Shown: one piece after another, positions 1 through 64,000 of the stretch
Layout of the letters: each line of letters starts with the position of its first letter
Position numbering within the stretch: the first letter of the stretch is position 1
Source of the DNA: Brevundimonas subvibrioides ATCC 15264
Lineage (GTDB): Bacteria > Pseudomonadota > Alphaproteobacteria > Caulobacterales > Caulobacteraceae
Assembly: GCF_000144605.1 (NCBI RefSeq)
Contig: NC_014375.1
Coordinates: forward strand, 744,001-808,000
Direction of reading: 5' to 3'
DNA: 64,000 bases
Notes under the pieces: model-generated
The model's database searches: none
What the model saw: the letters and a program-made list of their open reading frames with translations, nothing else
What the model was told of the DNA's origin: nothing
Program-made: the position numbers and the translations under genes

Positions 1-416
1 CCGCCAGCGCCACCTTCACGGACTCCGAGGCCGAGATCGAAGCCACGCCGGGCACCCTGACCACCGCCGGTCTCCAGGGCGTCTCGGACACCAGCTATTC
101 GATCAGCCCCTTCTTCGAGCGGGGGCCGTTCGAGATCCACTTCAGCTACACCTACCGTTCGGACTTCACCGCCAACGGCAACATCACGCCGGGTTCCAAC
201 GCCGTCATCGACAAGAACGCGGCCATCGTCGCCGACGGCTTCGGCACGCTGGACTTCGGTGCCTCGTGGCAGGTCAACGACACCTTCCAGATCTTCGCGG
301 AGGGCACCAACATCGCTGACGAACGCCAGGCCGTCTATCAGGGCAATGAGGACCGTCCGTTCCAGGTCCAGGAATACGGCCCGAGCTACAACCTCGGCCT
401 CCGGGCGACGTTCTAG
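1..416 (+). CDS. TonB-dependent receptor, C-terminal part (5' end outside window)
   Basis: The first 138 codons in frame 3 read as the last strands of an outer-membrane beta barrel. Aromatic residues alternate with polar ones (SYSISPFFERG, HFSYTYRSDF), a typical NIADERQ-type segment follows, and the chain ends in LGLRATF with a terminal Phe, the usual signal for barrel insertion. The plug domain, and therefore the substrate, is outside the window. Receptors of this kind import large nutrients such as siderophores or glycans, using TonB energy. A hairpin follows the stop directly. The family call is firm; the ligand cannot be inferred. Confidence 0.85.
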   Translation, partial: ASATFTDSEAEIEATPGTLTTAGLQGVSDTSYSISPFFERGPFEIHFSYTYRSDFTANGNITPGSNAVIDKNAAIVADGFGTLDFGASWQVNDTFQIFAEGTNIADERQAVYQGNEDRPFQVQEYGPSYNLGLRATF

Positions 417-417
417 A

Positions 418-435
418 ACGCCGGGGTCCCGGCGT
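418..435 (+). terminator. hairpin after the TonB receptor
   Basis: An inverted repeat, ACGCCGGG with CCCGGCGT, begins two bases after the receptor stop. It folds into a strong GC stem with a very short loop. No T tract follows, so this is either a weak intrinsic terminator or an mRNA 3'-end stabiliser. Confidence 0.4.
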
Positions 436-555
436 GGCGGATGCTTCTGCTGCGCCGGGATCCACCGGACGCTGCGGCGTCTTTCGAGATTTGATTTCGG
501 TCAAAGGCGGCGGGGGCAAGATCGGCCAGTGTGGGGTGATCAAGGAGATCGCCCC

Positions 556-702
556 ATGCCCGCTTCAGCCATTCCCTTCGTCGGCGCTATCATCACCTTC
601 TTCGCCTTCTTCATCGTCACGGTCGGCGGGGCCGCGGCCTGGACGGCCCTGCCGCGAGGGCGACACCCGAATGCCGGCCTGCGCTCCGACCACATCCTTT
701 AG
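556..702 (+). CDS. small single-pass membrane protein, 48 aa
   Basis: An ATG at 556 follows an AAGGAG ribosome site at 542-547 with 8-base spacing. It opens a 48-residue frame starting MPASAIPFVGAIITFFAFF. Residues 6-30 form one hydrophobic helix rich in Phe and Ile. A short basic tail (RGRHPNAGLRSDH) follows and would lie in the cytoplasm under the positive-inside rule. The gene stands alone between the TonB receptor and kynA. I recognise no family. The ribosome site, the helix and the lack of any competing frame support a real small protein. Function unknown. Confidence 0.6.
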   Translation: MPASAIPFVGAIITFFAFFIVTVGGAAAWTALPRGRHPNAGLRSDHIL

Positions 703-797
703 GCCGCGGCGCGCGCCGGCGGACGGCATCGCCTCGTCCGACGCCCACGCCGTTCTGATGGGTTGAGGTCCGGGCCCCGGGGGTCGATACAGCGCGC

Positions 798-1616
798 ATG
801 ACCGATACGCCCCCCGCGTCCGCGCTGCCCGCCGACATGACCTATGCCCGGTACCTGGACCTCGACCAGCTGCTGTCGGCCCAGAACCCGATCAGCGACC
901 AGCACGACGAAATGCTGTTCGTCGTCATCCATCAGGCCAAGGAGCTGTGGCTCAAGCAGATCCTGCATGAGGTCGGCCTGGCCAAGAGCCTGGTGCGGGC
1001 CGGCGATCTGGTCCCCGCCTACAAGAGCCTGGCCCGCGTCAGCCGCATCCAGGCCGTGATGACCCAGAGCTGGGACATCCTGGCCACGATGACCCCCGCC
1101 GATTACCTGATGTTCCGGGGCGTGCTGGGGTCCAGCTCCGGCTTCCAGAGTGACCAGTTCCGGCGGCTCGAGACCATGCTGGGCCTCAAGGATCCCAAAT
1201 TCCTGGTGTTCCAGGAGGACCGGCCGGAGGCCCACGCCGCCCTATCGGCGGCCCTGTCAGCACCCAGCCTCTATGACGATGCCCTGTCGCAACTGGCGGC
1301 CGCGGGCCTGCCGGTGCCGGCGGCCGTGGTGACCCGGGACGTCAGCCAGCCCTATGTGCCGGAAGAGGCGGTCGAGGCCGCCTGGCTGGAGGTCTATCGC
1401 GACACCGGCCGCTGGTGGGAGCTGTACCAACTGGCCGAAAAGCTGGTCGATCTGGACGACGCCCTGGTCACCTGGCGGCACAAGCACGTCGTGACGGTCG
1501 AGCGGATCATCGGCCGCCGGCGCGGCACAGGCGGTACCGATGGTGTCGGCTACCTGTCCTCGACGCTGGAGCGGCGTTGTTTCCCCGAGCTCTGGTCGCT
1601 GCGGACCAAACTCTGA
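798..1616 (+). CDS. kynA: tryptophan 2,3-dioxygenase
   Basis: The heme enzyme that opens the indole ring of L-tryptophan to N-formylkynurenine, the first step of the kynurenine pathway in the cytoplasm. At 272 aa it has normal bacterial length. Visible signatures are the N-terminal YLDLDQLLSAQ and HDEMLFVVIHQAKELW, the central SSGFQSDQFRRLE and the C-terminal WRHKHVVTVERIIG followed by RGTGGTDG. By comparison with characterised enzymes, the second His of RHKH (about residue 230) is the heme ligand. No kynU or kynB is seen beside it, so it is a stand-alone gene here. The ATG at 798 fits the usual family start. Confidence 0.96.
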   Translation: MTDTPPASALPADMTYARYLDLDQLLSAQNPISDQHDEMLFVVIHQAKELWLKQILHEVGLAKSLVRAGDLVPAYKSLARVSRIQAVMTQSWDILATMTPADYLMFRGVLGSSSGFQSDQFRRLETMLGLKDPKFLVFQEDRPEAHAALSAALSAPSLYDDALSQLAAAGLPVPAAVVTRDVSQPYVPEEAVEAAWLEVYRDTGRWWELYQLAEKLVDLDDALVTWRHKHVVTVERIIGRRRGTGGTDGVGYLSSTLERRCFPELWSLRTKL

Positions 1617-1656
1617 CCGGGCGGGTGGTCAGGCCTGCTGTCTGGTAGGGAAGGAA

Positions 1657-1731
1657 TGGTGGACGCGACAGGGATTGAACCTGTGACCCCCTCGATGTCA
1701 ACGAGGTGCTCTCCCGCTGAGCTACGCATCC
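1657..1731 (-). tRNA. tRNA-Val(GAC)
   Basis: Read on the minus strand, the sequence folds into a full cloverleaf. The acceptor GGATGCG pairs with CGCGTCC, the D arm is AGCTCAGCGGGAGAGC, the anticodon loop TTGACAT gives anticodon GAC, and the T arm contains GGTTCAATCC. A genomically encoded CCA lies at 1657-1659. It sits 112 bp downstream of cpdR on the same strand. Confidence 0.95.
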
Positions 1732-1843
1732 GCCAAGACGGTTCCAGACGGGTCCGGAACGGGAAGGAGGGGTCTATACCCCAGCCCCTGCGACCCCTGC
1801 AAGGGCCAATCCGGGGCGTTTTGTAGGCATTGCGGAAACGGCG

Positions 1844-2203
1844 CTATGCCGCCGTGCACATCTTGTCGACTTCGGCCACCAGATCGCGAAGGTGCACGGG
1901 CTTGGACAGGACCTTGGCCTGGGGGCTGGCCTGGGCCGCGCTCAAGGCCACGGCGGCGAAGCCCGTGATGAACATGATGCGCAGGCCCGGCTGACGGGCG
2001 GCCGCCACGCGGGCGACCTCGATACCGTCGGCGCCCGGCATCACGATGTCGGTTAGCAGCAGGTCGTAAGGACCGTGTTCCAGCGCGTCGATCGCATCGT
2101 CGCCATTTTCGCAATCGATCACCTGATGCCCCGCCCGCTCCAGAGCGCGGGTGAGGAACCCGCGCAGCGATGCGTCGTCTTCGGCCAGCAGAATGCGCGC
2201 CAT
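1844..2203 (-). CDS. cpdR: single-domain response regulator CpdR
   Basis: A 119-aa stand-alone receiver domain starting MARILLAEDD. The acidic pocket is E8/D9/D10, the phospho-acceptor is D52 in LLLTDIVMPG, the Thr switch is in MFITGF, and K101 lies in LSKPVHL. Length, the FITGFAAVAL block and KPVHLRDLVAEVDKM match the CpdR family. In Caulobacter, unphosphorylated CpdR primes ClpXP to degrade PdeA and other cell-cycle substrates, while the CckA-ChpT relay phosphorylates and inactivates it. The chain ends in Ala-Ala, which in Caulobacter CpdR is needed for its own ClpXP degradation. It is divergent from the N-formylglutamate amidohydrolase gene, an arrangement I associate with cpdR in this class. 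Confidence 0.9.
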   Translation of the reverse strand: MARILLAEDDASLRGFLTRALERAGHQVIDCENGDDAIDALEHGPYDLLLTDIVMPGADGIEVARVAAARQPGLRIMFITGFAAVALSAAQASPQAKVLSKPVHLRDLVAEVDKMCTAA

Positions 2204-2328
2204 GCTTCGGTCGTCCCCCGGTTAAGACGGTGACGCTAGGCCCGGAACCGTAAACCGGCCATGAAATTCATCGATCCGGCGATCCTGCGGGCTGTGGATG
2301 ACGTGCGAAAACAGTCTATGCGGATCGG

Positions 2329-3204
2329 GTGACCGCTGAACCGACCCCCGAACCCGATGTCTCGAGACCGTCCGGCGACGTCTTCGATATCGCATGGCCG
2401 AAGGAAGCGGCCGGCCGTCTGATCTTTGCCTCGCCCCATTCCGGCGGACACAGCCCCGACGACATGCGGCCGGCAGCGGGCCTTTCACCGCTGACGTTGC
2501 GCAGCGCCGAAGACGTGGCCGTGGATCGCCTGATCGCCGTGGGGGCCGATCACGGCGTCCCGGTTCTGACCGCCCGGATCTCGCGCGCCTATCTGGACCT
2601 CAACCGGTCTCCGTCCGAGCTCGACCCGGTCCTGATCGAGGACGTGCCCGCGGCCGAGCCGACCGGGAAGGTCGCAGCCGGTTTCGGGGTGGTGCCGCGT
2701 CGCGCCGGCGACGGCACGTCGCTCTACGACCGTCGCCTGTCTCTGGACGAGGCCGGGCGCCGGATCGCGCGGGTGCACGTGCCGTACCACGCCGCCCTGG
2801 CCGGGCTGCTGACGGAGGCGCGGGATCGCCACGGCACAGCCCTGCTGGTCGACTGGCATTCGATGCCATCGCGCGCCGCAGGCGTGCCGACGCGTGGGCA
2901 GCGGTCCGTGGACATCATTCTCGGGGATCGGCACGGCGCGGCCTGCCGGTCGGCGACGTCGCGAAGGGCGCGGGCCCTGTTCGAGGCCCAGGGCTGGCGG
3001 GTCGGGCTGAACGCGCCCTATGCCGGGGGCTACGCCACCCAGCACTGGGGCCGGCCGGGCGCAGGATTCGAGGCGCTCCAGGTCGAGATCAACCGGGCCC
3101 TCTATCTGGATGAACGCACGCTGGAGCCATCCGCGGACTATGAGGGATTCAAGGCCGCGCTGGCGGCCGTGATCGCTGGCCTGGCGGGCGATCTGGGTCG
3201 CTGA
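2329..3204 (+). CDS. N-formylglutamate amidohydrolase family protein
   Basis: A 291-aa protein of the FGase family, zinc hydrolases that release formate from N-formyl-L-glutamate at the end of one histidine-degradation route. Conserved segments are FASPHSGG near the N-terminus, YLDLNRSPSELD, LLVDWHSMPS, DIILGDRHG and the C-terminal NAPYAGGYATQHWG with EALQVEINRALYLDE. The start is a GTG. No other hut gene is nearby, so its physiological substrate may differ from N-formylglutamate. It diverges from cpdR, with 125 bp between the two starts. The family is certain; the exact substrate is not. Confidence 0.9.
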   Translation: MTAEPTPEPDVSRPSGDVFDIAWPKEAAGRLIFASPHSGGHSPDDMRPAAGLSPLTLRSAEDVAVDRLIAVGADHGVPVLTARISRAYLDLNRSPSELDPVLIEDVPAAEPTGKVAAGFGVVPRRAGDGTSLYDRRLSLDEAGRRIARVHVPYHAALAGLLTEARDRHGTALLVDWHSMPSRAAGVPTRGQRSVDIILGDRHGAACRSATSRRARALFEAQGWRVGLNAPYAGGYATQHWGRPGAGFEALQVEINRALYLDERTLEPSADYEGFKAALAAVIAGLAGDLGR

Positions 3205-3221
3205 ACCCCAGTCACCAGACG

Positions 3222-3248
3222 AAAAAAAGCCGCGCCCGAAGGCGCGGC
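3222..3248 (-). terminator. intrinsic terminator (minus strand)
   Basis: A perfect 8-bp stem (GCCGCGCC with GGCGCGGC) closes on a TTCG tetraloop and is followed on the minus strand by seven T residues at 3228-3222. It ends the candidate sRNA and would also stop read-through from the DUF599 gene. Confidence 0.85.
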
Positions 3249-3302
3249 ATAAAGTCTATAGGGAGGAAACGCCCAGGAAGGGCAAGACGCCCGGAGGCGT
3301 CG
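3222..3302 (-). ncRNA. candidate small RNA with three hairpins and a CCU-rich loop
   Basis: Minus strand, in a 260-bp gap. A sigma70-like promoter (TTGACG, 17-base spacer, TAACTT) would start an RNA near 3302. The RNA would form a 6-bp hairpin at 3286-3301 (loop TCCG), a 4-bp hairpin at 3271-3283 (loop TTCCT) and an unpaired GTTTCCTCCCT stretch. It ends in an 8-bp stem with a TTCG tetraloop and seven T residues. Exposed CCUCC sequences complementary to ribosome-binding sites are typical of several alphaproteobacterial trans-acting sRNA families. It could instead be the 3' UTR of the DUF599 gene, but the internal promoter argues for independent transcription. Confidence 0.6.
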
Positions 3303-3308
3303 AAGATC

Positions 3309-3337
3309 AAGTTAGGTTGCGATGCACAATGCGTCAA
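3309..3337 (-). promoter_or_regulatory. promoter of the candidate sRNA
   Basis: On the minus strand the -35 element TTGACG (3337-3332) and the -10 element TAACTT (3314-3309) are separated by exactly 17 bases. The predicted start near 3302 places the first hairpin at the 5' end of the transcript. Confidence 0.5.
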
Positions 3338-3464
3338 GCAAGGTTTAACGCGCTGCGATCACGCCTTGTTACCAACCGAAATGCGCGCCTGCCTTGATGT
3401 AAGCGATTTCATGGCAAAAAACGTGCGCGTTCCTGATCGTTGATCATATTGCAGCGCGAAATGG

Positions 3465-4166
3465 TCAGGCTTCGCGCTCCCGATTGACCTCGATAAGCCG
3501 TCTGGCGGTCCGGATCGCCCGCGCCGCCGGTGAGGCCGACTGACGCCATACCAGCAGGGAAAACGCCGACAGCACGCCGGCCGCCAGCCACAGGGGCCCG
3601 AACAGCCAGGCGGCCGCGGCGAGCGCGAAGTAATAGCCCCTGACACCCTGGCTGAAGGCGGCGAGCGCCGGGTTCAGAACCTGGGCCGTGGCCTCGCCGA
3701 ACGCGATCTTGTCGCCCTCGGAATGCACCTCGGGCGCGGCCCCGATCAGGGCGAGGGCATAGTTCATCTGGCGGATGGACCAGATGAAATCCAGCAGACC
3801 CCGCGCCAGGCACAGCAGCACCAGGCCCAGCTTGGCCTCCAGCAGCTGGACCGGCACGTCCTCGGCCCCAACGGCGGTGAAGCCCTGCAACGCCTGGTCG
3901 CCACCGAACAGGATGCCGCCGACGCCCGCGATCAGCAGAAGGTTGGACGAGGCGAAGAAGGACCCCGAATTGATCGAATGGCCCAGCAGCTGGCTGTCCA
4001 GCAGGCGGATTTCCCGGTGCGTCATCGCCGTCATCCAGGCATGACGAATCGTCAGCATGTCGGTGTTCAGCGAGCCGCTGCGGTGGGCGAGCACGCGCAG
4101 CAGCGGGTCGTATCCCAGCCAGCACAGGAAGAAGAGCGCCAGTCCCAGCCCGTCCATCGCCGTCAT
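3465..4166 (-). CDS. DUF599 family membrane protein
   Basis: A 233-aa integral membrane protein. Hydrophobic stretches lie near residues 5-20 (GLALFFLCWLGYDPLL), 70-88 (FFASSNLLLIAGVGG), 108-128 and 178-205, suggesting four transmembrane helices. The patterns WLGYDPLL, HREIRLLDSQLLGH and SSNLLLIAG identify the DUF599 family, which has no assigned function. The gene diverges from ppa, with 106 bp between the starts. Its 3' side leads into the candidate sRNA and terminator. The family call is good; the role is unknown. Confidence 0.85.
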   Translation of the reverse strand: MTAMDGLGLALFFLCWLGYDPLLRVLAHRSGSLNTDMLTIRHAWMTAMTHREIRLLDSQLLGHSINSGSFFASSNLLLIAGVGGILFGGDQALQGFTAVGAEDVPVQLLEAKLGLVLLCLARGLLDFIWSIRQMNYALALIGAAPEVHSEGDKIAFGEATAQVLNPALAAFSQGVRGYYFALAAAAWLFGPLWLAAGVLSAFSLLVWRQSASPAARAIRTARRLIEVNREREA

Positions 4167-4272
4167 TGCTCAGCTGTCTCCTTTGGCACTGCGCGCCATC
4201 CCGGCTTGCCGTGCGGCCTCGCAGGCCTTATCACGCCTGCCACTCTTTCGCAGATGCACAATCGAGCCCGGC

Positions 4273-4851
4273 ATGAACCTCGACGCCATTCCCGTCGGTC
4301 CCAACCCGCCTTGGGACATCAACGTCGTCATCGAAATCCCGCAGGGCGGCCTGCCGGTCAAGTACGAGATGGACAAGGCGTCCGGCGCCCTGTTCGTCGA
4401 CCGCTTCCTGCACACCTCGATGTACTATCCGGGGAACTACGGCTTCATTCCGCACACCCTGTCGGATGACGGCGACCCCTGCGATGTCATCGTGCTGAAC
4501 CCGACGCCGGTCGTGCCGGGCTGCATCATCCGCTCGCGCCCGATCGGCGTGCTGAAGATGGTCGACGAAGCGGGCGGCGACGAGAAGATCCTGGCCGTGC
4601 CGGTCGACAAGCTGAACCCCTACTACACCGACATCGCCAGCTATCGGCAGCTGCCCACCATCCTGGTCGAGCAGATCGAGCACTTCTTCAGCCGCTACAA
4701 GGATCTGGAAAAGGGCAAGTCGGTCACGGTCAAGGGCTGGGGCGATGCCGGCGAGGCCGCCGAACTGATCGCCATCGGCATGCGCGCCCATGAGGACGCC
4801 CAGGCCGAGAAGGCCGCCAAGGCCAAGGGCAAGGCTGCGAACGCCGCCTGA
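4273..4851 (+). CDS. ppa: inorganic pyrophosphatase
   Basis: A family I soluble pyrophosphatase, 192 aa, hydrolysing PPi to two phosphates and so driving biosynthetic reactions in the cytoplasm. The catalytic metal-binding signature DGDPCD is at residues 66-71. Other family landmarks are VVIEIPQG, KYEMDK, YYPGNYGFIPHT and the C-terminal HFFSRYKDLEKGK with VKGWG. A charged Ala/Lys-rich tail of about 20 residues (EDAQAEKAAKAKGKAANAA) extends beyond the usual core. The ATG at 4273 is chosen because homologues start just before the PWDINVVIEIP block; upstream in-frame codons do not look like protein. Confidence 0.96.
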   Translation: MNLDAIPVGPNPPWDINVVIEIPQGGLPVKYEMDKASGALFVDRFLHTSMYYPGNYGFIPHTLSDDGDPCDVIVLNPTPVVPGCIIRSRPIGVLKMVDEAGGDEKILAVPVDKLNPYYTDIASYRQLPTILVEQIEHFFSRYKDLEKGKSVTVKGWGDAGEAAELIAIGMRAHEDAQAEKAAKAKGKAANAA

Positions 4852-4885
4852 TTGCCGCCGGGCCCGTCATCCCCATATGGCGGGT

Positions 4886-5886
4886 ATGACGACGCTCTCC
4901 GTTCTCGATCTCGCGCCGGTGCCCCAAGGCTCCGACGTCTCGCAGGCTTTGGCCAACACCATCGACCTGGCCCGCCACGCCGAACGGCTGGTTACAACCG
5001 CTACTGGCTGGCGGAGCATCACAACATGGCCGGCATCGCCTCGGCTGCGACCTCGGTCGTGATCGGGGCCGTGGCCGCGGCGACGAAGTCCATCCGGGTC
5101 GGCGCCGGCGGGGTCATGCTGCCCAATCACGCGCCTCTGGTGATCGCCGAACAGTTCGGCACGCTGAATGCCCTCTATCCGGGCCGGATCGATCTGGGGC
5201 TCGGCCGCGCGCCGGGCTCGGACATGGCGACCGCGAGGGCGCTCCGTCGCACCCTGGCCGGCGACGGCGACAGCTTCCCTCAGGACGTGATGGAACTGCT
5301 GCACTGGTTTGAGCCGGCCGCCGACGATCAGCGCATCCGTGCCAACCCGGGCGAAGGCCAGTCGGTGCCGGTCTGGATTCTGGGCTCATCGACCTATGGG
5401 GCCCAGCTGGCGGCCCACCTGGGCCTGCCCTACGCCTTCGCCAGCCATTTCGCGCCGACCGAGATGATGTCCGCGATCCGGATCTACCGCGAGACGTTCC
5501 GCCCGTCCGCACGCCTGGCCAAACCCTATGTCATGCTGGGGTTCAACGTCTTCGCCGCCGATACGGACGCCGAGGGCCAGGCCCTGTTCTCGTCGGTCCA
5601 GCAGGCCTTCGTGAATCTCAGGTCCGGACGGCCCGGCAAGCTGCCGCCGCCCTTGCCGGGATATGCGGACACCTTGGGCGAGGGGGAACGCGCCATGATC
5701 GGACAGGCGTTGGCCTGTTCGGCCGTCGGATCGCCCGCCACGGTGCGTGCGGCGGTCCAGGCCTTCGTCGACCGGACCGGAGCCGACGAACTGATGGTCA
5801 CGAGCCAGATCTGGGACCCCGCCGCACGTGTGCGCTCCTACGACCTTCTGGCCGACGTCATGCAGCCCATGGCCCTCGCAGGCTGA
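4886..5886 (+). pseudogene. LLM-class flavin-dependent oxidoreductase, frameshifted near its N-terminus
   Basis: The conserved luciferase-like monooxygenase N-terminus [14 protein letters not shown] through HAERL is read from the ATG at 4886. The rest, from [19 protein letters not shown] to the stop at 5886, is in the next frame. At 4988-4995 the sequence reads CTGGTTAC where LGY would need one more base, so a single nucleotide is missing from the Gly codon. Everything downstream is intact, including APGSD, the [12 protein letters not shown] block and TSQIWDP. Enzymes of this group use reduced flavin and oxygen; substrates are mostly unknown. The gene is either a recent pseudogene or carries a sequencing error in a short G run. 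Confidence 0.7.
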
Positions 5887-7155
5887 TCAGGCGCGAGCCG
5901 CCGTCCCGTCCAGTCCCAGTCGCGTCGACAGCGCGACGAAATGATCCGGCCAGGACGGCGGTGTGAAGTCGGAGACCGTCGGCGGCTGCCGCATCGTCTC
6001 CTCGATCGCCTGAAGCCAGCCCTGTCCATCGAGCGGATCGACCAGGCGGGCATGGGGCACCAGCTCACGGTGCGCCGGGATGTCAGACGCGATCAGCGGG
6101 ACCCCAAGGGCGCACGCTTCGACAGCGGGCAGGTCGAACCCCTCGACGGACGAGGGCGCAAGCACGGCGCAGGCCCCCGTCATCAGATCAGCCAGGGCGC
6201 TGTCGGGCAGGTCGGACGCCTGGTGGACGAGGCCGCGCAGGGGCGGCGAGCGCTGGAGGTGATCCAGCACCGCCTCGTTTTCCCACCCATAGCGCCCCAC
6301 CAGCACCAGCTGGGGAGCCTCCGCGCCCATCTGTTCAGCCAGCCGTCGCCACAGGGTCAGCAGGAAGGCCAGGTTCTTGCGCGCCTCGATCGTACCGACG
6401 TGGACGAAATAGCGACCCTTGCGATCGGTGGGACGAATCCGTTCGAAGGACGGTTCGAGGCCAAGGTGAATCGCGTCGATCGGCGGCGGGGTCAGCCCCT
6501 CCCGCGCCGCGAACGCGCAGAGTTCATGGGCCGTGTAGCGGGAGTTCACCACAATGCGGGACGCGTGGCGCAGGGTGCTCAGCACGCGATCGCGATGCTT
6601 GTCTCCGTCCCCCGGCCTGCAGAATTCCGGATGGGTGATGGGAATCAGGTCGTGCAGCATGACGATGCGCTGGACCCCCCGCGTCGCCAGCGCAGACAGG
6701 ATCACGTCGTCGACCAGACCCGTGTGGCCGACGTTGAAGTAGAAGGCGCTGTCCGGCAGGGCACCCGCCCCGCGCGGCTCGCGCAGGAATCGCCACAGCT
6801 TCGAAAGGGGGGCCGGCCTGGCGGTCTGGGGCGCGGGCGGCGTGCCGATGACCGACTCCGTGGCCCGGCCGGGCGTCTTCAGGGCGGCGACCAGTCGCTG
6901 TTCATCGCCCGTGAGGGCCCGCTCGGTGGTGCCGCCGGTCCAGCGGGCGCGCAGGGTCGCGACGCAGGCCCGGAACCAGTCCGGGTCCAGAGCGACCAGA
7001 CGGTCCTTGCGCGTCCTGACCGGGGTCACCGACAGATCCGGGCGCGACAGCAGCCATTCCGCATAGGCCAGGCAAACGCGATCCACGCCCGTCGGCGCCG
7101 TGCGCTCGGCCCGGCTGACCAGACGACTGGCGTCAAACAGGACGGAAATGGTCAT
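5887..7155 (-). CDS. glycosyltransferase family 4 protein
   Basis: A 422-aa GT-B-fold glycosyltransferase of the GT1/GT4 group, likely adding a sugar from a nucleotide donor to a cell-envelope glycan. The C-terminal donor-binding half is clear: YFVHVGTIEARKN, then LVLVGRYGWENE, and the signature PSSVEGFDLPAVEACALGVP with the conserved EGF-type acidic motif. The N-terminal half contains FDASRLV and TGVDRVCLAYAEWLL, typical of mannosyltransferase-like members. The ATG at 7155 (MTISVLFDASR) is preferred over the upstream frame start because homologues begin with this strand. It is a single gene between the frameshifted oxidoreductase and kdsD; the acceptor is unknown. Confidence 0.85.
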   Translation of the reverse strand: MTISVLFDASRLVSRAERTAPTGVDRVCLAYAEWLLSRPDLSVTPVRTRKDRLVALDPDWFRACVATLRARWTGGTTERALTGDEQRLVAALKTPGRATESVIGTPPAPQTARPAPLSKLWRFLREPRGAGALPDSAFYFNVGHTGLVDDVILSALATRGVQRIVMLHDLIPITHPEFCRPGDGDKHRDRVLSTLRHASRIVVNSRYTAHELCAFAAREGLTPPPIDAIHLGLEPSFERIRPTDRKGRYFVHVGTIEARKNLAFLLTLWRRLAEQMGAEAPQLVLVGRYGWENEAVLDHLQRSPPLRGLVHQASDLPDSALADLMTGACAVLAPSSVEGFDLPAVEACALGVPLIASDIPAHRELVPHARLVDPLDGQGWLQAIEETMRQPPTVSDFTPPSWPDHFVALSTRLGLDGTAARA

Positions 7156-7312
7156 GCATCCCCATCGTTCGGCACCACGCCTGCGGCGCGGCGGAGGGGC
7201 GTCCGCTCTGGCCAAGAAACCTCTGGAAATCCAGTCAAATCCGGCCCTTCGGCGTAGTTGGCGCTCATCGGCGTAGACCTTCGGCCTGCACCGGTCAATC
7301 GGCCGCCCGGCG

Positions 7313-8311
7313 TCAGGACAGGTAGCCTGCCTGCATCAGTTCGGCGACATGGACGATCGCCCGGGGCCGGTCATCCTCCACCACGAAAAGGTTGGAGATG
7401 CGGTTTGCGGTCAGCAGATCGACGACGTCGCTCATGCGCTGATCGGGGCTGACCGTGATCGGCTGCCGGTTCATGACATCGTCCGCCCGAACGCCCGTCA
7501 CGTCGGCTGCGAAAGCCCGGCGCACGTCACCGTCGGTGATCATCCCCGCAAGCTTCCCGTCGTCGTCCAGCACGGCGACCGCGCCCTTGCGGCCGGCGGT
7601 GATGGAGGCGACGACATCCGCAAAACTGGCCGTGAGCGGCACGGTGGGCGGTGGGGCGTGATTGTCGCCCATCCATTCGCGCACACTCTGCAGACTCATG
7701 CCCAGGGCCCCGCCGGGGTGATGCATGCCGAAGGCTTCCGCCGAGAATCCGCGCCGGTTCATCAGCACCATGGCCAGGGCATCGCCGAGCGCGAGCGTCA
7801 TCAAGGTCGATGTCGTGGGCGCAAGGCCGTTCGGACAGGCCTCGGCCACGCTGGGCATGACCATGGCCACCGCCGACATGCGGGCGAGGAAGGACGAGCC
7901 GCGCTGGGTCATGCCGATCACGGGGATGCCGTTGCGCTGGCAGAAGAGCAGGGGATCGCGGAGCTCGCGGCTCTCGCCCGAGTTGGAGATGGCCAGCAGC
8001 GTCGTGTCGTGCCGAAGCATTCCGAGGTCGCCGTGGCTCATCTCGGCGGGATGCACGAAAAAGGCGTTGGTCCCGGTGGACGCCAGGGTCGCGGCGATCT
8101 TGCCGCCGATGTGGCCCGATTTGCCGATACCCGTGACCACAACATAGCCAGGCCGCGACAGGATGATGTCGCAGGCTCGCGCCACGCTGGCATCGACCGT
8201 CCGTTCCAGGGCCTGAAGCGCCTCAATATTCAGGCGAATGACGGATCGGGCGTGCTCGGTCATCTCGCCGATGGCTTCGGGAGACGACATGTTTTTGGCA
8301 TCCAGCGACAT
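7313..8311 (-). CDS. kdsD: D-arabinose-5-phosphate isomerase (KdsD/KpsF/GutQ family)
   Basis: Interconverts ribulose 5-phosphate and arabinose 5-phosphate, the first step to Kdo for lipopolysaccharide. The 332-aa chain has a SIS domain (about residues 45-180) with GIGKSGHIGGKIAATLASTG, the metal- and substrate-binding HPAEMSHGDLG, and SNSGESREL. Two CBS domains follow (about 205-330), with MITDGDVRR and ISNLFVVEDD. The segment APTTSTLMTLALGDALA is diagnostic of this isomerase family. It is divergent from otsB and not linked to other Kdo genes, so a capsule-specific paralogue cannot be fully excluded. Confidence 0.92.
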   Translation of the reverse strand: MSLDAKNMSSPEAIGEMTEHARSVIRLNIEALQALERTVDASVARACDIILSRPGYVVVTGIGKSGHIGGKIAATLASTGTNAFFVHPAEMSHGDLGMLRHDTTLLAISNSGESRELRDPLLFCQRNGIPVIGMTQRGSSFLARMSAVAMVMPSVAEACPNGLAPTTSTLMTLALGDALAMVLMNRRGFSAEAFGMHHPGGALGMSLQSVREWMGDNHAPPPTVPLTASFADVVASITAGRKGAVAVLDDDGKLAGMITDGDVRRAFAADVTGVRADDVMNRQPITVSPDQRMSDVVDLLTANRISNLFVVEDDRPRAIVHVAELMQAGYLS

Positions 8312-8349
8312 GGCGACGGTTTAGCGAGCCGGGTGGTTGTAACGCAAGT

Positions 8350-8361
8350 TCACCGCGGTGA
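8350..8361. promoter_or_regulatory. 12-bp palindrome between kdsD and otsB
   Basis: TCACCGCGGTGA is a perfect palindrome in the 113-bp gap between the divergent kdsD and otsB genes. It lies where an operator controlling either promoter could sit. No regulator gene adjoins it and no second copy was noticed, so the role is speculative. Confidence 0.3.
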
Positions 8362-8424
8362 GGTCAACCTTTGCCGCAGTGACGCGTTGGTACGACGGGC
8401 ACCTAAAAACACAGTCTGGACAGA

Positions 8425-9198
8425 ATGCCGTCGAACGCCGGAACCCTCATCCCATGCCTGCCGCAGGCCTCGGTCCATGCGTCGGCGGGGCTTGCCCTGT
8501 TTCTCGACCTGGACGGGGTTCTGGCACCCATGGCCAGCACGCCGGACGCAGTTGTCGCCGATCCGCGCCGGACGCGGATCCTGCAGACGCTCGATCGCGC
8601 GCTGGACGGCCGTCTCGCCGTGATCAGCGGCCGGACCCTGTCTGAAATCGACCGGATCACCGGAGGGGCTGCGCGCTCGGCCGCGGGCGTGCACGGCCTC
8701 CAGCGCAGACGCCGTGACGGGTCGACGGCGACAATCGAGCCCTCCGCCGGTGTCGCGGCGGCCGTCGAGGCTTTCCGCGCATTTGCTGAGACCCACCCGG
8801 GCATGATCGTCGAGGACAAGGGCGTCTCTGCGGGTCTGCACTACCGCGCCGTACCGCATGTCGAGGCCGAGGCGCTGGCCCTGGCGGACGTCTGGGCCGA
8901 GCGAGCCGGACTGGTCGCCCAGCCCGGCAAGCTGGTGGTCGAGCTGAAGACACCCGGGGCCGACAAGGGCACCGCCCTGACGGCCTTCATGGGCGAGCCT
9001 GCGTTCGCCGATACCATGCCCGTCATGCTCGGCGACGACCTGACGGACGAAGCCGGCTTTGTGGCCGCCGAGGCCTTGGGCGGCTTCGGCATCCTGGTAG
9101 GAGCGCCGCGAGAAACGGCGGCACGCTATGGACTGGCCGATGTGGAGGCCGTTCTGACCTGGCTTGAAGCCGTCGCGATGGAGGCTCAGCCCGCATGA
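8425..9198 (+). CDS. otsB: trehalose-6-phosphate phosphatase
   Basis: A 257-aa HAD-superfamily phosphatase that removes phosphate from trehalose 6-phosphate. The nucleophile motif DLDGVL has D28 and D30, motif II is VISGR (67-71), the lysines lie in VELKTPGADKGTAL (172-185), and motif IV is GDDLTDE (203-209). The cap-domain segment KGVSAGLHYR is also conserved. The stop overlaps the start of the GH15 gene by four bases (ATGA), showing translational coupling. It is the first gene of an otsB / GH15 / otsA operon that makes and may also turn over trehalose, an osmolyte and stress protectant. Confidence 0.95.
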   Translation: MPSNAGTLIPCLPQASVHASAGLALFLDLDGVLAPMASTPDAVVADPRRTRILQTLDRALDGRLAVISGRTLSEIDRITGGAARSAAGVHGLQRRRRDGSTATIEPSAGVAAAVEAFRAFAETHPGMIVEDKGVSAGLHYRAVPHVEAEALALADVWAERAGLVAQPGKLVVELKTPGADKGTALTAFMGEPAFADTMPVMLGDDLTDEAGFVAAEALGGFGILVGAPRETAARYGLADVEAVLTWLEAVAMEAQPA

Positions 9199-10997
9199 CC
9201 GATCTCTCCCCCAACCGCCCGTCGCTGGATCTCGCCCCCATCGGCAACTGCGCCATCTCGGCCCTGATCGACCGGGCGGGGCGCTTCGTCTGGGCCTGCG
9301 CACCCCGTGTCGATGGCGACCCGGTGTTTTCCGCCCTGATGGACGGGGATGCCCCCGAGCACGGCTTCTGGTCCGTGGAGCTCGAGAACCTCGCCTCGGT
9401 CAGTCAGGCGTATGTGCGCAACACGCCCGTATTGCGCACCGTCCTGACGGCCGACGACGGATCGGCGCTGGAGATCATCGACTTCGCGCCGCGACACGCC
9501 AAGCACGCCCGCACCTATCGCCCGCTGGCCTTCGCCCGGATCGTCCGGCCGCTGTCGGGAACGCCGCGGATCCGCATCCGACTGCGCCCCGCCGCCGACT
9601 GGGGGGCGCGTCGGGCGGCCGTGACGTCCGGATCGAACCACATCCGTTATCTGTGCACGGATATCACCCTGCGTCTGACGACCGACTGCCCCGTCTCGCA
9701 CGTGCTGGACGAGCGCGCGTTCCGGCTGGAGTCGCCCCTGCACTTCTTCCTGGGGCCGGACGAAGGCTACGATCAGGAGGTCGGACCCGGCATCGGGGCC
9801 ACGCTGGAGCGGACCGTCGCCTACTGGCGCGACTGGGTGCGCAGCCTCTACATCCCGCTCGACTACCAGGAGGCCGTCATCCGTGCGGCCATCACGCTGA
9901 AGCTCTGCGTCTTCGAGGAGACCGGAGCGATCGTGGCGGCCATGACCACCTCGGTGCCGGAGTTCCCGGAAAGCGGCCGCAACTGGGACTATCGCTACTG
10001 CTGGGTCCGCGACGCCTATTACACCGTGCGGGCGCTGAACCGCCTCGGGGCGGTCGACATCCTCGAGAACTATCTCGTCTATCTCCGCAACCTCGTCGAC
10101 TCGTCCGCCGGGGGGCATGTGCAGCCGGTCTATGGCGTGGGTCTGGAGGAGGATATCGACGAGCGGATCGTGACGTCCGTCGCCGGCTATCGCGGGATGA
10201 AGCCCGTCCGCGTCGGCAATCAGGCCCGGGAGCACCTGCAGCACGACGTGTACGGACAGATCGTCCTGCCACTGGTTCAGAGCTTTTACGACAGTCGCCT
10301 GCTGCGTGCCGGCACGATCGATGACTTCTATGCCCTCGAAAAGGTCGGCGACCGGGCCTTCGCCATGCACGACCAGGTCGACGCCGGCCTGTGGGAGTTC
10401 CGCACTATCGCGCGGGTTCACACCTATTCCTCCGTCATGTGCTGGGCCGCCTGTGACCGGCTGGCCAAGGCCGCCGACCGTCTGGGGCTGCAGGATCGCG
10501 CCTCGGTATGGAGGGAGCGCGCCGCCATCATCCGGACCCGGATCGAGGAGGAGGCCTTCGTGCCCGAAGAAGGACGTTTCGCGGCCAGCTTCGGCGGACA
10601 GGAACTGGATGCGTCGCTGCTCCAGATGGTCGATCTGGGCTTCCTCGACCCCGCGGACCCGCGCCAGGTGGCGACCTTCGATGCGATCGAGCGGGATCTG
10701 AAGAAGGGGCCCTATCTGTTCCGTTACGTCGAGCCTGACGATTTCGGAGAGCCGGAAACCGCATTCAACTTCTGTACGTTCTGGTTCATCGAGGCCCTGC
10801 ACCAGAACGGCCGGGATCAGGAAGCACGCGAGATTTTCGACCAGATGCTGAGCCGTCGCACCAATGCGGGCCTGTTGAGCGAGGATATCTCGCTGGGCGA
10901 CGACGAGCTCTGGGGAAACTATCCGCAGACCTATTCGCTGGTCGGCATCATCAACTGCGCCGTCCTGCTCAGCCGGTCCTGGACGGACGTGCGATGA
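9195..10997 (+). CDS. glycoside hydrolase family 15 protein (glucoamylase/trehalase-like)
   Basis: A 600-aa cytoplasmic protein without a signal peptide. The N-terminal beta-sandwich begins IGNCAISALIDRAGRFVWAC. The (alpha/alpha)6 catalytic domain contains RNWDYRYCWVRDA near residue 262, DAGLWEFR near 395-404 with the probable general acid Glu, and LLSEDIS near 558 followed by ELWGNYPQTYSLVG with the probable base. Family 15 includes glucoamylases, glucodextranases and bacterial or archaeal trehalases. Overlapping coupling with otsB upstream and otsA downstream makes trehalose a likely substrate, but the sequence alone does not separate these activities. Confidence 0.9.
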   Translation: MTDLSPNRPSLDLAPIGNCAISALIDRAGRFVWACAPRVDGDPVFSALMDGDAPEHGFWSVELENLASVSQAYVRNTPVLRTVLTADDGSALEIIDFAPRHAKHARTYRPLAFARIVRPLSGTPRIRIRLRPAADWGARRAAVTSGSNHIRYLCTDITLRLTTDCPVSHVLDERAFRLESPLHFFLGPDEGYDQEVGPGIGATLERTVAYWRDWVRSLYIPLDYQEAVIRAAITLKLCVFEETGAIVAAMTTSVPEFPESGRNWDYRYCWVRDAYYTVRALNRLGAVDILENYLVYLRNLVDSSAGGHVQPVYGVGLEEDIDERIVTSVAGYRGMKPVRVGNQAREHLQHDVYGQIVLPLVQSFYDSRLLRAGTIDDFYALEKVGDRAFAMHDQVDAGLWEFRTIARVHTYSSVMCWAACDRLAKAADRLGLQDRASVWRERAAIIRTRIEEEAFVPEEGRFAASFGGQELDASLLQMVDLGFLDPADPRQVATFDAIERDLKKGPYLFRYVEPDDFGEPETAFNFCTFWFIEALHQNGRDQEAREIFDQMLSRRTNAGLLSEDISLGDDELWGNYPQTYSLVGIINCAVLLSRSWTDVR

Positions 10998-12418
10998 GCC
11001 GCCTGATCGTCGTTTCCAATCGGGTCTCGGCTCCCGTCGATCCAGCGGCCGGCTCTGCCGGTGGCTTGGCTATGGCGCTGTCCGCGGCGCTGCGGAAATA
11101 CGACGGCCTGTGGTTCGGCTGGTCGGGTGAAACGACGGAGCAGTTCACCGGGGAGCTGAAGTACGAGGATCGGGCGGGGGTTACCGTCGCCCTGGTCGAT
11201 CTGGAAGCGCAGGACGTGGAGGAATACTACAACGGCTATGCCAACAAGACGCTGTGGCCGCTGTTCCATCACCGGGTCGACCTGACGGCCTACGAGCGGT
11301 CCTATGGCGAGGGCTACGAGCGGGTGAACCGCCGGTTCGCCGAGGTTCTGGCACCCCTGATCCAGCCCGACGACATCATCTGGATCCACGACTACCACCT
11401 CATCCCGATGGCGCGGGACCTGCGCCGTTTGGGCGTCAAGAACCGGATCGGTTTCTTCCTGCATACGCCCTGGCCGGTGCGTCAGCTTCTCGTGACCCTT
11501 CCGCATCACCGCCGGTTGGTGGAGAGCCTGTTCGCCTACGACCTGATCGGCTTCCAGACCCAGGAATGGCTGGACCTGTTCCGCGACTATGTGATCTCCG
11601 AGGCGCGGGGCGAGCTGGCGGGCTATGGCGGTCTCGAGGCGTTCGATCGCCGTGTTCGCGTCGGCGTCTTCCCCATCGGCATCGATGTCCAGGGGTTCAT
11701 CGACGCCCGCAACTCGCCCCAGGGGGCCCGGACCTACGACCGTATGGCGGCATCTTCCGCCTTCCGCTCCATGATGGTCGGCGTCGACCGGCTCGACTAC
11801 TCCAAGGGTCTGGAGGAGCGGATGCTCGGCTACGAGCAGTTTCTGCATGACAATGCCGAGATGCGTGGCGACGTCTTCCTGGTCCAGGTCACGCCGATCT
11901 CGCGCGATGACGTGGATACCTATCAGGACATCCGCGCCCGGCTGGATGCCCTGGCCGGCCGGATCAACGGCGAATATGCCGACATGGACTGGCAGCCGAT
12001 CCGCTATCTGAACCGCAGCTATCGCCGCGATCAGCTGGCGGGGATCTATCGCGCCGCGCGGGTGTGTCTGGTGACGCCGCTGCGTGACGGGATGAACCTG
12101 GTCGCCAAGGAATTCGTGGCCGCCCAGAATCCGGAAGACCCCGGCGTCCTGATCCTGTCGCGCTTCGCCGGGGCCGCCGAGCAGATGTGCGAGGCCCTGC
12201 TGGTCAATCCGTTCAGCCGCGAGGAGCTGTCGGACGCCATCAAGAAGGCCCTGACGATGCCGTTGGCCGAAAGGGTCCGGAAGTGGCAGGCCCTGATGCA
12301 GGTGGTGCGCGACACCGATGTTTCGATCTGGCGCGACACCTATGTCGACGCCCTGAAAGGGGTGGAGATCATCGGCGACGGCGACGCACCCTTCCACGGC
12401 CACGCCGACGCCGCCTGA
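10994..12418 (+). CDS. otsA: alpha,alpha-trehalose-phosphate synthase (UDP-forming)
   Basis: A GT20 glycosyltransferase, 474 aa, joining UDP-glucose and glucose 6-phosphate into trehalose 6-phosphate. Recognised segments are the N-terminal LIVVSNRVSAP, WIHDYHLIPMARDLR, FFLHTPWP, VDRLDYSKGLEER and the donor-site TPLRDGMNLVAKEF, ending with SRFAGAAEQM. Its ATG overlaps the GH15 stop by four bases, so synthesis, hydrolysis and phosphatase genes form one translationally coupled unit. The order otsB-GH15-otsA places the phosphatase first. A GST gene converges on its 3' end. Confidence 0.96.
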   Translation: MSRLIVVSNRVSAPVDPAAGSAGGLAMALSAALRKYDGLWFGWSGETTEQFTGELKYEDRAGVTVALVDLEAQDVEEYYNGYANKTLWPLFHHRVDLTAYERSYGEGYERVNRRFAEVLAPLIQPDDIIWIHDYHLIPMARDLRRLGVKNRIGFFLHTPWPVRQLLVTLPHHRRLVESLFAYDLIGFQTQEWLDLFRDYVISEARGELAGYGGLEAFDRRVRVGVFPIGIDVQGFIDARNSPQGARTYDRMAASSAFRSMMVGVDRLDYSKGLEERMLGYEQFLHDNAEMRGDVFLVQVTPISRDDVDTYQDIRARLDALAGRINGEYADMDWQPIRYLNRSYRRDQLAGIYRAARVCLVTPLRDGMNLVAKEFVAAQNPEDPGVLILSRFAGAAEQMCEALLVNPFSREELSDAIKKALTMPLAERVRKWQALMQVVRDTDVSIWRDTYVDALKGVEIIGDGDAPFHGHADAA

Positions 12419-12424
12419 CCGGAC

Positions 12425-13039
12425 TCAGGCCGCCCGCAGGGTGCTCACGTCACCGTCGCGGGCGTCGGCACGCACTTTCGCGGGGCGTTCGGCCAGCCGG
12501 GCCTGATAGGCGTCGAATACGCGGTTGTCCGGCAGATGCTGGCGACCCCATCCCAGCGCCGCGCCGATCATCACATCGACGGCCGTGAAGCGTTCGCCCA
12601 TCAACCACGGGCCGGCCCAGAGCGCCTCCGTGAGCCTTTCCATCGCCGCATCATAGCGGGCGCGCGCGAACGCATCGGTCTCGGTCTGACCCATGATCTG
12701 GCCCCACATCGCCGGCTCCAGCTCGCCCGCCGCCCAGGTCAGCCAGGTCAGATAGGCCCCCCGCTCGCTGGACCCCACCGGCGCGCCGAGCCTGGCCTCC
12801 GGGAAGAGATCCGTCAGATACAGGGCCACAGCGGCCGACTCCGTGATGACGATGCCATCGTGGCTCAGCGCAGGAACCTTGCCGTCGGGGTGCGGGTTTC
12901 TCGGGTCGGCTTCCCCGACCTTTTGCCCGTGACGATGGGCGATCGCGCAGTATTCGATCCGGACATCGGCCCCGAGTTCCTCGATCAGCCAGATGATCCG
13001 CGACGACCGCGACTGCGGGGCGTGAAACAGCGTCAGCAT
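12425..13039 (-). CDS. glutathione S-transferase family protein
   Basis: A 204-aa protein with a thioredoxin-fold N-terminal domain (MLTLFHAPQSRSSRIIWLIEELG, then PDGKVPALSHDGIVITESAAVALYL) and an all-helical C-terminal domain with FTAVDVMIGAALGWG. The cis-Pro in KVPAL and the ESAA glutathione-contact pair are in place, and a Ser within QSRSSR may be catalytic. The start at 13039 follows a GGGAGAGG ribosome site; the longer upstream reading is not protein-like. It is divergent from a WYL-domain regulator with an inverted repeat between them, which suggests that the regulator controls this gene. The substrate is unknown. Confidence 0.9.
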   Translation of the reverse strand: MLTLFHAPQSRSSRIIWLIEELGADVRIEYCAIAHRHGQKVGEADPRNPHPDGKVPALSHDGIVITESAAVALYLTDLFPEARLGAPVGSSERGAYLTWLTWAAGELEPAMWGQIMGQTETDAFARARYDAAMERLTEALWAGPWLMGERFTAVDVMIGAALGWGRQHLPDNRVFDAYQARLAERPAKVRADARDGDVSTLRAA

Positions 13040-13104
13040 TGAACCTCTCCCATGGGGCCGCGGCGACGTCGCCCTGGCCACGGAGGATTGACTACTGCCA
13101 CCCT

Positions 13105-13124
13105 GCTGACAGCATGATGTCAGC
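13105..13124. promoter_or_regulatory. inverted repeat, probable operator between GST and WYL regulator
   Basis: GCTGACA (13105-13111) and TGTCAGC (13118-13124) form perfect 7-bp arms around a 6-base centre that itself contains CATG. It lies between the divergent GST and WYL-regulator starts, where an autoregulatory operator is expected. Confidence 0.55.
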
Positions 13125-13146
13125 ATCGATGCAGGACGGTGATCCC

Positions 13147-13848
13147 ATGAGGCGCGCAGACAGGCTCTTTCAGATCGTCCAGCTGCTCCGGCGCAGTGGC
13201 AAACCGCTCACGGCCAATCGAATCGCGACCGAACTGGAGACGTCCAAACGCAGCGTCTATCGCGACATCGCCGCCCTCATGGCCCAGCGCGTCCCGATCC
13301 GGGGCGAGGCGGGCATCGGCTACGTCCTCGACTCAGGGTTCGACATGCCGCCGCTGATGTTGACCTCGGACGAGATCGAGGCGGCCGTGCTGGGGGCGCA
13401 GTGGGTGGCGGGCAGGGGAGACCCGGCCCTGGCCCGCGCCGCCCGCGACCTGATCGCCAAGATCGCGGCCACCGTGCCCGAGCGTCTGAGGCCGGTGGTG
13501 CTGGAACCGGCGGTCGCCAGCGTAGGCGGCTGGAACGTGCTTCCGGAGGCCATCGATATGGCCGACATCCGGGGGGCCATTCACAGCGCGCGGAAGGTAG
13601 CCCTGCACTACCGGGACGAACGCGAGGTCGAGACCCGCCGCACGGTCTGGCCGTTCCAGGTCGCCTATCGCGAGACCACCCGGATCGTCGTCGCCTGGTG
13701 CGAAACCCGCGACGATTTCCGCATGTTCAGGGCCGACCGCGTTCTGACGGCCGAGGTGCTGGAAGACCGCTATCCCGCCCGGCCCGCCGCGTTGCGCGCG
13801 CGCTGGCGAGCCTACCTCCGGGAGCAGTACGGCGTGCCGGATCATTAG
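13147..13848 (+). CDS. HTH / WYL-domain transcriptional regulator (YafY type)
   Basis: A 233-aa DeoR-like regulator. The N-terminal winged helix-turn-helix spans about residues 1-60 (RRADRLFQIVQLLRR, LTANRIATELETSKRSVYRDIAAL). A linker and the WYL domain follow (about 140-200), with KVALHYRDE and TRRTVWPFQVAYRE, where the usual Trp-Tyr-Leu signature appears in diverged form. WYL domains sense small ligands or nucleic acids. The start at 13147 is used because it lies after the operator-like repeat; ATG 13132 and other upstream codons are possible. Its stop codon lies inside the first copy of the 89-bp repeat. Inferred target: the divergent GST gene and itself. Confidence 0.88.
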   Translation: MRRADRLFQIVQLLRRSGKPLTANRIATELETSKRSVYRDIAALMAQRVPIRGEAGIGYVLDSGFDMPPLMLTSDEIEAAVLGAQWVAGRGDPALARAARDLIAKIAATVPERLRPVVLEPAVASVGGWNVLPEAIDMADIRGAIHSARKVALHYRDEREVETRRTVWPFQVAYRETTRIVVAWCETRDDFRMFRADRVLTAEVLEDRYPARPAALRARWRAYLREQYGVPDH

Positions 13849-14049
13849 ATCTCGAACAGACCCGCCACGCCGCCCCGAAACGCTTTGCGTTTCGGATCGC
13901 TCTTGCTTTGGTCGCGGCTTGCGGCCGTTCTCAATAGATTTCGAACAGGCCTGCCGCGCCGCCCCGAAACGCTTGGCGTTTCGGATCGCTCTTGCTTTGG
14001 GCGCGGCTTACGGCCGTTCTCAGTAGATTTCGAACAGGCCTGCCGCGCC
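13846..14049. repeat. 89-bp tandem repeat duplicating the thiolase 3' end
   Basis: Two nearly identical 89-bp units start at 13846 and 13935, and a partial third copy starts at 14024 inside the thiolase gene. Each unit begins with a copy of the thiolase C-terminal codons (reverse strand GLFEI, and in unit two also the final Tyr and stop). A hairpin, CCGAAACGC-TTT-GCGTTTCGG in unit one, follows, then a conserved spacer. The last three bases of the WYL regulator lie in unit one. The pattern indicates tandem duplication that started in the gene end and its 3' UTR. Confidence 0.85.
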
Positions 14050-15222
14050 CATGCCGCCGCCGATGCACATGGTGACGACGCCATATCTGGCCCCGCGCCG
14101 CTTGCCCTCGATCAGGACGTGTCCGGTCATCCGCGCGCCCGACATGCCGTAGGGATGGCCGATCGAGATGGCCCCGCCCGACAGGTTCAGCCGGTCCATC
14201 GGGATGCCCAGGGTATCGGCGCAGTAGAGCACCTGCGAGGCGAAGGCCTCGTTCAGCTCCCAGATGCCGATGTCGTCCATCGTCAGCCCGTGGCGCTTCA
14301 GCAGTTTCGGCACGGCATAGACGGGGCCGATGCCCATCTCGTCGGGCTCGCAGCCCGCCACGGCCATGCCCCGATAGGCACCCAGCGGCACGAGATTGTG
14401 CCGGACCGCCTCGCCCGCCTCCATGATGACCGAGGCGGACGCGCCGTCCGAAAGCTGCGAGGCGTTTCCGGCGGTGATGAACTCGCCCTGCTGGATCTCC
14501 TCGCCGCCCCCGAACACCGGCTTGAGCGCCTTCAGCCCTTCCAGCGTGGTGTCGGCGCGGTTGCCCTCGTCCTTCGACAGCGTGATTTCCTTCGCCGACG
14601 CCTGACCGGTGGCCTTGTCCATCACCTGCATGGTCGTGGTCATCGGCACGATCTCGGCGTCCAGATGTCCGGCCGCCTGGGCCGCCGCCGTCCGCTGCTG
14701 CGACTGCAGGGCGTACTCGTCCTGGCGGTCGCGCGAGATGCCATAGCGGCGCGACACGACCTCGGCCGTCTCCAGCATCGACATATAGATGTGGGGCGAC
14801 AGCTTGAGCAGCGCCTCGTCCTTCATCCGGAACAGGTTCATGTGCTGGTTCTGGACCAGCGAGATGGACTCCAGCCCGCCGCCGACCGCCATCTTCTGCT
14901 GGTCGAACACCACCTGCTTGGCGGCCGTGGCGATGCCCATCAGGCCGGACGCGCATTGCCGATCCAGGGTCATGCCGGGCACCGACGACGGCAGGCCTGC
15001 CGCCAGGGCGATCTGGCGCGCGACATTGGTGCCGGTTCCGCCCTGCTGCAGGGCCGCACCCATGATCACGTCCTCGATCTCGGCCGGATCGACGCCGGCG
15101 CGGGCGACGGCGTGCTTGACCGCGTGCGCCCCCAGCTGCTGGGGCGCGGTGTCGTTGAACGCCCCGCGATAGGCGCGCCCGATCGGGGTCCGGGCTGTCG
15201 AGACGATCACCGCTTCACGCAT
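14020..15222 (-). CDS. acetyl-CoA C-acyltransferase (thiolase family)
   Basis: A 400-aa thiolase acting in beta-oxidation or acetoacetyl-CoA metabolism. The nucleophile is C90 in LDRQCASG, the catalytic His is H356 in IGHPYG, and the acid/base Cys is C386 in MCIGGGMG. The N-terminus [15 protein letters not shown] is canonical, and NEAFA lies before the C-terminal half. The neighbouring SDR on the same strand resembles the 3-hydroxyacyl-CoA dehydrogenase part of multifunctional beta-oxidation enzymes, so fatty acid degradation is the likely pathway. The final codons are copied twice downstream in the 89-bp repeat. Confidence 0.94.
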
Positions 15223-15286
15223 AGTTCTCTCCCTGGCTGACGACTGCGCGTCATTGTCGATTGGCTGGCATCGAACCTAGGCGCCT

Positions 15287-15320
15287 GACGTCGCGTCAAG
15301 GCAAGCCATGACGCGACGTC
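15287..15320. repeat. inverted repeat between thiolase and SDR genes
   Basis: GACGTCGCGTCA (15287-15298) and TGACGCGACGTC (15309-15320) are exact 12-bp complements separated by 10 bases. It lies 6 bp after the SDR stop and 65 bp before the thiolase start, both on the minus strand. No T tract follows. It may be an mRNA-processing or attenuation hairpin, or an operator for the thiolase. Confidence 0.5.
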
Positions 15321-15325
15321 GACGA

Positions 15326-16231
15326 TCAGGAATGGGCCTTGTGCGCCTTGGTCAGTTCGATCATGCCCTGTGCCGCGCCCATGTCCGGCACGATCTCTCC
15401 CGTGCGGTCCGAAATCGCGTCGAAGCGGGCGGCGACCTGATCGGCGGCGTCGTCGCCGACGATCCGAACGCCCTGGGTCAGGGTCACATAGGCGCGCTCG
15501 AACCCGCCGGCGCCGGCGCCCAGGATGCAGCGTGTCGGCGCGTCCTGGCTGACCAGATAGACCAGGCCCGGCGACACCAGCTCCGGTCCCAGCGCCTCGA
15601 GCGGCAGGGCGGCCCCCAGGTCCTCGGTCATGCGGGTATGGGCGGTGGGGGCGAGGCAGTTGACCCGGATGTCGTTCTTGGCCCCCTCGATCGCGAGGGT
15701 CTGCATGAAGCCGACGAGCGCCATCTTGGCCGCGCCGTAATTCGCCTGTCCGAAGTTGCCGTACAGGCCCGACGACGAGGTCGTCATCACGATCCGGCCA
15801 TAGTTGCGCTCGCGCATGCCGTCCCACACCGCCTTGGTGCAGTTCACCGCGCCCATCAGGTGCACGTCGACGACGAAGCGGAAATCCTCCACGTCCATCT
15901 TGGCGAACGACTTGTCTCGCAGGACGCCGGCGTTGTTCACGAGGATGTCGACCGAGCCCCATTTCGCGGTGGCGTCGGCGACCATGGCCTTCACGGCCTC
16001 GAAGTCCGTCACGGACGCGCCGCTGGCGATGGCCTCGCCACCCAGGGCCTGGATCTCGGCCACGACGGCCTCGGCCGGGCTGTGCGACGATCCCGATCCG
16101 TCGCGGGCGACGCCCAGATCGTTCACGACGACCTTGGCACCGCGCGCTGCCAGGGCCAGGGCGTGTTCCCGCCCCAGACCGCCGCCCGCACCCGTGACGA
16201 TCGCCACCTTGCCGTCGAACCGAATTGCCAT
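15326..16231 (-). CDS. SDR family dehydrogenase (3-hydroxyacyl-CoA dehydrogenase-like)
   Basis: A short-chain dehydrogenase of 301 aa. The cofactor glycine motif TGAGGGLG is at residues 14-21, NNAG follows near 95, and the catalytic Tyr-Lys pair is in YGAAK. The inserted VVNDLGVARDGSGSSHSPAEAVV and AGVLRDKSFAKM segments match the dehydrogenase domain of peroxisomal multifunctional enzyme type 2 and bacterial relatives. This suggests a role in beta-oxidation of acyl-CoA, consistent with the downstream thiolase. The C-terminal 60 residues extend past the SDR core. Exact substrate and stereospecificity are unproven. Confidence 0.9.
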   Translation of the reverse strand: MAIRFDGKVAIVTGAGGGLGREHALALAARGAKVVVNDLGVARDGSGSSHSPAEAVVAEIQALGGEAIASGASVTDFEAVKAMVADATAKWGSVDILVNNAGVLRDKSFAKMDVEDFRFVVDVHLMGAVNCTKAVWDGMRERNYGRIVMTTSSSGLYGNFGQANYGAAKMALVGFMQTLAIEGAKNDIRVNCLAPTAHTRMTEDLGAALPLEALGPELVSPGLVYLVSQDAPTRCILGAGAGGFERAYVTLTQGVRIVGDDAADQVAARFDAISDRTGEIVPDMGAAQGMIELTKAHKAHS

Positions 16232-16427
16232 CGAACTGGACTCCCTTGTTCCGTCAGCCTGATATCAGGCCGCCGCGTTTCGCCAAGGGGGTGAGATGTG
16301 TTGAAACGGCGCCACAGTCGCCACATTGCGAACCGTAATGTGGAACCGGGACTGCAGTCTGCCGTTCGGCTTCCCGAGTGTCACGTGTATGCGTGGCCCT
16401 AGGGCATCAATCAATAATGAGGACGAC

Positions 16428-17576
16428 ATGAAGCTGAAACTTCTCGCCGGCGTCGCAGCTATGGGGCTTATGGCCGCTGGTGCTGCATCGGCTGAGCCGG
16501 ACGGCTGGTACGGTGCGGTAGACGCCGGTTACCAGATCATCGACGACATCAACGCCGAGTCTTCGGTGACGGGTCAGAACTTCAATTTTGAAGTGAACGA
16601 CGGCTGGGCTGCGTTTGCGCGCCTGGGCTACCGTTTCGACGCCAACTGGCGCGTCGAGCTGGAGGGCGGCTATCGCTCGGGCGACATCGGCACGGTTCGC
16701 GCCGTGTCGGGCACGAACGGCATCTGCAACTTCACGCCGGCCACGGGTCCCTGCTTCTCCCCGGAAGGCGACATCGAATCCACCACGCTGATGGCCAATG
16801 TCATCTATGACATCGGTGGCGAGTACTGGGGCGTTCGTCCGTTCGTGGGTCTGGGCGTCGGTGTGAACCGCGTCGCCGCTGACTTCGCCGGCCGTTACCG
16901 CCAGGGTGCCGGCTCGATCGTGGCCGACGACTCGTCGACCAAGTTCGCCGCCCAGGCCATCGCCGGCCTGAGCTACGCTGTCGGCGACCGCGCCAACATC
17001 GACCTGACCTACCGTTACCTGACGGGCGATGCCGAGTTCGACACCGTGTCGGCTCCGGTCACGCGCAACCAGGGCACGTTCGAAGGCGACTACGACCAGT
17101 CGCACACCGTGACGCTGGGCCTGCGCTATGCGTTCGGTGCCGACGAAGCGCCGATGGCACCTCCGCCCCCGCCGCCCCCGCCCCCGCCGCCTCCTCCGCC
17201 CCCGCCGCCGCCTCCCCCGCCTCCGCCGGCTCCGGCCCCGACGGCGCGTGAGTTCGTGGTGTACTTCGACTGGGATCGCTCGGACCTGACGGCGGAAGCC
17301 CGCTCGGTCGTGACGCAAGCCGCCACCTACGCCAAGTCGGGTCGTCCGACGCGCGTTCTGGTCGTCGGTTATGCCGATACGTCCGGCTCGGCCGCCTACA
17401 ACGTGGGCCTGTCGAACCGTCGTGCCCGCACCGTGGCTGACGCCCTGGTGTCCAACGGCGTCAACGGCGGCGTGATCGCTCTCGACGGCAAGGGTGAAAC
17501 CAACCTGGCCCGTCCGACCGCCGACGGCGTTCGCGAGCCTCTGAACCGTCGCGCCACCATCGGCATCAACTTCTAA
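16428..17576 (+). CDS. OmpA-family outer membrane protein with a 23-residue poly-proline linker
   Basis: A 382-aa precursor. The signal peptide is MKLKLLAGVAAMGLMAAGAASA. An eight-stranded OmpA-type barrel covers about residues 23-240 (WYGAVDAGYQ, WRVELEGGYRSG, VRPFVGLGVGVNRV, HTVTLGLRYAFG). The linker contains 23 consecutive prolines (17160-17228). A C-terminal OmpA domain, EFVVYFDWDRSDL to NRRATIGINF, carries the peptidoglycan-binding pattern of the family. The start at 16428 follows GAGGA and the signal peptide. Translation of such a proline run depends on EF-P in general. It is a single gene with a strong terminator, and its role is in anchoring the envelope. Confidence 0.95.
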   Translation: MKLKLLAGVAAMGLMAAGAASAEPDGWYGAVDAGYQIIDDINAESSVTGQNFNFEVNDGWAAFARLGYRFDANWRVELEGGYRSGDIGTVRAVSGTNGICNFTPATGPCFSPEGDIESTTLMANVIYDIGGEYWGVRPFVGLGVGVNRVAADFAGRYRQGAGSIVADDSSTKFAAQAIAGLSYAVGDRANIDLTYRYLTGDAEFDTVSAPVTRNQGTFEGDYDQSHTVTLGLRYAFGADEAPMAPPPPPPPPPPPPPPPPPPPPPPPAPAPTAREFVVYFDWDRSDLTAEARSVVTQAATYAKSGRPTRVLVVGYADTSGSAAYNVGLSNRRARTVADALVSNGVNGGVIALDGKGETNLARPTADGVREPLNRRATIGINF

Positions 17577-17659
17577 GAACCGCTTCCACGGCCCGGCCCG
17601 GATCTCACGATCCGGGTCCGGTGCCCGGTGAACGGTCGCCGATGGGACGAAACACTTGA

Positions 17660-17695
17660 CCGCCGGGCCTCGCGAGGGGCCCGGCGGTTTTGTTT
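17660..17695 (+). terminator. intrinsic terminator of the OmpA gene
   Basis: A perfect 10-bp stem (CCGCCGGGCC with GGCCCGGCGG) with an 8-base loop is followed by TTTTGTTT. It lies 84 bp after the OmpA stop. Confidence 0.9.
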
Positions 17696-17722
17696 GCGCT
17701 CAGGATCCCGGGATCAAGGCGG

Positions 17723-17755
17723 GGCAGCGAGCGGCCGCGTCGTGAGCGCCGGCGC
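17723..17755. repeat. degenerate copy of the 44-bp repeat, intergenic
   Basis: GCAGCGAGCGGCCGCGTCGT and the following bases match the repeat found twice inside the downstream capsule-type gene, with several substitutions. It lies in the 410-bp gap after the OmpA terminator. Apart from this and the possible leader ORF I see nothing gene-like there. Confidence 0.45.
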
Positions 17756-17910
17756 CTCTCCGTCGCCTCTCCGGCGACACCGTCCGGGGGCTGACGATAT
17801 GTGTCGAACAACCCACGATTATCCGGCGGTTCTGTGAAACGGGTCGTTTCCGATCGCTTTTCCGGACAAGCCGGTTGATCCCGGCGGATCACGGCGCGAC
17901 AAGGAGACCC

Positions 17911-17985
17911 ATGTCAAAGCGCTGCGCCTCGACGATCGTCTCTCCGACCGAAGCCGCCTTCGCCGTCCGTGCGAGCCACGCCTGA
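17911..17985 (+). CDS. possible 24-aa leader ORF upstream of the capsule-type gene
   Basis: A strong AAGGAG site at 17901-17906 precedes an ATG at 17911 by four bases. The ORF MSKRCASTIVSPTEAAFAVR plus SHA ends two bases before the ATG at 17988. That spacing would couple its translation to the next gene, which has no good ribosome site of its own. It could be a leader peptide. Alternatively it marks the true gene start, with a frame change since then. No family is recognisable. Confidence 0.35.
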   Translation: MSKRCASTIVSPTEAAFAVRASHA

Positions 17986-17987
17986 GC

Positions 17988-19541
17988 ATGGCCGATGTCC
18001 GCATTCCCGCGCGCCGGCCGCGTCCGCCCGTCGACCGCCGCGTCGTGGCGGACCGTCGCGTGGCCAACGACACCACCCCCGTCCTGACGCCGGTTCCGGC
18101 CCCGACCGCGCTGGACCCGGCCCACGCCCCTCTGCAACACTCCCGCGCTCAGGCAGCGAGCGACCGCGTCGCGAGCGGTAGCGCCCTGCATCCTGCGAGC
18201 GATAGCGCCCTGCCGCTGGAAGGCCGCCACTTCCTGATCGTGACCGCGCCGTTCGGCCCGTTCGGCCGGGTGCTGGCGGCCGAGCTGGAGGCCAGGGGCG
18301 CCCGGGTCCGGCGCATGATCTTCAACATCGGCGACCTGGTCTACTGGCGTCGCCCCGGCGGCCTGACCTTCGACGGCGACGTGCGCGACTGGCCCGCCCG
18401 GCTGGCCGGACTGGTGACCGCCCACGGCCTGACCGACCTGGTCGTGTTCGGCGAGGGCGGCCCCTACAACCAGGCCGTCCTGACCCAGGCCGACGCCCTC
18501 AAGGCTTTGGCGGTCGACGCTTCCTCTGATTCTTCCCCCGCCCAGGCAGCGAGGCTCCGCGAGCCGGGCGTTGGCGGTGCGGCGACCCAGGAACGCGCTC
18601 AAGCAGCGAGCGCCCGCGGCGCGAGCGGTAGCGCCCTTAGAATCTGGGTCCTCGAGAACGGTTACTTCCGGCCGGACTGGATCACGGTCGAGCAGGACGG
18701 GGTCAACGCCCGCTCCGGTCTGGCGCGCGCGCGGGCGGCCTATGACCCGCCCATCCCCGAGATCGTGCCGGCCCGGCCCGTCGGACGCGCCCTGCCGCAC
18801 CATGTGGCCAACATCAGCCTGTATCACTTCCTGCAGTTCCTGGTCCGGCCGTTCGCCTTCCGCCGCTATGCCCAGCCCTATACGACCCCGGCCTGGCTGC
18901 AGTGCGCCAGCCATATCCGGCGCTACTTCGGCCTGATGCTGCGGTCCTCCCAGGAGGCCGACGCCGGGGTCATCCGCGCGCGCGGGCCCTTCTTCATCGC
19001 CTGCCTGCAGCGCGAGGGCGACGCCCAGCTGCTGCGCTACTCCCACTATGCCGACAACACCGCCTTCCTGGCCGAGGTCCTGACCTCGTTCGCGAAACAC
19101 GCCCCCGACGGCACCCGGCTGGTGGTCAAGAACCATCCGCTGGATCCCGGCCTGGTCGACCTGCGCCGCATGACCCGGGTCCTGGCCATCGAACGCGGCA
19201 TCGCCGACCGGGTCGACTTCATCGACGGCGGCAACCTGGCCCAGCTGTGCCGCGCCTCCGCCGGCATGGTGGTCAACAACTCCTCGGCCGCCCTGTCGGC
19301 CCTGGGCTTCAAGACCCCCGTCAAGGTCCTCGGCGAGGCCTTCTTCGACTTCGACGGCCTCACCGACCAGCAGACCATCGACGCCTTCTGGACCCGCCCC
19401 CGGACCCCAGACCCCGACCTGTTCGTCCGCTTCCGCGCCCACGTCATCGACCAGACACAGGTCAACGGAAACTACCACGAACCCAAGGCCCTCAAACCCA
19501 CCGCAAAAGCCGTCGCAACACGCTTCGAAACCACAGGGTAG
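17988..19541 (+). CDS. capsular polysaccharide (KpsS/LipB-like) protein with in-frame repeat insertions
   Basis: A 517-aa protein of the capsule biosynthesis/export family (Capsule_synth type, KpsS-like), which adds or modifies the Kdo linker of exported polysaccharides. Core segments are FLIVTAPFGPFGRVLAAEL, MIFNIGDLVYWRR, WVLENGYFRPDWITVE, PFFIACLQREGDAQLL, VVKNHPLD and the late VVNNSSAALSALGFKTPVKVLG. Residues 53-76 and about 178-218 are low-complexity inserts (RAQAASDRVASGSAL and RAQAASARGASGSAL) encoded by a 44-bp repeat. The second insert splits a normally continuous stretch before WVLENGYFRPD. The start is uncertain because residues 1-78 are not conserved-looking. A DegT aminotransferase gene converges on it. 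Confidence 0.8.
   Translation: MADVRIPARRPRPPVDRRVVADRRVANDTTPVLTPVPAPTALDPAHAPLQHSRAQAASDRVASGSALHPASDSALPLEGRHFLIVTAPFGPFGRVLAAELEARGARVRRMIFNIGDLVYWRRPGGLTFDGDVRDWPARLAGLVTAHGLTDLVVFGEGGPYNQAVLTQADALKALAVDASSDSSPAQAARLREPGVGGAATQERAQAASARGASGSALRIWVLENGYFRPDWITVEQDGVNARSGLARARAAYDPPIPEIVPARPVGRALPHHVANISLYHFLQFLVRPFAFRRYAQPYTTPAWLQCASHIRRYFGLMLRSSQEADAGVIRARGPFFIACLQREGDAQLLRYSHYADNTAFLAEVLTSFAKHAPDGTRLVVKNHPLDPGLVDLRRMTRVLAIERGIADRVDFIDGGNLAQLCRASAGMVVNNSSAALSALGFKTPVKVLGEAFFDFDGLTDQQTIDAFWTRPRTPDPDLFVRFRAHVIDQTQVNGNYHEPKALKPTAKAVATRFETTG
18144..18187 (+). repeat. 44-bp in-frame repeat, copy 1
   Basis: The sequence starts CGCGCTCAGGCAGCGAGCG and ends GAGCGGTAGCGCCCT. It matches copy 2 at 18594-18637 at 41 of 44 positions and is read in the same frame, giving RAQAASDRVASGSAL. 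A half copy (GCGAGCGATAGCGCCCTG) follows at about 18196-18213. The sequence is partly self-complementary. Confidence 0.8.
18594..18637 (+). repeat. 44-bp in-frame repeat, copy 2
   Basis: This is the second copy inside the capsule-type gene, with three substitutions relative to copy 1. It is translated RAQAASARGASGSAL. It lies in an insert (about 18519-18641) between two conserved blocks of the protein. Confidence 0.8.
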
Positions 19542-19548
19542 GGCAGCG

Positions 19549-20676
19549 TCAGGCGTCGAGGGTGGCCTCGATGACGTCGCAGACCCGGTCGATATCGGCC
19601 CCGGTGAGGCTGCTGCCGGACGGCAGGCACAGGCCGCCGGCGAACAGGGTCTCGGCCACCCCGTTCTGAAGGACGGGGGCATCGCGGAAGGCCGGCTGCA
19701 GGTGCATGGGTTTCCAGACCGGGCGGGCCTCGATATCGGCAGCCGCGAGGGCCAGACGCAGGCGTTCGGGGCTCACGCCCGTGATCTCGCGGTCCATCAC
19801 CATGACGCTGAGCCAGCGCGTGTGACGGCGTCCGGGGGCCTCCGGGGCGAAATCCACGCCATAGCGGCCACCGAGGCGACCCCGATAATGATCGAAGATC
19901 GCGCGTCGGCGGTTCACCTTGGCTTCGAGGGTCGGCAGCTGTGACAGTCCCAGCGCGGCCGACAGGCTGAGCATCCGGTAGTTGAAGCCGACCTCGGCGT
20001 GTTCGTAGTGGACGGCCGGGATCCGGGCCGCCGCGGCCAGCGATCTCGCCCGCGCGATCAGGGCCCCGTCATCCGACGCCAGCATGCCGCCGCCACCCGT
20101 CGTGATGATCTTGTTGCCGTTGAACGAGAAGCCGGCCGCCGAGGCACCGTGGCCGGCGTGGCGCCCCCCGACCATGGCCCCCACGGCCTCGGCCGAGTCC
20201 AGGATCACCGGCACGCCGTGCGACGCGGCGACGGCACCGATCGCGCCGATGTCGCAGCCCTGGCCATAAAGGTCGGCCGGCACGATGGCGCGCACCGTCA
20301 GACCCTCGGTCCTTGCCTTTGCGAACGCTGCGTCCAGCAGGGCCGGATCGAGGTTCCAGTCGTCGGGGGAGGAATCGACGAAGAGCGGCCGGGCCCCGGC
20401 ATGGACGATCGGAGCCACACCACCGATGAAGGTCAGGGTGGGCGCGATCACCGCGTCGCCGGGCTTGAGATCCAGCATGTGCAGCGCCAGGTGCAGGGCG
20501 GCGGTGCCCGAGGATGTCGCAGTGGCGTGGGCCAGGCCCACATGATCCGCGAAGGCCTGCTCGAACGCCTCGACCACCGGGCCGGCGGACGAGACCCAGC
20601 CGTCGTCGAACGTCTGGATCAATCGTGCCCGATCGTCTGGACCCAGATCAGGAGCGGAAAGGGGAATACGCCTCAT
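19549..20676 (-). CDS. DegT/DnrJ/EryC1/StrS aminotransferase
   Basis: A 375-aa PLP-dependent sugar aminotransferase of fold type I, probably making an amino-sugar nucleotide for a surface polysaccharide. Landmarks are the GWVSSAGPVVEAFEQAF N-terminus, the phosphate-binding TSSGTAALHLAL, DSAEAVGA with the Asp that contacts PLP, and the Schiff-base Lys in FSFNGNKIITTGGGG. The substrate-loop HYEHAEVGFNYRML is also typical. It converges with the capsule-type gene, ending 7 bp from it, so both probably serve one glycan pathway. The exact sugar is unknown. A small membrane protein gene lies just upstream on the same strand. Confidence 0.92.
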   Translation of the reverse strand: MRRIPLSAPDLGPDDRARLIQTFDDGWVSSAGPVVEAFEQAFADHVGLAHATATSSGTAALHLALHMLDLKPGDAVIAPTLTFIGGVAPIVHAGARPLFVDSSPDDWNLDPALLDAAFAKARTEGLTVRAIVPADLYGQGCDIGAIGAVAASHGVPVILDSAEAVGAMVGGRHAGHGASAAGFSFNGNKIITTGGGGMLASDDGALIARARSLAAAARIPAVHYEHAEVGFNYRMLSLSAALGLSQLPTLEAKVNRRRAIFDHYRGRLGGRYGVDFAPEAPGRRHTRWLSVMVMDREITGVSPERLRLALAAADIEARPVWKPMHLQPAFRDAPVLQNGVAETLFAGGLCLPSGSSLTGADIDRVCDVIEATLDA

Positions 20677-20715
20677 GCCACCAGCAGACGCCGATGGCCC
20701 GATTCCCGCAAGGCG

Positions 20716-20883
20716 TCAGCCGGTTGTGCGGATCAGGGCGGGCTGGTCCTGCGCCGGGGCGTCGGGAGTGCGCTCGAGGATCGACTGGCCGATGGCGATG
20801 ACTAGGGTCGCACTGAACACGGCCGAGACGAACGCGGTCAGGACCAACCGCGCCCCGATGCCGAAATCGCCGTCCTGATCCAT
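20716..20883 (-). CDS. small single-pass membrane protein, 55 aa
   Basis: On the minus strand an ATG at 20883 follows a strong GGGGGAG ribosome site. The 55-residue product begins MDQDGDFGIGARLVLTAF, has one hydrophobic helix at about residues 12-33 (LVLTAFVSAVFSATLVIAIG), and ends in an acidic, Pro-rich tail ending LIRTTG. It ends 39 bp before the aminotransferase start on the same strand, so the two may be co-transcribed. No family was recognised. The ribosome site, helix and placement support a real gene. Confidence 0.65.
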   Translation of the reverse strand: MDQDGDFGIGARLVLTAFVSAVFSATLVIAIGQSILERTPDAPAQDQPALIRTTG

Positions 20884-20974
20884 ATCACTCCCCCGAGTCG
20901 TCCGGACTCAGGGACCACACCCGGGCCCGCGACGCAAGTCACGGACCCGTGTGTTTTCAACGTCGTGTGTCGGA

Positions 20975-21649
20975 TCAGCCCGTGAAGGGACGGATCAGGA
21001 TCTCGACGCGGCGGTTCTGGGCGCGGCCTTCCGGCGTGGCGTTCGAGGCGACGGGCACGCGCGACGACTGACCGGCGACGAACAGGCGCTCGCGGATGAC
21101 GCCGCGCGCGATCAGGGCGTCGGCGACCGACAGGGCGCGGCGCTCCGACAGGGGCTGGTTGATCGCGTCGCCGCCCGAGGAGTCGGTGTGACCCACGATG
21201 TCCACGACCGACCGGTCATACTCCTGAAGCACGCCCGCCACGTCCGACAGCACGGCGTCGAAGCGGGGCTCGATGTTGGACTGGTTCACCGCGAAGGTGA
21301 CATCAGACGGCATGCGCAGGACCAGGTTGTCGCCCTGACGCGCCACGCCGACACCGGTGCCCGACAGTTCGGCCTCGAGGGCGCGCTGCTGGCGATCCAT
21401 GTAGTTGCCGACGGCCGCGCCACCCAGGGCCCCGACGCCGGCCCCGATCAGGGCGTTGCGCCGACCCTGTTCACCGTCCGAGGTGTTGGTCAGGTAGCCC
21501 AGCACGGCCCCGCCCAGAGCGCCGTAGAGGGCCCCGCTGGCGGTGTTGTTCCGCTGGGGGGTCGAGCTGTAGGGGTCCATGGTGGTGCAGGCCGAGGCCC
21601 CCAGCATGGCGACGACGCCCAGGCTCGTGACGATCAGATTGGTGCGCAT
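20975..21649 (-). CDS. OmpA-family lipoprotein (YiaD-like)
   Basis: A 224-aa envelope protein. A signal sequence with an apparent lipobox (LGASAC, Cys near residue 21) precedes a Gly-rich membrane-associated segment (GALYGALGGAVLGYL, NALIGAGVGALGGAAVGNYM), typical of Gly-zipper OmpA lipoproteins. The C-terminal OmpA domain (about 105-224) has FAVNQSNIEPRF, VDIVGHTDSSGGDAINQPLSE with the peptidoglycan-binding Asp, and NRRVEILI. It is expected to anchor the outer membrane to peptidoglycan. The lipobox has Ala at -3, which is less common. Single gene. Confidence 0.9.
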   Translation of the reverse strand: MRTNLIVTSLGVVAMLGASACTTMDPYSSTPQRNNTASGALYGALGGAVLGYLTNTSDGEQGRRNALIGAGVGALGGAAVGNYMDRQQRALEAELSGTGVGVARQGDNLVLRMPSDVTFAVNQSNIEPRFDAVLSDVAGVLQEYDRSVVDIVGHTDSSGGDAINQPLSERRALSVADALIARGVIRERLFVAGQSSRVPVASNATPEGRAQNRRVEILIRPFTG

Positions 21650-21848
21650 GGTTTTGGCCTTCTTGAAAATTCAGTGGCGGGGGAACGTCGCCTTACGGTG
21701 AAGGTTCCGACCTGACCACGGCATGAACGTGGCATTCAAATCCGGGACGGCGACGCGAAACTGCCAATTTCCAGCGGCAAGGCGTATGACAGCGACCCGC
21801 GTTCCGGAAAACGGTGCGCGGCCCGATGCTTCCGAAAGGCGAATTTCC

Positions 21849-22823
21849 GTGACGGCAACCCTCGACCACCCGACCTCGACCCTGACCGACCGGGGCATCA
21901 CCCCCGTGTCGATGTCGCGCTACGACACCGACTTCCAGGGGTTCAGCGACGACCTGGGGGCGTCGTTCAAGCGCTACGGCTTTGCCGTCGTGTCGGACCA
22001 CGGGCTGGACGAACAGGTCATCGAGGCCGCCATCGCCGATGCCAAGGCCTTCTTCGCCCTGCCGGAGGCCGTCAAGCGCGCCTATCACCAGCCGGGGACC
22101 GGCGGCGCACGCGGCCTGACGCCGTTCGGCACCGAGGCGGCCAAGGACGCCAAGGCGGTCGATCTGAAGGAGTTCTGGCACACGGGCCGCGAACTGCCCG
22201 CGGGTCATGCCTACGGACAATATATGCGCGCCAACCTGTGGCCGACCGAGGTGCCAGGGTTCCGGGATCACCTGTACGGTATGTTCGAGGCGCTGGACGC
22301 CCTCGGCCGTCGGATTCTGAGGGCGATCGCCCGCTACATGGACCTCGGCGACGACTATTTCGAGGACAAGGTGGAGCTCGGCAACTCGGTGCTGCGGATG
22401 CTGCACTATCCGCCGGTGCCGGCCGATGCGCCGGGCGTGCGGGCCGGGGCACACGAGGACATCAACGTCATCACGCTGCTGCTGGGGGCCGAAGAGGCCG
22501 GTCTGCAGCTGAAGGATGCAGACGGCGAATGGCTCGACATCGCGCCGCCACCCGGAGCCCTGGTGGTCAACATCGGTGACATGCTGCAGCGGCTGACCAA
22601 CCACGTCCTGCCGTCGACGACGCACCGGGTGGTCAATCCCGCCCCCGAACGGCGCGGCTTCGCCCGCTATTCGACGCCCTTCTTCCTGCACTTCAACCCG
22701 GACTTCGTGATCGAGACCCTGCCGTCAACGATCACGGACGCGAACCCGGACCGCTATGCGGGCCAGTCGATCATGGCCGAGGACTTCCTGACCCAGCGGC
22801 TCAAGGAAATCCGGCTGCTGTAG
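21849..22823 (+). CDS. 2OG-Fe(II) oxygenase, isopenicillin N synthase-like
   Basis: A nonheme iron dioxygenase of about 324 aa. The N-terminal DIOX_N part has GFAVVSDHGLDEQVI and AKAFFALPEAVKRAYH. The 2-oxoglutarate domain has the iron triad: His and Asp in AGAHEDINVITLLLG and His in STTHRVVNP, with Arg in GFARYSTPFFLH for 2-oxoglutarate. Fully bacterial members of this group are little studied, and the substrate cannot be predicted. The GTG at 21849 after AAAGG is preferred; an ATG at 21786 or 21723 would add residues that look non-conserved. An NDUFA9-like gene converges on its 3' end. Confidence 0.88.
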   Translation: MTATLDHPTSTLTDRGITPVSMSRYDTDFQGFSDDLGASFKRYGFAVVSDHGLDEQVIEAAIADAKAFFALPEAVKRAYHQPGTGGARGLTPFGTEAAKDAKAVDLKEFWHTGRELPAGHAYGQYMRANLWPTEVPGFRDHLYGMFEALDALGRRILRAIARYMDLGDDYFEDKVELGNSVLRMLHYPPVPADAPGVRAGAHEDINVITLLLGAEEAGLQLKDADGEWLDIAPPPGALVVNIGDMLQRLTNHVLPSTTHRVVNPAPERRGFARYSTPFFLHFNPDFVIETLPSTITDANPDRYAGQSIMAEDFLTQRLKEIRLL

Positions 22824-22857
22824 GAGCGTCCGCCCCCTCTCGCCGGGAGAGGTAGTC

Positions 22858-23847
22858 CTAGGCGGCCTCTTCGCGCATCGCCGGGGGATTGGCGGCGAAC
22901 TGCCCGCCCCGGCGATAGCGCCACAGATAGGAGGGGGCGATCGCCTCCAGTCCCGTCGGCTCGATGCCCAGGGCCGCCAGACCCTCGGCACCCGGGGCGA
23001 CCACGTTATCGACCTTCAGCATCAGCACCTGGTCGCGGGTCAGGACCGGCGCGATGCCGACCAGGCTGGACAGCTGCATGACCCGGCCCATGGTCGCGGC
23101 CACGAAGACGGGCAGGGGTGCCAGCAGGCGCGACTTGCCGGTCTCGCGCAGGATATACTTCAGGATGTCCTTGAACGACCAGACCTCGGGCCCGCCGAGC
23201 TCGAAGGTCCGAGCGGCTGCATCGATCCGCGTCACCGACCGCGCGATGGCTTCGGCCACGTCGCCGACCCAGACGGGCTGGAATTTCGTTTTTCCGCCGC
23301 CGATCAGGGGCAGGGCGGGCGCGGTGCCGGCCATCGCGGCGAACCGGTTGAGGAAGCCGTCGCCGGTCCCGAAGACGATCGACGGCCGCAGGATCACGGT
23401 GTCCGGCTTGACCGTTCGCGCGGCGGCCTCGGCCTCGCCCTTTGAGCGGCCATAGTCGGCTTCGGAGTTCACATCGGCTCCGATGGCGGACACATGCACG
23501 AAGCGCGCGACGCCGGCCGCCTCGCAGGCCCCGGCGATGTTGCGGGTGCCCTCGACGTGGGCGGCGTCGAAGCCGCGCCCCGGGGCCTCGAACAGCAGGC
23601 CGACCAGGTTGACGGCGGCGTCGGCCCCCTTCAGGGCGGCGGCCACGTCGGCGGGCCGGGTGATGTCGCAGCGGACCGGCTGGATCTGGCCCACGTCGCC
23701 GAGGATGCGCAGGTCCTGCGCCAGATGGGGTTTCCTGACAGCCACCCGAACGCGCCAGCCACGCTTGGCCAGGGCGCGGACGGCCTGGGTCCCGACGAAG
23801 CCGGAACCGCCGAACACGGTGACCAGACCGGGAGAGAATTCGGACAT
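22858..23847 (-). CDS. complex I NDUFA9-like NAD(P)-binding protein
   Basis: A 329-aa atypical short-chain dehydrogenase / epimerase-fold protein. The Rossmann motif VFGGSGFVGTQAVRAL starts at residue 11, and VNLVGLLFE, HVSAIGAD and YGRSKGEAE (Tyr-Lys pair) follow. The pattern VILRPSIVFGTGDGFLNRFA and LLPLIGGGKTKFQPVWVGDVA is that of the NDUFA9 subfamily, found in mitochondrial complex I and in alphaproteobacteria. A role in respiration or quinone metabolism is inferred by family only. The start at 23847 (MSEFSPGLVTVFGG) excludes an upstream reading that lacks protein character. Confidence 0.9.
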   Translation of the reverse strand: MSEFSPGLVTVFGGSGFVGTQAVRALAKRGWRVRVAVRKPHLAQDLRILGDVGQIQPVRCDITRPADVAAALKGADAAVNLVGLLFEAPGRGFDAAHVEGTRNIAGACEAAGVARFVHVSAIGADVNSEADYGRSKGEAEAAARTVKPDTVILRPSIVFGTGDGFLNRFAAMAGTAPALPLIGGGKTKFQPVWVGDVAEAIARSVTRIDAAARTFELGGPEVWSFKDILKYILRETGKSRLLAPLPVFVAATMGRVMQLSSLVGIAPVLTRDQVLMLKVDNVVAPGAEGLAALGIEPTGLEAIAPSYLWRYRRGGQFAANPPAMREEAA

Positions 23848-23972
23848 GGGGAGCGATCCTGAAGCGTCTTTGAAAAGCCCGCGGGGGCCTTGTGGGGCGG
23901 GGATAGACGATGGGCGGCCGGGTCGCAACGCGAGCCTTGGGCGCAGTCGCTGCCAAACCCGCCAAAACCGTG

Positions 23973-24001
23973 TTGACCGCACCGGATCACTGCCTTAAGG
24001 G
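23973..24001 (+). promoter_or_regulatory. putative tRNA-Leu promoter
   Basis: TTGACC at 23973 and TAAGGG at 23996 are separated by 17 bases, about 50 bp before the tRNA. It fits a sigma70 promoter in position, but the -10 is weak. Confidence 0.4.
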
Positions 24002-24048
24002 TCCGCGCCTTCCGGTCGAACACGACAGCTTTGTCGCATTCGAACGGG

Positions 24049-24135
<87 letters not shown>

Positions 24136-24141
24136 GTTTCG

Positions 24142-24182
24142 AACGGCGTCGCATCGCAAGGTGCGGCGCCGTTTTCGTTTTG
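24142..24182 (+). terminator. intrinsic terminator after tRNA-Leu
   Basis: AACGGCGTCGCA (24142-24153) pairs with TGCGGCGCCGTT (24162-24173) with one G-U wobble and an 8-base loop. TTCGTTTT follows. Confidence 0.8.
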
Positions 24183-24207
24183 GACCTCACTGGTCTAGGA
24201 AAAGCCC

Positions 24208-24822
24208 ATGACCGTTTACCTCCACGAAGGCGACCTGCCCGACGATCTGGACCTGGGGCCGGAGGTCGCCGTCGATTCCGAGACCATGGGCCTGCGCTTT
24301 CGCCGCGACCCGCTGTGCGTGGTCCAGCTGTCGTCCGGCGACGGCGACGCACACGTCGTCCGGCTCAGCCGTCCGGACTACGACTGCCCCAACCTGAAGC
24401 GCCTGATGGCCGACCGGGATGTGCTCAAGATCTTCCACTTCGGCCGGTTCGACATCGCCATGGTCGAGCTGCACCTGGGGGTGGAGACCGGCCCCGTCTA
24501 CTGCACCAAGATCGCTTCCAAACTGGCCCGCACCTACACGGACCGGCACGGTCTGAAGGACGTCGCGCGCGAGATGGCGGGGATCGACCTGTCGAAAGCC
24601 CAGCAGTCGTCCGACTGGGGCGCGGCCGAACTGTCCCAGGCCCAGCTGGACTATGCCGCCTCCGACGTCCTGCACCTGCACGTCATCATGCGCCGCCTGA
24701 ACGAGATGCTGGTGCGCGAAGGCCGGATGGAGCTGGCCCAGGCCTGTTTCGACTTCCTGCCCGTCCGCGCGCGCCTCGACCTGCGTGGCTGGGACGAGAT
24801 GGACATCTTCGCCCACACATGA
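24208..24822 (+). CDS. ribonuclease D-like 3'-5' exonuclease
   Basis: A 204-aa DEDDy exonuclease. Its acidic residues are seen in VDSETMGL (Asp, Glu), FHFGRFDIAM (Asp) and YAASDVLHLH (Tyr and Asp). It consists of the exonuclease domain alone and lacks the HRDC domain of long RNase D, as is usual for the short alphaproteobacterial version. Such enzymes trim the 3' ends of stable RNAs in the cytoplasm. It is the first gene of a tight block: its stop overlaps the lptC ATG by three bases. Confidence 0.9.
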   Translation: MTVYLHEGDLPDDLDLGPEVAVDSETMGLRFRRDPLCVVQLSSGDGDAHVVRLSRPDYDCPNLKRLMADRDVLKIFHFGRFDIAMVELHLGVETGPVYCTKIASKLARTYTDRHGLKDVAREMAGIDLSKAQQSSDWGAAELSQAQLDYAASDVLHLHVIMRRLNEMLVREGRMELAQACFDFLPVRARLDLRGWDEMDIFAHT

Positions 24823-25478
24823 CCGACCCGGCCCCCGCGAACGATCGCAACACCGCCGACGAAGCCCGGCTGGCCGCCGAGGCCGGTCGCTGGCGCGCGC
24901 GTTCGCGGCGGGTCCAGCTTTATCGCCGCCTGCTGCCGATCCTGATCGTGGTGCTGGCGGGCGGGGCCCTGACCTGGACCGTGTTCCGCACCGTCATGTC
25001 CGGCGTCGAGCGCAGCGCCAGCGAGTCCCGGGAAATCAGTCTCGACAACCCCATGTTCCATGGCCAGGACGCCCAGGGGCGCAGCTTCGTCATCGGGGCC
25101 GAGGGAGCGGTGCGCGATCCGGCGACTGGCCGTTTCCGCCTGAACGGGCCGGTGCTCCGGCTGAACCTCGGTGGCACCAAGATCACCGAATTGACCGCCG
25201 ATGCCGGGATCTACAACGAGACCGCGCGCAGCGTGACGATCGGCCCGAACGTGAAGATTTCCGACGGCGGATCCGGCTTCACCCTGACGACGCCGGAGGC
25301 CGTGGTCGACACCGCGACCGGTATCGTGACCGGCGACAAGGGCGTCCAGGGGCGCGGCCCCCTTGGAACCATCTCGGCAACGTCCTATGCCATCTATGAA
25401 CAGGGCGGACGGGTCGTGTTCAGGGGTTCGGGCGACAACAAGGTGCAGGGCACGATCAGCCCTTCTTCCGGTGGATGA
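24819..25478 (+). CDS. lptC: LPS export ABC transporter periplasmic protein LptC
   Basis: A 219-aa bitopic inner-membrane protein that passes lipopolysaccharide from the LptBFG complex to LptA. An N-terminal cytoplasmic tail is followed by one helix at about residues 37-58 (LLPILIVVLAGGALTWTVF). The periplasmic beta-jellyroll has NPMFHGQDAQGR, ITELTADAGIYNE and VVFRGSGDNKVQGTI. The family evolves fast, and the call rests on architecture plus position directly before lptA and lptB. The ATG overlaps the RNase D stop. Confidence 0.9.
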   Translation: MTDPAPANDRNTADEARLAAEAGRWRARSRRVQLYRRLLPILIVVLAGGALTWTVFRTVMSGVERSASESREISLDNPMFHGQDAQGRSFVIGAEGAVRDPATGRFRLNGPVLRLNLGGTKITELTADAGIYNETARSVTIGPNVKISDGGSGFTLTTPEAVVDTATGIVTGDKGVQGRGPLGTISATSYAIYEQGGRVVFRGSGDNKVQGTISPSSGG

Positions 25479-25479
25479 C

Positions 25480-25974
25480 ATGAAGACGACCAGCATTCTC
25501 GCGATCGGCGCGACCGTCGCCGCCCTCGGGCTCGGCGGTATGGCCGTGGCCCAGTCCCGTCCCAACACCTCGAACCAGCCGATCGGCTACGGCGCGGATT
25601 CCGGAGAGCTGACCAATACCGCCGTGTCCCTGCGCGGCCGCGCCGAGATCCAGCAGGGCCAGACCCGGCTGCGCGCCAACGCCATCGAGGGGGCCCGCGA
25701 CGCGTCCGGCGGCCTGACCCGGATCGAGGCGTCGGGCGACGTCTATTACGTGACCCCGAACGAGACGATCCGCGGCGACCGCGCGGTCTATACGGTGACC
25801 AATGCGACGGTCGTTGTGACCGGCGACGTGATCCTGACCCAGGGCCAGAACGTCCTGACCGGTGGCAGCCTGACCTACAACGTCGACACCGGCGAGGCCC
25901 GCATCCAGGGCGGTGGCGCTGGGGCCAACGACGGTCGCGTGCGCGGCGTCTTCTATCCCGAAGGATCGAACTGA
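25480..25974 (+). CDS. lptA: LPS periplasmic bridge protein LptA
   Basis: A 164-aa secreted protein of the OstA-like fold that polymerises into the periplasmic LPS bridge. A signal peptide (residues 1-24, cut after MAVAQ) precedes repeated beta strands: SLRGRAEIQQGQTRLRA, RIEASGDVYYV, ETIRGDRAVYTV, VVVTGDVILTQGQNVLTGG and LTYNVDTGEARIQ. This matches the shape of LptA rather than the longer LptD. It starts one base after the lptC stop and precedes lptB by 22 bp. Confidence 0.92.
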   Translation: MKTTSILAIGATVAALGLGGMAVAQSRPNTSNQPIGYGADSGELTNTAVSLRGRAEIQQGQTRLRANAIEGARDASGGLTRIEASGDVYYVTPNETIRGDRAVYTVTNATVVVTGDVILTQGQNVLTGGSLTYNVDTGEARIQGGGAGANDGRVRGVFYPEGSN

Positions 25975-25996
25975 GCCTGAAGGCTCGCGAACCCGC

Positions 25997-26788
25997 ATGG
26001 CCCGCAAGGAACTCTCCGCCCTCAACCTGGACGACCGTCAGGCCGCGCCGATCGCGCCGGCCGCCGTTCCCGCGCGGGGCCTGCGGGTCCAGAACATCGC
26101 CCGGGCCTTCGGCGCGCGCCAGGTCGTGGCGGACGTGTCCCTGACGGTGCAGCGGGGTGAGGTGGCGGGTCTGCTGGGCCCCAACGGCGCCGGCAAGACG
26201 ACCTGTTTCTACATGATCACCGGCCTGATCCCGCCCGACAGCGGCAGCATCTGGCTGGACGGCGAGGACATCACGGCCCAGCCCATGTACCAGCGCTCGC
26301 GCATGGGCCTCGGCTATCTGGCGCAGGAAGCCTCGATCTTTCGCGGCATGACCGTCGAGGACAACATCAAGTCCGTGGTCGAATTGCGCGAGAGCGGCAA
26401 GGCCATCGAGGTCGAGACCACCCGCCTGCTCGAAGAGCTAAACATCCAGCACCTGCGCCATGCGCCTGCTACCGGCCTGTCCGGCGGCGAGCGTCGCCGG
26501 GTCGAGATCGCGCGATCCCTGGCCGGCAAGCCCAGTTTCATGCTGCTGGACGAACCCTTCGCCGGCATCGACCCCCTGGCCATCGCCGATATCCGTCAGG
26601 TCATCCGCTATCTGGCGGGCGAGGGGATCGGCGTCCTGATCACCGACCACAACGTTCGCGAGACCCTCGACATCATCGACCGCGCCTCGATCATCTCGAA
26701 CGGGGCCGTCCTGTTCGAGGGCACCGCCGACGAGGTCATCCACGACCCCGAAGTGCGGCGGGTCTATCTGGGCGACCTTTACGGCTGA
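25997..26788 (+). CDS. lptB: LPS export ABC transporter ATPase LptB
   Basis: The 263-aa ATPase of LptBFGC. Walker A GPNGAGKTT is at residues 61-69, followed by the Q-loop region (LGYLAQEASIFRGMTVEDNI), the signature LSGGERRR, Walker B FMLLDEPFAGIDP and the switch His in LITDHNVRETL. The segment LAQEASIFR is characteristic of LptB rather than general amino acid ATPases. About 25 residues of Pro/Ala-rich sequence precede the core. In many alphaproteobacteria rpoN, hpf and ptsN follow directly; here they begin 4 kb later. Confidence 0.96.
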   Translation: MARKELSALNLDDRQAAPIAPAAVPARGLRVQNIARAFGARQVVADVSLTVQRGEVAGLLGPNGAGKTTCFYMITGLIPPDSGSIWLDGEDITAQPMYQRSRMGLGYLAQEASIFRGMTVEDNIKSVVELRESGKAIEVETTRLLEELNIQHLRHAPATGLSGGERRRVEIARSLAGKPSFMLLDEPFAGIDPLAIADIRQVIRYLAGEGIGVLITDHNVRETLDIIDRASIISNGAVLFEGTADEVIHDPEVRRVYLGDLYG

Positions 26789-26797
26789 TACGACGGG

Positions 26798-27373
26798 CTA
26801 GCCGGCGAGCAGGCCCAGGTGCTCCACCAGGATCGTCGTCCCCACCCCGATCAGGGCCAGACCGCCGATCAGTTCCGCTATCTTGCCGAAGCGAACCCCG
26901 ACCGCGCGGCCGATCAGCATGCCGATCGTGGTCAGGGCGAAGGTCGTCAGGCCGATGCAGGCCGCGATGAGCCAGATGTTGGCTCCCAGGAAGGCCAGGC
27001 CGACGCCGACCGCCGCCGCGTCGATGCTGGTGCCGACGGCGGTCGCCACCAGCGCCCAGGCTCCCGACCGTGACGGCAGACGGTCGGCGGCGTCAGCGGA
27101 GACCGGTTTGCACGCCTCCCAGATCATCTTGCCGCCGACGACGCCCAGCAGTCCGAAGGCGATCCAGTGGTCCACCTCCTGCACGAACCCGGCCGCGACC
27201 AGCCCGAGGGTCCAGCCGATCAGCGGCGTGATGGCCTCGATGACGCCGAACACCATCCCGGCCCTGACGGCGCCCTTCCACGATGGACGGTGGGACGCGC
27301 CGCGCCCGACTGCGGCCGCGAAGGCGTCGGTGGACATGCTCAGGGACAGGATTGCGATGGTTCCGGGGGTCAT
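26798..27373 (-). CDS. mntP: manganese efflux pump MntP
   Basis: A 191-aa inner-membrane protein with six predicted helices that exports Mn(II). The first repeat has SLSMSTDAFAAAVGRG with the membrane Asp, and the second has ATAVGTSIDAAAVGVGLAF. This duplicated Asp-containing signature is that of the MntP (DUF204) family. ATG 27373 starts MTPGTIAILSLSM; upstream in-frame residues are low quality. It converges on lptB and is divergent from the PRISE-type reductase. I looked for a yybP-ykoY Mn riboswitch in the leader and did not find one. Confidence 0.93.
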   Translation of the reverse strand: MTPGTIAILSLSMSTDAFAAAVGRGASHRPSWKGAVRAGMVFGVIEAITPLIGWTLGLVAAGFVQEVDHWIAFGLLGVVGGKMIWEACKPVSADAADRLPSRSGAWALVATAVGTSIDAAAVGVGLAFLGANIWLIAACIGLTTFALTTIGMLIGRAVGVRFGKIAELIGGLALIGVGTTILVEHLGLLAG

Positions 27374-27557
27374 GCGGCACGCCTTAGCGACCGCACCGGT
27401 TGTTAGGCCAGACTGAACCGGTGCCGCAGCGGGACGGCGGTTTTGTCTGGCTCCGAAAGCGGGAAATACGGCCCCCCGGACAATAAATGTCGTCCCGTAC
27501 CCGGCAGGACGCCCCGTCGACCCCATCTAAGACCGCTTGAGTGTGCAGGAGACGACG

Positions 27558-28619
27558 ATGACGAAAACGGCGCTGGTGGTCGGAGCGAGCGGAATCGCGG
27601 GCAGCGCGACGGCGTCCCTGCTGACGGAGCAGGGCTGGAGCGTGCTGGGCCTGGCCCGTCGGCCGGCGGATCAGGCGGGCGTCACGCCGGTCGCTGCCGA
27701 CCTGCACGATCCGGCGGCGACCCAATCGGCTCTCGCCGGGGCCCGCCCCGATGCCGTCTTCTTCACCACCTGGTCGCGCCAGGCCACCGAGGCGGAGAAC
27801 ATCCGGGTCAATGCCGCCATGGTCCGTACCGTGCTGGACGCGGTCCGGCCGGCGGAATCGGTCGCCCATGTCGCTCTGGTCACCGGCTTGAAGCACTACC
27901 TCGGCCCGTTCGAATCCTACGGACGCGGAACCCTGCCCCAGACCCCGTTCCGCGAGGACCAGGCCCGCCTGGACATCGACAACTTCTACTACGCCCAGGA
28001 GGACGAGGTGTTCGCCGCGGCCGCCCGCGACGGCTTTGCCTGGAGCGTGCACCGGCCACACACAATCATCGGCAAGGCGGTGGGCAACGCCATGAACATG
28101 GGCACCACCCTTGCCGCCTATGCCACCCTGTGCCGCGATACCGGTCGCCCGTTCCGGTTTCCGGGTTCGCAGGCCCAGTGGGACGGCCTGACCGACATGA
28201 CCAGCGCCCGTCAGCTGGCCCGCCATCTGCTGTGGGCGACGACGACGCCGGCGGCCGCGAACGAGGCCTTCAACGTCGTCAACGGCGACGTCTTCCGCTG
28301 GAGCTGGATGTGGGGGCGGATCGCCGGATGGTTCGGCATCGACGCCGCGCCCTTCGACGGCTCGGTCCTGCCGCTGGAGGTCCAGATGAAGGACGACGGC
28401 CCGGTCTGGCGCGCCCTCGCCGCGCGTCAGGGGCTCGTCGAGCCGGACCTGGCGCGGCTGGCCTCGCCCTGGCACACCGATGCCGACCTGGGCCGGCCGA
28501 TCGAGGTCATGACCGACATGGGCAAGAGCCGCCGCCTCGGCTTCACGGCCTATGAACCGACCAACGACGCCTTCTTCGACCTGTTCGCCCAGCTGCGCGC
28601 CGAGCGCCTGATCCCGTGA
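27558..28619 (+). CDS. PRISE-type SDR oxidoreductase
   Basis: A 353-aa short-chain dehydrogenase of the progesterone 5beta-reductase / iridoid synthase-like group. The cofactor motif ALVVGASGIAGSA starts near residue 5. FFTTWSRQ, VTGLKHYLGPFESYG and DNFYYAQEDEVFAA, with the characteristic catalytic Tyr, and WSVHRPHTIIG are diagnostic. Members reduce activated C=C bonds of enones using NADPH. The bacterial substrate is unknown. The ATG at 27558 follows CAGGAG; the GTG at 27537 is a weaker alternative. Confidence 0.9.
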   Translation: MTKTALVVGASGIAGSATASLLTEQGWSVLGLARRPADQAGVTPVAADLHDPAATQSALAGARPDAVFFTTWSRQATEAENIRVNAAMVRTVLDAVRPAESVAHVALVTGLKHYLGPFESYGRGTLPQTPFREDQARLDIDNFYYAQEDEVFAAAARDGFAWSVHRPHTIIGKAVGNAMNMGTTLAAYATLCRDTGRPFRFPGSQAQWDGLTDMTSARQLARHLLWATTTPAAANEAFNVVNGDVFRWSWMWGRIAGWFGIDAAPFDGSVLPLEVQMKDDGPVWRALAARQGLVEPDLARLASPWHTDADLGRPIEVMTDMGKSRRLGFTAYEPTNDAFFDLFAQLRAERLIP

Positions 28620-28727
28620 TGGTATCGGGCAGGGCACCGATGCCGGGGTGAACACCTGACGAAAATTTCACTGGCGGGACGGTGCGGATGGCGGCCTTCT
28701 GGCCGGGTCGATCCCAGGGAGCGCCGC

Positions 28728-29060
28728 ATGCCCGCCGCCAGAGCCGAGAAGAAGACCGAGACCCTCGAAATCCGACTGGGTCACGCCGCCAAGAGCGCCT
28801 TCATGGCCCGATGCCGACGTGAGGGCGTGACGGCCAGCGACGCGGTTAGAACCTTCATCGAGGGGCAGGGCCGCAGCCGTCGCGCGCGCCGCGCGAGCCT
28901 CGGCCTCGTCTCGGCGGTGGCGGCGGGGATCGCGGGGCTGGTCGTGGGCGCGGCCGCCGCACCGTCCGTCGCCCAGACGGCGATGGGCGCGTCCAGCTTC
29001 GCCCGGCTGGATCGCGACCATGACGGCCTGCTGACCGCGGCGGAGTTCGCGGCCCGCTAG
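28728..29060 (+). CDS. small protein: ribbon-helix-helix-like N-terminus, membrane helix, EF-hand
   Basis: A 110-aa protein with an AGGGAG ribosome site. Residues 10-45 (ETLEIRLGHAAKSAFMARC, then TASDAVRTFIEG) resemble a ribbon-helix-helix DNA-binding or helical motif. A basic stretch (RSRRARRA) precedes one transmembrane helix at 57-80. The C-terminus carries one EF-hand loop, DRDHDGLLTAAE (about residues 95-106), with acidic residues at 1, 3, 5 and 12. The topology suggests a cytoplasmic N-terminus and a periplasmic Ca-binding tail. Its last codons overlap the convergent signal peptidase gene by four bases. The function is unknown. Confidence 0.75.
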   Translation: MPAARAEKKTETLEIRLGHAAKSAFMARCRREGVTASDAVRTFIEGQGRSRRARRASLGLVSAVAAGIAGLVVGAAAAPSVAQTAMGASSFARLDRDHDGLLTAAEFAAR

Positions 29061-29824
29061 ACGATGCGTCGCCAGAACCGGTCCGGCTGCAGGTTCGGCC
29101 AGGTCCACGGCTTGAACAGGGAGGCTCCGGGCTTCCAGGACGCGACGATCACCTCGGCCCGGCCCAGCAGATTCCCGGCGGGCAGGAGCCCGACGCCGGT
29201 CTCGCGCGGGAACCGGCCGTCCAGCGAATTGTCCCGGTTGTCGCCCATCACGAGATAGGTCCCCGCCGGCACGATGATCACCCCCGTGTCGTCGCCGGGA
29301 AATCCGGGGCCGCCGTCATAGGTCAGATAGGTCCGCCCGGCCGACTGGCGCTCCAGGGTCGGCACGACGATCCGCTCGGGCCGGTCGTGGTCGCGCACCG
29401 GGGCCAGAGGCGTCTGGGAGAGCCACTGTCCGTTCACCCGGATGTGCCCGCCCGAGACCTGGACGCGATCGCCGGGCAGGCCGATGACGCGCTTGATCCA
29501 GATTTGCGCCGGATCGCGCGGCAACCGGAACACGACCACGTCGCCGCGCGCGGGATCGCGACCGAACAGGCGACCGGACGCCAGCGGCAGGCGGATCGAG
29601 GGCGACGCCAGGCTCCAGCCATAGGCGAATTTGGACACGACGATGTAGTCGCCTGTGACCAGCCCCGGCTCCATCGACGACGAGGGGATGGTGAACGGCT
29701 GGAACAGGGCGGCGTGCAGGACGAGGGCACCGGCGAGGCCGAGGGCGACCGTTCGGCCGAGGTCGACGACTTCGGCGCGCCAGTCGGGATGGCGGGGCGG
29801 GAGGGGGTTCGGGGTCAGGGTCAT
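29057..29824 (-). CDS. lepB: signal peptidase I (paralogue)
   Basis: A 255-aa S26 protease that cleaves signal peptides at the outer face of the inner membrane. One transmembrane helix lies near residues 24-42. The catalytic Ser is S50 in IPSSSMEPGL, the general base is K111 in WIKRVIGLPGD, and the box E sequence GDNRDNSLDGR is present. It has a single N-terminal helix. The usual lepB of this class sits with rnc and era, so this isolated copy may be a second enzyme. ATG 29824 (MTLTPNPLPPRH) was chosen over a long unlikely extension. Confidence 0.9.
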   Translation of the reverse strand: MTLTPNPLPPRHPDWRAEVVDLGRTVALGLAGALVLHAALFQPFTIPSSSMEPGLVTGDYIVVSKFAYGWSLASPSIRLPLASGRLFGRDPARGDVVVFRLPRDPAQIWIKRVIGLPGDRVQVSGGHIRVNGQWLSQTPLAPVRDHDRPERIVVPTLERQSAGRTYLTYDGGPGFPGDDTGVIIVPAGTYLVMGDNRDNSLDGRFPRETGVGLLPAGNLLGRAEVIVASWKPGASLFKPWTWPNLQPDRFWRRIV

Positions 29825-29913
29825 GATGCCCAGACAGGCCGCGTGGCCGCTGCGGGCAATCGGAGACCTGTCCGGACGGCCGCGAAATCGTGTCCGGACG
29901 CCCGCCTTTCGCC

Positions 29914-30651
29914 CTAGGTGCCGCGACGCCCGAAGGTGGGGGCAGGGGCTGTTCCCGGAGCCGGTGCGTGCCACCCGGACGGAGCGATCGGGGTGGGTCC
30001 GGGCCCGAAATCGAACACCGGCCGGCCGGGATCTTCGCCGGCTGCGTTCGCCCGTTTCGCCTCGGCGAACAGGGCCTCCAGCCGGGCGTCATCGTACACG
30101 GTCCCGCCACCACCACCGCTGGAGTAGCGGGCTGCCGGATCGCGCGGATCGGGACCGAACCGGTTCTCGCCGCGCGTCCCGGGCAACAGCATCAGAACGC
30201 CCATCACCATCTGGCCCAGCATGCCGACCAGGCCCAGAAGTCCGGCGGTCCCGAGGCCCGCGAGGATCGTGCCCACGAACACCTCGCGGCCGGCCCCCAA
30301 GCCCACCGATCCCGCCGCCGTGCCCAGGGTGACACATGTCAGGAAGGCGCTGGCGAGGCCGGGTGCCAGCAGAACCAGCCATACCGCGCCCCGGCCCGTG
30401 TCGTGCAGCCGCCGCACCAGCACGGAATAGTTGGGGACGATCAGCCCGACGACGCTGACGCCGATCAGCGCCAGCGCGACCAGCACGCCAGGCGCGACCC
30501 CGGCCGTATCGGCCTGGCCGGCCGCCACGGCCGCCAGCGCGACCAAAAATCCGTACCAGACAGCCTGGAAGATCGCGAACAGCCAGTACTCGGCCCGGCT
30601 CGCGCGGCCCTTGAAGTCGGCATAGCGGATCAGCGGGCGAAACAGGATCAT
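29914..30651 (-). CDS. DUF805 family membrane protein
   Basis: A 245-aa protein starting with the DUF805 hallmark FRPLIRYADFKGRASRAEYWLF. Four hydrophobic helices cover about residues 25-170, including the signature NYSVLVRRLHDTGRGAVWLV. The C-terminal 75 residues are polar and Gly/Pro-rich (YSSGGGGG, ARLEALFAEAKRANAAGED). The family has no proven function. The ATG at 30651 is used because the extra upstream residues do not fit. It is divergent from rpoN, and the 160-bp gap contains GGTTAA/TTAACC arms. Confidence 0.85.
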   Translation of the reverse strand: MILFRPLIRYADFKGRASRAEYWLFAIFQAVWYGFLVALAAVAAGQADTAGVAPGVLVALALIGVSVVGLIVPNYSVLVRRLHDTGRGAVWLVLLAPGLASAFLTCVTLGTAAGSVGLGAGREVFVGTILAGLGTAGLLGLVGMLGQMVMGVLMLLPGTRGENRFGPDPRDPAARYSSGGGGGTVYDDARLEALFAEAKRANAAGEDPGRPVFDFGPGPTPIAPSGWHAPAPGTAPAPTFGRRGT

Positions 30652-30810
30652 GGCGCGCTCGTCGCGGTCGTCGATCCGGCACCGTGGCACGCCCGGCATG
30701 AAAACCCGGCGAACGGAGTTGGTTAAGCGACGACCGTCGAAAGCCGCCGTTAACCGCTCGCCTTCATCCTGACAGCAAGTTCCGGGCCACGGTGGTCCGG
30801 GCGGTCAGGG

Positions 30811-32322
30811 GTGGCTCGGGTGATCGGTCAGAGGCTTGAGGTTCGGCAGGGGCAGGGGCTGGTCATCACGCCCCAGCTGCAGCAGGCCATCAAGCTGCTG
30901 CAGCTCTCGAACCAGGAGCTGGACGAATACGTCGACGCCGAACTCGAAAAGAACCCGCTGCTCCAGCGTGAGGAAGCCGAAGGCACGCCGGACGAGGGCC
31001 GGGAGGCCCCTGCCGACGCCACCGAACTCAGCTTCTCCGATGCCGAAGCCCCGGACCGGTCCTCGACCGTCGATGCCCGCGAGGACGACGTCTATGGCGA
31101 CGCCACGCCCGGAGAGCGGACGTCCGACCGGCTGTCGGACGAAGCGGCCGAACAGCCCGGCCTGTCCGACTGGTCGGCGGCGGGCAAGGGCGGATCCTTC
31201 AACGACGGTGACGGCGGCGAACGCCCCGACCGTCACGACCCGACACTGTGGGAACATCTGCAGGCCCAGGCCTCGACGGCCGGTTTCTCGACGACCGACC
31301 ATGCCATCGCGCTGAGCCTGATCGACGGGGTCGACGACGGCGGCTACATGCGCGGCGAACTGGCCGAGATCGCTGACCGGCTGGGTTGCGACCTGGCCCG
31401 CGTCGAGGCGGTGCTGGCCATCTGCCAGGGGTTCGAGCCCACCGGGGTGATGGCCCGCTCCGTGCCCGAATGCCTGAAGCTGCAGCTGATCGAACGAAAC
31501 CGCTTCGATCCGGCCATGGCGATCATGCTCGACAACCTCGAGCTTCTGGCCCGCCGCAACCTGGTCGCCCTGCGGGCCGCCTGCGGCGTCGATGCCGAGG
31601 ACCTGGCCGACATGATCTCGGAGCTCAAGGCGCTCACCCCGCGTCCCGGGGCCGGGTTCGCGGGCGAGGTGGCCCAGACGGTGATCCCCGACGTCCATGT
31701 CCGTCCCGACCCCGCCGGCGGCTGGCGCGTCGAGCTGAACACCGACACCCTGCCGCGCCTCCTGGTCGACAAACGCTATCACGCCACTGTCTCGGCGGCG
31801 GCCCGCAGCGAGACGGAGAAGGCCTTCGTCGCCGACTGCGCCGCCCAGGCCAACTGGCTGGTCAAGTCGCTGGATCAACGGGCCAAGACCATCCTCAAGG
31901 TCGGGTCCGAGATCGTCCGGCAGCAGGATGCCTTCCTGGCTTTCGGCGTCGAGTTCCTGCGGCCCCTGAACCTGAAGACGGTGGCCGACGCCATCGGCAT
32001 GCACGAATCGACCGTCAGTCGCGTCACCTCGAACAAATACGTTTCGACCCCGCGCGGCGTGTTCGAGCTGAAGTTCTTCTTCACGGCCGCGATCCAGGCC
32101 ACGGACGGCGGCGCGACCCATTCGGCCGAAGCCGTCCGTCACCGGATCAAGTCGATGATCGACCACGAGGGTCGCGACGGCGACGTCCTGTCGGACGACC
32201 GCATCGTCGAGATCCTGAAAGAGGCGGGGATCGACATCGCCCGACGCACGGTTGCCAAGTATCGGGAAGCTCTCAGAATTCCGTCTTCGGTCGAGCGCCG
32301 GCGACTGCTGAAGACGGGGTAA
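30811..32322 (+). CDS. rpoN: RNA polymerase sigma-54 factor
   Basis: A 503-aa sigma factor for nitrogen-, flagellum- and stress-related promoters that need AAA+ activators. Region I, rich in Gln and Leu, is LVITPQLQQAIKLLQLSNQEL. An acidic region II follows (about 55-125). The core-binding domain and HTH (MHESTVSRVTSNKYVSTPRG) come before the RpoN box ARRTVAKYREALRIPSS near the C-terminus. The GTG at 30811 is used; GTG 30820 is also possible. It starts the rpoN-hpf-ptsN block, whose products link sigma-54, ribosome hibernation and the nitrogen PTS. Confidence 0.95.
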   Translation: MARVIGQRLEVRQGQGLVITPQLQQAIKLLQLSNQELDEYVDAELEKNPLLQREEAEGTPDEGREAPADATELSFSDAEAPDRSSTVDAREDDVYGDATPGERTSDRLSDEAAEQPGLSDWSAAGKGGSFNDGDGGERPDRHDPTLWEHLQAQASTAGFSTTDHAIALSLIDGVDDGGYMRGELAEIADRLGCDLARVEAVLAICQGFEPTGVMARSVPECLKLQLIERNRFDPAMAIMLDNLELLARRNLVALRAACGVDAEDLADMISELKALTPRPGAGFAGEVAQTVIPDVHVRPDPAGGWRVELNTDTLPRLLVDKRYHATVSAAARSETEKAFVADCAAQANWLVKSLDQRAKTILKVGSEIVRQQDAFLAFGVEFLRPLNLKTVADAIGMHESTVSRVTSNKYVSTPRGVFELKFFFTAAIQATDGGATHSAEAVRHRIKSMIDHEGRDGDVLSDDRIVEILKEAGIDIARRTVAKYREALRIPSSVERRRLLKTG

Positions 32323-32393
32323 ATCGCGGAAGCGTTACCGTGAAATCGGTGTTCGCCGTTGACACCTTTGCCGCCCGGTCGCGTTCTATCTCC

Positions 32394-33053
32394 ATGCAAG
32401 TGCAAGTGAGCGGCAAGCACGTGGATGTCGGCGAAGCGTTAGGCTCGCGCATCTCCCAGGAACTCCAGGAAGGCGTCGGAAAATACTTCGAACGCGGCGG
32501 TGAAAACGCCGAGGTCGTGGTGTCCAAGGATGGCTATGGCTTCAAGGTGGACTGCTGGGTCCGCCTCGCCTCCGGCCAGGCCCTTGTGACCACCGGTCTC
32601 GGTGGCGATGCCCATGCCGCCTTCACCGACAGTCTCGAGAAGCTCGAGAAGCGGGTCCGCCGCTACAAGCGCCGGCTCAAGGATCATCACATCGGTCCCA
32701 AGGGCCTGTCCCCGGAAAAGACCGAGGATGCCGCCCGCGAGGTCGCCCGCAGCATCGTGTTGCGCGACCCCGACAGTGTCGAGGACGAGACCTTTGGCGA
32801 CACCGAACAGGACGGCCCGCCGCCGGTGGGCATGGTCATCGCCGAGAGCGTGTCCGAGATCCGCACCATCACGGTGGGTCGCGCCGTCCTCGAACTCGAC
32901 ATGACGGGCTATCCGGTCGTGTTGTTCCGCAATGCGGCCCACGGTGGCCTGTCGGTCGTCTATCGTCGTCCAGACGGAAATGTGGGCTGGATCGACCCCG
33001 AGCGCACAGTGTCTTTGAACGGACATGGTTCTGTAAACGGTTCGGGCGCATAA
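32394..33053 (+). CDS. hpf: ribosome hibernation promoting factor, long form
   Basis: A 219-aa protein. The N-terminal RaiA/HPF domain (about 1-100: MQVQVSGKHVDVGEALGSRI, YGFKVDCWVRL, LEKRVRRYKRRL) binds the 30S subunit. A variable linker and the C-terminal dimerisation domain (about 155-205) follow, with TVGRAVLELDMTGYPVVLFRN and WIDPERT. This long form can by itself build 100S ribosome dimers in stationary phase. It lies 72 bp after rpoN and before ptsN, the usual order. Confidence 0.95.
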   Translation: MQVQVSGKHVDVGEALGSRISQELQEGVGKYFERGGENAEVVVSKDGYGFKVDCWVRLASGQALVTTGLGGDAHAAFTDSLEKLEKRVRRYKRRLKDHHIGPKGLSPEKTEDAAREVARSIVLRDPDSVEDETFGDTEQDGPPPVGMVIAESVSEIRTITVGRAVLELDMTGYPVVLFRNAAHGGLSVVYRRPDGNVGWIDPERTVSLNGHGSVNGSGA

Positions 33054-33065
33054 GCCTTTCCAACG

Positions 33066-33097
33066 GGGGCGCGAACCGTCTAGACGGTGCGCGCCCC
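33066..33097. repeat. hairpin between hpf and ptsN
   Basis: GGGGCGCG (33066-33073) pairs with CGCGCCCC (33090-33097) around an inner palindrome ACCGTCTAGACGGT. The stem is interrupted only by single unpaired bases. No T tract follows, so it may be an attenuator or RNA-stability element. Confidence 0.5.
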
Positions 33098-33150
33098 GGT
33101 CCCGACGATCCGGCGGGCCCTGCAACACTCGAGTATGAGTCGCCACGATC

Positions 33151-33615
33151 ATGGATATCGGTGAACTGCTGGTCCGGGACGGTATCGTTCTGAAAAGCGG
33201 CGCGTCCTCAAAGCGCCAAGCCCTGCACAGCGTGGCCGCCACGGCTGCCCAGTGCTTGGGCATCGAGGAATCCGTGATCTTCGACGCCCTGATGGAACGC
33301 GAGGTCCTCGGATCGACCGGTCTGGGCTCCGGTGTCGCCGTGCCCCATGCGCGCCTGCCGGGTCTCGGCGGCGTGCGGGCGGTTTTCGTGCGTCTGGATA
33401 CACCTGTCGCCTACGATGCCCTCGACGATCGTCCGGTGGACCTGATGTTCGCCCTGTTCGCGCCCCCCAGCAGCGGGGCCGACCATCTGCGCGCCCTGGC
33501 TGCGGTCTCGCGGGCGATGCGCTCACCCGAACTTCGTGAACAGCTTCGTCAGGCGCGCACTGTTGATGCCGTCCATGCCCTGTTCGTTCGCGACACGGCC
33601 GCCACGGCCGCCTGA
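33151..33615 (+). CDS. ptsN: nitrogen PTS EIIA protein (PtsN)
   Basis: A 154-aa fructose/mannitol-type EIIA domain of the regulatory nitrogen phosphotransferase system. The phosphorylated His is H66 in GVAVPHARLPG. DLMFALFAPPSSGADHLRALA is also typical. Phosphorylation by NPr reports nitrogen and carbon status, and PtsN in turn affects K+ transport and (p)ppGpp enzymes. It is the last gene of the rpoN-hpf-ptsN unit. Confidence 0.95.
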   Translation: MDIGELLVRDGIVLKSGASSKRQALHSVAATAAQCLGIEESVIFDALMEREVLGSTGLGSGVAVPHARLPGLGGVRAVFVRLDTPVAYDALDDRPVDLMFALFAPPSSGADHLRALAAVSRAMRSPELREQLRQARTVDAVHALFVRDTAATAA

Positions 33616-33634
33616 GCGCCTCAGGTTCCCGGTG

Positions 33635-33910
33635 CTAGTGCACCGACACGGGAGCCAGTTCGTGCGCCACAGCGGCGGCAAAGGCCGTCTCGCGGTCCAG
33701 CATCACGGCCAGCCGCTCTCCGTCCGCGCTGTGTACGGCGTACAGGGTCTGGTCCGGGTCGATCATCAGTCCCTTGGCTTCACCGGTCGGGGTATCGGCC
33801 AGCACGTCGGCGGCGCTGATCTCGCGCACATAGACGAGGTCGGGTGCCCCCAGGCCGGCGAAATCTTCCTTGGTCATCATCGGCGTCATCAAGACCGCCT
33901 CCTTGTTCAA
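33635..33910 (-). CDS. DUF1150 family protein
   Basis: A 91-aa soluble protein of unknown function. FAGLGAPDLVYVREI and SADGERLAVMLDRETAFAAA fit the DUF1150 family, which in alphaproteobacteria is found next to small heat-shock genes. Here too it follows hsp20 on the same strand, 80 bp downstream, so both may share the heat-shock promoter. An alternative start is the internal Met at MTPMMTKEDF. Confidence 0.85.
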   Translation of the reverse strand: MNKEAVLMTPMMTKEDFAGLGAPDLVYVREISAADVLADTPTGEAKGLMIDPDQTLYAVHSADGERLAVMLDRETAFAAAVAHELAPVSVH

Positions 33911-33990
33911 CTAATGTGAACGCCCGATCGCGCGGCGGGTTCGCCGCCGCGTCGAAGCGTCACGATGGGACGTGCGAATAGGGTTCGGGA

Positions 33991-34404
33991 TCAGCCGATG
34001 CTGATCGGGATCCGACGCACGGTCTGGGCCTGTTCGGGGCGCTTCAGATCGACGTGCAGCAGGCCGTGTTCCAGCTGGGCACCCTCGACCTCCAAACCAT
34101 CGGCCAGGACGAAGCTGCGGACGAACCCGCGCGCGGCGATGCCACGGTGCAGGAAGGCCTGGTCGGGAGCGGGCTCGCGCTTGCCGGCGATCGTCAGCTG
34201 GCGACCTTCCAGCGTGATGGCCAGGTCGTCCGGTGCGAACCCGGCGACGGCCAGAGAGATCCGGACCGCGCTCTCGCCCAATTGCTCGACATTGTAGGGG
34301 GGATAGCTCTCGGCCGCCGCCTTGGCGGCCCGGTCGATCAGGGCGCGCGTCTGGTCGAAGCCGAGAAGGAACGGGCTGTCGAACAGCACGGGGCGGGTGG
34401 TCAT
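33991..34404 (-). CDS. small heat-shock protein Hsp20
   Basis: A 137-aa alpha-crystallin-domain chaperone that binds unfolding proteins. It has PPYNVEQLGESAVRISLAVAGF followed by the core DDLAITLEGRQLTIAGKRE and GIAARGFVRSFVLADGLEV, then GLLHVDLKR. A C-terminal IPISIG gives the I-x-I motif used for oligomer assembly. The start at MTTRPVLFDSP (34404) follows GAGGA, and the upstream region carries a sigma32-like promoter. It forms a unit with DUF1150. Confidence 0.93.
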   Translation of the reverse strand: MTTRPVLFDSPFLLGFDQTRALIDRAAKAAAESYPPYNVEQLGESAVRISLAVAGFAPDDLAITLEGRQLTIAGKREPAPDQAFLHRGIAARGFVRSFVLADGLEVEGAQLEHGLLHVDLKRPEQAQTVRRIPISIG

Positions 34405-34474
34405 GGTCTTCAGTCCTCGATCAAGCGACTGCGCGGAAGCCTCCCGAAACCGGCAAGGCCCTGCGTCGAAACCC

Positions 34475-34502
34475 ATATGGGATGCGGTCGCCCGGCATCA
34501 AG
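34475..34502 (-). promoter_or_regulatory. sigma32-type heat-shock promoter of hsp20
   Basis: On the minus strand CTTGAT (34502-34497) is followed after 15 bases by CCCATAT (34481-34475), close to the RpoH consensus CTTGAA-N13-17-CCCCATNT. The leader of about 65 nt holds a CAGTC/GACTG stem that covers part of the GAGGA ribosome site. Confidence 0.65.
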
Positions 34503-34518
34503 CCGGGCCTGAATTGGC

Positions 34519-34549
34519 GAAGGCCGCCCGGATGTCCGGACGGCCTTCG
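34519..34549 (-). terminator. hairpin downstream of tRNA-Ala
   Basis: GAAGGCCG and CGGCCTTC form an 8-bp stem around a 12-15-base loop. It lies just after tRNA-Ala on its strand. A T tract is nearly absent. Confidence 0.45.
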
Positions 34550-34550
34550 G

Positions 34551-34626
<76 letters not shown>

Positions 34627-34797
34627 GAACCTTGAGGCCTTTCGGCCTTCGGGTCTGGTCCGCCGGGTCTGGTGTGGCCCCCGGCGAGGCGGCGGAACCT
34701 ATGTCAGGCCCTTTGCAGGATCAACCCGGTTCCGCAGTTTATTTTCGACCTTCGAAAGATGCGGGGAGCGGACCGGAATCCGCCCCCCGGAACTGTC

Positions 34798-35259
34798 CTA
34801 CAGATCGTCATCCTTGCCGCCCTTGACGACGTCGTCGCCGAAGGCGTCGTCGTCCTCGTCCTCGATGAAGGGCACGGAATCGTCGTCGTCGTCGTCCGCC
34901 AGGACGTCGTCGTCGCCCTCGGTCGAGCCCATGCCGGCTTCCTCGGAGGGGTCGGCCACGGCGTCGTCCTCGTCGTCCGGCGTCAGGATCGGCTCGTGAC
35001 CCTCCTGATCGATCTCCGGCGTGACGACCTCTTCTTCTTCATCGTCGTCGTCGGTCGCCTTCTTCTCGACGACCTGATCTTCTGCGTCGTCAGCGGCATA
35101 GCCACCCGGGCGTCCGCGACGGCTGCGCAGCTTGATCGCCTCTTCGGGATCGAATTCGGTGTCGCATTTGGGGCAGTGCGCCGGGCGGCGCTGAAGGTCG
35201 TAGAATTTGGCCTGGCAGTTCGGACAGACCTGCTTGGCGCCAAGTTTGGGATCGGCCAC
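34798..35259 (-). CDS. FYDLN_acid (TIGR02300) family protein
   Basis: A 153-aa protein with an N-terminal zinc-ribbon of two CxxC pairs ([13 protein letters not shown] and [14 protein letters not shown]), then [10 protein letters not shown], then a long Asp/Glu-rich tail of about 80 residues. FYDLQ is the diverged form of the FYDLN signature. The function is unknown; it may bind RNA or act as a folding aid. The GTG at 35259 is chosen because family members begin MAxPxxGxK and here the sequence is VADPKLGAK. It is divergent from aroA. Confidence 0.9.
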
Positions 35260-35392
35260 GGGTGATGGAGACCTTTGGATGGAGGAGGGGATTTCGGCCG
35301 CGTCCCTTGCCACTATGGGGGGGCGCTGTCAAAAGCCGTGTTCAGCGTGGCCGCGGTCCGCTCCCTCCCACACTGCAGTCTACGGAGCCCGC

Positions 35393-36709
35393 GTGGCCTC
35401 CAACGCCCCCCATCTGACCGCACGTCCCGGCCATCCCCTGCGAGGGACCGTGCGGGCCCCCGGCGACAAGTCGATCTCCCACCGCTCCATGATCCTGGGG
35501 GCCATGGCCTCCGGCGTGACCGAGATCGACGGCCTGCTGGAAGGCGACGACGTCCTCGCCACCGCCCGCGCGGCCGAGGCCTTCGGTGCCAAGGTCGAAC
35601 GGCTCGGCGGCGGACGCTGGCGGGTGACCGGGCGCGGCGGCTTCCAGACCCCGACGGGCGTCATCGACTGCGGCAATGCCGGCACGGGCGTGCGCCTGCT
35701 GATGGGGGCCGCCGCCGGCTATCCGATCGCCGCCACCTTCGACGGCGACGCCTCGCTGCGCGGCCGCCCGATGGGGCGCGTCACCGACCATCTGACCCGA
35801 ATGGGCGCGACCTTCGCCTGGAGCGGAAAGCCCGGCCTGCTGCCGGCCACCCTGACAGGGGGCGCGCTTCACGCCATCGATCATGTCCAGACGGTCGCCT
35901 CGGCCCAGGTCAAGTCAGCCATCCTGCTGGCCGGTCTGAATGCCAGCGGCACGACGTCTGTCTCCGAGCCGGAAAAGAGCCGCGACCACACCGAGCGGAT
36001 GCTGCGCGCCTTCGGTGCCGTCGTGGACGTCGAGGACCAGGGCGAGGGCTGGGTCATCCGCCTGCGCGGGGGGCAGCCCCTGACCGGCACGACCGTCTCC
36101 GTCCCCGGTGATCCCTCCTCCGCCGCCTTCCCCCTCGCCGCCGGCCTGATCGTGCCGGGCTCGGAGGTGACGGTCGAGGGCGTCATGCTGAACCCGCTGC
36201 GCACCGGCCTGTTCGACACCTGGCTTGAGATGGGCGCAGACCTGACCATCGCCAACCGCCGTGTCTCGGGCGGCGAGGACGTCGGCGACATCACGGCCCG
36301 CCATTCACCGCTGCAGGGCGTCGTCGTGCCCGAGAGCCGGGCCGCCTCCATGATCGACGAATACCCCATCCTGGCCGCCACCGCCGCCTTCGCGGTGGGC
36401 GCGACGGTGATGCGCGGCGTCGGCGAGATGCGGGTCAAGGAAAGCGACCGCATCCGCCTGATGGTCGACGGCCTGCGTGCCTGTGGCGTGGGGGTGGACG
36501 AGGAGCCGGAAGGCTTCATCGTCACCGGCGGCGCGGTCCCCGGCGGCGCGACCGTCCATACGGCCCACGACCACCGCATCGCCATGAGCCATCTCGTGCT
36601 GGGCCTGGCGGCTGCCGCGCCCATCACGGTCGACGAACCCGACATGATCGCCACGAGCTTCCCCGGTTTCGTAGAGATGATGCGCGCCCTGGGCGGAGAT
36701 CTATTGTGA
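35393..36709 (+). CDS. aroA: 3-phosphoshikimate 1-carboxyvinyltransferase (EPSP synthase)
   Basis: A 438-aa enzyme of aromatic amino acid synthesis, joining shikimate 3-phosphate and PEP. Domain landmarks are [19 protein letters not shown], the phosphate-binding [52 protein letters not shown], then [13 protein letters not shown] with the catalytic Asp/Glu, and KESDRI. The GTG at 35393 follows GGAG and gives the usual start shortly before [12 protein letters not shown]; the longer upstream frame is not used. It lies 49 bp before cmk and with rpsA makes a classical aroA-cmk-rpsA order. Confidence 0.95.
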
Positions 36710-36758
36710 ACACAGGTTCACTGGTGCGGTCCCCGCGACTGTGCTTCCTGCCCAGATC

Positions 36759-37415
36759 ATGACCCGCCCCTTCGTCATCGCCGTCGACGGCCCCGCCGCC
36801 TCTGGCAAGGGCACGATCGCCTCCCGGCTGGCCTCGCACTACGGCCTGCCCTTCCTGGACACCGGCCTCCTGTACCGGGCGGTGGGCCTCGACGTCTTGA
36901 CCGGCGGCGGTGATCTCGGCGATCCGGTCGCGGCCGAAGCAGCGGCGCGCGCCCTCGATGCCGCCCGCGTGGCCGAAGACGCCGCCCTGACGACCGGCGA
37001 GGCCGGGGAGGCGGCCAGTCGCGTCGCCGGCCACCCCGGCGTCCGCGCCGCCCTGCTGGACCTGCAGCAGGCCTTCGCCCGCCAGCCCGCCGGCGCGGTG
37101 CTGGACGGGCGCGACATCGGCACGGTCATCGCCCCGGGCGCTCCCGCCAAGCTGTTCGTGACGGCCACGCCCGAGACCCGGGCGCGCCGCCGCTGGCTGC
37201 AGTTGAGCGGACGCGGCGACACCATCACCTACGAGGCCATGCTGGCCGACATCCAGCGCCGGGACGAACGCGACGCCGGACGCGGCTCGGCCCCCATGGT
37301 CCAGGCCGACGACGCCGTCTTGCTGGACACGACCGATATGGATATAGAGAGTGCCTTCGATGCGGCCCGCCGTATCGTCGAGGCGGCGCGCGTCCGACAC
37401 GGCTTTCTGGCCTGA
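36759..37415 (+). CDS. cmk: cytidylate kinase
   Basis: A 218-aa P-loop kinase phosphorylating CMP and dCMP with ATP. The P-loop is DGPAASGKGT near residue 10; YRAVGLDVL and LDGRDIGTVIAP (CMP binding) follow, then FVTATPETRARRRWLQL, and RDERDAGRGSAPMVQADDAVLLDTT. The ATG at 36759 (MTRPFVIAVDG) was preferred to ATG 36741. It lies between aroA and rpsA. Confidence 0.95.
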   Translation: MTRPFVIAVDGPAASGKGTIASRLASHYGLPFLDTGLLYRAVGLDVLTGGGDLGDPVAAEAAARALDAARVAEDAALTTGEAGEAASRVAGHPGVRAALLDLQQAFARQPAGAVLDGRDIGTVIAPGAPAKLFVTATPETRARRRWLQLSGRGDTITYEAMLADIQRRDERDAGRGSAPMVQADDAVLLDTTDMDIESAFDAARRIVEAARVRHGFLA

Positions 37416-37567
37416 CCGGACAAATCCAACGCTCCCATCCTCGGCTTCCGCGGGCGTTCTGGCACCGATCGCCTCGCTTTCGACGACCTGACTGACATCT
37501 TCGAACTTCACCTCGCGCAGGGCCGTCCGGTCTTGCGCCCCAGCCCTATCGGAAACACCAGAGCTAT

Positions 37568-39271
37568 ATGTCTGATACCCTGAACCCCACGCGCGACGAC
37601 TTTTCGGCGCTGCTCGACGAACAACTGCAAGGCCGCGATCTCGGCGAAGGCCAGGTCGTTCATGGCCGCGTCGTCGGCATCGAAAAGGATATCCTGATCA
37701 TCGACGTCGGTCTGAAGACCGAAGGCCGCATCTCGATCCGTGAATTCGCCGTCGGCGAAGGCTCCGTGGTCCCCAAGGTCGGCGACAACGTCGAAGTCTA
37801 TCTGGAGCGCGTCGAGAACGCCCTGGGTGAGGCCGTCATCAGCCGCGACAAGGCCCGTCGCGAAGAAGCCTGGACCCGTCTGGAAGTCGTCTTCGCCGAA
37901 GGCGTGCCGGTCAACGGCGCCATCGTCGGTCGCGTCAAGGGCGGCTTCACCGTCGACCTGGGCGGCGCGTCCGCCTTCCTGCCCGGCTCGCAGGTCGACA
38001 TCCGCCCGGTGCGCGACGTCGGTCCGCTGATGGGCAAGGAACAGCCGTTCCAGATCCTCAAGATGGACCGCCCGCGCGGCAACATCGTCGTCTCGCGTCG
38101 TGCGATCCTCGAAGAAGCCCGCGCCGAACAGCGCACGGAGCTGGTCGGCCAGCTGCAAGAGGGTGAAGTCCGCGACGGCGTCGTCAAGAACATCACCGAC
38201 TACGGCGCGTTCGTGGACCTGGGCGGCATCGACGGCCTGCTGCACGTCACCGACATGTCGTGGAAGCGCGTCTCCCACCCGTCGCAGGTGCTCGCCGTCG
38301 GCGACACCGTCCAGGTGCAGATCGTCAAGATCAACCCGGACACCCAGCGCATCTCGCTGGGCATGAAGCAGCTGCAGTCCGACCCGTGGGATGGCGTCGA
38401 AGCCAAATACCCGCCGGGCGCCAAGTACACGGGCCGCATCACCAACATCACCGACTACGGCGCATTCGTTGAGCTGGAAGCCGGCGTCGAGGGCCTGGTC
38501 CACGTCTCGGAAATGTCCTGGACCAAGAAGAACGTCCACCCCGGCAAGATCGTCTCGACCTCGCAGGAAGTCGACGTCGTGGTCCTGGATGTCGACGCCT
38601 CCAAGCGCCGCATCTCGCTGGGCCTGAAGCAGGCCCAGGACAATCCGTGGGATGCCTTCGTCGCTGCCAACCCGATCGGCTCGACCGTCGAGGGCGAGGT
38701 CAAGAACGCCACCGAATTCGGCCTGTTCATCGGCCTGGACAACGACATCGACGGCATGGTGCACCTGTCCGACCTCGACTGGTCGGTCTCGGGTGAGGAA
38801 GCCATCCAGCGCTACCGCAAGGGCGAGATGGTCAAGGCCAAGGTCCTGGACGTCGACGTCGAGAAGGAACGCGTCTCGCTCGGCATCAAGCAGCTGGGCG
38901 GCGATCCCGTCGGCGACGGCGACACCTACAAGAAGGGTCAGACCGTCACCGTGACCGTCACCTCCATCGAGTCGGGCGGCATCGAGGTCAAGTTCGGCGA
39001 GGACGACGCGCCGATCACCAGCTTCGTGCGCAAGTCGGACATCAGCCGCGACAAGAACGAGCAGCGCCCCGAGCGTTATGCCGTCGGCGACCGCGTCGAT
39101 GCCCAGATCACGAGCATCGACAAGGCGACCCGTCGCATCTCCGTCTCGATCAAGGCCCTCGAAATGGCCGACGAGAAGGAAGCCATCGAACAGTTCGGAT
39201 CCTCGGATTCGGGCGCCTCGCTGGGCGACATCCTGGGTGCGGCCCTGCGCGAGAAAGCCAAGCAGGACTGA
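37568..39271 (+). CDS. rpsA: 30S ribosomal protein S1
   Basis: The 567-aa mRNA-binding ribosomal protein. Six S1 (OB-fold) repeats can be counted by recurring patterns such as VHGRVVGIEKDILIIDVG, VKNITDYGAFVDLGGIDGLL, ITNITDYGAFVELEAGVEGL and VKNATEFGLFIGLDNDIDGM. HVTDMSWKRVSHPS marks the third repeat. It contacts leaders lacking strong ribosome sites and helps start translation. It follows cmk by 152 bp, so it may have its own promoter. A strong terminator follows. Confidence 0.97.
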   Translation: MSDTLNPTRDDFSALLDEQLQGRDLGEGQVVHGRVVGIEKDILIIDVGLKTEGRISIREFAVGEGSVVPKVGDNVEVYLERVENALGEAVISRDKARREEAWTRLEVVFAEGVPVNGAIVGRVKGGFTVDLGGASAFLPGSQVDIRPVRDVGPLMGKEQPFQILKMDRPRGNIVVSRRAILEEARAEQRTELVGQLQEGEVRDGVVKNITDYGAFVDLGGIDGLLHVTDMSWKRVSHPSQVLAVGDTVQVQIVKINPDTQRISLGMKQLQSDPWDGVEAKYPPGAKYTGRITNITDYGAFVELEAGVEGLVHVSEMSWTKKNVHPGKIVSTSQEVDVVVLDVDASKRRISLGLKQAQDNPWDAFVAANPIGSTVEGEVKNATEFGLFIGLDNDIDGMVHLSDLDWSVSGEEAIQRYRKGEMVKAKVLDVDVEKERVSLGIKQLGGDPVGDGDTYKKGQTVTVTVTSIESGGIEVKFGEDDAPITSFVRKSDISRDKNEQRPERYAVGDRVDAQITSIDKATRRISVSIKALEMADEKEAIEQFGSSDSGASLGDILGAALREKAKQD

Positions 39272-39296
39272 TCCTTCGATCCGTCTACGGAATGGC

Positions 39297-39327
39297 GGGC
39301 GGCCGGAGCGATCCGGCCGCCCGTTTT
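39297..39327 (+). terminator. intrinsic terminator of rpsA
   Basis: A perfect 11-bp stem (GGGCGGCCGGA with TCCGGCCGCCC) closed by a GCGA tetraloop is followed by GTTTTC. Confidence 0.9.
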
Positions 39328-39501
39328 CGTGCGCGGTCTCTGAGTCCGTGTACGGTTGCGGAAAATTAACGATCATTCCCCGGCGGAAACTGTTCAAACC
39401 CTCTTTTTCGCGCGCCGAGCGAAGGCTAGGGTGGCCTCGCAACGGGATTGAAGTTGCACCCGTATTTGCTCTTCAGGGCAGGAAAGGGCGGGGGCCTGGA
39501 C

Positions 39502-39792
39502 ATGATCAAGTCTGAGCTGATCGAGAAGCTGGCGGCTGAGAACACGCATCTCACCCACGCCGAGGTCGAGCGCGTCGTGAACGTGGTGCTCGGTCGCATG
39601 ACCGACGCCATGGCCAGTGGCGGCCGGGTCGAACTGCGCGGCTTCGGGGCCTTTTCCGTGCGCTCACGGCCGGCGCGCGCGGGCCGCAATCCGCGTACCG
39701 GTGAAACTGTGGACGTGCCTGCCAAGGCCGTACCCTTCTTCAAGAGCGGCAAGGAGCTGCGCGAGCGGCTGAACGCCAGCGGCGACGCCTGA
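39502..39792 (+). CDS. ihfB: integration host factor subunit beta
   Basis: A 96-aa DNA-bending protein that pairs with Ihf[22 protein letters not shown] and the beta-arm sequence [21 protein letters not shown], with the intercalating Pro, are typical. The start [10 protein letters not shown] at 39502 is chosen over an upstream ATG at 39448. The gene lies between rpsA and mscL; rpsA-ihfB order is widely conserved. IHF bends DNA at sigma-54 promoters and origins. Confidence 0.95.
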
Positions 39793-39809
39793 GTCCGAGG
39801 ACACGATCG

Positions 39810-40223
39810 ATGGGTCTGGTTTCCGAGTTCAAGGAATTCATCGCGCGCGGCAATGTCGTCGACCTCGCGGTCGGCGTCATCATCGGGGCCTCGTTCGGCA
39901 AGATCGTCACCAGCCTGGTCGAGCAGGTGGTCATGCCGCCGATCGGACTTCTGCTGGGCGGCGTCGACTTCTCTCACCTCCAGTGGGAGCTTCGGCCCGA
40001 GAACCTGGCCACCGAAGAGGTCGAACAGGTGGCCATCCAGTACGGGGCCTTCCTGAATACGGTGATCCAGTTCCTGATCGTGGCCTTTGTCATCTTCCTG
40101 ATGGTCAAGGCGATCAACCGGCTGAAACGCGCCGAGGCCGCCGCCCCCGAGGCCCCGCACGTCCCCACGGCGTCGGAGGTCCTGCTGGCCGAGATCCGCG
40201 ACGAGCTGAAGGCCCGCCGTTGA
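39810..40223 (+). CDS. mscL: large-conductance mechanosensitive channel
   Basis: A 137-aa pentameric channel that opens at high membrane tension to release solutes. TM1 has [28 protein letters not shown] with the Gly- and Asn-rich pore line, then [14 protein letters not shown], and TM2 is near 78-98 ([18 protein letters not shown]). The C-terminal helix ends [11 protein letters not shown]-like. It starts 17 bp after ihfB. With the ots operon it belongs to osmotic defence. Confidence 0.95.
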
Positions 40224-40235
40224 AGCGAGGGCCCG

Positions 40236-41012
40236 TCAGCGACGCCTGCGGCTGCCCGTGACGACCATGTCCAGCAGACGGCCCTCTGCGGCGGCCATGT
40301 CGGACGCGCGCACGGGAACGCCTTCGAGCTCTGCGGCCACCAGCTGCCCGTCAGCAGGATAGGCCGGAACTTCATGTTCCGAGCGGCAGGCGGTGTATCG
40401 CCCGTTCGAGACAAGGCAACTGATCGACACCTGGAACGTCGATGTCCGCGAGACCCTGCGTTCGAGCACGCGATCGGGCATGATGACCACGGGCGTTTCG
40501 ATCAGGAGGTCGTCGAGGCGCGGAGCACGATCCCGGTCGTTCGTCGTGGGATAGCCGCACGCCCCGAGCACGGCGTCGAGGCCGGTCGAGCTGGTCGGCA
40601 AATCGACCTCCATACGGAAGGGTGCGTCCGCCTCGGTGTCCGAACGTATCGAGAGCGGGCCACCCGCTTTCAGGAAACGAACCAGACGGTCATCGCTGTC
40701 CGCCACGACGGTCGTGCCGTCAGATCGCCGCTCCCAGAGCTTTCGCATTGTCTGCCCGGTCCCCAGCCGCAGATCGTACCAGGCAGACCCCGGAGATGCG
40801 GGCGGCAGGCGCAGGATCGCGGTCCGCAGAGTGCCCGCGCGGCACAGAACGACGATGGAGACGCCGCTCGAGTAATCCACGGTCGCGACGGTGGTTTGCT
40901 GATCTGGCGCGGTGGACAGGTCCCAGTCATCGTCGGTCTGGGCGAACGCAGGGTTGGTGCTTCCCAGACAGGCAAGGGCGAGCACGACCGAAAGCGGTGC
41001 GGACAATTTCAA
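40236..41012 (-). CDS. secreted hypothetical protein
   Basis: A 258-aa protein with a cleavable signal peptide (LSAPLSVVLALACLGSTNPAFA then Q). The mature part has a DWDLSTAPDQQTTVATVDYSSGVSIVV opening, two or three Cys residues and a very basic end (GSRRRR). I do not recognise the family. The TTG at 41012 is preferred because GGAGGG lies seven bases before it; the GTG at 41030 would place the ribosome site inside the gene. It converges on mscL and ends 12 bp from it. Function unknown. Confidence 0.75.
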   Translation of the reverse strand: MKLSAPLSVVLALACLGSTNPAFAQTDDDWDLSTAPDQQTTVATVDYSSGVSIVVLCRAGTLRTAILRLPPASPGSAWYDLRLGTGQTMRKLWERRSDGTTVVADSDDRLVRFLKAGGPLSIRSDTEADAPFRMEVDLPTSSTGLDAVLGACGYPTTNDRDRAPRLDDLLIETPVVIMPDRVLERRVSRTSTFQVSISCLVSNGRYTACRSEHEVPAYPADGQLVAAELEGVPVRASDMAAAEGRLLDMVVTGSRRRR

Positions 41013-41071
41013 TCGCAGACCCTCCCCCACAAACGTATCGCCGATTGGCGACCCGTCAACAGGGCGTTGCT

Positions 41072-42193
41072 TCAGGCTGCGTCCCTCGTCTGTGCGGGCA
41101 CGGGCACCGGCCGTAGGCAGATCCCGTAGTCTCCATCGAACGGTGTCGGGGCCCAGGTGTCGACCCCTGCGGTATCCGGCTCGAACCGGACGTGGCAGTG
41201 GCCCCAGCCGCCTTCGCGTTTCGCCGTCTGCGCGAGGGGCCCGAGGCGCTTCAGCAGATGCGCGTTGACGGTCTGGATGCGGACCTTGGCGGCCCCCAGA
41301 GCCCGCGCGTTCTTCAGCAGCGCCTCCATCAGGGCGGGGATGGCGCGCGGCTCGTTCTTCAGGGCCACGAGGTCCAGGATCTCCAGCATGGGTGGCTCAA
41401 TCGGATTGCCCTTGGACATCGTCGCCATGGCGAAACCGGTGATCGACTCGCCCGCGCCGAACGCCAGAAGCAACGGCCGGAGCGTCAGGTCCGGATCGCT
41501 CAATCGCCAGCGGATGGTCGTCGGGCTGCGGTCTGCGATCAGCCGACCCTCGGCCTTCAGCGCGCTCCAGAAATCGGCATAGGGCGACCGGTCGGCCAGA
41601 TCGGCCAGCACCGAGACGCCGGCGGGCAGCGACAGCGACACGGCATCCCCCAGCCGCCCGTTAAGCAGCCGCTCTTGGGCCGGATCGATCAGGTGAGGCG
41701 CGCGCCTGTCCACTTCACGCCACAACCGGCCCCCGGCGCAGGCCAGGGTGTCGATCCGCCATGACAGCTTGAGATCGTGGGTTGTCGGCGGCCAGGCGAC
41801 CATGTCGAAGCGCTTGTACAGGGGGCTCGACGTCGGATTGGCGTTGAAGGTGTAGCGGGCGAACACGCCCGGCTGTTCGGCAAAGGTCCGCAGCAGCTTG
41901 CGGCTGCGGCCCCGCGCGCGGGGCGTGACGATGATCGAGAAGCCGGTCGCGCCATACAGGGTCTCTTCGCCCCGATGGAACCGCTGGACGAAATTGCCGG
42001 TCATGCCGCACGCCTCGCCGTCGGCGTCCGCCTCGAGCAGCCAGCCCGCCGGAGCACCCGACTCCAGCCGTGCGGGGTTCCCGGCCAGCCAGCGCCAGCC
42101 GGCCGCCGAGCGCTGCGGCCAGCCGACCGATCGGTGCAGCAGGTTCAGTGCCTCATGGTCGTCGTCTTCGATCGTGCGAACGGAAAAGCTCAT
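41072..42193 (-). CDS. GNAT-like acyltransferase, uncharacterised
   Basis: A 373-aa cytoplasmic protein starting MSFSVRTIEDDDHEALNLLH. The N-terminal half shows a GNAT-type pattern: the LLEADADGEACGMTGNF strand, then GFSIIVTPRARGRSRKLL (an acyl-CoA loop-like R-x-x-G-x-S/R) and PLYKRFDMV. A second half with LEILDLVALKN and RIQTVNAHLLKRLGPLAQTAKRE could be another GNAT-like fold. The substrate is unknown. The gene lies before the 40-kb secreted protein on the same strand, 59 bp apart, and the two may share a transcript. The start follows AAGGGA. Confidence 0.65.
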   Translation of the reverse strand: MSFSVRTIEDDDHEALNLLHRSVGWPQRSAAGWRWLAGNPARLESGAPAGWLLEADADGEACGMTGNFVQRFHRGEETLYGATGFSIIVTPRARGRSRKLLRTFAEQPGVFARYTFNANPTSSPLYKRFDMVAWPPTTHDLKLSWRIDTLACAGGRLWREVDRRAPHLIDPAQERLLNGRLGDAVSLSLPAGVSVLADLADRSPYADFWSALKAEGRLIADRSPTTIRWRLSDPDLTLRPLLLAFGAGESITGFAMATMSKGNPIEPPMLEILDLVALKNEPRAIPALMEALLKNARALGAAKVRIQTVNAHLLKRLGPLAQTAKREGGWGHCHVRFEPDTAGVDTWAPTPFDGDYGICLRPVPVPAQTRDAA

Positions 42194-42506
42194 CCGGGTA
42201 GTCCCTTGGCGACACAGTCGCCCTTCCTGATGGCAAGCCGCTGCAGACATCGGGCCACACGAAGCGCGCCAGGACAGAACCGGGGGATGAGCCGGCCGGG
42301 ACCCGGGGTCGTGTCCTTTCCCGGCCTTCGTGACGCTTTCGTTATCCATAAGGCTTGTCCGGCCTTGCCCGCCGTGCTGCTTATGCCGCAACGAAGCGCC
42401 CATACAGGCGCGTGGATGGGAGTATGGCGTTGATCAGGACGGACAGGGCGCGCGCGGCGGATCGGCCGCGCAGAACCGGGGACACGACGGTCGGAGGGAC
42501 GGCGTC
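42194..42506. other. 313-bp gap between divergent genes
   Basis: This stretch separates the GNAT-like gene and the peptide transporter, which point away from each other. It should hold both promoters. I see only short GC-rich inverted segments and no convincing coding frame, RNA gene or known riboswitch. Confidence 0.5.
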
Positions 42507-44441
42507 GTGAACATCGTCATCCTGGCCGGTCTGCTCATCACCTTCGCCACCGGCCTGCCGGTGCTGCTGCAGATCCTGAAGAACCACCCGCGCGGCCTGA
42601 TCATCCTGTTCTTCGCCGAGGCGTGGGAGCGGTTCTCCTACTACGGCATGCGCGGCCTGCTGGTCTTCTTCCTGACCCAGCACTTCCTGTTCGACGATGC
42701 CCGGGCGGGCTCGACTTACGGATCCTATACCTCGCTGGTCTATCTGCTGCCCCTGCTGGGCGGCATCCTGGCCGACCGGTTCATCGGCACGCGCAAGGCC
42801 GTGGCCTTCGGGGCCCTGCTCCTGGTCGCCGGTCATGGCATGATGGCCTACGAAGGCCGGGAATCGACCCAGACCCTGACCTATGCGGGCCAATCCTACG
42901 AAATCCAGGCCGAAGGCCGGGGCGCGGCCCGCGACGTCGGCATTGTCGTCGACGGCCAGAAATACGCCTTTGGCGGCGGAGAGGGCGGCGGCCTGGCCAT
43001 CACCGACCTGCCGGCCTCGGCACCCTTGCCCCAGACCCTGGCACCCGGCTCGTACCAGCTGACGACCGACACCGATCAGCTGGGCCTGAACGTCTTCTAT
43101 CTGGCGCTGTCGCTCATCATCATGGGCGTCGGTTTCCTGAAGCCGAACATCTCGACCATCGTGGGACAGCTGTATCCGCAGGGGGATCCCAGGCGCGATT
43201 CCGGCTTCACCCTCTACTACTACGGCATCAACCTGGGCTCGTTCTGGGCCGCGATCCTGTGTGGATATCTGGGACAGAACTTCGGCTGGCAGTACGGCTT
43301 CGGTCTCGCCGGGCTCGGCATGGCGGCCGGGTTCGTGGTCTTCGTCCTCGGCAAGAAGCACCTGCTGGGCAAGGCCGAACCCCACAACCCCGAACTGTTG
43401 AAGAAGCCCTTCATCGGCCCGCTGAACCGCGAATGGCTGATCTACATCGGCGGCATCCTGGGCGTCATTCCGGTCTATTTCCTGATCCAGAACAATGCCA
43501 TCGTCGGGACCGCCCTCAGCCTGTCGACCGTGGCGTCGCTGGCCTTCATCGCCTGGATCGTGGCCGTCGCCTGCAAGACCTGGGCGGAGCGCCAGCGCAT
43601 GATGCTCGCGGTCGTGCTGATCGTCGGCGCGGTGATCTTCTGGACCCTGTTCGAACAGGCCGGCAGCTCGCTGAACCTGTTCGCCGATCGCAACGTCGAC
43701 CTGACCCTGTTCCCGCAGGCCGTGCAGGCTTTCGGCCTGACCTTCGGCACACCGGAGCAACTGGCTGCGGCCGGTCTGCAACCGGGAGCCGGCTGGATCG
43801 ACACGACCATGACGTCGTCCCAGACCCAGTCGTTCAACTCGGGCTTCATCCTGATCTTCGCGCCGATCTTCGCCGCCCTCTGGGCCGGCCTGGGCCGTCG
43901 CAAGATGGATCCGGATCCGACCATGAAGTTCGGCCTCGGCCTGCTTCAGGTCGGTCTCGGCTTCATGGTGGTGGTGTGGGGTGCCGGGATGGCGAACTCG
44001 GCCTTCCAGATGCCGATCATCCTGCTGGGCTTGCTCTACATGCTACACACCACGGGCGAGCTGTTCGTCTCGCCGGTGGGGCTGTCGGAGATCACCAAGC
44101 TCAGCCTGCCCGCCGTGGTCAGCTTCATGATGGCGGTCTGGTTCCTGGCCTCCTCGATCGCCCAGTTCGTCGGCGGAATCATCGCCGGCTTCGCGGGCAC
44201 CGAGACGGTCGGCGGCGAGGTTCTGGACCCCGGTCTGGCGCTGCGCACGTCGCTGGGCGTGTTCGAGAAACTGGGCTGGGCCGGCATCGCGGCCGGCGTC
44301 GTCTTCATCCTGCTCAGCTTCGTCATCAAGGGCTGGTCGAACGGGGCGAACGACGCGTCCAACCACCCCGGGCCGACCCTGACGGACGGCGGCAAGGAAG
44401 ACGGCAACATCGCCGCGCCGCAGACCTCGACTCCGGGCTGA
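42507..44441 (+). CDS. POT/PTR-family proton-coupled peptide transporter
   Basis: A 644-aa MFS transporter that brings di- and tripeptides into the cell with protons. The signature AEAWERFSYYGMRGLLVFFLT holds the ExxERFxYY motif of helix 1. SYTSLVYLLPLLGGILADRFIG and FTLYYYGINLGSF are the PTR2 motifs. An inserted soluble loop (about residues 117-185, ESTQTLTYAGQSYEI) lies between helices, a feature of the longer bacterial subgroup. The GTG at 42507 follows GGAGGG. It is followed by two TonB-receptor genes convergent to it. Confidence 0.93.
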   Translation: MNIVILAGLLITFATGLPVLLQILKNHPRGLIILFFAEAWERFSYYGMRGLLVFFLTQHFLFDDARAGSTYGSYTSLVYLLPLLGGILADRFIGTRKAVAFGALLLVAGHGMMAYEGRESTQTLTYAGQSYEIQAEGRGAARDVGIVVDGQKYAFGGGEGGGLAITDLPASAPLPQTLAPGSYQLTTDTDQLGLNVFYLALSLIIMGVGFLKPNISTIVGQLYPQGDPRRDSGFTLYYYGINLGSFWAAILCGYLGQNFGWQYGFGLAGLGMAAGFVVFVLGKKHLLGKAEPHNPELLKKPFIGPLNREWLIYIGGILGVIPVYFLIQNNAIVGTALSLSTVASLAFIAWIVAVACKTWAERQRMMLAVVLIVGAVIFWTLFEQAGSSLNLFADRNVDLTLFPQAVQAFGLTFGTPEQLAAAGLQPGAGWIDTTMTSSQTQSFNSGFILIFAPIFAALWAGLGRRKMDPDPTMKFGLGLLQVGLGFMVVVWGAGMANSAFQMPIILLGLLYMLHTTGELFVSPVGLSEITKLSLPAVVSFMMAVWFLASSIAQFVGGIIAGFAGTETVGGEVLDPGLALRTSLGVFEKLGWAGIAAGVVFILLSFVIKGWSNGANDASNHPGPTLTDGGKEDGNIAAPQTSTPG

Positions 44442-44483
44442 TAAAGAAAGGGGCGGCGTTTCAGGCGCCGCCCCTGTTTGCCG

Positions 44484-46517
44484 TCAGAACGTCCGACGGG
44501 CCTGCAGGAAGACGAACGGACCTTGGCGCGTCCCGCGATCCTCGCGGAAGGCCAGCGGTGAACTGTCCCGCGGCCCGGCATAGACGAAGCGGGTACGCCG
44601 CCGCTCCAGATCGCTGGCGTTGCCCGCGTCGAAGCGGAGCGTCAGCTCCGGCCGGGGCTTCCACTGGACGAAGAAGGTCAGATCGGGGTCGGTCTCAGTG
44701 CGCCGGACCTCGCGTATCCGGTACTGCAGCGAGTCGTCGACGTTGCAGCCGTGATGCCCGCCGTACGACCAGCGTCCGCCGCGCAGATCCTGGTCGAAAC
44801 TGACGCCGCATCCATTCGCCAGCTGCCCGCTGAAGCGTCGCGTCTCTCCCGTCAGGGGATCGATCACGCTCGACTGATCCCAGCTGTAGCGACCGTTGAA
44901 CCGGGCGTTGGGAAGGCCGAACCGGTCCAGCGGCAGGGCCAGCTGGATCTGCTGGAAGTCCGACGTTCCCGACCCGATGTTGCCCACCGCCTCGAACCCG
45001 CCGACCAGGGGAATGACGTCGACGATGTCCTCCCATTCGCGGTGCGACGCCGTCAGCGTCAGCACGCCCTCGCCCCAGAACCGCCGCTCGTAGACGGCCT
45101 CGACGATCCAGCTCTTTTCGGGCTCCAGCTCGGGATTGCCGCCCTCGACCTGGTTCAGATCGACGTCGGCCGAGGCCACGAAGTCCTCGAAATCCAGCTG
45201 GCCCACCTCGCGCTCCAGCCGCAGCCGGACCTGTTGGTTGGCGATGGGCGTCCAGGTCAGCTGCAGGCGCGGCTTGGGATAGACGAAGGTCCGCGACAGG
45301 TCGCTGTCGCCGGACTGGCGGATGTCGGACACCTCGACCCGCAGCGCGGCCTCGACCGTCAGCCTTGGGTCGGGGCGCCAGGTCGCCTGACCGAAGGCCT
45401 CGCCCCGCAGCTCCTCGACCTTGACCGAAGCGGAGGGCAGGGGGACCGGCACGCCGTCCTCGGCATAGGTCGTGGTGCTGTCCAGGAAGTTGTAGGCCGC
45501 CTCGCCGCCGCCTTCCCACGCCCACCGGTCGTTGGGGCGAAACCGCAGGACGGCCCGGGCAATGCTCTCGCCCGCGGTGGCGTCGGACCCGAAGTCGGAC
45601 CGGCCGCCGGCGTTGCGAGACCCCGACAGGCTGTCTTCGGTCTCATAGGTCTGCAGGCCGATCAGTTCGATCTCGGCGCGCTGGCCGAGCGGCCGCGACC
45701 AGTTCGCCCCGACCTCGCCCTCGACGCTGCTGAAGTCGCCGGTGCTCAGCTCGTCCGAACCGGCACCCGAGACGATGCGGGTGTCGATCGTGTTCGCCGT
45801 CTCGAACCAGCCGCCCACGCCCGTGATCCGTAGCTTGCCGCCTCCGACCCGGCCCTGCCAGCCGACCGTGGCCTCGACATTCCGGTATCGGTCCCAAAGG
45901 TCCAGGTCCGCGTCCTGGGTGACATTGCCGGCCGCGTCGAACCGGCGACGATAGCCGGTCGCCGTCTGTCCGGTACGGTCCGAGCTCGCGCTGAACGAGG
46001 CCTCCAGCTGGTCGTCGCCCTCGCGCCGCGACCATGAGCCCTTCAGCAACGGCCCCAGGTAGCCGTCGGGATACAGATAGCTGTTGAGCTCGACCACCCG
46101 CTCGATCTGGACCGTGCGTTTCAGCACGACGTTGGCGATGACGGCCCGGCCCTGCATGTCGATGCCCGGCGCGCCGCCCCGGATCAGCTCGATCCGTTCG
46201 ACGCTGTCGGCCGAGATGCGGCGCAGGACTGAGTCGAGTTCTTCGCTCTTGGTCGCGGGACGGTCGCCGTCGATCAGCACATTGCCCGCCGCTCCGGCGA
46301 ACCCGCGCGTGTCGTTGTCGCCGCTGTCGAGCCCAAACCCGGGCAGGCGACCGATCATGTCCAGCGCCGTGTTCGGGCTGGAACTGGCGAAGAAGTCCGG
46401 GGTGAAGACCAGCACACCCTGCTGGCTCGCCCCGGCGGCGTCCACGGTTTGCGCCGCTGCCCCGTGGGGCATGACCAGCATGGCGGACGTGGCGAGCAGC
46501 AGCGCTCTGGTGATCAT
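44484..46517 (-). CDS. TonB-dependent receptor (copy 2 of tandem pair)
   Basis: A 677-aa outer-membrane receptor. A signal peptide (MITRALLLATSAMLVMPHG then AAAQ) is followed by ASQQGVLVFTPDFF and the plug domain (about 30-165: LPGFGLDSGDN, GNVLIDGDRPA, VERIELIRGGAPGIDM). A 22-stranded barrel covers the rest, ending FVFLQARRTF. Two Cys near the C-terminus (GCGVSF, HHGCNV) are not in the other copy. It is 120 bp downstream of its paralogue on the same strand. The ligand is unknown. Confidence 0.92.
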   Translation of the reverse strand: MITRALLLATSAMLVMPHGAAAQTVDAAGASQQGVLVFTPDFFASSSPNTALDMIGRLPGFGLDSGDNDTRGFAGAAGNVLIDGDRPATKSEELDSVLRRISADSVERIELIRGGAPGIDMQGRAVIANVVLKRTVQIERVVELNSYLYPDGYLGPLLKGSWSRREGDDQLEASFSASSDRTGQTATGYRRRFDAAGNVTQDADLDLWDRYRNVEATVGWQGRVGGGKLRITGVGGWFETANTIDTRIVSGAGSDELSTGDFSSVEGEVGANWSRPLGQRAEIELIGLQTYETEDSLSGSRNAGGRSDFGSDATAGESIARAVLRFRPNDRWAWEGGGEAAYNFLDSTTTYAEDGVPVPLPSASVKVEELRGEAFGQATWRPDPRLTVEAALRVEVSDIRQSGDSDLSRTFVYPKPRLQLTWTPIANQQVRLRLEREVGQLDFEDFVASADVDLNQVEGGNPELEPEKSWIVEAVYERRFWGEGVLTLTASHREWEDIVDVIPLVGGFEAVGNIGSGTSDFQQIQLALPLDRFGLPNARFNGRYSWDQSSVIDPLTGETRRFSGQLANGCGVSFDQDLRGGRWSYGGHHGCNVDDSLQYRIREVRRTETDPDLTFFVQWKPRPELTLRFDAGNASDLERRRTRFVYAGPRDSSPLAFREDRGTRQGPFVFLQARRTF

Positions 46518-46639
46518 GAAATGCGCCCCCCGGCCACCGGATCGGATGGCCGGGTCCGCCTACAACGACACGCACGACCGGAGGATTAAATCTGTGTCAG
46601 GTTCCGCGGCATTCGGCGCATCGGGTGCTGCGGACCCCG

Positions 46640-48694
46640 TCAGAAGGTCTTCTTGAGGGTGATCTGGTAGAAGGTGTTGGGGTCGATGTCGCGGGTCTCG
46701 ACGAAGGCGACGGGCCGCCCGCCGGTGCGACTGGCATAGACGGTGCGTTCGACGTTGAAGTCGTTCCACACCGTGACCTGGGCCCGGATCGAGATCGACG
46801 TGGTCGGCTTGTACTCCACAAAGCCCTGGAAATAGTCGTCGCCGTAGAAGCCCGAGGTCTGGTCCGGATCGTAGGAATACTGACGCAGCGACGCCAGGAA
46901 GGTGGCCGCCCAGTTGATCTTCCAGCTGGTGATGTCCTGGCTGATCGTGAAGGCCGGCTGCGAGGCCCGCACGCCCGAGATGGGCCGGCTCTGGCCCGTC
47001 GTCGGGTCGGTGACCCGGGTCTTGTTCCACTCGTTCTCGAAGGTGAACTGGCCGCCGGAAAAGCCGGTCCAGTCCAGTGGAACCGAGATGTTGACCGCCA
47101 GCTGGTCCAGCGTGCCGTCGCCGATGTTGCCGACCGCCGACAGGTCGCCGGGCAGAGGCAACTGGTCGATGACGCCGGTGATCTCATCGTGGCGATAGCC
47201 CACCGACACGATGCCGTCCCCCAGGAAGCGGCGCTCGTAGACCAGTTCGGTGACCCAGCGCTGCTCGGGCTCGAGGTCGACGTTGCCGCCGAACACATTG
47301 TCCTCTTCCAGCTCGGCCGAGGCGGCGAAGTCGCCGAAGTCGAGCTGCCCGACCTCGCGCTCGAAGCGGAAGCGGACCTGGTTGTTGGCCATGGGTGTCC
47401 AGGTGGCCTGGAAGCGGGGCTTGGCGAAATAGAACGACTTCTCCTGATCCGCATCTCCGGACTGGGTGATGGTGGACGCCTCCAGTCGGAGCCCGCCCTC
47501 CAGCGTCAGGTCCGGGCGGATGCGCCAGGTCGCCTTCGAGAACGCCTCGCCGCGCGTCTCCTCGACCGTGACCGAGGCGGACGGGAGAGGCACGGGCGTG
47601 CCGCCGACGGTGAAGGCCTGATCGGTCTCCAGCATGTTGTAGGCCACCTCGGCCCCGCCCTCGATCGTCATCGACGGCGACCGCTCCCAGCGCAGCAGCG
47701 AGCGCAGGATGGTCTCCGACGCGTTGCCGACGGAGGTGAAGCGCTGCTCGGGGCTCGTCGTGCCGCCGATCTGGCTGGCGGAGGTCGAGGCCCCGTCGAA
47801 GTCGCTCCATTCCCGGATGAAACGCGTCTCGCTGGTCAGGCCGGCACGCACCGGGCGGGTATAGACGGCTCCGATCTCCCCGCTGGTGCCGTCTTCGCTG
47901 TAGCCGTTGTCGCGGCGGATCCCGGGCGCGGTCTGCAGGCTGAAATTGCGATAGTCGTTCTGGCCGATCCGCGCCGTCAGATCGATCTTCCCGCCCAGGA
48001 AGGCGTCGGCATAGTTGCCCCGGATGGCCTGGCCGCCGCCCTTCTGGTCGTTGATGTAGAACTCGTCGCGGAGGATCAGCCCGTTGGCATCGCGTCGGAT
48101 GACCTGACCGGATCCGTTGGAATCGCTGGTGCTGACCCCGTCGGACAGGGTGATGCCCCAGGACCGTTCCCCGTCCCGGGCCGTGAACTGGTACGAGCCG
48201 TTGTAGACGTCCTGCCCGCCGTCGAAGAGGAAGGCGTTCCACGTCACGACCGACTGGCGGCTGGACTGGCTCCTGGTGATCACGTTCACGACGACGGAAT
48301 AGCCCTGCATGTCGATGCCGGGGGCACCGCCGCGGACCAGCTCGATGCGCTCGACCTGCGCGGCCAGGGTGCGGCCGAGGACCGAGGATCCGCTGTCGTT
48401 CTTGGACGCCGGGCGGGCCCCGTTGATCAGGATGTTGCCGACGGCCCCCTCGAAGCCGCGCGATCCGTCGCCGTCCTGGGTGGAGAAGCCGGGCACCCGG
48501 CTGACCATGTCCAGCGCGGTATTGGGCCGGTAGTCGGTGAAGAAGTCCGGGGTGAAGACGAGGACGCCCTGCTGGCTGGCCTCGGCCACCGGCGCCGCGG
48601 TCTGGGCCGAGGGCGTAGCGGGTGCGGTCTGGGCCTGGGCCGCGCCTGCGCCCAACAGGATGGCCGTCGTGGCCAGCAGGATCGTCTTCGTCAT
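46640..48694 (-). CDS. TonB-dependent receptor (copy 1 of tandem pair)
   Basis: A 684-aa receptor with signal peptide MTKTILLATTAILLGAGAAQA. The plug has QQGVLVFTPDFF, RVPGFSTQDGDG, GNILINGARPASKND and VERIELVRGGAPGID. The barrel ends YQITLKKTF with the terminal Phe. Segments such as VPLPSASVTVEETRGEAF, REVGQLDFGDFAAS and LEPEQRWV are shared with the next gene, showing duplication. It may import a peptide or glycan, given the adjacent peptide transporter, but this is inference. Confidence 0.92.
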   Translation of the reverse strand: MTKTILLATTAILLGAGAAQAQTAPATPSAQTAAPVAEASQQGVLVFTPDFFTDYRPNTALDMVSRVPGFSTQDGDGSRGFEGAVGNILINGARPASKNDSGSSVLGRTLAAQVERIELVRGGAPGIDMQGYSVVVNVITRSQSSRQSVVTWNAFLFDGGQDVYNGSYQFTARDGERSWGITLSDGVSTSDSNGSGQVIRRDANGLILRDEFYINDQKGGGQAIRGNYADAFLGGKIDLTARIGQNDYRNFSLQTAPGIRRDNGYSEDGTSGEIGAVYTRPVRAGLTSETRFIREWSDFDGASTSASQIGGTTSPEQRFTSVGNASETILRSLLRWERSPSMTIEGGAEVAYNMLETDQAFTVGGTPVPLPSASVTVEETRGEAFSKATWRIRPDLTLEGGLRLEASTITQSGDADQEKSFYFAKPRFQATWTPMANNQVRFRFEREVGQLDFGDFAASAELEEDNVFGGNVDLEPEQRWVTELVYERRFLGDGIVSVGYRHDEITGVIDQLPLPGDLSAVGNIGDGTLDQLAVNISVPLDWTGFSGGQFTFENEWNKTRVTDPTTGQSRPISGVRASQPAFTISQDITSWKINWAATFLASLRQYSYDPDQTSGFYGDDYFQGFVEYKPTTSISIRAQVTVWNDFNVERTVYASRTGGRPVAFVETRDIDPNTFYQITLKKTF

Positions 48695-48831
48695 CGCCTG
48701 GGGTTCCCCTCGTTTGTGAGGGCAGGTTTGGCGGTGGGCCGAGCCGATCTCCAGTTACAAGCCGGACAGGTGCATTAAATCGAATACAGCATTACGGCCG
48801 CGTAATGCTGTCTAAAGTTTCACAATTGCGG

Positions 48832-49359
48832 TTATTCAAAGAAGGTGTCGACGTTCCTTGCCGGCTCCGACTGTATAGCGGTGTCCGCTGCGGGGGGCGG
48901 TGCTGCGGGCGTCCGGGCCGGGCGTCGATCGAAGCCGAACAGGCGCGACCCATCCTGCAGAGGATCCGTGGTGGTCACGGTCGCGACGCTCGCGGGCACC
49001 GGCCCCTGGTAGGCGGGTCGGGGCGCGATGACCGGTTCCGGCGGGCCCCAGTCCTCGCCGGCATAGGCGTCGGGGGGCATGTCGTCCGCGCCGGTCATCC
49101 CGGCCGGTCGGTCCAGCGCGGCCCGGTCGAAGCCGTCGTTCAGGGTGCCGACCTCAAGGATGTCGCCGGCCACGGGGACCGGCTCGACCGGCGCCACGAC
49201 GGCGATCGCCAGGCGGGGTCCGGCGTTGGTCGGCACCGAGACCGCACGGGGAGCCAGGGACCAGGCCCCGATTCCGACGAGGACAGCGGCCGCCACGATG
49301 CCGCCGACGGCGACCATGCGACGGGAATCGCGGGACCTGGATGATGAGCCTTGAACCAC
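48832..49359 (-). CDS. hypothetical single-pass membrane protein
   Basis: A protein of 175 aa starting at a GTG that follows GGGAG. A Ser/Arg-rich N-terminus (VQGSSSRSRDSRRM) precedes one helix (MVAVGGIVAAAVLVGIGAWSL-like, residues 15-36). The periplasmic part is Pro/Ala-rich and low complexity, ending ARNVDTFFE. It resembles no family I know. It is divergent from the TraB/GumN gene. The long frame that extends upstream is antisense to that gene and was not used. Confidence 0.55.
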   Translation of the reverse strand: MVQGSSSRSRDSRRMVAVGGIVAAAVLVGIGAWSLAPRAVSVPTNAGPRLAIAVVAPVEPVPVAGDILEVGTLNDGFDRAALDRPAGMTGADDMPPDAYAGEDWGPPEPVIAPRPAYQGPVPASVATVTTTDPLQDGSRLFGFDRRPARTPAAPPPAADTAIQSEPARNVDTFFE

Positions 49360-49468
49360 GACGCGCTCCCGAGGGTGACGTGGGTGCAAACACGGCGGCG
49401 CCACGGCAGTTCCCCCTGCGGCCTGCGGCCACGCTCGCGCCACAATCGAAGACAAGTTTCCTTTACTC

Positions 49469-50440
49469 ATGGCGGGGTGGAGGGGCACGGCTTTGCGTTC
49501 ACAAATGCTGATCGGGCTGAGCGCCCTCGCGCTCCTCGGCGCCACGCCGGGGATGGCGCAGGAGTCCGCAGAGGACAGGGTCGACGACATCATCGTCGTC
49601 GCCCGCCGGTCCCAGACCCCGATCTGGGAGGTCAGTCGCGGGGACGACTCGCTGATCCTGGTCGGCAGTATCCGGGGCCTGCCGCGCGGCTTCGAATGGA
49701 ACCCGTCAGGGCTGGAAGCCGCCACTGCGCGCGCGGACCGCATCCTATATCCGCCCGTCGGTCGGGTTTCGGCCTCGGACCTGCTTCGCGTGATCTGGCG
49801 AGCGCGGACGATCGGCCGGTTGCCGGGCGAAACGACCAGCGCGGACTATCTCGACGCGGCGACCCAGGCGCGACTGGAGACTGTGATGGCCGACGAAGGC
49901 GACGACTGGCGGCGCAAGAGCTTCGTCTTTCTGGGCTTCGACTTGATGCAGGACAAGGCGGGCTATCGCAGCGGCGGGGACGACGCCGATGACGTGGTGC
50001 GCCGCTCGGCCCGGCGGGCCCGGATCGAGGGCGAGACGGTGGGCGAGGTTCGCGGCGACGAGATCGTCGACAACCTGATCACCCAGGCGCCGCAGGACTA
50101 TGTGCCCTGTATCGCGGCCGGGATCGTGGCGGCGGAGGGCGGTCCGGACGGGTTCGTGGCGCGCGCAGAGGACTGGCGGGCCCTGCGGGTGCCGGACGTG
50201 ATCGAGAACCCCCTGGATATCGCCCTGGGCCAGTGCTGGCCGTGGGGCGATCCCGAGATCGGGCCGCAGCTGCGCAGCCAGTGGCTGACGGCGATCGCCG
50301 GGGCGCTGGATCAGCCGGGGACCACGCTGGCGGTCGCCCCGTTGCGGCTGCTGGCCGAACCGGGCGGCGTGCTGGACGGGCTGGAGGCGCAGGGCTTCGA
50401 GGTCCGCGGTCCGGACTGGAAGGCCAGTCAGGCGGACTGA
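49469..50440 (+). CDS. TraB/GumN family protein
   Basis: A 323-aa secreted or lipoprotein-like protein. The signal peptide is MLIGLSALALLGATPGMAQ; the mature protein starts with TPIWEVSRGDDSLILVGSIRGLPRG, the opening of the TraB/GumN family. Members are proposed metal-dependent proteases or erythromycin-esterase-like hydrolases, with the function unproven. A conserved Cys pair (YVPCIAAG, GQCWPW) is seen. The N-terminal Met choice (49469 or 49505) is uncertain. Confidence 0.82.
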   Translation: MAGWRGTALRSQMLIGLSALALLGATPGMAQESAEDRVDDIIVVARRSQTPIWEVSRGDDSLILVGSIRGLPRGFEWNPSGLEAATARADRILYPPVGRVSASDLLRVIWRARTIGRLPGETTSADYLDAATQARLETVMADEGDDWRRKSFVFLGFDLMQDKAGYRSGGDDADDVVRRSARRARIEGETVGEVRGDEIVDNLITQAPQDYVPCIAAGIVAAEGGPDGFVARAEDWRALRVPDVIENPLDIALGQCWPWGDPEIGPQLRSQWLTAIAGALDQPGTTLAVAPLRLLAEPGGVLDGLEAQGFEVRGPDWKASQAD

Positions 50441-50550
50441 AAAACACCGTCCGACCCGTCCGACCCGTTCGGGGTGATCGTGCTGAATGACGATGTCAAA
50501 GACCGAAAAGACCGAGGCTAGAGCATCGCCACGTCAAATCCGGTCGCACC

Positions 50551-51981
50551 CTAAACGGCGGTCCCGCCCACCGTCAGGCCGCCGATCTTGAGGCTGGGCT
50601 GGCCGATGCCGACGGGGACGCCCTGGCCCGACTTGCCGCAGACGCCGACGCCGGGGTCGAAGGCGAAGTCGTCGCCGATCATCGAGACGTTGGTCAGGGC
50701 CGTCGCGCCGTCGCCGATCAGGGTGGCGCCCCGGACAGGCGCGGTGATCTTGCCGTCCTCGATCAGATAGGCCTCGGTGCACTGGAAGACGAACTTGCCG
50801 TTGGTGATGTCGACCTGACCGCCACCGAAGTTGGCCGCATAGAGGCCGCGCCTGGTGCTCGCGATCATGTCCGCCTGTTTGGCTGACCCGCCCTCCATGA
50901 AGGTGTTGGTCATGCGCGGCATGGGCATGTGGGCGAAGGACTGGCGCCGGCCGTTGCCGGTCGCGCGCTGGCCCAGCTGACGCGCCGACAGACGGTCGTT
51001 CATCAGCCCGACCATGATGCCGTCCTCGATCAGGACGGTCCGCGAGGTGGGCGTACCCTCGTCGTCCACCGACAGCGAACCGCGACGTCCGGCGATGGAG
51101 CCGTCGTCGACGATGGTGACGCCGGGGGCGGCCACGCGCTTGCCCATCATGCCGCTGAACACGGACGAGCCCTTGCGGTGGAAGTCGCCCTCGAAACCGT
51201 GGCCGATGGCCTCGTGCAGCAGCACGCCGGGCCAGCCGGCGGCCAGGACGACGTCCATCTCACCGGCGGGGCAGTCGACGGCCTCGAGGTTGACCAGGGC
51301 GCCGCGCAGGGCCTCGTCCACCTGGGCCTGCCAGCGCTCGGTCTGGATCCAGGTCTCGAACCCGGCGCGACCGCCGGCCCCCGACGACATCGTCTCGCGG
51401 CGGCCGTCCTTCTCGACCGTGACCGAGACGTTCAGCCGGACGAGGGGGCGTACATCGTTCACCGTCAGGCCGTCGGCGCGCAGGATCTCGATCGCACGGC
51501 GCTCGCCAACGATGGAGGCCGAGACCTGGACCACCCGCGGATCGCGAGCGCGGGCCCAGGCGTCGATTTCCTGCAGCAGGGCGATCTTGTCGGAGAAGGC
51601 CGGCGAGGCGAGGGGGTCGACCGCGTCGTAGAGCTTCTGGTTGGTGGCGCGGGGCCCTTCGGCGGTGGTGCCGGCGTGGCCCGACTTGGCCAGGGACGCG
51701 CTGTCAGCGGCGCGGCGCAGGGCGGCCGCGCTGATTTCGTTGGCGTGGGCGTAGCCGGCGGTTTCCCCGGCGACGACGCGGAGCCCGAACCCCTCGGTGG
51801 CGTCATAGGCGGCGGCCTTCAGGCGACCGTCGTCGAAGACCAGCGATTCGGATTCCGAGCGTTCCAGGAACAGCTCCCCGTCGTCGGCCCCGTGGAGCGC
51901 ACCCTTGAGGATGGACAGGGCCTCGGACGGATCGACGCCCGAGGATTCGAGCAGGGGCGGCGGGGGGATGTGGACGGTCAT
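50551..51981 (-). CDS. tldD: metalloprotease TldD
   Basis: A 476-aa member of the TldD/PmbA (U62) family, acting with TldE on peptides such as microcin precursors and toxins. The zinc site is HEAIGHGFEGD at residues 256-266 (HExxxH). The C-terminal GVGVCGKSGQGVPVGIGQP and ISGGGTAV-like end match TldD. tldD beside the cox genes is a frequent arrangement in alphaproteobacteria; here a three-gene cassette separates them. Confidence 0.95.
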   Translation of the reverse strand: MTVHIPPPPLLESSGVDPSEALSILKGALHGADDGELFLERSESESLVFDDGRLKAAAYDATEGFGLRVVAGETAGYAHANEISAAALRRAADSASLAKSGHAGTTAEGPRATNQKLYDAVDPLASPAFSDKIALLQEIDAWARARDPRVVQVSASIVGERRAIEILRADGLTVNDVRPLVRLNVSVTVEKDGRRETMSSGAGGRAGFETWIQTERWQAQVDEALRGALVNLEAVDCPAGEMDVVLAAGWPGVLLHEAIGHGFEGDFHRKGSSVFSGMMGKRVAAPGVTIVDDGSIAGRRGSLSVDDEGTPTSRTVLIEDGIMVGLMNDRLSARQLGQRATGNGRRQSFAHMPMPRMTNTFMEGGSAKQADMIASTRRGLYAANFGGGQVDITNGKFVFQCTEAYLIEDGKITAPVRGATLIGDGATALTNVSMIGDDFAFDPGVGVCGKSGQGVPVGIGQPSLKIGGLTVGGTAV

Positions 51982-52013
51982 GGACGGAAGATAGGGAGGA
52001 GGAGGCTGATTGT

Positions 52014-52157
52014 CTCCTCCCCGTCGCGCAGCGATGGGGAGGTGGATCCGTAGCGCAGCGGAGGAGACGGAGGGGGTCTTGCGACGCCAAGAACCCCTCC
52101 GTCAGCTCGCAAGGGCTCGCTGCCACCTCCCCATCGCCCTTCGGCGACGGGGAGGAG
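52014..52157. repeat. 144-bp palindromic intergenic element
   Basis: The ends are inverted copies of about 34 bp: CTCCTCCCCGTCGCGCAGCG and following at 52014, and the reverse complement ending at 52157 (GGGGAGGAG). A second inverted pair, GACGGAGGGG with CCCCTCCGTC, lies inside. The element fills almost all of the gap between DUF2807 and tldD. It has the size and shape of a MITE-like or REP-type palindromic element. No coding frame. Confidence 0.8.
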
Positions 52158-52167
52158 ACTTGCGGCC

Positions 52168-52956
52168 TTACCCCACGCTCACGTCGCCCGAGCCGGAGAC
52201 GTTCTGGTTGACCGTCGCGGGCCGCGTCGTGACGTCCACGTCGCCCGAGCCCGAGATCGAGATGTCCGCCCGACCGGTCGGGGCGACGGTCGCATCCCCC
52301 GAACCGGCGATGGCGACATTGGCGTCGGTGGCGGACAGGCCCGCCAGGTCGGCGTCGCCCGAGCCGGAGATGTCGAGTTCCAGAGCCCGGACCCTGCCAC
52401 TGGCCCAGACCTCGCCGGAGCCGGAGATGTCGACCGCGAGCGTGTCCTGGTCGTAGTCCTTCAGCGTCAGGTCGGCGGAGCCTTCCAGGTTGAAGGTCGA
52501 GACGTTCGGGGCGGTGACGACGATGTGGACAGCCTCGGAGTGGGCCCACATGCCGTGGCCGTCGCGGTTGCGGCCGAAGACGACCGTCTCGTGGTTCGGG
52601 CCGTCGGCGTCGTCCGCGGTCCAGGTCAGGCGACCGTCGACCAGCCGGACCTTCTCGACCAGGTCGGCCGGACCGGTGACGGTGACGCCCGCGGTGTCGC
52701 CCTGGACGTAGTCGACGTCGGCCGCCAGATCGATGGTCAGGGTGTCGCCGCCGGTCCAGGCGATCTGGCGGGTGATTTCCGGGGTGCGGGTGTCGTCGGC
52801 CCGCTGGAAGCGCACAGTGTCGCCGTCCGGGTCGCGGAAGGTCCAGGACCAGCCGTGGCGGGCCATGTCGCGGCCGCCCAGCGCGAAGGCGCCGCCGAGG
52901 GAGGCCGTGGCCAGCACGAGGCCGGCGGCGGCGATGATGAACAGGGTCCGGATCAT
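52168..52956 (-). CDS. DUF2807 (GIN-domain) secreted protein
   Basis: A 262-aa protein with a signal-anchor or signal peptide (MIRTLFIIAAAGLVLATASL). The C-terminal half is a right-handed beta-solenoid with repeats LDISGSGD, VAIAGSGD, ISISGSGD and NQNVSGSGDVSVG, the GIN/DUF2807 auto-transporter-like domain. Such proteins are often paired with DUF1700 and PadR proteins and are thought to act in envelope stress. Here the three genes are coupled: the start overlaps the DUF1700 stop. Confidence 0.9.
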   Translation of the reverse strand: MIRTLFIIAAAGLVLATASLGGAFALGGRDMARHGWSWTFRDPDGDTVRFQRADDTRTPEITRQIAWTGGDTLTIDLAADVDYVQGDTAGVTVTGPADLVEKVRLVDGRLTWTADDADGPNHETVVFGRNRDGHGMWAHSEAVHIVVTAPNVSTFNLEGSADLTLKDYDQDTLAVDISGSGEVWASGRVRALELDISGSGDADLAGLSATDANVAIAGSGDATVAPTGRADISISGSGDVDVTTRPATVNQNVSGSGDVSVG

Positions 52957-53546
52957 GCGGGGTCTCCCACGGCGGTGTTGCTGGATTGGGGCTCGAGCGC
53001 GGGCTTGAGCAGGCGGTAGTGCAGGCGGGCGAACCAGACGATGCCGTTGACCAGCCAGATCGTGACGATGGCCAGGAGGGCACCGGCGGAGGCGGCGGCG
53101 GCCATCAGGCCCAGACCCGCCAGGATGGAGGCGAAGGCTCCGCCCGGCATGTCGGCGAACGGCCCGGCCACCATGATGGCCCCGCCCGAGACGAACAGGG
53201 CGATGACGGCGATCCCGACCCCGAACAGGGTGCCGATCACGCCCATCAGGATGGGCAGCAGGATCAGGATGTCGATGGCCCCCAGACCCAGGACCGCGAA
53301 CACGGCCCCGGCGGCGGCCGAGGGGTTCTTCTCCTGATGCCAGCGCTGGGCACCGGCCTCGGCCCGCAGCTCGCGCGCCAGACGGTCGGGATCCCCCAGG
53401 GCGGCGGCGACTTCCGCGTCCGTACGCCCGGCGGCGGCACCGTCTGTAAAGTGGGTCTCGTAGTCGTTCACGATGTCCGAAGCCGTCGAGATCGGCAGGC
53501 CGACCAGACCCTTCTTCAGACGACTGAGAAATTCGGCGCGGGTCAT
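52953..53546 (-). CDS. DUF1700 / HAAS-domain membrane protein
   Basis: A 197-aa protein starting MTRAEFLSRLKKGLVGLP, the N-terminal HAAS helical domain (YETHFTDGAAAGRTDAEVAAALGDP), followed by four hydrophobic helices and a polar tail. HAAS proteins are encoded beside PadR-like regulators and bridge sensing to the membrane. ATG 53546 overlaps the padR stop by three bases; the next gene overlaps its end by four. Confidence 0.9.
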   Translation of the reverse strand: MTRAEFLSRLKKGLVGLPISTASDIVNDYETHFTDGAAAGRTDAEVAAALGDPDRLARELRAEAGAQRWHQEKNPSAAAGAVFAVLGLGAIDILILLPILMGVIGTLFGVGIAVIALFVSGGAIMVAGPFADMPGGAFASILAGLGLMAAAASAGALLAIVTIWLVNGIVWFARLHYRLLKPALEPQSSNTAVGDPA

Positions 53547-53899
53547 GCTGCTTCTCCCGGAGCAGGCGTCACGGGCGAATCGTCGGCGACGATCGCATCC
53601 ACGGCGCGGGTGAAATGGGTCCATTCGGCGGACTGGGCGGCGAGCGCGTCGCGGCCGGCCGGGCTGAGCCGATAGTATTTGCGCGACGGACCCGACGAGG
53701 ATTCGACCAGATAGGTCTCGACCAGGCCGTCGGTCTGCATGCGGCGCATCAGGGGGTAGATCGTGCCCTCGCCCATGTCGATCGCGTCCGACAGGCGGCT
53801 GGCGATCTCGTAGGCATAGCTGTCGGCACGGGCCAGAAGCGCCAGGACGCACAGGCCCAGCACCCCTTTCTTCAACTGTATCTCTATGGTTTCCGGCAT
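53543..53899 (-). CDS. PadR family transcriptional regulator
   Basis: A 118-aa winged-helix regulator: IQLKKGVLGLCVLALLARADSYAYEIASRL, then GEGTIYPLMRRMQTDGLV, and the C-terminal dimer helix with RAVDAIVADD. A strong AAAGGAGGTG ribosome site precedes the ATG. It is the first gene of padR-DUF1700-DUF2807, probably autoregulated and controlling the two membrane or secreted partners. Confidence 0.93.
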   Translation of the reverse strand: MPETIEIQLKKGVLGLCVLALLARADSYAYEIASRLSDAIDMGEGTIYPLMRRMQTDGLVETYLVESSSGPSRKYYRLSPAGRDALAAQSAEWTHFTRAVDAIVADDSPVTPAPGEAA

Positions 53900-53933
53900 G
53901 TCCGAACACCTCCTTTGATGACTGGAGGCTATC

Positions 53934-53977
53934 GCAAGGTATCATGCGCTGCAAGGTAGCTGTCCAAACATGACAGC
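53934..53977. promoter_or_regulatory. possible PadR operator region
   Basis: Two direct copies of GCAAGGTA lie at 53934 and 53951 (17-bp period, same face of the helix). An inverted pair GCTGTC/GACAGC spans 53959-53977. It is 35-80 bp upstream of padR and could also influence coxB. Confidence 0.4.
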
Positions 53978-54161
53978 GATTTAACCTAGAGGTTTGAACA
54001 CCTCATTCGCCACATGCGGCGACGCAACGCGCCCGTATCGCTTGGCAAGGGGGAAGTGACCCGATATGGACCGCGCTTGAAATCGCCGGGTCCCTCCCCA
54101 GAGGCTTGGCGGGGCGGCGTCCTGCGTGGCCCATTGGCAGATGTATAAGAGGAACTCTCGC

Positions 54162-55172
54162 ATGGGACTGGGCACGCGAGCCCTGAGCAAGACCGGACAC
54201 CTCCTGGGTGCCGCTTCGCTCGCCGTCTTCTTCGCCACCCCGACGTGGGCGCAGGACCTGATGGGCCAGCCGACACCGGGCGGCATCGACCTGCAGCCGG
54301 CCGCCTCGCCGCTGAAGCACGAGGCGATCTTCTTCCACAACGTGATCCTGATGCCGATCATCGTCGGCATCTGCGTTCTGGTGCTGGGCCTGCTGGCCTG
54401 GATCGTGATCCGCTACAACGAGAAGTCCAATCCGGTTCCCGCCAAGTGGAGCCACAACACCGTCGTCGAGATCATCTGGACGGTGCTGCCGGTGATGATC
54501 CTGGTCGGCATCTCCCTGTTCTCGTTCCGCCTGCTGTTCGCCTATCACGACACGCCGCCCGTCGACCTGACCATCAAGGCCACGGGCAACCAGTGGAACT
54601 GGGCCTATGAGTACCCGGACCAGGGCGTGTCGGAATACATCTCCAACATGCTGCCCGAAGACGAGGCCATCGCGCGCGGCGTTCCCTATCGCCTGGCCGC
54701 CGACGAGCCCCTGGTCGTTCCGGTCGGCAAGACCGTCCGGGTGCTGGTGACGGCCGCCGACGTGATCCACGCCTTCGCCATGCCGGCCTTCGGCCTCAAG
54801 ACCGACGCCGTGCCCGGCCGGGTCAACGAGACCTGGTTCAAGGCCGAGCGCACCGGCGTCTTCTACGGCCAGTGCTCCGAGCTGTGCGGCGTCGACCACG
54901 CCTTCATGCCGATCCAGATCAACGTCGTGACCGAGGCCGAGTTCGCGGCCTGGGTCGCCTCCAAGGGCGGATCGATGACCGCCGCCGCCGATGCGGCCGC
55001 CACGGCCGCGGCTGCCCCCGCCGCTGCCGCCGCTCCGGTGGCCCCGGCCGCCGCCGACGCCGCGACCCCGGCCGTTGCCGAGGCCCCGAACCCGGCCGCG
55101 CCTTCGACCGCTTCCGCCCCGACCGCTTCCACGACGCCGGCTCCCGCCGCCGCCGCACCGGCCGCCCAGTAA
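54162..55172 (+). CDS. coxB: cytochrome c oxidase subunit II
   Basis: A 336-aa precursor with a signal sequence (about 1-32), two membrane helices (near 55-80 and 105-125) and the CuA domain. The CuA ligands are C238, C242, H246 and M249 in CSELCGVDHAFM, plus a His in DVIHAFAMPAFG. NQWNWAYEYPD is the aromatic electron-entry site. A 70-residue Ala/Pro-rich tail follows the domain. ATG 54162 follows GAGGAA. It is the first gene of the cox operon. Confidence 0.96.
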   Translation: MGLGTRALSKTGHLLGAASLAVFFATPTWAQDLMGQPTPGGIDLQPAASPLKHEAIFFHNVILMPIIVGICVLVLGLLAWIVIRYNEKSNPVPAKWSHNTVVEIIWTVLPVMILVGISLFSFRLLFAYHDTPPVDLTIKATGNQWNWAYEYPDQGVSEYISNMLPEDEAIARGVPYRLAADEPLVVPVGKTVRVLVTAADVIHAFAMPAFGLKTDAVPGRVNETWFKAERTGVFYGQCSELCGVDHAFMPIQINVVTEAEFAAWVASKGGSMTAAADAAATAAAAPAAAAAPVAPAAADAATPAVAEAPNPAAPSTASAPTASTTPAPAAAAPAAQ

Positions 55173-56873
<1,701 letters not shown>

Positions 56874-56940
56874 ACCCGTCCCGTTCGTGATAGGACGAGG
56901 GCCGTCTCCCGACCGGGGGGCGGCCCTCTCACATTTTGAA

Positions 56941-57927
56941 ATGACACAGACCCCCGTGACCGCCACCCCCACCGTCTCGACCACCCAGCCGGAGGATTTC
57001 TTTCAGCTGCTGAAGCCGCGCGTCATGTCGCTGGTGGTGTTCACGGCGCTGACCGGGCTGGTCGTGGCACCGGGCTCGGTCAATCCGTTCGTCGGGGCCA
57101 TCGCGGTCCTGTGCATCGCCATCGGCGCCGGGGCGGCGGGGGCGTTCAACATGGCGCTGGAGGGCGACACCGACGCCCTGATGCGACGCACGCGCGGTCG
57201 GCCCGTGGCCGCCGGCCGGCTGAAGAAGAACGACGCCATGGCGTTCGGCGTCGTCCTGTCGGTGTTCTCGGTCATGCTGCTGGGGATGAACACCAACTGG
57301 TTCGCGGCCGGGCTGCTGCTCATGACCATTCTCTACTACGCGGTCTTCTACACCCTGATGCTGAAGCGCCGGACGCCGCAGAACATCGTCATCGGCGGCG
57401 CGGCGGGGGCGTTCCCCCCGGTCATCGGCTGGGCGGCGGCGACGGGCTCGGCCCCGTGGCAGGCGTGGCTGCTGTTCCTGATCATCTTCCTGTGGACCCC
57501 GCCGCACAGCTGGGCCCTGGCCCTCTATTCCACCGGCGACTACGCCAAGGCGGGCATTCCGATGATGCCGGTGGCGCGCGGCGCGAAGTCCACGCGGCTG
57601 CAGATCCTGCTCTACAGCCTCGTCCTCGTGCCGATCGCGATCGCGCCCGGATTCACGGGCATGGGCGGGCCGGTCTATCTGGCCGTGTCGATCGGCGGCG
57701 GCGCGCTGTTCCTGGCCCTGGCGGTGCGGATCTGGCGCTCGCGCGCGGGTGACGCGCCCGACAAGGCCGAGGCTGTGGGGCGAGAGGCCGCATTGTATGA
57801 TGTGCGCGCGGAGGCCAAACCGGCCCGCAATCTTTTCGCCTTCTCGATCCTTTATCTGATGGCCCTGTTCGCGGCCCTTCTGGTCGAGAGCCTTGGCATT
57901 ACCGGAGGATGCACCCTGTGTTCCTGA
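56941..57927 (+). CDS. ctaB: protoheme IX farnesyltransferase (heme O synthase)
   Basis: A 328-aa UbiA-family membrane enzyme that adds farnesyl to heme B for heme O and then heme [20 protein letters not shown] is the prenyl-diphosphate/Mg site, [17 protein letters not shown] another conserved loop, and [11 protein letters not shown] the second Asp-poor site. About nine helices. ATG 56941 ([10 protein letters not shown]) is preferred to 56887. Located after ctaD and overlapping the small gene that follows. Confidence 0.95.
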
Positions 57928-58088
57928 CGCCCGACCAACTCGCCGCCCGCAACAAGCGCAGCCTCTGGATCGCGCTGGGTCTCGCGGCCTTCGTGGTGCT
58001 GATCTTCTCGACCACCTTCCTGCGCATGCAGCGGAACCTGGCGGAACGCACGGCCCAGCAGCAGGTCGTGGCGGAGCGGGCGCGCTGA
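57918..58088 (+). CDS. small membrane protein of the cox operon
   Basis: A 56-aa single-pass protein, [20 protein letters not shown] onward, with one helix at about residues 15-36 and a polar Gln/Glu/Arg-rich C-terminus. The GTG at 57918 lies nine bases after GGAGG at 57904-57908; ATG 57909 is too close to it. The gene overlaps the ctaB end and shares ATGA with ctaG. A small ORF at this position (CoxF-like) is known in other alphaproteobacterial cox clusters; its role may be in oxidase assembly. Confidence 0.7.
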
Positions 58089-58648
58089 TGGGCCTCAAGC
58101 TGAAGTCCGCCAACGCCATCGCCCTGGTCTGCGCCGGCCTGGTGCTGACCATGACAGGCGCCGCGTTCGCGGCGGTGCCGCTTTACAAGATGTTCTGTCA
58201 GGTCACGGGCTTCGACGGGACCGTGCGCCGCGCGGACGCCGCCCCCGATCAGATCCTGGACCGGATGGTCACCGTCCGCTTCGATACCAACGTCCGCAAG
58301 CTGCCGATGACCTTCCATGCCGAACAGGTGACCCAGCAGGTCCGCGTCGGCGAGACGGGCCTGGCCTATTTCGACGTCACCAACACGTCGGACCAGCCGA
58401 TCCAGGCGCGCGCCGCCTACAACGTGGTGCCGGAAAGCACCGGAGCCTATTTCCAGAAGCTTCAGTGCTTCTGCTTCGACGACCAGACGATCGCGGCGGG
58501 GGAAACCCGCAAGTTTCCCGTCCAGTATTTCGTCGCCCCCGAAATGGCCACCGATGCGGAAACCCGCGGGGTGCAGGAAATCACGCTCAGCTACACCTTC
58601 TATCCCGTCTCCGAAGACGAAAAGCCCGCCACCACTGGCGCGGGCTGA
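58088..58648 (+). CDS. ctaG: cytochrome c oxidase assembly protein CtaG (Cox11)
   Basis: A 186-aa periplasmic copper chaperone delivering Cu to the CuB site of subunit I. One N-terminal helix (IALVCAGLVLTMTGAAFAA) precedes the domain with PLYKMFCQVTGFDGT, TGLAYFDVTN, and the Cys motif KLQCFCFDDQTI. The start MGLKLKSAN at 58088 overlaps the preceding stop. Fits CtaG rather than the unrelated caa3-type protein. Confidence 0.95.
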   Translation: MGLKLKSANAIALVCAGLVLTMTGAAFAAVPLYKMFCQVTGFDGTVRRADAAPDQILDRMVTVRFDTNVRKLPMTFHAEQVTQQVRVGETGLAYFDVTNTSDQPIQARAAYNVVPESTGAYFQKLQCFCFDDQTIAAGETRKFPVQYFVAPEMATDAETRGVQEITLSYTFYPVSEDEKPATTGAG

Positions 58649-58708
58649 TCCCCGACGCTATAGCCCACACCATCCTCCCGATCTGACGATTCAGAGACCG
58701 CAAGACGC

Positions 58709-59578
58709 ATGGCCCACGCTCCGCATCACGATTACCACCTTGTCGATCCCAGCCCCTGGCCGCTGATCTCCTCGATCGCCACGACCATCATGATGGTCGG
58801 TGCCGTGGCCTGGATGAAGGGCGTGTTCGGCATGCCCGAGGGCACGAGCTGGCTGTTCTTCGCCGGTCTGGCGGGCGTGCTCTATGCCAGCTTCGGCTGG
58901 TGGGCGGACGTCATCAAGGAAAGCCGCCGCGGCGACCACACGCCGGTCGTGTCGATCGGCCTGCGCTACGGCATGACGCTGTTCATCGCGTCCGAGGTCA
59001 TGTTCTTCGCGGCCTTCTTCTGGATGTTCTTCGAGATGGCCGTGTTCAACGAGGCGCGCGCCCATATCCCCGAGATCGGCAATTGGGCCGACACCGCCGC
59101 CGCCTGGTCGACCTGGCCGCCCAAGGGCATCAACACCCTGGACCCGTGGCAGCTGCCGCTTCTGAACACCGTGATCCTGCTGCTCAGCGGCACAACGGTC
59201 ACCTGGGCGCACCACGCGCTGCAGATCGGTGACCGCAAGGGTGCCCGTCTGGGACTGATCATCACCGTGGCCCTGGGCCTCTTCTTCACCGTGGTCCAGG
59301 TCTACGAATACTACCACATCCTGCACGCGCAGGAGTTCTTCAACGCCGACGCCGGCAACTCCAAGCTGTATGGCAATATCTTCTTCATGGCGACGGGGTT
59401 CCACGGGTTCCACGTCCTGATGGGGACCATCTTCCTGGCGGTCTGCCTGGGACGCCTGCTGGCCGGCCAGTTCACGCCGCAGAAGCATTTCGGCTTCGAG
59501 GCGGCGGCCTGGTACTGGCACTTCGTGGACGTGGTCTGGCTGTTCCTGTTCGCCTTCGTCTACGTGATCTTCGGCTAA
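58709..59578 (+). CDS. ctaE: cytochrome c oxidase subunit III
   Basis: A 289-aa polytopic subunit with seven helices. The N-terminal HHDYHLVDPSPWPLISS, ASEVMFFAAFFWMFFE, LLSGTTVTWAHHAL, and the last ATGFHGFHVLMGTIFL with WYWHFVDVVWLFLF are the family signatures. It stabilises subunit I and the proton pathway. DUF983 follows by nine bases. Confidence 0.97.
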   Translation: MAHAPHHDYHLVDPSPWPLISSIATTIMMVGAVAWMKGVFGMPEGTSWLFFAGLAGVLYASFGWWADVIKESRRGDHTPVVSIGLRYGMTLFIASEVMFFAAFFWMFFEMAVFNEARAHIPEIGNWADTAAAWSTWPPKGINTLDPWQLPLLNTVILLLSGTTVTWAHHALQIGDRKGARLGLIITVALGLFFTVVQVYEYYHILHAQEFFNADAGNSKLYGNIFFMATGFHGFHVLMGTIFLAVCLGRLLAGQFTPQKHFGFEAAAWYWHFVDVVWLFLFAFVYVIFG

Positions 59579-59586
59579 GGCCGGGA

Positions 59587-59982
59587 TTGACCGAAGGCCC
59601 TATCAAACCTGATGCGACCCAGCCGGCGCGGATCCATGCGATCCGCGCCGGTCTGCTTTGCCGGTGCCCGAACTGCGGCAAGGGCAGGCTGTTTTCCGGC
59701 TTCCTGAAGGTGGTCGACACCTGCGCCGTCTGCGGCTTCGATTTCACCCGGCTGAACACCGGCGACGGGGCCGCCATCTTCGTCATGCAGATCGCGGGCG
59801 GAATCGTGGTCTTCACCGCCCTGTTCGTCGAGATCGCCTATTCGCCGCCCATGTGGGTGCACCTGGTGATCTTCCTGCCGCTGGTGCTGATCCTGTCGCT
59901 GGGGCTGATGCGGCCGGGCAAGGGGGCGATGATCGCCCTGCAGATGCGCAACAAGGCGGGACAGGCGAGCCGCGATGACTGA
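59587..59982 (+). CDS. DUF983 family protein
   Basis: A 131-aa protein with an N-terminal zinc-finger-like pair (LLCRCPNCGKGRLF and CAVCGFDF) and two C-terminal helices (IFVMQIAGGIVVFTALF and VHLVIFLPLVLILSL). Found in cox clusters of alphaproteobacteria and used in oxidase assembly by context only. It starts at a TTG (59587) after AAGG; the next gene overlaps its end by eight bases. Confidence 0.9.
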   Translation: MTEGPIKPDATQPARIHAIRAGLLCRCPNCGKGRLFSGFLKVVDTCAVCGFDFTRLNTGDGAAIFVMQIAGGIVVFTALFVEIAYSPPMWVHLVIFLPLVLILSLGLMRPGKGAMIALQMRNKAGQASRDD

Positions 59983-60691
59983 CGGGCCGACGACGACACG
60001 GTTTCCGATCCTGCTCACGGCCTTCATCGCCGTCTGCGTGGTCATCCTCTGCGCGCTCGGCACCTGGCAGGTGCAGCGGCTGCAGTGGAAGGAAGGCCTG
60101 ATGGATCAGGCGGACGCGGCCGCGGCCCTGGCTCCTGCGCCCCTGACGGACGTTCTGACCGCCCCCGATCCCGAGTTCCGCAAGGCTCTGGTCGTCTGTC
60201 GCGGCCTGCCGACCGCCGCCTTCGTCGAGTTGCAGTCCATCCACGACGGCGAGCCGGGCCGGCGCCTGGTCTCGGCCTGCGTGCCCGAGGGCATGACGCA
60301 GACCTTCCTCGTTGACCGCGGCTTCCTGCCCGAGGCCGTGAGCGATCGGCCGCGCGTGATGGCCTCGACCCTGCCGCTGGCCATGGTGGTGGAGCTGCGT
60401 CGCACGCCGCCCCCGGGTCCGATGGTGCCCGCGCCGTCCCAGGGCCGCTTCTTCGGTCGGGACAATGCGGCCATGGCGGCCGCTCTCGGGGCCGCCGGCC
60501 CGTCCGAGTTCACCCTGTACGCCGTCAGCTCGCCCAATCCGGAAATCCCCGCCCTGATCGCCACCGCGCCTCCGGCGGCGTTCTCGAACAACCACCTCGG
60601 CTATGCCCTGACCTGGTTCGGACTGGCGCTGGCCCTGATCGGTTTCTATGTGGCCGTGCTCGTCCGTCGAACCAGAAAGACGCCCTCCTGA
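59975..60691 (+). CDS. SURF1 family oxidase assembly protein
   Basis: A 238-aa inner-membrane protein with two helices at about residues 9-29 and 208-228 flanking a periplasmic domain. LCALGTWQVQRLQWKEGL and the late NNHLGYALTWFGLALALI are characteristic of SURF1/Shy1, which helps insert heme A. The segment in between is Cys- and Pro-richer than usual. Stop overlaps the start region of the peptidase. Confidence 0.93.
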   Translation: MTDGPTTTRFPILLTAFIAVCVVILCALGTWQVQRLQWKEGLMDQADAAAALAPAPLTDVLTAPDPEFRKALVVCRGLPTAAFVELQSIHDGEPGRRLVSACVPEGMTQTFLVDRGFLPEAVSDRPRVMASTLPLAMVVELRRTPPPGPMVPAPSQGRFFGRDNAAMAAALGAAGPSEFTLYAVSSPNPEIPALIATAPPAAFSNNHLGYALTWFGLALALIGFYVAVLVRRTRKTPS

Positions 60692-61953
60692 CCGCCACGA
60701 TCCACACCCTGTCCAATGGCGTTCGCGTCGTCTGCGATCCCATGCCGGGCCTGCGCACCCTGGCCCTGACGGTCGCCGTGCGGGGCGGAACGCGGTGGGA
60801 AAGCGAGAGCCGGTCCGGTTGGTCGCATCTGCTCGAACATCTGGTGTTCAAGGGCGCGGGCGACATGGGCGCGCGCGAGATCGTCGAACGCATCGAAGCC
60901 GAGGGGGGATCGATCAACGCCGCCACCGGCTATGAGCGGACCAGTTTCGAGGTGCGGGCCCTGGACGGGTCTCTGGGCCTGGCCATGCAGGTGCTGTCGG
61001 ATCTGGTCTTTCGCCCCGCGCTCGATCCCGCCGAGATCGAGCGAGAAAAGGACGTCGTCGCCCAGGAGATCGCCGAGGCCTTCGACACCCCCGACGACCA
61101 CGTCTTCGAGATGGCCCAGACCATGGCCTTTGCCGGCCAGCCCATGGGACGGCCGATCCTGGGCTCGGTCGACAGCCTGAAACCCGTCGACCGCGCCTCC
61201 ATCGAGGCCTGGCGCGCACGGCTGTATTCGCCGGACCGGATGGTAGTCGCCGTGTCTGGAGCCGTGGACGAGACCGAACTGCTGGCCCTGGCCGAGCGCT
61301 GGTTCGGCGATGCCGTGGCCATGCCCGCCGATGCACCGGAGCCGGCGCGCTTCACCGGCGGGGTGGCGACGCTGGGCCGAAAGATCGAACAGGCCAATCT
61401 GGTGTTCCAGCTGCCGGCCATCCCGGTCCACGACGCGGCCATGCCGGCGATGCGGCTATTCAGCGAGATCCTGGGAGGCGGCATGGCCTCCCGCCTGTTC
61501 CAGAGCGCGCGGGAAGACCGGGGCCTAGCCTATGCCATCGACGCCTATCATGAGCCCTATGACGATACCGGCGTGCTGGGAATCTATGCGGGCGCCGCGG
61601 CGGATCGCTCGGTCGAGCTGGCCGAGGTCTGCGCGGACGAGGTGCGTGACCTGACCGACAAGGGGCCGACCGACGCCGAGCTGTCCCGCGCCAAGGCCGT
61701 GCTGCGCGGCGGGGTGTGGATGTCCGACGAAAGCCCCGCCAGCCGTGCGGGGCGCAACGCGGCCCAGACCCTGATGTTCGGCCGACCCGTCGCGTCCGAC
61801 GACACCGTGACGCGGCTGGAGGCGGTGTCGGCCGGGGACCTGAGGGCTGTCGGGGCGCGGGTTCTGGCGTCCGGCCTGGCCGCGACGGCGGTGCTGGGGC
61901 CCAGGGCTGCGGCCGGAGCCGGCAAGGCCTTCCTGGAACGCGTGGCCCGCTGA
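60688..61953 (+). CDS. M16 family zinc peptidase (pitrilysin / MPP-like)
   Basis: A metalloprotease of 403 residues from ATG 60742, or 421 from an earlier codon. The inverted zinc motif is HLLEH, followed by ERIEAEGGSINAATG with the third ligand and partner. The second domain has ANLVFQLPAIPV and GGGMASRLFQSARED. The first beta strand TATIHTLSNGVRVVCD, needed for the fold, precedes ATG 60742; the only start-like codon for it is the CTG at 60688 that overlaps the surf1 stop. Homologues lie after surf1 and process peptides, like the mitochondrial processing peptidase. Confidence 0.92.
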   Translation: MTATIHTLSNGVRVVCDPMPGLRTLALTVAVRGGTRWESESRSGWSHLLEHLVFKGAGDMGAREIVERIEAEGGSINAATGYERTSFEVRALDGSLGLAMQVLSDLVFRPALDPAEIEREKDVVAQEIAEAFDTPDDHVFEMAQTMAFAGQPMGRPILGSVDSLKPVDRASIEAWRARLYSPDRMVVAVSGAVDETELLALAERWFGDAVAMPADAPEPARFTGGVATLGRKIEQANLVFQLPAIPVHDAAMPAMRLFSEILGGGMASRLFQSAREDRGLAYAIDAYHEPYDDTGVLGIYAGAAADRSVELAEVCADEVRDLTDKGPTDAELSRAKAVLRGGVWMSDESPASRAGRNAAQTLMFGRPVASDDTVTRLEAVSAGDLRAVGARVLASGLAATAVLGPRAAAGAGKAFLERVAR

Positions 61954-62032
61954 GGCCTCCCCCGTTCGCTCCGCTCCCGAGTGAGGATTTAATCTCGCCA
62001 TCCGTGCCGACCGTGAGTTAGTCTCTCAACCC

Positions 62033-62629
62033 ATGGCCCTGCTGGACTGGATGACGGATGCAACCGGTCCCGTGGTGGAGGGCCAGGGGGTGCTGCTGCG
62101 GCCGCCCCGGGCGGGCGACTATGCGGCCTGGTCCGAGCTGCGCGAACAGTCGCGGGACTATCTTCAACCCTGGGAGCCGTCCTGGCCCGATGACGACCTG
62201 ACCAAGGCGGCGTTCCGGCGGCGGCTCGGGGTCTATGCGCGCGAGATGGAGCTGGGCCACGCCTGGCCCTTCTTCATCCTCGATCCTTCGGGGCGCACGT
62301 TGCACGGCGCGATCACCCTGTCGAACGTCCGGCGCGGCGTCGCGGAGACGGGCACGCTGGGCTACTGGATCGGCCAGCCGTTCGCGGGGCAGGGCATAGG
62401 CACAGCGGCGGTCCGCACGATGACCCGCTTCGCCTTCCAGTCCGCGCGCCTGCACCGGCTGGAGGCCTCGTGCCTGCCGACGAACCTGGCCTCTCGCCGG
62501 GTGCTGGAAAAGGCGGGCTTTGTGAAGGAGGGCGAGGCCCGGGCTTATCTGAAAATTAACGGCACATGGGCAGACCATCTTTTGTTCGGTCTGGTGTGCG
62601 ACGATCCCGTGGTCCGGACCCACGCCTGA
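62033..62629 (+). CDS. RimJ/RimL-type N-acetyltransferase
   Basis: A 198-aa GNAT enzyme transferring acetyl from acetyl-CoA to protein N-termini such as ribosomal S5. LLRPPRAGDYAAWSELR and WPFFILDP open the fold; the CoA loop GYWIGQPFAGQGIGTAAVR and the late NLASRRVLEKAGFVKEG are diagnostic. Its position between the M16 peptidase and pdeA is as in Caulobacter. The target protein is not shown by sequence. Confidence 0.93.
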   Translation: MALLDWMTDATGPVVEGQGVLLRPPRAGDYAAWSELREQSRDYLQPWEPSWPDDDLTKAAFRRRLGVYAREMELGHAWPFFILDPSGRTLHGAITLSNVRRGVAETGTLGYWIGQPFAGQGIGTAAVRTMTRFAFQSARLHRLEASCLPTNLASRRVLEKAGFVKEGEARAYLKINGTWADHLLFGLVCDDPVVRTHA

Positions 62630-62636
62630 AGGAACA

Positions 62637-64000
62637 GTGACCGCCTTGAACGCGCGATCCAGAACCCTGACCTGGGACGCGACGACGGCGATCGAGGCGC
62701 TGGCCGCCGCCGACTCCGCCCTGTGGATCTGGACACCGGCCGAGGACTCCATCCGCTTTACCGGGGCGACCCGATCCCTGGGCCTGGGCCCGCTGGCCCC
62801 CGAGTGTTCGGGTGCCGCCTTCATCGCCCTGTCCCTGCCCCAGGACCGGTCGCTGGCCGAGCGCATCCTGAAGCCGGCCGAGGAAGGCACCGAGATCGCC
62901 GTGCGCCTGCGCATGCGCGGGTCCGAGACCTGCCTGTGGCGCGGGGTGTGGCTGGAAGACGGCCTGCGGGCCGCCGGCATGGTGGCCGTGGAGGCCAAGA
63001 TCTCCGGCTCGGACAAGGACGCCCTGACCGGCCTGCTGGACCGCCGGACCTTCCTGACCCGCGCGGCGGAGACCCTGACGGCCCCCGGGGAATACGACAT
63101 GGTCGTCGCCGACATCGACCGGCTGCGTCGTCTGAACGAGGCCCTGGGCCACGAACGGACGGACATGGTGATCTCGGCCCTGGGGTCGCGGATGTCCGCT
63201 GCCTTTTCGAACGAGGCCTCGCCCGCCCGCATCGGGGAGGATGAGTTCGCCGCGATCCTGCCGCGCGGGATCGGCAATGCCGCCGACCGCCTGCGCGAGG
63301 CGCTGGAGCAGCCCCTGCGGGTCGCGGGATTCGACATCTATCCGACCGTCTCGATCGGTTCGGTCACCTGCGAAGGCGGCCCGGATGCGCCGGATGCCGC
63401 CGAGCTGCTGCGTCGGGTCGAGCTGGCCGTGGGGTCGGCCAAGAAGGTCGGACGCGGCGGGGTCGCCGTCTATGGCCGGGCGCTGGAAAGCGACAGCCTG
63501 TCCCGGCTGGCGCTGGAAGCCGACCTGAGGAACGCCTTCGTGCGCGGCGAGATCGAGCCCTTCTTCCAGCCGATCGTGAACCTGAACACCGGCGCGGTGG
63601 CCGGGTTCGAGGCCCTGGCCCGCTGGCGTCACCCCAAACGCGGCCTGGTGCCGCCGGATGAGTTCCTGGGCCTGACCGACGAGATGGGCCTGATGAACGA
63701 TCTGGGTCTGATGATGATGACCCAGTCGGCACGGCAGCTGGCCGACTGGCTGCAGCGCCACCCCATGGCCGGAAAGCTGTTCTGCAGCGTCAATCTGTCG
63801 GTCGGCGAGATCGAGCGGCCGAACCTGGTCGAGGACGTCGCCCGGGTCATCAAAGAGACCGGCCTGCCGCGCGGCGCGCTGAAGCTGGAGGTCACCGAAG
63901 GCGACATCATGCGCGACACGGCGACGGCGGCCGTGATCCTGCAGAAGCTGAAGGACGTCGGGGCCTCGCTGGCGCTGGACGACTTCGGCACCGGGTTCTC
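62637..64000 (+). CDS. pdeA: cyclic di-GMP phosphodiesterase PdeA, 3' end outside window
   Basis: The first 454 codons of a PAS-GGDEF-EAL protein that hydrolyses c-di-GMP. A PAS-like domain (1-120: ADSALWIWTPAEDSIRFTG) is followed by a degenerate GGDEF domain with GEDEF at residues 200-204 and an EAL domain from about 290 with FEALARWRHP (E325) and DDFGTGFS at the window end. GEDEF and this domain order match Caulobacter PdeA, in which the GGDEF part binds GTP and activates the EAL part, and which CpdR and ClpXP degrade. The GTG at 62637 follows AAGGAA. Confidence 0.88.
   Translation, partial: MTALNARSRTLTWDATTAIEALAAADSALWIWTPAEDSIRFTGATRSLGLGPLAPECSGAAFIALSLPQDRSLAERILKPAEEGTEIAVRLRMRGSETCLWRGVWLEDGLRAAGMVAVEAKISGSDKDALTGLLDRRTFLTRAAETLTAPGEYDMVVADIDRLRRLNEALGHERTDMVISALGSRMSAAFSNEASPARIGEDEFAAILPRGIGNAADRLREALEQPLRVAGFDIYPTVSIGSVTCEGGPDAPDAAELLRRVELAVGSAKKVGRGGVAVYGRALESDSLSRLALEADLRNAFVRGEIEPFFQPIVNLNTGAVAGFEALARWRHPKRGLVPPDEFLGLTDEMGLMNDLGLMMMTQSARQLADWLQRHPMAGKLFCSVNLSVGEIERPNLVEDVARVIKETGLPRGALKLEVTEGDIMRDTATAAVILQKLKDVGASLALDDFGTGF

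Follow-up and report, generated by a model that had tools for sequence, protein, structure and literature searches.

Within the 64,000-nt window analysed here (Brevundimonas subvibrioides ATCC 15264, NC_014375.1, positions 744,001 to 808,000; coordinates below are those of the window), a short interval between two protein-coding genes raises the question of whether its minus strand encodes a small RNA of its own and, if so, to which family this RNA belongs, how it may act and what controls it. The interval is bordered by the convergent gene for an N-formylglutamate amidohydrolase (FGase; 2329..3204, plus strand; PF05013, 229.7 bits) and by the gene for a DUF599 membrane protein (3465..4166, minus strand; PF04654, 173.8 bits), located upstream on the same strand as the RNA. 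An initial annotation, made from the letters alone, had proposed an independent trans-acting RNA resembling known alphaproteobacterial RNAs; this proposal stood, and the family, which had not been recognised, is RF00519/αR8. The αR8/MmgR/SisA gene, of approximately 81 nt, was placed at 3222..3302 (minus strand) on the basis of its RF00519 match, its conserved promoter and terminator, and the numbering of SisA, the Caulobacter member of the family.

The sequence upstream of the RNA reads TTGACG-N17-TAACTT, with the -35 element at 3332..3337 and the -10 element at 3309..3314 (both minus strand), as the initial annotation had described. A generic E. coli-type sigma-70 scan called no promoter at this locus, and the promoter was therefore accepted by the conservation of its columns among 62 relatives, with the TTG of the -35 element kept in 60-62 of the 62 loci and the TA of the -10 element invariant (62/62). 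These relatives were FGase loci fetched by protein similarity and kept if the exact 10-mer of the αR8 family lay directly downstream of FGase; the whole RNA architecture was found in all 62, just downstream of FGase and on the opposite strand. Transcription is predicted to start at 3302, the position expected beforehand, which fits the SisA numbering (G33 before the 10-mer) provided that no indels lie in between, and the predicted 3' end follows the U-run at 3228-3222. From these signals we infer that transcription of the RNA is driven by a dedicated promoter (3337-3309) and stops at a dedicated terminator. The claim that no protein frame is present also held, as no credible frame was found on the RNA strand: the sole overlapping frame of at least 40 aa is one of 41 aa with a TTG start, which is not considered credible because it starts upstream of the predicted +1 and because relatives vary by 1-3 nt indels across this region.

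The stretch 3302-3216 folds at -41.7 kcal/mol (z = -5.6), with none of 200 shuffles as stable, and displays the three hairpins anticipated by the initial annotation: SL1, with 6 bp and a UCCG loop (3286..3301, minus strand); SL2, a weak GCCC-UUCCU-GGGC hairpin (3271..3283, minus strand); and the terminator hairpin (3248-3229), which together with 7 U at 3228-3222 forms an intrinsic terminator with an 8-bp stem and a UUCG loop (3222..3248, minus strand), recovered by the terminator scan. The CCU-rich segments previously noted as unpaired or loop are both present and can be assigned more precisely, TTCCT being the SL2 loop and GTTTCCTCCCT being single-stranded between SL2 and the terminator, in the unpaired segment GUUUCCUCCCU (3270-3260, minus strand). 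In 54 non-redundant relatives, 95% of cells in the three helices together were paired, and 11 pairs displayed two-sided changes, above 500/500 shuffles and every slid control. SL1 showed two-sided changes at 4 of its 6 pairs with 90% of cells paired, and the terminator main stem covaried at 6 of 7 pairs, so that the lack of hairpin conservation named beforehand as grounds for rejection was not observed in either of these helices. SL2, with 97% of cells paired, changed so little that it displayed no covariation, which therefore neither supports nor contradicts this helix.

These data bear on the reading in which the DUF599 transcript simply ends here, the locus supplying its 3' untranslated region and terminator and encoding no separate RNA, as could be suspected from a DUF599 gene located upstream on the same strand. 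We consider this highly improbable, as all 62 loci conserve a promoter made up of -35, operator (see below) and -10, the hairpins covary, and in other species SisA and MmgR are known to be transcribed independently, at a similar length (PMC12559287, PMC7143759).

With an independent RNA as the preferred reading, its family was established by the covariance search that the initial annotation had advised, in which Rfam RF00519 (suhB/MmgR, for Makes More Granules Regulator; αR8) was matched over its full length (model positions 1-77) at 63.9 bits against a gathering cut-off of 41 (E = 7.8e-11). This is the only copy above the cut-off in the genome; weaker matches, at 27 bits and below, were rejected as siblings, the seven that were fetched being without the 10-mer. 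The family matched in 99 of 101 genomes of the genus and in 116 of 119 of the Caulobacteraceae, and inspection of the interval in relatives, likewise advised, revealed it to be syntenic and covarying, with a DUF599 gene upstream in many Caulobacteraceae αR8 loci. In most alphaproteobacteria the main αR8 locus can be recognised by its FGase neighbour, and so can sisA in Caulobacter (PMC12559287). Given the full-length match and the FGase-adjacent position, the Brevundimonas RNA is orthologous to SisA of Caulobacter and MmgR of Sinorhizobium by sequence and synteny; the family and its locus are already known, and this RNA is one more orthologue. With SisA of Caulobacter crescentus it shares the family, the 10-mer, the place downstream of FGase, the hairpin and terminator layout and a transcription start spacing predicted to be identical, whereas Caulobacter harbors four αR8 siblings plus the CrfA sponge (PMC12559287) and the Brevundimonas genome a single copy above the Rfam cut-off. 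Its resemblance to MmgR of Sinorhizobium meliloti extends to the family (RF00519), a length of approximately 80 nt, the single copy and a PhaR-type dyad between the -35 and -10 elements, although the operator flanks differ. To our knowledge, no direct mRNA target of S. meliloti MmgR has been described.

Other Hfq-dependent anti-Shine-Dalgarno RNAs of this class, AbcR1 and AbcR2 (αR15), which regulate amino-acid transporters, are partially homologous to RF00519 and contain a pair of CU-rich anti-Shine-Dalgarno motifs (PMC7143759), and thus could be confused with the RNA studied here. An αR15/AbcR identity is nevertheless hardly credible: the RF00519 match is full length and contains the αR8 10-mer as a single seed, the neighbours are FGase and DUF599 and not lsrB, and there is one copy over the cut-off with no tandem, while AbcR RNAs occur as tandem copies beside lsrB and measure ~114-120 nt (PMC7143759). 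CcnA, a cell-cycle RNA of Caulobacter, was also considered; the CcnA paper makes no mention of MmgR or the SuhB family.

As a member of αR8, the RNA would act through its seed. The CU-rich stretch picked out in the initial annotation is the defining 10-mer of the family, UUUCCUCCCU, a single-stranded anti-Shine-Dalgarno segment that follows SL2 (3260..3269, minus strand), its seed function being assigned from SisA. Its invariance in alignment A1 is no evidence in itself, because possession of the exact 10-mer was the condition for entering A1; loci selected class-wide with the RNA model also keep it, with few exceptions. In SisA, the 10-mer pairs with ribosome-binding sites in an Hfq-dependent manner, and repression was demonstrated by compensatory mutations (PMC12559287), so that the earlier suggestion of pairing with ribosome-binding sites corresponds to a mechanism demonstrated for the orthologue. 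Since the 10-mer is identical and lies in the same structural setting, an anti-Shine-Dalgarno mode of action is expected in Brevundimonas as well, and together with the αR8 identity we hold it to be very probable. By analogy with SisA, UUUCCUCCCU, located between SL2 and the terminator, would be presented by Hfq and pair with G/A-rich ribosome-binding sites, which would repress translation of many mRNAs; that the Brevundimonas RNA is expressed, depends on Hfq and has such targets is likewise inferred.

The exact complement of the seed, AGGGAGGAAA, occurs at only two places in the genome, the RNA's own locus and a site shortly upstream of a small ORF's start codon (MTKYAPLASFLRRQ...; L269:1037-1046, G000:C1:1631036). 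This ORF, preceded by a sequence that could pair with all 10 nt of the seed, is a candidate target. As the complement is confined to these two places, the exact-complement search revealed no CrfA-like sponge with a perfect match to the 10-mer in the genome. The ribosome-binding site of the phasin gene (phaP) pairs moderately with the seed, and because 4 of 46 genes in the window pair as well or better, this duplex is not exceptional as target evidence, and is suggestive at most.

The control of the RNA is where the locus offers most. The initial annotation was correct about the -35/-10 pair and missed the palindrome lying between them, TTGTGCATCGCA (3318..3329, minus strand), a PhaR/AniA-type operator whose core, YGCRNYGCR, occupies 3326-3318. 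In the relatives, this part of the spacer (TTGTGC-RNY-GCA) varies no more than the -35 and -10 elements themselves. In S. meliloti, the PhaR operator is the palindrome YGCRNYGCR, and PhaR (AniA) is a repressor titrated by polyhydroxybutyrate (PHB) granules; in EMSA, PhaR binds CAATTGTGCACCGCAGCATTA within the mmgR promoter, and point mutation or removal of the mmgR palindromes abolishes binding (PMC12542648). A conserved dyad between the mmgR -35 and -10 elements has also been reviewed, with both NtrC and AniA control relying on it (PMC8401924). The Brevundimonas palindrome TTGTGCATCGCA matches the published PhaR consensus and the S. meliloti mmgR site, and is found at the corresponding place of the promoter.

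Among loci selected with the RNA model and without regard to the motif, the operator core was present in 48 of 49 FGase-adjacent Caulobacteraceae loci and in 29 of 39 FGase-adjacent loci at class level, compared with 0-2 occurrences for eight permuted motifs and ~3-4 (maximum 8-9) in shuffled sequences. A search for the operator pattern in 385 genomes gave matches in 29 of them, and none for the reversed pattern. The exact core was absent from 10 of the 39 class-level FGase loci, four of which have a spacing one base longer. At the class-level αR8 loci L197, L212, L214 and L223 a palindrome one base wider, YGCR-NN-YGCR, lies near the expected promoter position, which suggests that some lineages use an operator with altered spacing. 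Of the 49 FGase-adjacent loci in Caulobacteraceae, the one without the operator belongs to a Brevundimonas (L026, G049) that has a phaR gene, with the lowest PF07879 score (90.7 bits) of the 61 genomes searched.

Five Caulobacteraceae αR8 paralogues located away from FGase (L043, L045, L055, L259 and L262) have no PhaR-type site at the promoter position, and instead carry other palindromes (TGTTAGCGCTAACA-like, GACAGCGCTGTCA) resembling LacI/GalR-type operators; these siblings seem to be wired to different regulators.

The regulator and its pathway are encoded in the same genome, which contains phaR (PF07879; present in 117 of 119 genomes of the family), phaC (PF07167, PhaC_N) and a phasin gene (PF09361). 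One of the seven near-perfect operators found genome-wide precedes the main phasin gene, ~130 nt from its start codon, in a promoter (L265:1213-1258, G000:C1) where TGTTGCACTGCACAA and a one-base-wider CGCACTTGCA flank a -35 element TTGACC. Since the phaP1/2 promoters of S. meliloti display a two-site PhaR layout of this kind (PMC12542648), the motif probably functions in this species as a site for PhaR.

Regarding the control step only, the TTGTGC-N3-GCA palindrome could instead serve a regulator other than PhaR, such as an NtrC-dependent nitrogen signal, or mainly the promoter itself, a reading consistent with the reliance of both NtrC and AniA control of mmgR on the dyad (PMC8401924) and with the nearly constitutive expression of SisA in Caulobacter (PMC12559287). 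We regard this as unlikely, given that PhaR binds the mmgR dyad in EMSA and point mutations abolish this binding (PMC12542648), and that the phasin promoter of the same genome bears the motif as well. Furthermore, of 61 genomes (60 class-level carriers of αR8 and the Brevundimonas devoid of the operator), two αR8-bearing ones have no phaR, and both lack the operator, a joint loss that is suggestive and, with n = 2, a weak argument.

Repression by PhaR thus remains the preferred reading, and it is likely, judging from the promoter sequence, that PhaR represses transcription of the αR8 RNA in Brevundimonas. In the proposed circuit, PhaR (AniA) bound to TTGTGCATCGCA between the -35 and -10 elements would repress transcription of the RNA; the formation of polyhydroxybutyrate granules would titrate PhaR, so that the RNA is made; and the RNA would then damp synthesis of phasin and other targets. 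Caulobacter SisA has been reported as nearly constitutive, in a paper that makes no mention of PhaR (PMC12559287), and PhaR control in Caulobacter may therefore be weak or conditional. With somewhat less assurance, we favor PhaR control of FGase-linked αR8 as an ancient class-wide circuit, present in Caulobacteraceae and rhizobia, with some siblings re-wired.

The useful part of this locus is its promoter, where the PhaR dyad of Sinorhizobium mmgR is kept in nearly all FGase-linked Caulobacteraceae copies. As far as the searched literature shows, conservation of this PhaR-type operator in Caulobacteraceae is unreported and would represent a modest extension; the abstract of a 2018 study of the mmgR promoter reportedly describes a TGC[N3]GCA dyad in the promoters of mmgR and of PHB genes of alphaproteobacteria. 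The proposed circuit predicts that the carbon-storage state influences SisA, which has been called nearly constitutive in Caulobacter. If the circuit is true, PHB granules would titrate PhaR and thereby switch on a broad anti-Shine-Dalgarno small RNA class-wide, and carbon storage would be wired to a global anti-Shine-Dalgarno regulator across alphaproteobacteria.
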